Under the pieces are notes generated by a model, which ran no database searches, was not told the DNA's origin, and saw nothing but the letters and a program-made list of their open reading frames with translations. A stretch of DNA of 26,922 nt, taken from the NCBI GenBank assembly GCA_903876615.1, contig CAIRAS010000257.1, forward strand, positions 1 to 26,922. Reading direction: 5' to 3'. Made by a program: the position numbers and the translations under genes. Positions 1 to 26,922 of this stretch are shown piece after piece (the stretch's first letter is position 1; every line of letters starts with the position of its first letter). Source of the DNA: an uncultured Holophagaceae bacterium (GTDB taxonomy: Bacteria; Acidobacteriota; Holophagae; Holophagales; Holophagaceae).

Positions 1-329
1 CCCGCGCCGACGTTCACGAGCAGCTTCCAGTTCACCATGGCGCCCGCGGCCCAGTACTGGTTGTCGAGCTCGCCGTATTTCGCGCTGCCCACGTTGAGGT
101 CGCCGGTGGTCTTGTTGTGCCAGGTGGCGTTCAGCTGCAGGGCCGCGACCTTCAGGTCCAGCACATCAACGCCTCCCCGGAGACCGAAGCCAGTGGGGCT
201 GATAGCGTCGTAGCTCTTGCCGCTCAGGGCCTGGGCTTTGCCGAACTGCTTGTCGAGGAGCAGTCCGAACTCACCGGCGGAGAGAGGCAGGGTGGCCAGG
301 ATGGAAAGGAACAGCAGCTTGTTGCGCAT
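1..329 (-). CDS. Exported, probably outer-membrane protein (partial, C-terminus outside window)
   Basis: The reverse strand opens with ATG at 329 and stays open to the window edge, giving 109 residues with no stop. The N-terminus is a clear signal peptide: MRNK, then a hydrophobic run LLFLSILATLPLSA ending in a plausible signal peptidase I site before GEF. The mature part alternates polar and hydrophobic residues with aromatics (for example LQLNATWHN and NQYWAAGAMVNWKLLVN). This is the texture of an outer-membrane beta-barrel, but I recognise no family. A G-rich stretch (GGGGGTCACC) before the ATG may serve as ribosome binding site. It is divergent from the TPR gene at 438. The function is unknown and the C-terminal barrel signature cannot be checked. 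Confidence 0.7.
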   Translation of the reverse strand, partial: MRNKLLFLSILATLPLSAGEFGLLLDKQFGKAQALSGKSYDAISPTGFGLRGGVDVLDLKVAALQLNATWHNKTTGDLNVGSAKYGELDNQYWAAGAMVNWKLLVNVGA

Positions 330-356
330 GGTGACCCCCACTTGGACGAATACTGC

Positions 357-385
357 ATCATCGTCCCTGGATGCCGTCCGGTCAA
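357..385 (-). promoter_or_regulatory. Candidate sigma-70-type promoter for the exported-protein gene ending at 329
   Basis: On the reverse strand TTGACC (380-385, five of six matches to TTGACA) is followed after 17 bases by GATGAT (357-362, four of six matches to TATAAT). It lies 28 bases upstream of the ATG at 329 within the divergent intergenic region. It was predicted by eye only. Confidence 0.4.
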
Positions 386-437
386 CCACCTTTGGGTGTA
401 GGAAGCGCAAGGCCCTGCAGTTTGCTAATCTCATTCC

Positions 438-1481
438 ATGAGGGCCCACCTGCGTTTTCTGCTCCTGGATGAATTCGACCCCGATACGGGTGAGCTCGCC
501 CTCCGCCTGGCCTTCCAGCCAGGTCCCGAGCCCGGCCTTGAGCTGATCCGGCTCCGGTTGCACCTGGGGCGTCAGGGCAATGCCCTGGAGCCCCTCATTC
601 GTGAGCTGCGGACCCATGTCCAGATGCCGATGCCGCCCCTCTGGGAGAATGGCCTCAAGACCGTCATCCATGCCATCGAGGGGGAGCTGGCGGGCCCCGA
701 GGGCCGGAGCGCCTTGCGCTATCTCTGGGTGCGCACGCAGATTCTGCATCCGACGGAGGTCACCCGGTCCACCCCCAACCACTCGGTGGCCCGGCAGGTG
801 GAGATCCTCCGGGACTGGGCCCACCGGCTCGATCAGGAGGGCCAGGCGGTGCGGTCGGCGGAGCTCCTGGACCGCCTGCTGCTGCTGGCCCCCAAGGATG
901 TGACGAGCCTGGCCTACCTCACCAGCTTCTTCCGGGCCCAGGGCATGGCCGAGGAGATGGCCTCCGTGGCGGAGCGCTGGATCCGGATTGAGCCGCAGCG
1001 GGTCGAGGCCCGGCTGTGGCAGGGGGAGGCCCTGCTGAGGATGGGCCGGGCCCAGGAAGCCCGGGCTGCCTTCGAGGAGGTCCTGAAGCTCCACCCCGTG
1101 CACCTGCTGGCCCACATGGGCATTGCCCAGGCCCTGAGCCTGCTGGGCGGGAATCCCTTCCCCCACCTCGATGCCGCCCAGGAGCTGGACCCTGCGGCCA
1201 CGGCCTCCGTGCTGCGCGAGACCTTCGACTACCGGCTGCAGGCCTGTCCCCCGGGTGATCGGGAGCATGACCTGGAGGATCTCCCCGGCGTCCTTGGCGT
1301 ATCCGGGGCCGAGATTCAGGACTACCTCGACTACCTGGGCCTGCCGCAGGCGGGACCAGGCCGAACCATCCGCGAGGCCGAGCTGGCCCGCTGGGTGAGC
1401 GTCATGAACCGCTATGCCCTGCTGCCCTCGGGCCTGAACTGGTCCGCTCCCACCCCCAGGCATCTGCCAGAGCTGGTCTGA
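438..1481 (+). CDS. Tetratricopeptide-repeat protein, cytoplasmic, unknown function
   Basis: A 347-residue soluble protein without signal peptide or membrane segment. Residues about 116-240 read as consecutive TPR helix pairs. The clearest unit is around 188-221 (ARLWQGEALLRMGRAQEARA followed by AFEEVLKLHP), flanked by degenerate units at 120-152 and 155-187. The first 100 residues and the last 75 match no family I recognise. TPR proteins generally act as protein-protein scaffolds, so a partner rather than a reaction is expected. The ATG at 438 has no Shine-Dalgarno sequence within 12 bases. A TGCTAATCT element at 423-431 sits where a -10 element would place transcription start near the ATG, so a short or leaderless transcript is possible. 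purC follows on the same strand after a 144-base gap. Confidence 0.75.
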   Translation: MRAHLRFLLLDEFDPDTGELALRLAFQPGPEPGLELIRLRLHLGRQGNALEPLIRELRTHVQMPMPPLWENGLKTVIHAIEGELAGPEGRSALRYLWVRTQILHPTEVTRSTPNHSVARQVEILRDWAHRLDQEGQAVRSAELLDRLLLLAPKDVTSLAYLTSFFRAQGMAEEMASVAERWIRIEPQRVEARLWQGEALLRMGRAQEARAAFEEVLKLHPVHLLAHMGIAQALSLLGGNPFPHLDAAQELDPAATASVLRETFDYRLQACPPGDREHDLEDLPGVLGVSGAEIQDYLDYLGLPQAGPGRTIREAELARWVSVMNRYALLPSGLNWSAPTPRHLPELV

Positions 1482-1492
1482 GGGGGCTCTTG

Positions 1493-1583
1493 GCTGTCAG
1501 CTCTCAGCTGTCGGTGAAAGCGGGGCTCGGCTGGGCCTATGCTCTGTGGCCGATAGCCGATAGCCGATAGCCGACAGCTGATA
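1493..1583 (+). repeat. Heptad repeat array (GCCGATA / GCTGTCA family) with inverted arms
   Basis: Two clusters of 7-base units lie between the TPR gene and purC. 1549-1583 is GCCGATA three times, then GCCGACA and GCTGATA. 1493-1513 is GCTGTCA, GCTCTCA, GCTGTCG, which is the same family in the opposite orientation. TCAGCTGTCGG (1504-1514) and CCGACAGCTGA (1571-1581) are a perfect 11-bp inverted repeat, so the transcript could fold into a hairpin just before purC. Related heptads recur at 7674-7700. Confidence 0.85.
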
Positions 1584-1625
1584 GCCCATCCGCCCTCTGC
1601 GATGATGAACCAGCCCGGAGTTCCC

Positions 1626-2504
1626 ATGTCTGTCCTGCTGAGCACCAGCCTGCCCTTTCCCGTCTTCCGCCGGGGCAAGGTGCGGGACGTCTACGACCTG
1701 GGCAGCCGGCTGCTGATCGTGGCCACGGACCGGATCAGTGCCTTCGACTGCATCATGCCCGACGGCATCCCAGACAAGGGGCGCATCCTCACGGCCGTGG
1801 CTGCCTACTGGTTCCAGGCCACCGAGGACCTGGTGCCCAACCACTTCCGCGACCAGGCCCACTGGCCCGCCGAGGTCGAAGCCTACCGCGAGGCGCTGGC
1901 TGGCCGCGCTGTGGTCGTGGAGAAGACCCGCCCCCTGCCCGTGGAGTGCGTGGTGCGGGGCTACCTGGCGGGCAGCGGCTGGAAGGAATACCAGGCCGGC
2001 GGGGCCGTCTGCGGGGTGTCCCTGCCACCGGGTCTGAGGCTCGCGGACCGCCTGCCCGAGCCCATCTTCACGCCCGCAACCAAGGCCGAGGAAGGGCACG
2101 ACGAGAACATCACCTTCGAGCGCATGGCCGGCCTCCTCGGGAACCCCATCGCCGACCGCGTGCGGGAGCTCAGCCTGGCCCTCTACCAGCGGGGGGCCCA
2201 GCTGGCGGCGGGGCGGGGCATTCTCCTCGCGGACACCAAGTTCGAGTTCGGGCTGGATGCGGACGGGGAGCTGCTCCTCATCGACGAGGCCCTGACGCCG
2301 GATAGCAGCCGCTACTGGCTGGCGGACGGCTGGGCCCCGGGCCGGAACCCGCCCAGCCTCGACAAGCAGTTCCTGCGGGACTACCTGGAGACCCTCCCTG
2401 GCTGGGATAAGCAGCCGCCCGCCCCGCACCTGCCGGACACCATCATCGAGGGCATCCGCGCCCGCTACCTGGACCTGGCCGGGCGCTTCGGCGTCCAGCT
2501 CTGA
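1626..2504 (+). CDS. purC: Phosphoribosylaminoimidazole-succinocarboxamide synthase (SAICAR synthetase)
   Basis: This ATP-dependent ligase joins aspartate to CAIR to make SAICAR in de novo purine synthesis, in the cytoplasm. The 292-residue product is the longer form of the family and starts at its normal N-terminus (MSVLLSTSLPFPVF). Family motifs are in order: GKVRDVYD, DRISAFDCIMPDGIPDKG, VVRGYLAGSGWKEY, KAEEGHDENI, LADTKFEFG and IDEALTPDSSRYW. I chose ATG 1626 because GGAG lies at 1617-1620, five bases upstream. In-frame ATGs at 1602 and 1605 would add residues with no counterpart in the family. No other purine gene is nearby. The heptad-repeat hairpin ends 42 bases before the start and could affect its expression. 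Identification is firm. Confidence 0.96.
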   Translation: MSVLLSTSLPFPVFRRGKVRDVYDLGSRLLIVATDRISAFDCIMPDGIPDKGRILTAVAAYWFQATEDLVPNHFRDQAHWPAEVEAYREALAGRAVVVEKTRPLPVECVVRGYLAGSGWKEYQAGGAVCGVSLPPGLRLADRLPEPIFTPATKAEEGHDENITFERMAGLLGNPIADRVRELSLALYQRGAQLAAGRGILLADTKFEFGLDADGELLLIDEALTPDSSRYWLADGWAPGRNPPSLDKQFLRDYLETLPGWDKQPPAPHLPDTIIEGIRARYLDLAGRFGVQL

Positions 2505-2511
2505 GGGTCGG

Positions 2512-2525
2512 GCCGCTCCGGCGGC
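2512..2525. terminator. Short GC hairpin between convergent purC and M16-like gene
   Basis: GCCGC (2512-2516) and GCGGC (2521-2525) form a stem around a TCCG loop in the 27-base gap between two converging genes. There is no clear T-run on either side, so it is at best a weak bidirectional terminator. Confidence 0.3.
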
Positions 2526-2531
2526 TCGGGT

Positions 2532-3764
2532 TCATTTCACGGCTGGGTCTTGGGGTGCCAACTGGGCCAGGGCCTCCGGGGGACCGGCCGCCCCGGTGCG
2601 GAGCCGGGCGGGGGCCAGCCAGCTTCGCAGCCCGGCGTTGAGAGCTTCCAGGGTCAGGGCTTTCATGGGGCCTGAGGCGGCGCCTCGGCCCCGGGCCTCG
2701 GCCAGGGCGGCCGCCAGCAGGGCCTCGGGATGCAGGGAGTCCAGGCTGCGGCGCGCCAGCCAAGCGCCTCGGGCACGCTCCAGCTCGAGCTGGGTGTAGC
2801 CTCGCTGGCTCAGGGCCGCCAGGCGCGCCTGCAGGGCGGCCAGGGCCTGGGGACCAGGGGTGTCGGTGCCTGGCTCGAGGGTGGCCACCAGCCCGCAGTC
2901 CTCCAGGGTGACCCGGACCGGCGGCAGGAGGGGGTCACCCGGGACCAGCAGGTCCAGCAGGGCGAGGATCTCCGGGGCCAGTTCCGGCGGTGGGGGGGCC
3001 ACGGCCTCCAAGGTGAGGCCCAGACCGGGGCCCGGGATCCTGACCAGCGCTTCCGGGGCGGCTGGGGGCCGCGGCCCCCCTTCGCCTGCAGGCCGGGGGG
3101 GCACCGCCCAGGAACCGAGGTTGAGCAGCACCAGGCGCTTGGCTTGTTCCAGCCCCAGGTCGCCATGCAGCACCAGCACCGCCCGGTCGGGGCGGAAGAC
3201 CCGGCTCCGGAAGGCGATCAGGTCCTGCAGGGTGATGGCGCTCAGGCTGGCCTGGGTGGGCCGCGCCCCGGGAGCCACGGCCAGGGCCCGGCGCAGCCGG
3301 ACCTGGGGCGGAGCGCCCAGCCCTTCCTGGTCCCGCCAGCAGGCTGCGGCCTGACGCTTCAGCGCCGCCGGGTCGAAGACCGTTCGCAGGAGGTTCTCGG
3401 CCAGCAGGCCCAGGGCCCGGTCCTGGTCCCGGCTGCGGGCCACCACCTGCCACGCCAGGCCCGAGGGCGCGGCCTCCCGGGTGAGCAGGATGCCGGACTC
3501 CTCCAGGAGCAGGTCGAAGTCATCGGCCTTGGCCACGCCCGAACCAGACTCCTGGAACATTCGTAGCGCCAGGGCGGAGAGACCCTCGCGGCCCGCCGGG
3601 GTGTCCGCGGGCGCGAGGTCCAGCTGCAGGCGGGCGCGCACCAGAGGATGTTCGTGGTCCTCCAGATGGAAGACCCGCAGGCCGTTGGGCAGGACGAAGG
3701 GCTGGACCTTCGGCTGGGCCCCGAGGGTCAGGGTGGCCAGGAGGGTCAGCAGGAGGGCTCTCAC
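2532..3764 (-). CDS. Exported M16-family peptidase-like protein lacking the zinc motif
   Basis: 410 residues with a signal peptide ([17 protein letters not shown]). The M16 fold is recognisable from FVLPNGLRVFHLED near 23-36, GREGLSALALRMFQESGSG at 58-76, and the mid-domain FRPDRAVLVLHGDLG, which corresponds to the usual 'Y.P.n..l.i.GD' strand. Active M16 enzymes carry HxxEH where this protein has A64-L-A-L67-R68, so the zinc ligands and catalytic Glu are absent. Tandem M16 genes often pair an active with an inactive subunit, and this looks like the inactive type. It starts with GTG at 3764, overlapping the upstream M16-like gene's stop (GTGA), with GGAG five bases ahead, so the two are translationally coupled. 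Likely periplasmic. A structural or chaperone-like role is inference. Confidence 0.85.
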   Translation of the reverse strand: MRALLLTLLATLTLGAQPKVQPFVLPNGLRVFHLEDHEHPLVRARLQLDLAPADTPAGREGLSALALRMFQESGSGVAKADDFDLLLEESGILLTREAAPSGLAWQVVARSRDQDRALGLLAENLLRTVFDPAALKRQAAACWRDQEGLGAPPQVRLRRALAVAPGARPTQASLSAITLQDLIAFRSRVFRPDRAVLVLHGDLGLEQAKRLVLLNLGSWAVPPRPAGEGGPRPPAAPEALVRIPGPGLGLTLEAVAPPPPELAPEILALLDLLVPGDPLLPPVRVTLEDCGLVATLEPGTDTPGPQALAALQARLAALSQRGYTQLELERARGAWLARRSLDSLHPEALLAAALAEARGRGAASGPMKALTLEALNAGLRSWLAPARLRTGAAGPPEALAQLAPQDPAVK

Positions 3765-5419
3765 CGCTTCTCCGGGCCGAGCTGGGCGGCGAGGAGGTTC
3801 AGGGTGCGGCGGCGCTCCTCCGGGCTGAGCATGCGCAGCTGCCGGAGCCCTTCCCTGACCAGGTGCTCACGCTGGGCGAGGTCCTGGATGCGGCTGGCGG
3901 CCAGGGCGCTCAGCACCTTGGCCATCTCCACCTCGAGGGGATCGAGGCCTTCGGTGGCCGAGGGCTCCAGCAGGGCGGTGGTGCGATGGCTGGGTTTCAG
4001 CCAGGCCCGGGCCGCGGCCTGGACCCCCTCGGGAGCCAGGCGGCGGAGCCGCTGCACGTCGAGTTCCAGGAGCCGCCAGTCCCCGCCCTCGGCCCAGGCC
4101 CTGCCCAGCGCTTTGGCCAGGGAGGCGGGATCATCCAGCGTCCGCAGGTAGTCCGTCTCCAGCAGGGTGAGGGCCTTCGCCCACTCTTCCTGGGGGATGG
4201 GTTCCTGCTGCAGGCGCAGGATCTCATTCTGCAGGGCGTTCTCCAGCTCGGCCAGGCTGTGTCCCTCGGCAGGCTTCAGGTCCACCGCGAGCAGCCCCGG
4301 CAGGTGGCTTCCCGGCAGGTCCATCTGCAAGGTGACCTCCCGCGCCAGGCTCTTCTGGCGGACCAGCCGAGTCTGGAGCCGGCTGGTGCTGCCGCCACCC
4401 AGGAGCTGAGCGGCCAGGCGCAGGGGTAGGTGATCCGGGTGGCTGCGCGCGGGGAGGCGCCAGCCGGTCAGCAGCCGGGCTTCCCCCCCCAGGGCGACCT
4501 GCACCCGCCGGTCCCCGAGGTCCGCGGGGATCTCGGGCAGGAGCGCTTCTTCCGAGTCCGGGGAGGCCGGCAGGGCGCCGAAGTGCCGCTCGAGCGCGGG
4601 CAGCGCCTGCTCCAGTCCCAGGCCGCCGATCACGATGAGGGTCAGGCGGTCGGGGCTCAGGGTGCGGCGGGCGTAGGCTCGGAGGTCGGACCAGCGGAGC
4701 GCCTCCAGGGCGGACAGGTGGTCCGCGAGGTCCCGGCCGTAGGGGTGCCCCGGCAGGGCCGCCCCCCGGAGCAGCGCCATGCCCTGGACCCCCCGGCGCT
4801 GGAGCTCCGAGCTCAGGGCGGCCCGGGCACCGGAGAACCGGCTGAGCTGGAGGGTGCGGAGGCGCTGGGCCTCGGTGCGGCACCAGAACTCGAAGGCTTC
4901 CTGGGGCAGCTCGGTGGAGGCCACCAGCGCATCGGCGGTGGCCTCGGCCGCCTGGCGTCCGCCCCGGGCGGTGCAGAGATCCGCGAGGGGAGAGGTCGAG
5001 AGCTGGGTCTGGAGCCGGCTCTGGAGCGTGGCCAGGCTGGCCTCCAGTGAGGGCAGCTGCGAAGTGGCGGCGTCCCGGCGCTGGCGCAGGCGCTCCAGGC
5101 GCACCGCCTCCAGGAGTCCCTCCTCCTGCTTGAGCAGGGTGTCCAGTTCCAGCTTGGCCTTGCCGGGGTCGATATCCTCGGGCCAGGTGGCGCCGTAGAG
5201 CGCCCGGGCCAGCAGGTCCGTGGCTCCGGCAAGAGCCGTGGGTTCCTCCGCCCGCCCGCCCCGGAAGACGAGGGTGGCGTGGAAGGCCGTCAGCTCGCGC
5301 CGCTGCACGAGCAACACGCGGGTGCCGTTGCCGAGCCGCCGTTCCTGGACCTCGGACAGGCGCGGAACCTGGGCCTGCAGCGTGAGGGTGGCGATGAGGA
5401 TGGGAACCAGCGGGCGCAT
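3761..5419 (-). CDS. Exported long-form M16-family peptidase-like protein lacking the zinc motif
   Basis: 552 residues with signal peptide ([17 protein letters not shown]). It resembles the longer M16 subfamily, which has a helical insert after the first strand pair. Visible parts are [14 protein letters not shown] (28-40), then [14 protein letters not shown] (65-78) at the place of GxxHxxEHxxxxGT, and an alanine/leucine/arginine-rich helical insert (about 95-145). Next come the [13 protein letters not shown] segment (176-188), [15 protein letters not shown], and the strand [27 protein letters not shown]68, A71 and R72 replace the H, E and H of the inverted zinc motif, and the downstream zinc-binding Glu is not obvious. 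It should therefore be proteolytically inactive. It lies 13 bases after the DUF4097-like gene and overlaps the second M16-like gene by four bases, forming an operon. Confidence 0.85.
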
Positions 5420-5432
5420 GATTCCCAGGTTA

Positions 5433-6338
5433 CTACTTCACCCGGATGCTGCCGTTGGTGGTTTCGAGGCGGATGGGCTGGGTGCGGCCAGGCACCTTCA
5501 CCCGGGCGCTGTGCTTGGTGAGCTCGACGACCTGGGCGCCCGGGACCTTGACCTCCATGGAGCCGTTGCTGTTCTCGGCCACGATGTCGCCGGTGGCTTT
5601 GCCCAGCTCCACCTCGATGCTGCCGTTGGTGGACTCCAGGCGGATGCCTTCGCCCCAGCCGTCCAGGCGATGCGCGCGGATGGAGCCGTTGGTGGTCTCC
5701 AGGTGGATGCCGCCCTCCACATCCTCGAGGACGATGCGGCCGTTGGTGGTGCTGCCCTTGATGCGGGCGGCCAGGTTCCGGGCCTCGATGGGTCCGTTCG
5801 TGGTGTCCACCTGGACCTCGCCGCGGATGCGGCTCACCAGGATGCTGCCGTTGGTGGCCTCGCAGCGCGCATAGCCCTCAAGGTTGTCGGCGGAGACGGT
5901 GCCGTTGGTGGTGCGGAAGTAGCCGATGAGCTTGCGGGGCACCTGCAGGGTCAGCTCGCAGCGCGGGCTGATGTAGACGCCGAAGCTCCAGGAAGGCTGC
6001 TGGAAGGCGGCCTCGATGTCGAGGTCCGGGCCCTTCCGCTGCACCACGAGGCTCACCCGCCGCTTCTCGCTGTCGCGGATCTGGGCGGTGAGCGCCACTT
6101 CGTCCTTGTCCCAGCCGGTGACGCGGATGGCGCCATTGCGGTTCTTCACCCAGAGCTTCGAACCCTGGGCCAGGGGCTCGGTGCGCTGCTCCGTGCGGGA
6201 ACCCGAGGGCATGTCCACGCCGATGGTGGGCGCGGGCGGTGCCGGGGGGGCCGGGGGCGGAGGTGGCGGTGGGGGCGCCTGGGCCAGCAGGACGCTTCCG
6301 GCCAGGAGCATGGGAATCCAGCAACTGGAGGCTTTCAT
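5433..6338 (-). CDS. Exported DUF4097-like putative adhesin with 18-residue TNG repeats
   Basis: 301 residues: a signal peptide (MKASSC...[11 protein letters not shown]), a proline/alanine linker (about 22-37), then a repeat domain. The motif (T/S)NG(S/x)I recurs, with NG pairs at residues 145, 163, 181, 199 and 217 (exactly 18 apart) and then at 238, 258 and 295. An early copy (NRNGAIRV) lies at 66-73. Each unit is a short strand, a turn at NG and another strand, as in a right-handed beta-helix or stacked beta-solenoid. This matches the DUF4097/putative-adhesin family, whose molecular function is not established. A GGGGAG ribosome binding site lies five bases before the ATG. It is the first gene of the operon with the two M16-like genes, suggesting a shared periplasmic or surface function. 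Confidence 0.85.
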
Positions 6339-6447
6339 GACTGCTCCCCGAGAGAAAGAACCAGGGCAAGCCTGGGTAGCCTGTTCACGGTCCAGGATTC
6401 GCCAGGTTTAGTTCAAGGGGCGAAACCCATTGGGGCTGTATGCGGTT

Positions 6448-6476
6448 TTGATCGTCCGACCGGCTCACGATACCCT
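6448..6476 (+). promoter_or_regulatory. Candidate promoter for the thiolase gene
   Basis: TTGATC (6448-6453) and TACCCT (6471-6476) are separated by 17 bases and end 21 bases before the ATG at 6498. The -35 element is fair (four of six matches) and the -10 is poor (three of six). Weak prediction. Confidence 0.22.
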
Positions 6477-6497
6477 GAACCGAGCCCCGGAGCCCCC

Positions 6498-7670
6498 ATG
6501 ACTGCCTACATCCTCTCTGCCACCCGCACGGCCGTCGGCGCCTTCGGGGGCAGCCTCAAGCCGCTCAACGCCGTCCAGCTGGGGGCCCTGGCCATCACCG
6601 AGGCCCTGGTCCGGGCCGGCGTGGCCGCCGAGGCTGTGGGCGACGTGGTCATGGGCAACGTCCTGCAGGCTGGCAGCGGCCAGAATGTGGCCCGGCTCGC
6701 GGCGCTGAAGGCCGGGCTCTCCTTCGCCACCCCGGCCCACACCCCCAACCAGGTCTGCGGATCGGGGCTCAAGGCCATCTCCCTGGGTGCCCAGTCCATC
6801 CTCATGGGCGACGCGGACCTCGTGGTGGCGGGCGGCACCGAGAGCATGTCCAACGCCCCCTACGTGCTGCCCAGTGCCCGCTGGGGCGCGCGCATGGGCC
6901 ATGCCCAGCTCCTCGACAGCATGATCCAGGACGGCCTCTGGTGCGGGCATGGCGACACCCACATGGGGATCACTGCCGAGAACGTCGCCGCCAAGCACGG
7001 CATCACCCGGGAGGCCCAGGATGCCTTCGCCCTTGTCAGCCAGCAGAGGGCCGCCGCCGCCCAGGCCGCGGGCGCCTTCGACCGGGAGATCTTCACGGTC
7101 ACCCTGGCGGGCAAGAAGGGTGACGTCGCCTTTAACCGCGATGAGTACATCAAGGGCGACACCACCGCCGAGAGCCTCGCGAAGCTCCGTCCCGCCTTCC
7201 GCAAGGACGGCACGGTCACCGCCGGCAACGCCAGCGGCATCAACGACGGCGCCGCCGCCATGGTCCTGGCCTCGGAGGCCGCCGCCAAGCGCTACAAGCC
7301 CATCGCCCGCATCCTGGGGTTCGCCCAGGCCGGCGTGGATCCCGCCACCATGGGCCTCGGTCCGGTGCCTGCCATCCAGAAGCTGCTGGCCAAGACCGGC
7401 ATCAAGCTGGCCGACATCGACCTCTTCGAGCTGAACGAGGCCTTCGCGGCCCAGAGCCTGGGCGTCCTGGCCGAGCTGCCCGACCTCGACCCCGCGAAGG
7501 TCAACCTGCGTGGTGGTGCCATCGCCATCGGCCACCCCATCGGCGCCAGTGGCACGCGCATCCTCGTGTCTCTGTTGCACCTGCTCCAGGACCAGGACAA
7601 GCGCCTCGGCCTGGCCTCCCTCTGCGTCGGCGGTGGACAGGGTGTGGCACTGCTGGTGGAGCGGCTGTAG
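6498..7670 (+). CDS. Acetyl-CoA C-acyltransferase (thiolase)
   Basis: Thiolases condense two acetyl-CoA to acetoacetyl-CoA, or cleave 3-ketoacyl-CoA in beta-oxidation. The 390-residue length is typical. The catalytic set is complete: nucleophile C87 in [10 protein letters not shown], the NEAFA motif, H346 in GHPIGASG, and the acid/base C376 in CVGGGQG. The pattern is closer to biosynthetic acetoacetyl-CoA thiolase than to FadA, but sequence alone does not fix chain length. I chose ATG 6498 with GGAG five bases upstream. The frame stays open far upstream, but that stretch is antisense to the M16-like and DUF4097-like genes and is not coding. ftsE follows after 34 bases. An acyl-CoA dehydrogenase lies nearby on the other strand, so fatty-acid or PHB/butyrate metabolism is possible. 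Confidence 0.95.
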
Positions 7671-7673
7671 GTA

Positions 7674-7700
7674 GCTGTCGGCTCCCAGCTGATAGCCTAT
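7674..7700 (+). repeat. Second copy of the heptad repeat, between thiolase and ftsE
   Basis: The 34-base gap between the thiolase stop and the ftsE start is nearly filled by GCTGTCG, GCTCCCA, GCTGATA and GCCTAT. These are the same 7-base family as at 1493-1583. It occupies the position where the ftsE ribosome binding site would be expected. Confidence 0.75.
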
Positions 7701-7704
7701 TTCC

Positions 7705-8391
7705 ATGATCACCCTCACCCATGTCGGCAAGCAGTACGACCGCATCCACACCGCCTTGGTGGAGGTGAGCTTCAGCATCGACGCGGGCGAGTTCGTGTTC
7801 CTGACGGGGCCGAGCGGGGCGGGCAAGTCCACCCTGCTCAAGCTGCTCTTTCGCGAGCAGGTGCCCAGCAGCGGGGAGATCCAGGTGGCGGGGCACCGGC
7901 TGGCCTCCATGGCCGAGAAGGAGATACCCCTCCTGCGCCGCAAGCTGGGCGTGGTTTTCCAGGACTTCAAGCTGATCCGGACGCGCACCATCTTCGAGAA
8001 CGTGGCCTTCGTGCTGAAGGTGCTGGGGGTGAGTGCGGCGGAGCAGAAGCAGCGCACCTTCCGCGCCCTGAAGATGGTGGGCCTCCAGCACAAGCTCAGC
8101 AGCTTCCCCCTGCAGCTCTCCGGCGGCGAGCAGCAGCGTGTGGCCATCGCCCGGGCCCTGGTCAACGATCCCCTGGTCCTCCTGGCCGACGAGCCCACGG
8201 GCAACCTGGACCCGGACCTGGCCCAGGAGATCATGGCCCTCTTCGAGCGCATCAACGGCCAGGGCACGACGGTCATCGTGGCCACCCACGATCGCGGCCT
8301 GATCCAGCGCATGCGCAAGCGGGTCATCGGTCTGGAGCACGGCCGCATCGCCTTCGACCAGCCCGCGCCCACCAGCCTGGTCACGGTGTAG
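7705..8391 (+). CDS. ftsE: Cell-division ABC transporter ATPase FtsE (ftsX not adjacent)
   Basis: FtsE is the cytoplasmic ATPase that works with membrane protein FtsX to control peptidoglycan hydrolases at the divisome. The 228-residue product carries a complete ABC set: Walker A GPSGAGKST (35-43), Q-loop Q86 in VVFQDFKL, signature LSGGEQ (138-143), Walker B LLADEP with D162-E163, and switch H195 in ATHDR. The VVFQDFKLI Q-loop and short length are characteristic of FtsE rather than LolD or other small ABC ATPases. The family is otherwise close, so a related ATPase is the main alternative. Unusually no ftsX follows: the next gene is on the opposite strand. No Shine-Dalgarno sequence precedes the ATG, the gap being heptad repeat, so translation may depend on the upstream thiolase gene. 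Confidence 0.85.
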   Translation: MITLTHVGKQYDRIHTALVEVSFSIDAGEFVFLTGPSGAGKSTLLKLLFREQVPSSGEIQVAGHRLASMAEKEIPLLRRKLGVVFQDFKLIRTRTIFENVAFVLKVLGVSAAEQKQRTFRALKMVGLQHKLSSFPLQLSGGEQQRVAIARALVNDPLVLLADEPTGNLDPDLAQEIMALFERINGQGTTVIVATHDRGLIQRMRKRVIGLEHGRIAFDQPAPTSLVTV

Positions 8392-8421
8392 GGCGCGGGG
8401 AGGGGTTCGGCGGAGGTCTGC

Positions 8422-10119
8422 CTAGTCGCTCATGGCGTAGGCGCCCTTCTGGCTGTACACCTGGGATTCCAGCACCCGCTGGCTGCGAGCCGCGTCGGTG
8501 TGCGCCTTCCGGATCAGGCTGAGGCAGAAGGCCATCTGGGCCTCCGTGCTGGAGGGCTTGCTGTGCAGCTGGAGGGCGAAGCGGGACATGTCCCGGACCA
8601 TGAAGTCGAAGATCTGGTCCACCAGGTCGTCGGGGACGGCCAGCAGGTCTGCGTTCTCGAGGATCAGCTGGCCGTAGACCACCAACGTGAAGATCTCCCC
8701 TGCCGCCAGCAGGAAGTCGATGTCCTTCTGCTGGGCGGCGTCAGGGGTGGCTTTCATGAGGAAGTCGCGGAAGACCTTGATCTGCTCCCGGAAGATCTGC
8801 ACGTTGGGCAGGTCCCGGCTGGCGTAGGCCTTCCGGTAGTCATGGAACTGGATCTTTCCCAACCCCTTGGTGGGGCCCTGATTAAACAGGAAATCGTCGT
8901 TGCTGGCCTCCAGACGGCGTGGCACATCCGGATACTCCGCCGGGTTGAAGAAATAGTTCTGCATGAACTTAACGATGAGCGCAATGTTCACGTGCACGGT
9001 GCCCTCCAGCTTCGGGAGAGCGCGGATGTCCCGGGCGGCCATCTCGAAGTACATGTCCTTCTCGAAGCCCTTGGCGGCGATGACATCCCAGAGCAGGTCG
9101 ATCACCTGCTCGCCCTGGGTGGTGACCTTCATCTTCACCACGGGGTTGTAGAGCAGGTAGCGCCGGTCCCCCGGGGAGGCCGCGCGGAGGTAGTCCGAGG
9201 CCCGCAGGGCGAAGAGGCGCATGGCCGCCAGGCGGGCGTAGGCATCCAGGAACATCTGCTTCACATGCGGGAAATCCGTCACGGGCCTGCCGTAGAGGAT
9301 CCGGCTGGAGGCGTGGTTGATCGCCTCGTAGAAGGCGTGGGTGCAGATGCCGATGGAGGCCCAGCCCAGGTTGTACTTGCCGATGTTCACCGTGTTCAGG
9401 GCGGCGTTCCAGGCCTCGTCCCCCCGGGAGATGATGTCGGCCTCAGTGACGGGATAGTCCTGCAGGTTGAACTCCGCCACGTAGGACTGGCTGGCGGTGA
9501 TGTTCTTCACCAGCTGGAAGGCCGGCGCCTGGCTGTCCACGGCAAAGAAGACATACTCTCCCGTGGCCTCCATCCGCCCGAAGGTGGACACCACGGCCGC
9601 TTCATTGGCGTTCCCGATGTAGTACTTGTCGCCCCTCGCCCGGTAGGTGCCATCCGCCTGGGGGGCCAGCAGCATGTCTGTGGCGTAGATGTCGGCACCA
9701 TGCTCCTTTTCCGACAGACCAAAGGCGAAGATGGCGCCCTGCTCCAGGAGGTCGGCGGTCCTGCGCTTCAGGGGCTCGTTGGCACTCATCCAGAGTGGCC
9801 CCAGACCCAGGATGCTCACCTGCCAGGTGTACCAGTAGCAGAGGCCGTAGAACCCCAGGACCTCGTTGAACACGCAGAGTCGGGAGGAGTCCCACCGGCT
9901 GTCCGGGCCCCCGTAGCCCGCAGGGGTAAGCAGGGTCGAGAAGATCTGCTCCCGCTGCACGAACTCCAGGAAGTCCTTGTACCAGACGCGGTTCTGGTCG
10001 TCTTCCTTGAGGTGGGCCTTGCCCTTGGCCTCGAAGAAGGCCACGGTCTTGCGTAGGATCTCGTTCACCTTCGGATCCGGGTGCTCGGCCTGCAGCTGCC
10101 TGGGATTGAAGAGGATCAT
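8422..10119 (-). CDS. Acyl-CoA dehydrogenase family protein
   Basis: An FAD-dependent enzyme oxidising an acyl-CoA to the trans-2-enoyl-CoA and passing electrons to ETF. At about 565 residues it is longer than the 380-residue short/medium-chain enzymes and carries an extra C-terminal helical domain (from about 400). The core shows FGLSEKEHGADIYATDM (about 133-149, flavin-contact region), a middle beta-domain with GDKYYIGNANEA, the GRPVTDFPHVKQMF segment, and E372 in KLEGTVHVN at the position of the usual catalytic Glu. I chose ATG 10119 because AGGAGG lies five bases upstream. The GTG one codon earlier would be only two bases from it. Substrate unknown. It converges with ftsE (30-base gap) and diverges from engB. 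Confidence 0.88.
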   Translation of the reverse strand: MILFNPRQLQAEHPDPKVNEILRKTVAFFEAKGKAHLKEDDQNRVWYKDFLEFVQREQIFSTLLTPAGYGGPDSRWDSSRLCVFNEVLGFYGLCYWYTWQVSILGLGPLWMSANEPLKRRTADLLEQGAIFAFGLSEKEHGADIYATDMLLAPQADGTYRARGDKYYIGNANEAAVVSTFGRMEATGEYVFFAVDSQAPAFQLVKNITASQSYVAEFNLQDYPVTEADIISRGDEAWNAALNTVNIGKYNLGWASIGICTHAFYEAINHASSRILYGRPVTDFPHVKQMFLDAYARLAAMRLFALRASDYLRAASPGDRRYLLYNPVVKMKVTTQGEQVIDLLWDVIAAKGFEKDMYFEMAARDIRALPKLEGTVHVNIALIVKFMQNYFFNPAEYPDVPRRLEASNDDFLFNQGPTKGLGKIQFHDYRKAYASRDLPNVQIFREQIKVFRDFLMKATPDAAQQKDIDFLLAAGEIFTLVVYGQLILENADLLAVPDDLVDQIFDFMVRDMSRFALQLHSKPSSTEAQMAFCLSLIRKAHTDAARSQRVLESQVYSQKGAYAMSD

Positions 10120-10315
10120 CACGGCCTCCTGGGGACTCGCACCGGCGGGCGACCCAGCATCACACGGCTGGCGCGGCGGTTCATCTTGTCCTTGGGTAGT
10201 CTGGGGCCCCCGGGCGCGCCGGTCTGCGGAGGGGTCGGGATCCCCTGCCGCCGCTTCCGGGGAAGGACGCTAGTCTGGAGTCCACCGCGACCTTCGCGCC
10301 AGACCCCGAGGTCCC

Positions 10316-10903
10316 ATGGCCCAGCCCCTCACCGATGCCCGCTTCGTCACCTCCGCCGCCGATGCCCGGAAGCTCGGGATCTGCCATGCGGAAGTGGCCT
10401 TCGTGGGGCGCAGCAACGTGGGCAAGTCCTCCCTGCTGAACGCCCTGGCCAACCAGAAGCAGCTCGCGCGGGTCTCCAAGACTCCCGGCCGCACCCGGCT
10501 CATCAACGTCTTCCTGACAGGTCCGGACCGGTGGATCGTGGATCTCCCGGGCTACGGCTTCGCCACGGGTCCCGCCGCTGAGCGGGCCACCTGGCAGGCC
10601 ATGGTCGAGGGCTACCTCACAGGGCGGGCCAGCCTGCGCATGGTCTTCGTGCTGGTGGACGCGGAGGTGGGCCCCACCAAGCTGGACCATCACATGATCG
10701 AGTGGCTCCGCGGAGAAGCCCTGCCCCACCGCATCGTGGCCACCAAGGCCGATCAGGTGAAGCCCAGCAAGGCCCTCAAGCAGCGCAAGGACGTGGCCGC
10801 GGACCTGGGCCTGCAGAGCGCCGACATCGCCTGGGTCAGTGCCAACAAGGGCACCGGCATCGCCGAGCTCCGCCGCGAAGTCGCGGATCTGCTGGGGCTC
10901 TAG
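10316..10903 (+). CDS. engB: Ribosome-biogenesis GTP-binding protein EngB (YihA/YsxC)
   Basis: A TRAFAC-class GTPase needed for assembly of the 50S ribosomal subunit. The 195-residue product has all G motifs in order: G1 GRSNVGKS (31-38), G2 T60 in KTPGRT, G3 DLPGYG (76-81), G4 TKAD (143-146) and G5 SANKG (175-179). Length and the YGFA sequence after G3 are typical of EngB. GAGG precedes the ATG by about five bases. The TAG stop lies within a CTAG that also contains the stop of the convergent gene on the other strand, so the two genes overlap by four bases. Identification is firm. Confidence 0.95.
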   Translation: MAQPLTDARFVTSAADARKLGICHAEVAFVGRSNVGKSSLLNALANQKQLARVSKTPGRTRLINVFLTGPDRWIVDLPGYGFATGPAAERATWQAMVEGYLTGRASLRMVFVLVDAEVGPTKLDHHMIEWLRGEALPHRIVATKADQVKPSKALKQRKDVAADLGLQSADIAWVSANKGTGIAELRREVADLLGL

Positions 10904-11973
10904 GTCAGCTCTTCGACCCGACCGCCACGCCAGACCATGAAGCGGCCCTCGTGGGCCCAGGGCAGGGCAATGCCGCTGGCCTCCTGCTCGTGGGTGTGGA
11001 AGTGGCCTGTGAGGAAGGTCTGACCGGGATGGGCCTCGGCGGCGGTGCGGAAGGCCTCCCGGGGGAAGGCCAGCTTGTAGGCGGCGTTGGTGGTATGCAG
11101 CTTCTGCTCCAGCCAGGTCGAGACCGCCCGGGCGGTGCCGCCGGGCAGCAGGCGGAAGACCAGCCACAGCGGTCCCGACCGCGAGATCAGGTTCCAGAGC
11201 CGATAGGGGTGGTCGGCGCTGTTGATGAGGTCCCCGTGCTCCCAGGCCAGGGCTTCCCCGTCCAGGGCGCCACCCAGGCCCTCGCCCATGAGGTCGAAGC
11301 GGTCCGCGAGGCCATCCAGGAAGTATTCCCGGTTGCCCAGCCAGAAACCCACCCAGCGGCCAGCGGCCCGGCGGGCGTCCACCCAGGTGAGGAACGTCGT
11401 CTGCGCTTCAGAGGCCATGCCCGGGAGGCCCACCCAGACATCGAAGGCGTCGCCCAGGAAGAGCCAGTCCGCCTCGGGGTGGGCTGCGGTCGCCTCGGCG
11501 AGGCCCTTGAGCTCGCGGCTCCAGTGGGGATCCGCCACCAGGATGAGCTCCCGGGCAGGGTCCGGACGGCGGGGGTTCCCGCGCCGCCAGGACAGGGAAT
11601 GCAGGCGCCGCGTGAACAGGGCGGGCAGGGTGCGGACCAGCAGCGCGAGGGCGCCCCCCAGGGTGTCCGCCAGCCAGTCCCCCAGCTCGCAGGCGCGGCC
11701 CGGGACGAAGAACTGGTGCCATTCGTCCGTGGCGCCGAAGCCAGACACGGCCACGAAGACCAGCAGGTGGCGGCGGTAGAGCGGCAGCCCCGGCTGGTTC
11801 TGCTGGAGGGCCAGGTCCAGTCCCCAGGCGAGGGCCGCGAAGACCGCGAGGTGGGCCAGCTTGTCCAGGGGTGGCGGCAGCTGGAGCCCCCCAGGATACT
11901 GCGACTGGGAGCTCAGCCAGACGATGGTCGCGGCCACCGCCAGGGGAAGGGTCCAGAGCCACCGCATGCGCAT
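10900..11973 (-). CDS. VanZ-like membrane domain fused to LpxH-like metallophosphoesterase
   Basis: 357 residues with two modules. Residues 1-125 are a VanZ-like domain: hydrophobic segments near 5-21, 38-56, 68-82 and 100-120, with DKLAHLAVFAALAWGL and DEWHQFFVPGR followed by LGDWLADTLGG. Residues 140-350 are a calcineurin-like phosphoesterase with DPH (148-150), GDAFD (174-178), GNRE (213-216), HGD (246-248) and GHFH (323-326). GD..FD.W, GNR(D/E) and HGD resemble UDP-2,3-diacylglucosamine hydrolase LpxH of lipid A synthesis; the usual D after GNR is E here. An envelope-lipid phosphatase is inferred. I chose ATG 11973 (GGATGGGAC upstream); ATG 11967 is equally possible. The frame extends to 12129, but that part is low-complexity and lacks family features. 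Its stop overlaps that of engB. Confidence 0.85.
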   Translation of the reverse strand: MRMRWLWTLPLAVAATIVWLSSQSQYPGGLQLPPPLDKLAHLAVFAALAWGLDLALQQNQPGLPLYRRHLLVFVAVSGFGATDEWHQFFVPGRACELGDWLADTLGGALALLVRTLPALFTRRLHSLSWRRGNPRRPDPARELILVADPHWSRELKGLAEATAAHPEADWLFLGDAFDVWVGLPGMASEAQTTFLTWVDARRAAGRWVGFWLGNREYFLDGLADRFDLMGEGLGGALDGEALAWEHGDLINSADHPYRLWNLISRSGPLWLVFRLLPGGTARAVSTWLEQKLHTTNAAYKLAFPREAFRTAAEAHPGQTFLTGHFHTHEQEASGIALPWAHEGRFMVWRGGRVEELT

Positions 11974-12115
11974 GTCCCATCCAAGCACAAGGTTGGGAGC
12001 CTGACCAGCCGGGACGGCACCTCGGCCTCCCCGCCGTGCTCGCCGCTCCGCGGGCCAGCCCGGGACGAGGCCCGGCACGGGTTCGGCGGCGCGTCGAGCT
12101 CGGGCCAGGTGATGC

Positions 12116-12148
12116 CTGAAATAAACCACTCACTGTTTCAGTTTTATT
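12116..12148 (+). promoter_or_regulatory. AT-rich palindrome upstream of the corrinoid operon
   Basis: CTGAAA (12116-12121) and TTTCAG (12136-12141) are inverted, with nested AAAC and GTTT. A second pairing, AATAAA (12120-12125) with TTTATT, overlaps it. This is the only AT-rich patch in the 255 bases between the VanZ/LpxH-like gene and the corrinoid-protein gene. It could be an operator or a promoter region. I cannot name a binding protein. Confidence 0.35.
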
Positions 12149-12228
12149 AGCGATTCGCCGATCCAGTTCCAAGCGACCTCCTGCCAGCAAGGCGGGCATC
12201 GGGCCGCCCGTTGAGTGGAGGGTCCCGC

Positions 12229-12870
12229 ATGAACGTCAGCTCCCATACGCTCAATCAGGCCGAGGCGGCCCTGTTGGACCTGGATCTGGAGGCCCTTCGC
12301 GGCCTGGTGGCAGAGGCCCTGACTATGAACCCCGAGCTGGAGGTCTTCGAGACCCTGGTCACGCCGGCGCTGGAGCGCATCGGCCGCTCCTGGGAGGACG
12401 GAGACCTGGCCCTGGCGCAGGTCTACATGGCCAGTCGGCTGGTGGAGCGCCTCGTGGAGGAACACCTCGTCGGTGGCCAGCTGGCGCACCGATCCCAGCC
12501 GCTCATGGCCATGGCCGTCCTCGAGGACCACCACATCCTCGGGAAGCGGCTGGTCCTCGCAAGCCTGCGCATGGGTGGCTGGGCGGTGGAGGACTGGGGC
12601 GTGGCGAGCGATCCCACGCTCCTGGCGGAGCGGGCACATTCAGCGGGCCTGGGCTTCCTGCTGATCTCCACGCTCATGGACCGGTCGGCCCGGCGCGTGG
12701 CGGAGGTCGTGCAGACGCTGCGGGCGCTGGGGGCCAGCACCCGGGTGGTCGTCGGTGGGGCGCCCTTCCGCCTGAACCCGGCGCTCTGCCGTGAAGTCGG
12801 GGCTGAGGCCACGGTTGCGGAAGCCTCGGCTGTCCCCGCCCTCCTGGCGAGTCTGGTGGGTGCGCCATGA
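12229..12870 (+). CDS. Corrinoid (vitamin B12)-binding protein, methyltransferase-subunit type
   Basis: 213 residues in the two-domain arrangement of MtaC/MtbC/MtgC-like corrinoid proteins. The N-terminal helical cap domain (about 10-85) contains LVTPALERIGRSWEDGDLAL. The C-terminal Rossmann-like B12 domain has D100-x-H102-x-x-G105 (EDHHILGK), where H102 would be the lower cobalt ligand. It also has the ISTLM segment (S-x-L motif) and VVVGGAPF for the nucleotide tail. Such proteins shuttle a methyl group between a substrate methyltransferase and an acceptor methyltransferase. I chose ATG 12229 with GGAGGG (12217-12222) six bases upstream. It overlaps the next gene by ATGA. No MtaB/MttB-type substrate methyltransferase or reductive activator is present nearby, so a sensory use of the corrinoid is possible. 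Confidence 0.88.
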   Translation: MNVSSHTLNQAEAALLDLDLEALRGLVAEALTMNPELEVFETLVTPALERIGRSWEDGDLALAQVYMASRLVERLVEEHLVGGQLAHRSQPLMAMAVLEDHHILGKRLVLASLRMGGWAVEDWGVASDPTLLAERAHSAGLGFLLISTLMDRSARRVAEVVQTLRALGASTRVVVGGAPFRLNPALCREVGAEATVAEASAVPALLASLVGAP

Positions 12871-13916
12871 TCACCCTGCTGAAGCCTGCCGAGCGCCTGG
12901 GCGCGGCGCTCTCCCACCAGGAGGGTGACCGGGTCCCCTTCTTCCTCGCCGTGACGCTGCACCCGGCCCGCGCCCTGGGGCTCTCGATCCAGGACTACCT
13001 CAGCGATCCAGAGGCGGTGGTCGAAGGCCAGCTCCGCCTGCGGCACAGCCTGGGGCACGACGCGGTGACCAGCTTCCTCCATGCCTCGGCGGAGGTGGAG
13101 GCCTTTGGGGGCGAGACCCTGTTCCGCACCGATGGGCCGCCCAACACCGGGGCGCCGCCCCTGACCCGCGCCTCGGCCATCGAGCGCCTGCAGGTGCCAG
13201 ACCCGACGCAGGTGCCCGCCCTCGCTCGCAGCCTGACCGTGGCCCGGGGCCTCAAGGCGCGTCTGGGCGACGACGTCCCGATCCTGGGCGGTCTGGTGGG
13301 ACCCCTGAGCTTGCCGGTGGTTCAGCTGGGCTTCGAACGCTACCTGGACTGGCTCATGGACGCTCCCGAGCTGATCCGGAAGCTCTGGCGGATCAACGAA
13401 GCCTTCTGCATCGCCTGGGGCAACGCCCAGTTGGCGGCGGGTGTGAGCGCCGTCGCCATCGCGGAGCCGCTGGTGTCTCCGACCCTCCTGTCGGGGGAGC
13501 TCATCCGGAAGGAGGGCCTGCCCGCCCTCCGCCGGGTGCGGGAGGGCATCCAGGGTGCGGTGGCCCTGTCCTCGGCTTCGGCCCCCATGGGCAGCCTCCT
13601 TCCGGAGCTGAGCGAGCTGGGCTTCGTGGGGCTGGCCCCCTCCTGCGACGAGTCCCTGGCCGATGCCAAGGCAATCCTCCAGGGGCGGGTGGCCCTGATG
13701 GGTGGGCTGAACGGCCTGGCCATGTGCCATTGGAGTCCCGCAGACGCTGAAGCCGCCGTAAAGGAGGCCCTCCGGGCGGCCGGCGCCGGCGGCGGCTTCG
13801 TCCTGGCGGAGCATCACGGCGAGATCCCCTGGTGCGTTTCGGAGGAGGTGCTGGTGGCTGTGGCGGAGGCCGTCCGGCGCTGGGGCGCCTATCCCCTGGA
13901 CTGGATCGCTGTGTGA
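12867..13916 (+). CDS. MtaA/UroD-family protein with degenerate zinc site
   Basis: 349 residues of the uroporphyrinogen-decarboxylase superfamily, methylcobamide:thiol methyltransferase (MtaA/CmuA) type. It opens with KPAERLGAALSHQEGDRVPF and has HSLGHDAVTSFLHASAEVEAFG, GLVGPLSLPVVQLGFERYL and IAEPLVSPTLLSGELIRK in the expected order. MtaA/MtbA bind zinc through H-x-C and a later Cys to activate the accepting thiol. At the H-x-C position this protein reads L234-S-S-A237, and near the later Cys it has E-H316-H317-G-E-I-P. The thiol-activating site therefore looks lost or remodelled. The HemE-type arginine motif is also absent. It is coupled to the corrinoid gene (ATGA) and to the DUF1638-like gene (GTGA). 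It could be a corrinoid-protein partner with a new acceptor, or a non-enzymatic sensor. Confidence 0.82.
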   Translation: MITLLKPAERLGAALSHQEGDRVPFFLAVTLHPARALGLSIQDYLSDPEAVVEGQLRLRHSLGHDAVTSFLHASAEVEAFGGETLFRTDGPPNTGAPPLTRASAIERLQVPDPTQVPALARSLTVARGLKARLGDDVPILGGLVGPLSLPVVQLGFERYLDWLMDAPELIRKLWRINEAFCIAWGNAQLAAGVSAVAIAEPLVSPTLLSGELIRKEGLPALRRVREGIQGAVALSSASAPMGSLLPELSELGFVGLAPSCDESLADAKAILQGRVALMGGLNGLAMCHWSPADAEAAVKEALRAAGAGGGFVLAEHHGEIPWCVSEEVLVAVAEAVRRWGAYPLDWIAV

Positions 13917-15127
13917 AGACCTCGCCCCTGCAGCTCCTGCTATGTCAGAGCCTCTTCGCAGAGGCCTGCGCGGCGCTGGAGCAGAACCCGGTGCCTGGGC
14001 TGCAGGTGCGCTGCCTGCCGCGCACCTGCACGCCGCGTCGAAGGGAGCTGCAGGCCCTGGTGGACGAGGCCGGGAGACTCAGTGCCCAGGCCCACGGGGC
14101 GGTGCTGGTGGGAGGGGGCTGCCTCGTGGCCCACCAGGGACTGCCGAAGGCCGCCGAACTCCAGCTGGCCTGCCGTTCGACCTGCTTTCACTTCTTCCTG
14201 CCCCCGGAGCAGGTGCAGTCCCTGCTCAGCCGAGGCGCCTACCTGGTCACCCCGGGCTGGTTGCTGGGCTGGCGGCAGGTGATGGCGGAGTGGGGGCTGA
14301 ACCAACGCGAGGCCCGCGCCCTCTTCGCCGAGTCTTGCACATGCATCGTGTTGCTGGAGGTCGGCGAGGACCCCCTGTCCCTTGAAAACCTGGCGGCTTT
14401 CGCCGCCTTCGTGGATCTGCCCGCGGAGCGCGTGAAGACGGGCCTCGCCCACCTCCGGGCCGCGCTGCTGGAGGAGGCCTGGGTGGCCAGGGAAGCCCAG
14501 ATGGCCCGGCAGGCCGCGGAGCTGGGCCAGGCTCGGCGGCGCATCGGCGAGCAGGCGGCCCTGGTCGATCTGGTCCAGCGCCTGTCGGCCACCATCGACG
14601 AGGACGCCATCGTGCGGGTGCTGCTGGAGGTGGCCCAGAGCCTCTTTGCGCCCGGCACCCTGCTCTGGCTCTCCCATTGGAAGGGTCAGTGGGGCGCGGC
14701 GCAGTGGCTTCCGTTGGGGCCGCCCCTGGCCGAGCTGGAGGCCGAGCTGCGGGCCTGCGCCGCGGGGGTGCAGCCCACGGCCGCCGGGGATGGGATGCTG
14801 CTCCGCTTCGAAGGGCCGGACGGTCCCATGGGGTTGCTGGGCATGGCGCAGCTGGCCTTCCCCAACCAGATCCCCGCCTACCTCGAAACGGCCCGGACCC
14901 TGCTGGACGCGGCGCAGCTCGCCCTGGGCAATGCCCGCAACCTGCACGGGATGATCCGGATCTGCGCCTGGTGCCGGCAGGTGAAGGATGAGGACAAGGG
15001 CTGGGGGACCTTTGAGGACTACCTCCACGAACAGAGCTCTGCGACCTTCAGCCACGGCATGTGCCCCGACTGCGCCGCCCGGCTGGCGGGGCAGGTCGAA
15101 ACCCTGAAGGCCGGCCCGGCTGGCTGA
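13913..15127 (+). CDS. DUF1638-like / GAF-like / C-terminal four-cysteine protein
   Basis: 404 residues with an unusual architecture. Residues 5-150 resemble DUF1638: LLLCQSLFAEAC, GAVLVGGGCLVAHQGL, LACRSTCFHFFL and GAYLVTPGWLLGW correspond to that family's conserved Cys, 'GYG.C..Gl', 'HDC' and 'G.y..t.GW' blocks. DUF1638 proteins are known neighbours of corrinoid methyltransferase genes. Residues about 185-215 are a helical linker and 220-340 read as a GAF-like sensor domain. The C-terminus has ICAWCRQVKDEDKGW, then EDYLHEQ and HGMCPDCAARL. This four-Cys module (C351, C354, C384, C387) is the one often found after PAS or GAF sensors. The GTG start at 13913 overlaps the UroD-like stop, and no good Shine-Dalgarno is visible, so coupling is likely. 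No output domain is visible. Function inferred: signalling protein reading the corrinoid pair. Confidence 0.75.
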   Translation: MKTSPLQLLLCQSLFAEACAALEQNPVPGLQVRCLPRTCTPRRRELQALVDEAGRLSAQAHGAVLVGGGCLVAHQGLPKAAELQLACRSTCFHFFLPPEQVQSLLSRGAYLVTPGWLLGWRQVMAEWGLNQREARALFAESCTCIVLLEVGEDPLSLENLAAFAAFVDLPAERVKTGLAHLRAALLEEAWVAREAQMARQAAELGQARRRIGEQAALVDLVQRLSATIDEDAIVRVLLEVAQSLFAPGTLLWLSHWKGQWGAAQWLPLGPPLAELEAELRACAAGVQPTAAGDGMLLRFEGPDGPMGLLGMAQLAFPNQIPAYLETARTLLDAAQLALGNARNLHGMIRICAWCRQVKDEDKGWGTFEDYLHEQSSATFSHGMCPDCAARLAGQVETLKAGPAG

Positions 15128-15134
15128 AGCTGGC

Positions 15135-15156
15135 CGCGGGGCCTCAGCGCCCCGCG
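15135..15156. terminator. GC-rich hairpin between convergent genes
   Basis: CGCGGGGC (15135-15142) and GCCCCGCG (15149-15156) form a perfect 8-bp stem with a six-base loop, eight bases after the DUF1638-like stop. The hairpin overlaps the last codons of the convergent YdcF-like gene. No T-run follows, so factor-independent termination is uncertain. Confidence 0.4.
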
Positions 15157-15893
15157 AGCCTCCCCAGATGCTCCCAGCAGGCCAGCTGGGTCTTCTGAAA
15201 GCCCTCCTCCTGGGGGACGAGATGCCAGATCTGAAACCGGGGAATGCGGCCCCGGCGATCGCTGGGCACGGGCACCACGGCGAGCCCTTCCCGCCGCGCC
15301 AGAGCCATGGCCCGGGGCAGGTGCCAGGCGGAGCTGACCAGTCCGACGCGGCGCCAACCCTCCCGGGCCTTCAGGCGGCCATAGGCCTGGATCTCCTGCC
15401 ACGTGATGAAGCAGGGCTCCTCCAGGACCCGGATGGCGGTGCGGGGAACGCCCAGGCTCTCCCAGAGGGCGCGGGTCTCGGCGCCCAGGTTCCGGCGTCC
15501 GGCGGGGGCATCGTCCGAAGCGCCGCTGGCCACCAGGCAGGTCACCCGGCCGGTATGCCACAACCGCGCCGCCTCGACGATGCGGTCGCCGCCGGTGCCA
15601 AGCAGGGGGCGGCCCTGGTCATCGACCTGGCTGCCGCCGCCCAGCACGAAGAGCGCATCAAAGGGGGCGCTGCTTTCGGAGAGGGGAGGCACTTCCGCTT
15701 CGAGGCGACCCATGAGGTAGGCCCCCACCTGGAGGTTGCCCGCCAGAGTGAACCCCAGGAAGAGCAGCACCAGGAGGGCCCCCAGTCCCCGCAGCCTCCT
15801 CCGGAACGCCCAGGTTGACGCCAGGGCCAGTCCCAGCCACAGCAGGCCCGTAGGCATGCAGAGCATTCCGAGCAGTTTGGTCAGCGCGAGCAT
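15144..15893 (-). CDS. YdcF/ElyC-like (DUF218) membrane protein
   Basis: 249 residues. Two N-terminal membrane segments (about 5-28 and 35-53) are followed by a DUF218 domain. Visible motifs are ALFVLGGG (80-87), a GDRIVEAARLW helix, VASGAS (121-126), GAETRALWESLGVP, and the terminal VSSAWHLPRAMALAR (186-200). The DUF218 family includes ElyC and SanA, which affect envelope integrity and lipid-carrier use; the biochemical activity of most members is undefined. I chose ATG 15893 with AGGA seven bases upstream. The frame is open to 15968, but that extension is not hydrophobic and overlaps the divergent promoter region. Converges with the corrinoid operon. Confidence 0.85.
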   Translation of the reverse strand: MLALTKLLGMLCMPTGLLWLGLALASTWAFRRRLRGLGALLVLLFLGFTLAGNLQVGAYLMGRLEAEVPPLSESSAPFDALFVLGGGSQVDDQGRPLLGTGGDRIVEAARLWHTGRVTCLVASGASDDAPAGRRNLGAETRALWESLGVPRTAIRVLEEPCFITWQEIQAYGRLKAREGWRRVGLVSSAWHLPRAMALARREGLAVVPVPSDRRGRIPRFQIWHLVPQEEGFQKTQLACWEHLGRLAGR

Positions 15894-15960
15894 GGCTCCA
15901 TCCTGGGATCTGGACGTCTGGACTACGATAACCCAACGCCTGGAACCCCCCGGAGGACTC

Positions 15961-16458
15961 ATGCGCATCCTCGTGCCGCTCCTTGCGGGCCTGACCCTTC
16001 TCGCCCAGGAACCGAAGCCGACCGCCTCGGCGGTGCTCTGGACCTATGAATCGCCGCGGGAGTTCCACCTGCTCGAGCCCAGCTACCGGTTCCCGACTCA
16101 GATCAAGCAGGCCCTGGCCCAGGTGGTTCAGCCCTCACCGGGGCTGTGCCGGGAGTACCTCGCGGTCTTCCGGGACAAGCGGACATTCTCCCCGTGGTTC
16201 CGGAAGGTGCTCATGGCGCAGCGGGACCAGCAGGCGCAGGCCGCCAAGACCGAGGGGAAGGTGCTCTCCAGCGACCTCTCGAAGCTCTCGCCCGACGGTG
16301 GCCGGGTCCTCAGCACGGCCAAGGCCCGACCCCGGAAGGCCCCGGAACCGGTGAGTCTGGACGTCTATCTGGAGGTCCTGAAGCTCTGGGAGGCCGAAGA
16401 ACCCAGCCCGCCCCGCGGGCCGCAGTCGGCGCCACCGCCCCTCCCGAAACCCCGATGA
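15961..16458 (+). CDS. Small exported protein of unknown function
   Basis: 165 residues starting at ATG 15961, with GGAGG at 15952-15956. A short signal peptide is present (MRILVPLLAGLTLLAQ, cleavage near AQE). The mature protein is mostly helical and charged in the middle (AVFRDKRTFSPWFRKVLMAQRD) with a proline-rich tail (PSPPRGPQSAPPPLPKPR). I recognise no family. It is divergent from the YdcF-like gene. The next exported protein starts 32 bases downstream, so the two are probably cotranscribed. Confidence 0.7.
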   Translation: MRILVPLLAGLTLLAQEPKPTASAVLWTYESPREFHLLEPSYRFPTQIKQALAQVVQPSPGLCREYLAVFRDKRTFSPWFRKVLMAQRDQQAQAAKTEGKVLSSDLSKLSPDGGRVLSTAKARPRKAPEPVSLDVYLEVLKLWEAEEPSPPRGPQSAPPPLPKPR

Positions 16459-16490
16459 TCAGCAACCCCAGGACCTCAGCAGGAGTGGGC

Positions 16491-16922
16491 ATGAGCCCGA
16501 TGCAACGAACCGTTCCCTTCGTCTTGCTCGCCCTGCTGGCCTGCGCTCCGCTCCACCGACGCGGGGCCACGCCACCCGCGCCCCGTCCGCTCCGGACCGA
16601 TGTGGCCTTCCTGCAGGCCAGCACCAAGCTGGACGTCTACATCCACAGCATCGACGGACGAAGCATCTATCCAGCGGAAGGGGAACTCCTGGCAATGGCG
16701 CCCGGGATCCACACCCTCGCCGTGAAGTTCAGGAAGCTCCGAACCCCCGCGGGCAAGCCGCTTCCCAATGCCACAGGCTTCGATCTCGCCATCAACGCCA
16801 GGATCGGGGAGACCTACCAGCTCGACTACACCCGGAGCGACACCACCGCCAAGTGGTCGGCCTGCATCCTGGCGGGCGCGGAGAAACGCCGAGTCTCCTC
16901 GCTCATCACCAGCGACGACTGA
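16491..16922 (+). CDS. Small putative lipoprotein
   Basis: 143 residues. The N-terminus (MSPMQRTVPFVLLALLACAPLHRRG) ends its hydrophobic run in LLAC, a lipobox in which Cys18 would be lipidated. The rest looks like a compact beta domain: LDVYIHSIDGRSIY, then MAPGIHTLAVKFRKL and IGETYQLDYTRSD. This resembles small lipoproteins carrying a PEGA-like or transthyretin-like fold, but I cannot assign a family. I chose ATG 16491 because AGGAG (16481-16485) precedes it by five bases. An in-frame ATG at 16455 overlapping the previous stop is the alternative. Converges with the kinase locus nine bases further on. Confidence 0.7.
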   Translation: MSPMQRTVPFVLLALLACAPLHRRGATPPAPRPLRTDVAFLQASTKLDVYIHSIDGRSIYPAEGELLAMAPGIHTLAVKFRKLRTPAGKPLPNATGFDLAINARIGETYQLDYTRSDTTAKWSACILAGAEKRRVSSLITSDD

Positions 16923-16931
16923 AGCGAGCGG

Positions 16932-17150
16932 CTAGGCACGCTTGTGGGCATCGAGGTATTTCTGCAGCTCGCCCAGCCCAAAGGGTTTTGAGATGAGCGT
17001 AACCAGGGGATGGGCGTCCGCCAGGTTCACGGCGGCCTGATCGGCCCGCCCCGTGGCGAGCAGCACGGGCAGGGTCGGTCGCAGGTCGCGCAGCAGAGGA
17101 AGCGTCCCGCCACCGCCCATCCCGGGCATGTTCATGTCGAGGATCACCAT
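16932..17150 (-). pseudogene. Detached C-terminal half of the hybrid kinase receiver domain (frameshifted)
   Basis: This frame encodes MVILDMNMPGMGG, the phosphoacceptor-Asp loop of a response-regulator receiver. It continues through VLLATGRAD (switch Thr) and LISKPF (conserved Lys-Pro) to a normal C-terminal helix and TAG at 16932. It is the continuation of the receiver that begins at the end of the upstream kinase frame. Moving one frame at a GGG run (forward 17221-17223) rejoins the two parts as EAW-GHRPHLFPSGESVLEAL-AGPAETDMVIL. I do not think it is an independent gene, although translation from the ATG at 17150 cannot be excluded. Confidence 0.75.
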
Positions 17151-19588
17151 GTCGGTCTCGGCGGGTCCCGCCAGGGCCTCCAGGACGCTCTCGCCGCTTG
17201 GGAAGAGGTGGGGCCGATGGCCCAGGCCTCCAGCATGACCTCCATGGCGCAGCGGATCATCTCGTCATCGTCCACCACGAAGACCGTGAGCCCAGACAGC
17301 TGTGGCGTGACCTCTGGGGCGGGTGACTTGGTCGGCTGAGGGGTCGGTTCGATGGAGGGGAACCGGACTCGGACACGGGTCCCGGTCCCGGGTTGGCTGC
17401 TCAGGTCGATCTGGCCCTTGTGGGCCTTGACGATGGTGTAGACCATCGAGAGCCCCAGCCCGGTGCCCTTTCCGGTCTCCTTGGTGGTGAAGAACGGATC
17501 CATGGCACGGGCCAACACCTCCTCGGGCATCCCGATGCCGGTGTCTTCCACCAGGACTTCGACCCAGTCCTCGTCCACGTTCCGGGTCCTGAACAGCAGG
17601 CTTCCGCCGCCCTCCATGGCATCCACGGCGTTGACGCAGAGGTTCATGAGGGCGTTCGTCAGGGCGGTGGGGTCCCCGACGATGGGTCGCAGATCCGGAG
17701 CAAGGTCGAGGGTCAGGTCGACCCTGGCCAGAGTGGTGCGCTCCAGGAGGTTGGCCTGCTCGCGGATGATGGCGTTCAGGTCCAGTGCCTGCTCCTCGGC
17801 GGGGCTCTGGCGGGCGAAATTGAGCAGGCTCCGCACCATCCGGCTGCCCCGGCGGGTGGCGTTGACCACGATGCCGAGATCCCGGCTGAGGCTTGTGCCC
17901 GGGCTGCTCTGGCTCCGGTGCAGCTCCGCCAGGCCCAGGATTGCCCCCAGGACGTTGTTCATGTCGTGGGCGATGCCTCCGGCCAGAAGGCCGAGGCTCT
18001 CCATTTTCTGGGACTGCAGGAGCTGCTCCTCAAGCCGGGCCTTCTCGTCCAGAAACTGCTTGCGCTCGGTGATGTCGATGACAAAGACCGTCAGCCCACG
18101 CAGCGCGCCCTTCTCATCCACGATCGGGCTGTAGCGGTTCTCATAGACGATCCGGTTCGGCGGGTTGCCGTACTCCTCCACGAGGACCAGGTCCTCGCCG
18201 GCGAACACCCGGTCGAAGTTCCGCTTGGCCTTCTCTCGATCCTTGGGATCGAGAATCGCGTTCAGCATGCTCGTCCCGAGGCAGATGTCCACACCCCAGA
18301 TGGTCTTCATCACGGCCTTGTGCTCGGCCGTGAAGGTGGTGTAGCAGTAGTTCGTGTCCAGCGCGAAGATGACCACGCCCTTGGGGCTCTCCAGGATGGA
18401 GTTCAGCCGGGCGGACAGCTCCTGGGCCTGGAACTGGCTGGCCAGGAGGCTGTCCTCTGCGCGTTTGCCCGCCGTGATGTCGATGTTGGTGCCGATCATC
18501 CGCAGGGCGCGGCCGCTGGCATCCCGCCGGATCACCTTGCCGCGACCCAGGACCCACTTGCAGCTGCCATCGCGGGCGATGAACCGGTATTCCGCCTCGA
18601 ACCCTTCCCGGGTGCCCTGGATGCAGGCCTGATTGAGGGCCAGCAGCCGCGCCTGGTCGTGGGGATGGACGAAATCAGCCCAGTTCTTGGCGAGCCGTTC
18701 GAACTCGTCGGGCTCGAAGCCCAGCAGTCGCGCATAGGCAGGACTTAGATAGCACCCCCCGGTCGCCAGGTTCAAGTCCCAGAGGCCGTCGCTGGTGATC
18801 TCCATGGCGAGCCGGAAGCGTTCCTCGTTCTCGGCAACGGCCAACTCAGCCTGCTTGGCGGTGGTGATGTCCTGGAGAATCCCGACCTGCCGGAGGGGCT
18901 GGCCGTCCGGGTCGTGGTGAGTGTCCGCCCAGACCGCGATCCAGCGCAGCTCGCCATCGGCCGGCCGGTGGATCCGGAACTGCTTCGCGAAGGTCCGGTG
19001 GTTCTCCACCGACTCGCTTATCTGGGACAGCACCGCGTCCCGGTCTTCGGGATGGAGGAGGGCGGCCCAGCCTTCCCGGTTCTTCACGAAGTCGAGGTCG
19101 ATGCCCAGGAGCTCATCGACCCCGGGGGAGCTCTCCCAGGGCCAGGCTGGGTCCTGGAGGTTGGTGATGATGTGCCCCATCCCGGCCACCCTGAAGGCGG
19201 CCTGGAGGAGCTGGGAGGTCTGCTCCAGCTTCTGCTCCATCTGCCGACGACCCGAGATGTCCCGGATGATGAAGAGCACTTCCTTGGGCTGTCCCTCCGG
19301 GCCGACAAGGGTCCGGCCGTTCACCTCCACGGGAAAGGTGGTACCGTCCGCGCGCAGCCCGCGATACTCGTTCAGACCCGGATCCTCCCCCAGGAGGCGC
19401 CGCGAGAAGGAGGCCGCTGCCCGGGGCCGGTCTTCCGGAACGAGGAAATCGGTGACGGGGCGCCCCGCCTGCTCCTCCACGGAGGCATAGCCGAACATGG
19501 CCATGGTCGAGGGCGAGAACTCGAGGGTCTGGCCCTGCATGTCCACAAAGACGATTCCGTCGGGCAGATTTCTGAAATGGGACTGCAT
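17144..19588 (-). CDS. Multi-PAS hybrid sensor histidine kinase, receiver domain truncated by frameshift
   Basis: No signal peptide or membrane segment, so a cytoplasmic sensor. From ATG 19588 I see four PAS-type segments (about 5-112, 130-245, 255-375, 395-510), each ending in an 'xDIT/DIS..K/R' linker. Next come HisKA with phosphoacceptor H541 (GGIAHDMNNVLGAILGL) and a HATPase domain. The HATPase has an N-box (LMNLCVNAVDAM), G1 (EDTGIGM), F-box (DPFFTTK) and G2 (GKGTGLGLSMVY). A receiver starts at about 767 (LTVFVVDDDEMIRC), but the frame breaks after W789 and ends at 17144. One extra G in the GGG run at forward 17221-17223 would restore a protein of about 885 residues ending at 16932. The open frame above 19588 (to 20614) is antisense to the SRAP gene and not coding. 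Signal and partner are unknown. Confidence 0.88.
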   Translation of the reverse strand: MQSHFRNLPDGIVFVDMQGQTLEFSPSTMAMFGYASVEEQAGRPVTDFLVPEDRPRAAASFSRRLLGEDPGLNEYRGLRADGTTFPVEVNGRTLVGPEGQPKEVLFIIRDISGRRQMEQKLEQTSQLLQAAFRVAGMGHIITNLQDPAWPWESSPGVDELLGIDLDFVKNREGWAALLHPEDRDAVLSQISESVENHRTFAKQFRIHRPADGELRWIAVWADTHHDPDGQPLRQVGILQDITTAKQAELAVAENEERFRLAMEITSDGLWDLNLATGGCYLSPAYARLLGFEPDEFERLAKNWADFVHPHDQARLLALNQACIQGTREGFEAEYRFIARDGSCKWVLGRGKVIRRDASGRALRMIGTNIDITAGKRAEDSLLASQFQAQELSARLNSILESPKGVVIFALDTNYCYTTFTAEHKAVMKTIWGVDICLGTSMLNAILDPKDREKAKRNFDRVFAGEDLVLVEEYGNPPNRIVYENRYSPIVDEKGALRGLTVFVIDITERKQFLDEKARLEEQLLQSQKMESLGLLAGGIAHDMNNVLGAILGLAELHRSQSSPGTSLSRDLGIVVNATRRGSRMVRSLLNFARQSPAEEQALDLNAIIREQANLLERTTLARVDLTLDLAPDLRPIVGDPTALTNALMNLCVNAVDAMEGGGSLLFRTRNVDEDWVEVLVEDTGIGMPEEVLARAMDPFFTTKETGKGTGLGLSMVYTIVKAHKGQIDLSSQPGTGTRVRVRFPSIEPTPQPTKSPAPEVTPQLSGLTVFVVDDDEMIRCAMEVMLEAWAIGPTSSQAARASWRPWRDPPRPTW

Positions 19589-19650
19589 CCTCGGCCCTCT
19601 CAGAAACACCACCAAGCGCTTTGTTTCGGATAGATGATAGAGAAAAAAAC

Positions 19651-19680
19651 GATATAAATATTTTGTGCAATCGCTTTCAA
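19651..19680 (-). promoter_or_regulatory. Candidate promoter for the hybrid kinase in an AT-rich patch
   Basis: On the reverse strand TTGAAA (19675-19680) and TATATC (19651-19656) are 18 bases apart. They lie in the most AT-rich segment of the window (about 19615-19690), which includes a run of seven A on the forward strand. The position is 63 bases upstream of the kinase ATG. Predicted by eye. Confidence 0.4.
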
Positions 19681-19777
19681 TCAGTAATCCCTCCTCATCG
19701 GAGATCCTGGGAAAGGCTGAAGGACTGCACGCAAGGCACCGGGCGGGGCTCCGTGGTCGGGGGCTATCATGGGCGGC

Positions 19778-20443
19778 ATGTGCGGCCGCTACACCTTCAC
19801 CTTCGACGCCAAGTCCCTGGCGGAGGCCTTCGGCATGGTGCCGCCGGGCTTCCAGATCGTGAAGGGCTACAACCTCGCCCCGGGCCAGCATGTCGTCATC
19901 GTGCGCCCGGAGCGGAGCGGGCTGGTGGCCGATGTCGCGTTCTGGGGGCTCATCCCGAGCTGGGTGAAGGATCCGAACACGAGCCCCCGACCCATCAACG
20001 CCCGGGCCGAGACGCTGGAAGAGAAACCCACCTTCCGCTCGGCCTTCCGGCGCAAGCGCTGCCTCGTCCCGGCCTCGGGCTTCTACGAGTGGCAGGCCCA
20101 GGGAAAGACGAAGCAGCCCTTCTACATCCAGCCGAGCGAGGGGGACCTGTTCGCCTTCGCCGGCCTCCTGGAGGACTGGCAGGGGCCGGACGGCGAGGTG
20201 ATGGTGAGCACCTGCATCATCACCACCGAGCCCAATGCCCTGATGGCCGGGATCCACAGCCGGATGCCCGTGATCCTGCCGAGGCCCGCCTGGGGTGACT
20301 GGTTGGACCCCGCCGCCCAGACCCGGGACCTCCAGCGCCTGCTGGTGCCCTATCCCAGCGAGCTGATGCGCGCCCACCCGGTGAGCACCGCCGTGGGGAA
20401 TGTGCGGAACGATAGCCCGGAGCTGATCCTGCCCGTGGCGTGA
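19778..20443 (+). CDS. SRAP-family abasic-site / DNA-protein crosslink protein (YedK/HMCES type)
   Basis: SRAP proteins bind abasic sites in single-stranded DNA and form a protective thiazolidine crosslink through Cys2. The 221-residue product begins MCGRYTFTF, with C2 exposed after Met removal. It carries the other active-site residues: N74 in PINARAET, E104 in ASGFYEW and H160 in GIHSRMPVIL. I chose ATG 19778 over the in-frame ATG nine bases earlier, because Cys must be residue 2 for function. No strong Shine-Dalgarno is visible, only a G-rich stretch. It is divergent from the hybrid kinase, with no SOS partner gene adjacent. Identification is firm. Confidence 0.95.
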   Translation: MCGRYTFTFDAKSLAEAFGMVPPGFQIVKGYNLAPGQHVVIVRPERSGLVADVAFWGLIPSWVKDPNTSPRPINARAETLEEKPTFRSAFRRKRCLVPASGFYEWQAQGKTKQPFYIQPSEGDLFAFAGLLEDWQGPDGEVMVSTCIITTEPNALMAGIHSRMPVILPRPAWGDWLDPAAQTRDLQRLLVPYPSELMRAHPVSTAVGNVRNDSPELILPVA

Positions 20444-20612
20444 CCGGAACGCGAGGTTCTGGGCGGCGGAATACGGAACGGGCTGACCGTGGGGATGCGA
20501 CCGAAGGGCGTAGCCATCTAGTGGAAAATACCTAGGTGTCGCACCCGGACCCGTAGTATGGTGCAACACAAGAATTGTCAAACACAACAAACACGACCCC
20601 AAGGAGGACCCC

Positions 20613-20729
20613 ATGGCGGCGAACGTGACTACCTCAAACCGGTTCCTGATCGGCCTCTACCTGGTGGCAGTGGTCCTGTGCTCCACCCTACTCCTCAAGC
20701 TGATCATGTGGCTGGATGGGGTGAAGTAG
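20613..20729 (+). CDS. 38-residue single-span membrane protein
   Basis: A short frame from ATG 20613 to TAG 20729 with a near-perfect ribosome binding site, AAGGAGGA, starting at 20601 and four bases from the ATG. The product begins MAANVTTSNR and has one hydrophobic stretch (FLIGLYLVAVVLCSTLLLKLIMWL, residues 11-34). It ends in DGVK. That is a single transmembrane helix with short polar tails. I recognise no family. It stands alone between the SRAP gene and the chemoreceptor gene, both on the same strand. The coding call rests on the combination of ribosome binding site, hydrophobic pattern and clean stop. Confidence 0.7.
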   Translation: MAANVTTSNRFLIGLYLVAVVLCSTLLLKLIMWLDGVK

Positions 20730-21088
20730 GCTCCAGACGGAGGCGGTTCCGCCCGAGCAAGCCCCGCGGGGGGCTTGGCCTGCCGAGCAGCGGGGTATCC
20801 CTCTCTGCGCCACCCCGGATGCTGCGCCTCCGGGGTGGCGCTCCGGCCGCACGGCTGGTTGCTCCGCCAGCGGCGGACCGGCCGGGACAGCCTCCGGGTT
20901 ATCCCGCCTGAAGTCTTAGCCCCGACAAGGTAAAGCACGAGATTTACCAGACTGGTGTCCTCAGCCGACCAGAAGGTGGTCGGACGTTGCCGGTTGACGA
21001 TGTCCTCGAGCGTGCCGCTGGTTGCTGACCTGCGGGCCAGGACCCTCAGCCCTCCGCCAAGATCCAAACCTACTTCCTGAGAGGTCCC
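20730..21088. other. Non-coding stretch with strong hairpins before the chemoreceptor gene
   Basis: No convincing gene in 359 bases. GCGCCACCCCGG (20807-20818) and CCGGGGTGGCGC (20830-20841) form a perfect 12-bp stem with an 11-base loop, a probable terminator-like structure for the small membrane-protein gene but without a T-run. Further on are GGTAAA/TTTACC (20929-20934/20943-20948) and the 7-bp hairpin CCGACCA/TGGTCGG (20965-20971/20977-20983). These last two lie in the likely leader of the chemoreceptor mRNA. I looked for a GEMM-type cyclic-di-GMP riboswitch and did not see its conserved core. Confidence 0.6.
20807..20841. terminator. Strong 12-bp inverted repeat, terminator-like
   Basis: A perfect 12-bp GC-rich stem (arms 20807-20818 and 20830-20841) 78 bases after the 38-residue gene. 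It lacks a downstream T-run, so it might act as an RNA 3' end stabiliser rather than an intrinsic terminator. Confidence 0.4.
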
Positions 21089-22675
21089 ATGGCAGCCCTA
21101 TCCCTCAAGCGACAGCTGACCCTGTCCACCACCATCACCCTGGGCTGCCTGCTCATCAATGGGGCCCTGGCCTTAGGTTTCATGTGGAAACTGGGGCAGC
21201 TTCAGGATGAGGGCGCCGCCAAGGCTGTCCAGGCCCAGAATGCCGAGGAGGGGGCCGGCATGGGTACCAGGCTCTATCAGGTCATCGCCGATGCGGTGAT
21301 CAACCGCGACTTTGCGGATACCGAGAAGAAGTGGAAGCCCGTCAAGGAGGAGAGCCTCAATGACTTCGTCAGCCTCACCAAGGAGGCCAGCAACCCGCAG
21401 CAGGCCGCCCACTGTGCCGCAGCCCAGAAGGCCTGCGAGGCCTTGATCCTCCACTTCGAGGGTAAGGTGCTGCCCACCCTGAAGACCAAGCGGAAGGATG
21501 ACCTGGGCGCCGACATCTGGGCTCAGGACGACGAGTCCGACAAGCTGGTGCAGGGAATCATGGTGCCCATGAACCTGCTGGCCCAAGCCAAGCGGGAGGA
21601 GGCCAAGGCGGCCGATGCCCAGTTTGACGAGGTGCGGAGCAGCGCGGTGCTCTGGTCGCTTCTGGTGGGTGCGCTGGCCGTTCTCGGCGGCACGGCTTCG
21701 GCCCTCTATCTCTACCGCGGCCTGCGCCGGCAGATCGGTGGCGAGCCCGCCTACGCGGCCCAGGTGGTGAGTCAGGTGGCCCAGGGCGACTTCACGGTGG
21801 ACGTGAAGGTGTACCCGGCGGCCGAGGAGAGCATCCTTGCCGCCATCCGCAACATGGAAGGCCAGCTCCGCACGACGGTCCATCGGATCAATGCGGAGGC
21901 GACCCAGGTGGCCAGCGGCTCCACCGAGCTTTCGGCCTCCGCATCGGAGCTCTCCGCCACCACCAACTCCATCGCCCGCACCACCGAGGAGCAGCGGGCC
22001 GGGGCCGAACGCATCGCCGCCGCCATCACCCAGTTCTCGGCCTCCATCGAGCAGGTCTCCCAGAGCGTCCGTAGTGCTGAGGCCCAGGCTCAGGACGCCG
22101 TGCGGGCCAGTCAGGACGGCAACGAGGCTGGCCAGGCCACGGTGGCGTCCATGCAGTCCATCACCGAAGCCACCGGCCGGATCATCAAGGGCGTCCAGGT
22201 CATCCAGGACATCGCCCGCCAGACCAACCTGCTCTCCCTGAACGCGGCCATCGAGGCTGCCAAGGCCGGCACCATGGGCAAGGGCTTTGCGGTGGTTGCC
22301 GAGGAGATCCGCAAGCTCGCGGAGCGCTCCGCCGCCTCGGCCAAGGAGATCTCTGCCATCGTCGAGGGGACCCAGGAGGCCGTGGGCAACGGCCAGGCCA
22401 CCGTCGAGCGGGCCGTGGCTTCCCTGAGCCAGATCCAGGGCTTCATCGGCTCTCTCTCCAGCATGATGCGGGAGATCCAGGCGGCCACGGATGAGCAGAG
22501 CCGCACCAGCCTGGAGGTGGCCCAGCAGATCGAGCAGAGCACCCATCAGACCGCCCAGACCTCCGGCGCCGTCAGCGAGGTCTCCCTCACCGTGGATGAG
22601 ATCGCCCGCACCGCCTCCGACCTGGCCCGCATCGCCGAGCAGCTCTCGGGGCTCATGCGGCAGTTCAAGGTCTAA
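21089..22675 (+). CDS. Methyl-accepting chemotaxis protein
   Basis: 528 residues. Membrane segments lie at about 11-31 and 187-208, flanking a helical periplasmic sensor domain (32-186) of four-helix-bundle type. A short HAMP-like linker follows (about 209-260: [21 protein letters not shown]). The cytoplasmic signalling domain has the conserved hairpin tip [21 protein letters not shown] (from 374), then [19 protein letters not shown], which binds CheA and CheW. Glu/Gln/Ala-rich helices on either side carry the methylation regions. The product lacks an obvious C-terminal CheR-tethering pentapeptide. GAGAGG precedes the ATG by four bases. No che genes lie nearby, and the ligand cannot be read from sequence. 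Confidence 0.94.
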
Positions 22676-23258
22676 GTCTGTTTTTCGTGCGGGAGGCGAG
22701 CCCCGACGCCCTCCAGGTGGGCGCAGGGCCGATATCCGTTGGACCAGGCTATGACCCCCTGGGGCCCGTCGGCTTGGGCAGCGCGGAATCCCTCCGCGTC
22801 AGTATCTGGCGCGGCCCTGTTCGCCTCTGGCAGGCCCCCGGACTGCCTCCGGCGGGGCCTTACCGGCCAGAGATGCAGGGACTTCGATCCCCCTCTGGGG
22901 TAGCTAAACGCAGAGACCCTCGCCTAGGATCCACTTGGCTTGAAGGACCAGGTCTCATTCGTCCGCAAATAGACTTGCTCGACCTTTGGAGGGAGGGGCA
23001 TTCCGTGCCTGCTCAACTCGCCAACTTGGTTGTGTTTTCTGGATCTTTTCTGTGACTAACATCACCCCGTTCCTACTCCAAGCTCATTGGAAACCGCTTG
23101 GTCTGCAACGGTTGTTTTGGGGTTCCGCCCACCCAATCTTGGCAAGGCCCCTCTTGCATGTGTGCCGCCCGGGTCGCCTACTCCGCGCTCCGACGATCCC
23201 ATCGGCGCCGAATGGTGATCGCCCCTCGATGACCTGTACTTGCGCACGGAGGCAGTCC
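22676..23258. other. Non-coding region between chemoreceptor and metalloprotease genes
   Basis: 583 bases with no gene I can support. The first half (22680-22910) is rich in short perfect hairpins: CGCGGA/TCCGCG (22782-22787/22793-22798), GGCAG/CTGCC (22829-22833/22843-22847) and CCAGAG/CTCTGG (22867-22872/22893-22898). The second half (22970-23200) is less GC-rich, with TTGTGTTTTCTGGATCTTTTC around 23031-23050, and presumably holds the metalloprotease promoter. I cannot pick out the promoter with confidence. Confidence 0.55.
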
Positions 23259-26200
23259 TTGAAACTCATCAGGTCCTTGCTTATCGGTGCGGCTCTTCTT
23301 GTTGCAGGGATCGGGCTCCAGGCTGGTCCCGCTTCCCCGGGTGTGATCAAACTCAGCCAGCCGGATGGATCTGTCATCCAGGCGCGCCTTCGCGGGGACG
23401 AGTTCCAGGCATGGATGGAAACTCTGGACGGCTACACCATTGCCAAGAACCCGAGCACCGGCCAGTGGGAATACGGCATTCTCGATGCCCAGAGCGGGGC
23501 AGTGCAGCCTTCTGGGCTCCTGGTTCGGCCCGATGCCAAGGCTCCGGCTTCCCTCGAACCACACTTGAAGCCGGCACGTAATTTCGAGAGCGAAGCCCTA
23601 CACCTCAAGGCGCTCCAGTCGATCCACCGAGAACAGGCTCGTGAATTGCCGGGCGCCCCCGCCCTCGGCGCCCAGCTAGAGGCGGCCACCCTCTCCGGCA
23701 CGCGGAAACTCCTCATCATCCTGGTGAACTTCACCAACCGCACGCTCACCACCACACCTACGGGCTGGAACAGCACCATCTTCCAGACCGGGACCGGAGT
23801 CAAATCCGTCCGCCAGTTCTATCGGGACAACTCCTTCAATACCCTCGACATCGTCCCGGTCCCCCATACCCAGCCCGGGAATCCTGCCGGCATCATCAGC
23901 GTCAGCATCGGCCTCGCCCATCCGAACTCTGGAAAGACCTGGGACTATGCCACCGAGACCGCCTGGTTGAACCTGGCCCTGGCCCAGGCCGTTCCCTACG
24001 TTGACTTCGCCGCCCTGGACACCAACGCGGACGGGGTGATCCGGTCGTCGGAAGCCGTGATCTATTTCATCCCGGCGGGCTACGAAACCTCGGGTACGGC
24101 CCTGACTCCGAGCATCTGGGCCCACGCCTGGGGAGGAAGCATCACGGCGGGCACGAAGACCGTTTCCACCTGGGCCATGAACGGGGAGCTGAACAATGGC
24201 AGCCGCCAGCACCCAATGGGGGTGATTGCCCATGAACTGGGCCACTCCATGGCCGGGCTCCCGGATCTCTATGACACCAACAGCGTCAATGCTGGACTCG
24301 GATACTTCTCCCTGATGGCCTACGGCAGCTGGGGCTCGGACACCTCGGAGGAGGGCGGCACCACACCGGTCTCCCTAGACGCCTGGTGCCGGCAGTTCCT
24401 CGGCTGGACCGTACCCGGCACCCCCACACTCAACGGCCAGGTTGTCACCCTGGGCTCCAATCTCTCAGATTCGGCGGCGGCCACCAAGCTGCAGAATAGC
24501 GGCCTCTCCACTCAGGAGTATTTTCTGGTTGAGAACCGCTATCCCGCCGGCTGGGACCGAGGACTGGTGAGATGGTTTGGCGTCACCTGGGCCGGGGGCT
24601 TGCTCGCGCTGCATGTGGACGGTGCCATCGCCAGCAACCAGTACGTGACCGGCAGCCACCAGATGGTGATGGCCGAGCATGCGGACAACGCAGCCTATGG
24701 GTCCTATGGGAAAGGCACCAGCCTGTTCTATGCGGCGAACGACCCGCTCTTCACCCCCTCCAGCCTCCCGTCCTCTTCCTATTACAGCGGATCGCCCAGC
24801 GGCGTGGGGTTCACTTCGGCCTCGGATCCCGGCACCACCATGAGCTTCACCATGTATGCGGTCCAGGATGACACTCCGCCCACCGGCCAGCCGGGGAAAC
24901 CAGTCGGGGTTCCCTCCGAAGACACCGTGACCTACAGCTGGACCCTCGGAACCGCCGCCGATCCGGAATCGGGCATCGCGGGCTACCACCTGCAGGTGGG
25001 TACCACCGCCGGCGGCAGCGACGTCTTCAGCGGGCCTGTCGGCAACGTGCTCACCAAGAAATTGACCGATCTGGGGCTGAGGGATGGCGTGCCATTGTTC
25101 GCGCGGGTGGCTGCCATGAATGGCGCCGCCCTGAAATCGGCCTGGTCTGATTCCAGCGATGCCATTTCGATCGCTCTGCCACTCTTCGACGGCACGGTGC
25201 TCGACAACGTCAACTTCACTTTCAAGACTGTCGGACCCTGGACCGCCACCAGCAGCACCTCCTATTACGGTGGGAGCTGTGCCCAGAGTGCCGTCACCCC
25301 GGACAATGGGCAGACCTACCTCCAGACCCGGGCCACCGGGCCCGGCACCTTGGCGTTCTACTGGAAGGTGAACTCCGAGGCCAGCTATGACTTCCTGAGT
25401 TTCAGCATCGATGGCGTGCTCCAGGCGGGCCAGATCAGCGGCTCCACGGCTTTCGCCAAACAGACCTTCACCCTTGCCGCAGGTTCCCACATCCTGCGGT
25501 GGACTTACGCCAAGGATCCAAACACCGCCCCGGTCGGCGATGCCGCCTGGGTGGACTACGTGGTCTGGACCCCCCTGGCCACGGCCACCATCGCGCCCCT
25601 GACCTACACGACCCTGGTGAGCACGGTGAGACCTTACACCGCCACCGTCACCAACGGTCTGAGCAACAGCAGCGCGAACTGGTCCATCAGCAATTCCGGT
25701 GGCACCTTCTCCCCCACCCAGACCGCCAGCGGCGTCGCCACCAGCCTCACGACCACCAGCACGCCGGGAACCTACCTCCTCACGGCCACCCCCGTGGAGA
25801 CCCCCAACCTTCCGGGCACAGCGAACCTCACCCTGGTGAATCCAGCGAGCGTGAGCGTGAGTGTTTCACCTGGTGCCACCACCCTTTCAGTCAACGCGCC
25901 CGCAACGTTCACCGCTTCGGTCAGCCTCCTCAGCGACGCTTCCGTGACCTGGAGCAAGAGCGGCGGCACCTTCGGCACCCAGACCGGCAACAGCGCGGTC
26001 TGGTCCACTTCAACACCGGGGGACTACACGCTCACCGCCACCAGCTCCGTGGCCACGGGGCGTTCGGCCACTGCAACCGTCACAGTGTTGTCCACGCCTA
26101 CCATCTCCAGCTTCACCGCCAGCGGGCCCATTGCCTCGGGCTCCGCCGCGACCCTCACTGCCAACTTCGCCGGTGGGACCGGGAGCCTCGACCATGGCCT

Positions 26201-26922
26201 GGGAGTCGTCACGTCTGGCAGCCCAGTCTCCACCGGGACCCTCACGACCAGCACCACCTACACCCTGACCGTCACCAACGCAGCCAACACCACCGTCACG
26301 GCCCAGACCACCGTCACCGTGGTTCAGCCCCCCCTCACGCCGGTTCTCACAGTGCCGGCCAGCGTGACCGCCGGTGCCACGGGGCTGGTCGCCACGGTGC
26401 CGACTCAGGTCGGTAGTACCTACACCTGGACCATCACCGGAGGCACAATCACCGGCGGTCAGGGGACCACCTCCCTCACCTTCACCGTGGGATCCGCCGG
26501 GAGCCTGACACTGAGCTGCAGCGTGACCAATTCCCTCGGTGTGGCCTCGGCGCCCGGCAGCGCCACCCTCACCGTAGTGCCTGCCCCCCTCACGCCGGTC
26601 CTCACAGCTCCGGCCAGCGTGACCGCCGGTGTCACCGGGCTGGTCGCCACGGTGCCGGCCCAGGCCGGTAGTACCTACACCTGGACCCTCACCGGCGGCT
26701 CAATCACCGGCGGTCAGGGGACCACCACCCTCACCTTCACGGCGGGATCTGCGGGCAGCCTGACGCTGAGCTGCAGCGTGACCAACGCCGCGGGAACGGC
26801 CTCGTCGCCCGGCAGCGCCACCCTCACCGTGGTGCCAGCCCCGCTCACGCCGGTCCTCACGGCGCCGGCCAGCGTGACCGCCAGTGCCACCGGGCTGGTC
26901 GCCACGGTGCCGACCCAGGTCG
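23259..26922 (+). CDS. Secreted M6-family metalloprotease with Ig-like repeats (partial, continues beyond window)
   Basis: At least 1221 residues, with no stop before the edge. It probably starts at TTG 23259, since GGAGG (23248-23252) lies six bases upstream and the product begins with a signal peptide (MKLIRSLLIGAALLVAGIGLQAG). An in-frame ATG at 23229 is the alternative, with a poorer ribosome binding site. Residues 30-80 show the M6 N-terminal block (SQPDGSVIQARLRGDEFQAW, then DGYTI). The catalytic site is HELGHSMAGLPDLYD, with zinc ligands H325 and H329 and catalytic E326. A fibronectin-III-like region (about 545-645), a beta-sandwich (about 645-770) and serine/threonine-rich Ig-like domains follow. 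From residue 1025 there are exact 85-residue repeats. Extracellular protein degradation or surface binding is the likely role. Any C-terminal sorting signal lies outside the window. Confidence 0.88.
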   Translation, partial: MKLIRSLLIGAALLVAGIGLQAGPASPGVIKLSQPDGSVIQARLRGDEFQAWMETLDGYTIAKNPSTGQWEYGILDAQSGAVQPSGLLVRPDAKAPASLEPHLKPARNFESEALHLKALQSIHREQARELPGAPALGAQLEAATLSGTRKLLIILVNFTNRTLTTTPTGWNSTIFQTGTGVKSVRQFYRDNSFNTLDIVPVPHTQPGNPAGIISVSIGLAHPNSGKTWDYATETAWLNLALAQAVPYVDFAALDTNADGVIRSSEAVIYFIPAGYETSGTALTPSIWAHAWGGSITAGTKTVSTWAMNGELNNGSRQHPMGVIAHELGHSMAGLPDLYDTNSVNAGLGYFSLMAYGSWGSDTSEEGGTTPVSLDAWCRQFLGWTVPGTPTLNGQVVTLGSNLSDSAAATKLQNSGLSTQEYFLVENRYPAGWDRGLVRWFGVTWAGGLLALHVDGAIASNQYVTGSHQMVMAEHADNAAYGSYGKGTSLFYAANDPLFTPSSLPSSSYYSGSPSGVGFTSASDPGTTMSFTMYAVQDDTPPTGQPGKPVGVPSEDTVTYSWTLGTAADPESGIAGYHLQVGTTAGGSDVFSGPVGNVLTKKLTDLGLRDGVPLFARVAAMNGAALKSAWSDSSDAISIALPLFDGTVLDNVNFTFKTVGPWTATSSTSYYGGSCAQSAVTPDNGQTYLQTRATGPGTLAFYWKVNSEASYDFLSFSIDGVLQAGQISGSTAFAKQTFTLAAGSHILRWTYAKDPNTAPVGDAAWVDYVVWTPLATATIAPLTYTTLVSTVRPYTATVTNGLSNSSANWSISNSGGTFSPTQTASGVATSLTTTSTPGTYLLTATPVETPNLPGTANLTLVNPASVSVSVSPGATTLSVNAPATFTASVSLLSDASVTWSKSGGTFGTQTGNSAVWSTSTPGDYTLTATSSVATGRSATATVTVLSTPTISSFTASGPIASGSAATLTANFAGGTGSLDHGLGVVTSGSPVSTGTLTTSTTYTLTVTNAANTTVTAQTTVTVVQPPLTPVLTVPASVTAGATGLVATVPTQVGSTYTWTITGGTITGGQGTTSLTFTVGSAGSLTLSCSVTNSLGVASAPGSATLTVVPAPLTPVLTAPASVTAGVTGLVATVPAQAGSTYTWTLTGGSITGGQGTTTLTFTAGSAGSLTLSCSVTNAAGTASSPGSATLTVVPAPLTPVLTAPASVTASATGLVATVPTQV
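26331..26922 (+). repeat. 255-bp tandem repeats encoding Ig-like domains
   Basis: Units start at 26331, 26586 and 26841 with (C/G)CTCACGCCGGT, exactly 255 bases apart (85 codons, in frame). The first two are complete and highly similar; the third is cut by the window edge. Each encodes PLTPVLT-PASVTA, then a GSTYTWT-TGG-ITGGQGTT core, then LTLSCSVTN and GSATLTVVPA. This is the pattern of bacterial Ig-like/PKD-like surface repeats. Confidence 0.93.

Follow-up and report, generated by a model that had tools for sequence, protein, structure and literature searches.

A three-gene corrinoid module of Holophagaceae as the probable input half of a sensory system

The window, that is the whole stretch of 26,922 nucleotides analysed here from an uncultured Holophagaceae bacterium, contains three genes encoding a corrinoid protein (gene 1), a UroD/MtaA-family protein (gene 2) and a DUF1638 protein (gene 3), which we consider, with a probability of about 0.65, to form the input side of a sensor derived from a corrinoid methyltransferase set. 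A signalling role of this module is well supported by comparative genomics, and relatives in several phyla suggest that the three products probably act together as an undescribed sensor and not as a metabolic enzyme.

Organization of the locus

The three genes (Table 1) overlap, as the preliminary description had claimed, by ATGA between genes 1 and 2 and by GTGA between genes 2 and 3; coordinates, frames and overlaps are all confirmed. Their dN/dS ranges from 0.08 to 0.33 (10 pairs from five loci, per gene) and homologues across phyla keep their order, so the arrangement is not due to chance. Relatives belong to Holophagaceae. A Pfam scan of 13 ORFs of the window detected no substrate methyltransferase, activator or acceptor enzyme, in agreement with the earlier statement that none is encoded nearby. 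A kinase is encoded at 17144-20614, outside the operon, and this location is counted against the sensory reading.

Table 1. Positions of the module genes and of their main features in the window
Feature	Positions	Strand	Description or basis
Gene 1	12229..12870	+	corrinoid (B12) protein, 213 aa, ATG start, helical cap and B12-binding domain
Cobalt-ligating motif D-H-H-I-L-G (D-x-H-x-x-G)	12526..12543	+	gene 1 residues 100-105, sequence
Gene 2	12867..13916	+	UroD/MtaA-family protein, 349 aa
Degenerate H-x-C zinc site (S-S-A-S)	13569..13580	+	alignment with 4AY7 and other module UroD proteins
H-G-E-I-P motif at the position of MtaA's third zinc ligand (Cys)	13815..13829	+	motif count across module UroD proteins
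Gene 3	13913..15127	+	predicted signalling protein, 404 aa: DUF1638, coiled coil, GAF, Cys4
DUF1638 domain	13913..14500	+	PF07796, alignments; domain model pLDDT 90.3, pTM 0.86
Long helix (probable coiled coil), then GAF-like domain	14444..14947	+	predicted secondary structure, GAF fold matches
C-terminal Cys4 module C-x2-C...C-x2-C	14963..15073	+	sequence; low model confidence there

Gene 1 has two domains above the Pfam cut-off, B12-binding (PF02310, E 6.7e-15) and B12-binding_2 (PF02607, E 4.2e-12), and retains the cobalt-ligating motif reported previously, features which by sequence mark its product as a putative corrinoid protein. The motif occurs in 46 of the 47 module corrinoid proteins found, and the exception (L183) ends at a contig edge. 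The dN/dS of gene 1 is 0.16-0.33.

The earlier parsing of gene 3 into a DUF1638-like domain, a sensor-like domain and a four-Cys module also holds. DUF1638 is recognised by Pfam (E 8.4e-10, 39.2 bits against a cut-off of 27), the Cys4 module by sequence, and the sensor-like domain, for which Pfam gives no match, shows fold similarity to GAF domains, as in its match to 4g3k_B (Foldseek E 1.7e-3, TM 0.73 by target length). Dual-sensor histidine kinase chains give the lowest Foldseek E-values for this part, about 1e-6, at a TM of about 0.3. The whole-protein model has a pLDDT of 84.6 and a pTM of 0.57. Protein searches, each scoring about 8,000 candidates, gave at least 11 further full-length relatives of gene 3 (55-92% identity), and the Cys4 motif is likewise found at the end of the PAS-type proteins P0013 and P0014. 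No clear fold match was found for DUF1638, which is counted against the main reading.

Distribution and outputs of the module

Sought in other genomes, as the preliminary description had advised, the three-gene order recurs across four phyla: Acidobacteriota, Thermodesulfobacteriota, Chloroflexota and, with one MAG, Nitrospirota. Module counts from two of the whole-genome profile searches are lower bounds, no more than 5-6 candidates having been scored in each genome. We labelled the loci as classes A, B, C and C', the window locus being of class A. When gene 2 was used as sole query in 60 relatives it matched 21 places, 20 of them within the genus, and a DUF1638 gene follows 19 of these 20, the last being at a contig end; the coupling of gene 2 and DUF1638 is not circular because gene 2 alone was the query.

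In relatives, DUF1638 is fused, according to Pfam, to HisKA/HATPase (REC being present in some cases), to a GGDEF domain preceded by PAS or GAF, or to a GAF-PAS-HD arrangement, and in an unfused variant a PAS kinase gene lies immediately after it; the HD-domain output was seen once. The same input thus appears with different outputs (kinase, GGDEF and HD by Pfam, Cys4 by sequence), the pattern of a signal-transduction input. Class A itself carries no catalytic output domain, a point that we hold against the sensory reading.

A UroD gene lies beside DUF1638 in 52 loci found (duplicate L179 excluded), 50 of which have a signalling architecture. The remaining two, L070 and L075, are also the only ones with an intact zinc pair in the UroD protein. 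DUF1638 per se is no mark of signalling, since the sensory module is absent, by the profiles used, from 27 of 53 stretches around DUF1638 matches (8/13 and 19/40). Outside the genus, class B loci were retrieved with profiles of DUF1638 or DUF1638-GAF; the presence of DUF1638 in them is therefore selected by the search, whereas that of the neighbouring corrinoid and UroD genes is not.

All 39 module UroD rows tested, gene 2 included, form a single clade (SH-aLRT 97) in a quick tree with SH-aLRT support only, which covers class A (4/5), B (14/16), C (15/23) and C' (6/6) together with 17 hand-chosen other UroD proteins and has long branches on four other rows. A mirror-tree test was carried out on 47 loci, including the metabolic locus L075 and excluding the truncated L183, L179 (by length the same contig as L086) and loci with a missing gene or double matches; its correlation is confounded by ancestry and is counted against the main reading.

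The zinc-less UroD protein and the proposed reading of cobalt

Gene 2 belongs to the URO-D family (PF01208, E 1.4e-41), and its best solved relative is the MtaA structure 4AY7. The loss of zinc ligands proposed for this MtaA-like partner is borne out: at the H-x-C...C ligands of 4AY7 it has S, then S or A (gap placement being open), and H. The H-x-C pair (H.CG) is intact in 0/50 module UroD proteins versus two of three metabolic comparators, the 50-locus motif counts excluding L179, the truncated L004 and loci without a UroD gene. The metabolic-type comparator L040 likewise has no zinc pair, which we count against the main reading.

MtaA, MtbA and CmuA, the soluble methyltransferases, share with the module protein the UroD superfamily fold and the place beside a corrinoid gene, but the module UroD proteins lack the zinc pair and are linked to signalling outputs. 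Identity of gene 2 as an MtaA/CmuA methylcobamide:thiol methyltransferase was rejected because the zinc site is absent and the NCBIfam scores are under cut-off (TIGR01463, 101 bits versus 235; MtaA_Meth, 77 versus 400). Zinc loss, in our judgement, is no proof that methyl transfer is lost. CdmB is described in PMC13222342 as a zinc-free UroD-fold substrate:corrinoid methyltransferase, and for this reason gene 2 itself may be the "missing" substrate methyltransferase. Enzymes of this type, such as CdmB and O-demethylase MTI, resemble gene 2 in having the UroD fold and a corrinoid partner protein and in that they can lack zinc. According to the same report the Cdm system includes an MTII, and an activator was present in its assays, whereas no MTII is recognised among the neighbours scanned here.

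In the sensor that we propose, the gene 1 product would carry the corrinoid, and the gene 2 product would dock on it, bringing a ligand or a methyl donor to the cobalt or taking it from there. In gene 3 the DUF1638 domain would bind the corrinoid protein and sense whether the cobalt is methylated or in the Co(II)/Co(I) state, its four-Cys site perhaps being the means; coiled coil and GAF would then relay the change to the output, which in relatives is a kinase, diguanylate cyclase or HD-domain protein and in the window would be the Cys4 module, probably acting through a partner. The sequences themselves show the order and coupling of the genes, the fusions of domains, the motifs kept or lost and the lack of the metabolic genes looked for, whereas complex formation, binding of a corrinoid, the stimulus and the output in this genome are inferred. 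A genetic tie between DUF1638 and corrinoid proteins follows from PMC5764234, which reports common fitness phenotypes in Phaeobacter inhibens for DUF1638, a split methionine synthase and a RamA-like activator. A more specific proposal is tentative, and we rate it somewhat below an even chance: an undescribed multi-protein signalling class of at least four bacterial phyla that would sense methylated compounds. Its switch would be the methylation of the cobalt by the UroD protein, which the four-Cys DUF1638 would read, driving kinase, diguanylate cyclase or HD outputs.

If the sensory reading is true, sensing would occur by organometallic chemistry, with the cobalt-methyl intermediate of an enzyme serving as signal. 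For DUF1638, a domain of unknown function with ties to B12 proteins, it would imply a role as corrinoid-state reader that is testable because the fused kinases and diguanylate cyclases offer ready assays. Annotation by family only (corrinoid methyltransferase, uroporphyrinogen decarboxylase) would then mislead toward C1 or heme metabolism.

A redox or oxygen sensor, in which redox state is reported by the cobalt of the corrinoid or by a metal cluster at the four cysteines of DUF1638 and gene 2 is only a scaffold closing the corrinoid site, is an unlikely alternative. The loss of the zinc pair in 50/50 module UroD proteins, with Ser for the ligating His in class A, is consistent with it, and so is the fact that 14 of 15 genus genomes lack RACo, the activator that would restore Co(I). 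The cysteines also fit: C11, C70 and C91 are kept throughout DUF1638, and the fused sensors have in addition C39 (in ordinary DUF1638 a His occupies the next column), each lying, by alignments and model, 1-5 residues past a predicted strand. However, purifying selection is stronger on gene 2 (dN/dS 0.08-0.20) than on the other two genes and HGE[IL]P is present in 21/21 class A and B UroD proteins versus 0/29 of classes C and C', which seems more than a scaffold needs.

Metabolic and light-sensing alternatives

A metabolic methyl-transfer or demethylation system, with DUF1638 merely aiding corrinoid reactivation and the signalling domains as regulatory decoration, is very improbable. All three protein families are known from metabolic systems, DUF1638 is thought to aid B12 reactivation (PMC5764234), zinc-free UroD-fold CdmB can be active, and RACo adjoins the class C' modules of L029 and L177. 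Against this, no recurrent candidate substrate or acceptor gene adjoins the module across the 30 loci compared, and signalling outputs are fused or directly coupled in classes B and C. The preliminary description had advised a test of conservation without mtaB or mttB, and MtaB was found in 0/11 and MttB in 0/15 genus genomes tested; with RACo in one of 15, the combination of classical corrinoid C1 metabolism (MtaB or MttB plus RACo) is missing among these genus relatives. The 24 UroD matches across 11 genus genomes are 11 HemE-like and 13 module proteins and nothing else.

RACo also occurs in two of five class A genomes, that of L086 and G022, where it adjoins a class C' module; in these class C' and class A cases catalytic methyl transfer is therefore possible. 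Outside the family, five genomes that bear the module have between 1 and 5 RACo matches, and two of the five also have MttB. These occurrences of RACo and MttB are counted against the main reading. Split methionine synthase and glycine betaine systems (PMC5764234, PMC12478193) contain a DUF1638 that is the same Pfam domain, has corrinoid ties and shares C11, C70 and C91, but goes, as described there, with a RamA-like activator; module DUF1638 differs in its fusion to coiled coil, GAF and outputs, in a genus mostly without RACo.

The corrinoid-reading sensor keeps the core of the preliminary description, which had preferred such reading to classical demethylation: coupling to kinase, diguanylate cyclase and HD outputs in relatives strengthens it, and its light arm is weak. 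Refuting results that the description had named did not turn up where looked for, the H-x-C pair being intact in 0/50 module UroD proteins and MtaB and MttB being missing from the genus genomes examined. CarH and photocobilins resemble the module in a B12-binding domain steering regulatory outputs, diguanylate cyclase included (PMC11796333, PMC10979010), and counting them as the same kind, B12-dependent signalling, makes the module less new. A photoreceptor of this type with gene 2 as accessory is nevertheless very improbable: gene 1 has GxxW and matches photocobilin (E 1.9e-5) and CarH (E 6.8e-4) structures weakly, behind methyltransferase-type corrinoid proteins, but of the published signature (GxxW, EH, GxxH, GxxxP; PMC11796333) W-x9-EH is found in 0/47 module corrinoid proteins (one truncated), the cap bears Q[VI]YM in 19/19 class A and B proteins found versus 0/28 in C and C', and the light sensors have no UroD or DUF1638 partner as described in those two reports. 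Against NCBIfam models gene 1 scores nearly equally, all below cut-off, for CarH (37 bits) and methyltransferase corrinoid proteins (42 bits), a near-equality counted against the main reading.

Organisation and distribution of the module

The three genes of the window, with the coordinates and the ATGA and GTGA overlaps of the preliminary description, are confirmed by the sequence and by their Pfam domains (table below); in gene 3 the domain downstream of DUF1638 is a GAF by fold. All three are under purifying selection, with dN/dS of 0.16-0.33, 0.08-0.20 and 0.16-0.31 for genes 1, 2 and 3, respectively (10 pairs each, from five class A loci).

Features of the window: module genes and nearby reading frames
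Feature	Position	Strand	Pfam domains and overlap
Gene 1, corrinoid protein	12229-12870	+	B12-binding and B12-binding_2
Gene 2	12867-13916	+	URO-D; ATGA overlap with gene 1
Gene 3	13913-15127	+	DUF1638; GTGA overlap with gene 2
PAS-rich histidine kinase	17144-20614	-	
SRAP gene (SOS-response-associated peptidase)	19769-20440	+	PF02586

A search of 60 relatives with gene 2 gave matches in 18 genomes, at 21 places, 20 of which belong to the genus of the window, presumably Geothrix. The same three-gene order, with the corrinoid gene before and DUF1638 after, recurs at 19 of these 20 and also outside the family; the remaining genus place (L004) has the corrinoid gene and is cut by the contig end, and the 21st (L018/L040), from a different family, combines a corrinoid gene with the corrinoid activator RACo and is devoid of DUF1638.

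Four types were distinguished: (i) class A, the type of the window, DUF1638-GAF-Cys4; (ii) class B, with an output fused onto DUF1638-GAF, except in L065 (uncultured acidobacterium of another family), where a window-like DUF1638-GAF-Cys4 protein is directly followed by a PAS kinase gene; (iii) class C, in which DUF1638 stands alone with a kinase gene after it, or, in two loci outside the genus, is fused to a kinase (L180) or to HD_5 (L171); (iv) class C' (L029, L071, L177, L183, L191 and L196), which is C-like with a different UroD subclade, and has RACo upstream in L029 and L177.

A genome scan returned 10 loci: five Holophagaceae, one uncultured acidobacterium, Candidatus Magnetocorallium paracelense (Nitrospirota), Desulfohalobiaceae, Dethiosulfatarculus sandiegensis (Thermodesulfobacteriota; L081) and a Chloroflexi metagenome. 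At E <= 1e-8 the DUF1638-GAF profile matched at least 27 of 395 genomes in the phylum of L081 and at least 17 of 301 in that of L087, a kinase-bearing locus; both domains were covered together in at least three of the 27 and six of the 17, centre genomes included, the other matches being mostly DUF1638 alone. Within the family, 29 of 77 genomes matched at E <= 1e-5, eight of them over the full profile. Stand-alone DUF1638 is common outside the module: by our profiles, the sensory module is missing from 27 of 53 stretches retrieved around DUF1638 matches. Two divergent matches in the L081 phylum (L172 in genome G577, L173 in G618) lie in long open frames, with no corrinoid or UroD neighbour found within the fetched stretch.

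The corrinoid gene is present in 47 of 50 class A-C' loci, and in the other three (L065, L080, L181) the UroD gene lies at, or at most 410 bases from, the contig end. With the nearest in-frame start, a choice that favours short gaps, the corrinoid and UroD genes overlap by 4 bases in 38 of 47 loci and are spaced by -14 to +10 bases in all 47; a 4-base overlap also joins UroD to DUF1638 in class A (5/5) and classes C and C' (28/29), and in none of 16 class B loci (mostly -8 or -11, range -59 to +28).

Conserved residues and common descent

D-x-H-x-x-G is retained in 46 of 47 module corrinoid proteins, the exception being truncated. In line with the loss of zinc ligands noted in the preliminary description, H.CG, the zinc pair of MtaA, occurs in none of 50 module UroD proteins and is present in the metabolic-type comparators L070 and L075. 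Its absence is also seen outside the module, in the RACo-linked L040; at the third zinc-ligand position some class C proteins retain Cys. HGE[IL]P is found in all 21 class A and B UroD proteins and in none of 29 from C and C'. The corrinoid cap carries Q[VI]YM in 19 of 19 class A and B proteins, a motif that we take to resemble methyltransferase corrinoid proteins, unlike the EH of photoreceptors.

In DUF1638, C70 and C91 are invariant in 31 aligned rows and C11 is present in 30, the missing row being a piece cut by the chosen coordinates; C39 is present throughout the fused-sensor alignment (26 of 26 rows) and in part of the wider one (17 of 31), whose other 14 rows have His one column on. 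In the predicted model each Cys follows a strand at a distance of one to five residues, and the four positions would fit a common metal or cluster site.

A UroD tree of 56 rows separates the 39 module rows, as a single group (SH-aLRT 97), from the 17 others; class A falls among the class B rows (support 100 for A+B, 85 for the join to L081). The three proteins have correlated pairwise distances (r 0.75-0.88; none of 1000 permutations as high), as expected for genes travelling together; common ancestry alone gives the same.

Metabolic context and proposed mechanism

Little sign of classical corrinoid metabolism was seen in the genus. Among 15 genus genomes that are 85-100% complete, the substrate methyltransferase MttB occurs in none and RACo in one (G022); the substrate methyltransferase MtaB occurs in none of 11 genus genomes. 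RACo is also present in the genome of the class A locus L086 (G333). The 24 UroD matches of 11 genus genomes comprise 13 module proteins and 11 others, one a fragment, assigned to HemE by score, without a HemE model. Further B12-binding_2 proteins include a long one (about 1150-1240 aa; 10 of 11 genomes), by its length probably methionine synthase; B12-binding_2 domains are also found in several shorter open frames (about 290-330 aa; G023, G030, G013 and others), possibly CarH-type regulators. In G022, RACo has a class C' DUF1638 about 2 kb away, and in G1033, taken as the same genome as G333, a second DUF1638 lies about 2 kb from the G333 RACo position. Metabolic and sensory sets can coexist: outside the family, RACo (1-5 matches each) is present in five genomes that bear the module (G111, G329-G332), two of which also have MttB (22 matches in G330, three in G331).

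Most likely, gene 2 would offer the cobalt of gene 1 a ligand or a methyl donor, and the outcome would be read by DUF1638. DUF1638 is linked to corrinoid proteins by a fitness (PMC5764234) and a proteomic (PMC12478193) study. The methyl version is favoured because UroD-fold methyltransferases without zinc can load corrinoids (PMC13222342), and because of the Q[VI]YM cap. Against it, Co(I) needs regeneration, yet RACo is mostly absent from the genus, and NCBIfam poorly separates the methyltransferase type from CarH for gene 1 (42 vs 37 bits). The main rival reading is a redox sensor.

The literature searched, partly in excerpt, held no description of a signalling module built from a corrinoid protein, UroD and DUF1638, and the words cobalamin, corrinoid, B12 and DUF1638 are all absent from the main text of a 2022 review of c-di-GMP stimuli (PMC8846402) by term search. 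The closest precedents are photocobilins, in which AdoCbl photochemistry controls a diguanylate cyclase; they differ in having their own biliverdin domain, and the sections seen mention no UroD or DUF1638 partner (PMC10979010).

Signalling outputs

By Pfam, genus relatives join DUF1638 to GAF, HisKA, HATPase and REC (L026) or to PAS and GGDEF (L025), or have PAS hybrid kinase genes after it (L028, L029). Outside the genus, kinases occur in L079, L081, L087, L170 and L164 (its DUF1638 detected by our profile, not by Pfam), GGDEF in L080, L165 and L168, and PAS only in L163; the remaining outputs were assigned solely because they resemble kinases or GGDEF domains already found among these loci. 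The L026 kinase as query returned 16 proteins, 15 with PF07796 and kinase domains. Gene 3 returned 12 proteins at 98-100% of query length, itself included, and four further matches covering 14-17%, which in the two examined (P0013, P0014) correspond to the Cys4 end.

A sensor-type DUF1638 also occurs apart from the module: the acidobacterial genome G120, with one RACo and one MttB and no module found, encodes a 782-aa DUF1638-PAS protein (L066:9133-11481), and our profiles found no corrinoid or UroD gene in that 19.5 kb stretch. In the window, a PAS-rich histidine kinase lies near the module on the opposite strand, and the other four class A modules all have a kinase within a few kb on the other strand. 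The SRAP gene lies opposite the 5' part of the kinase frame, and codon usage places the kinase start near 19588 instead of 20614.
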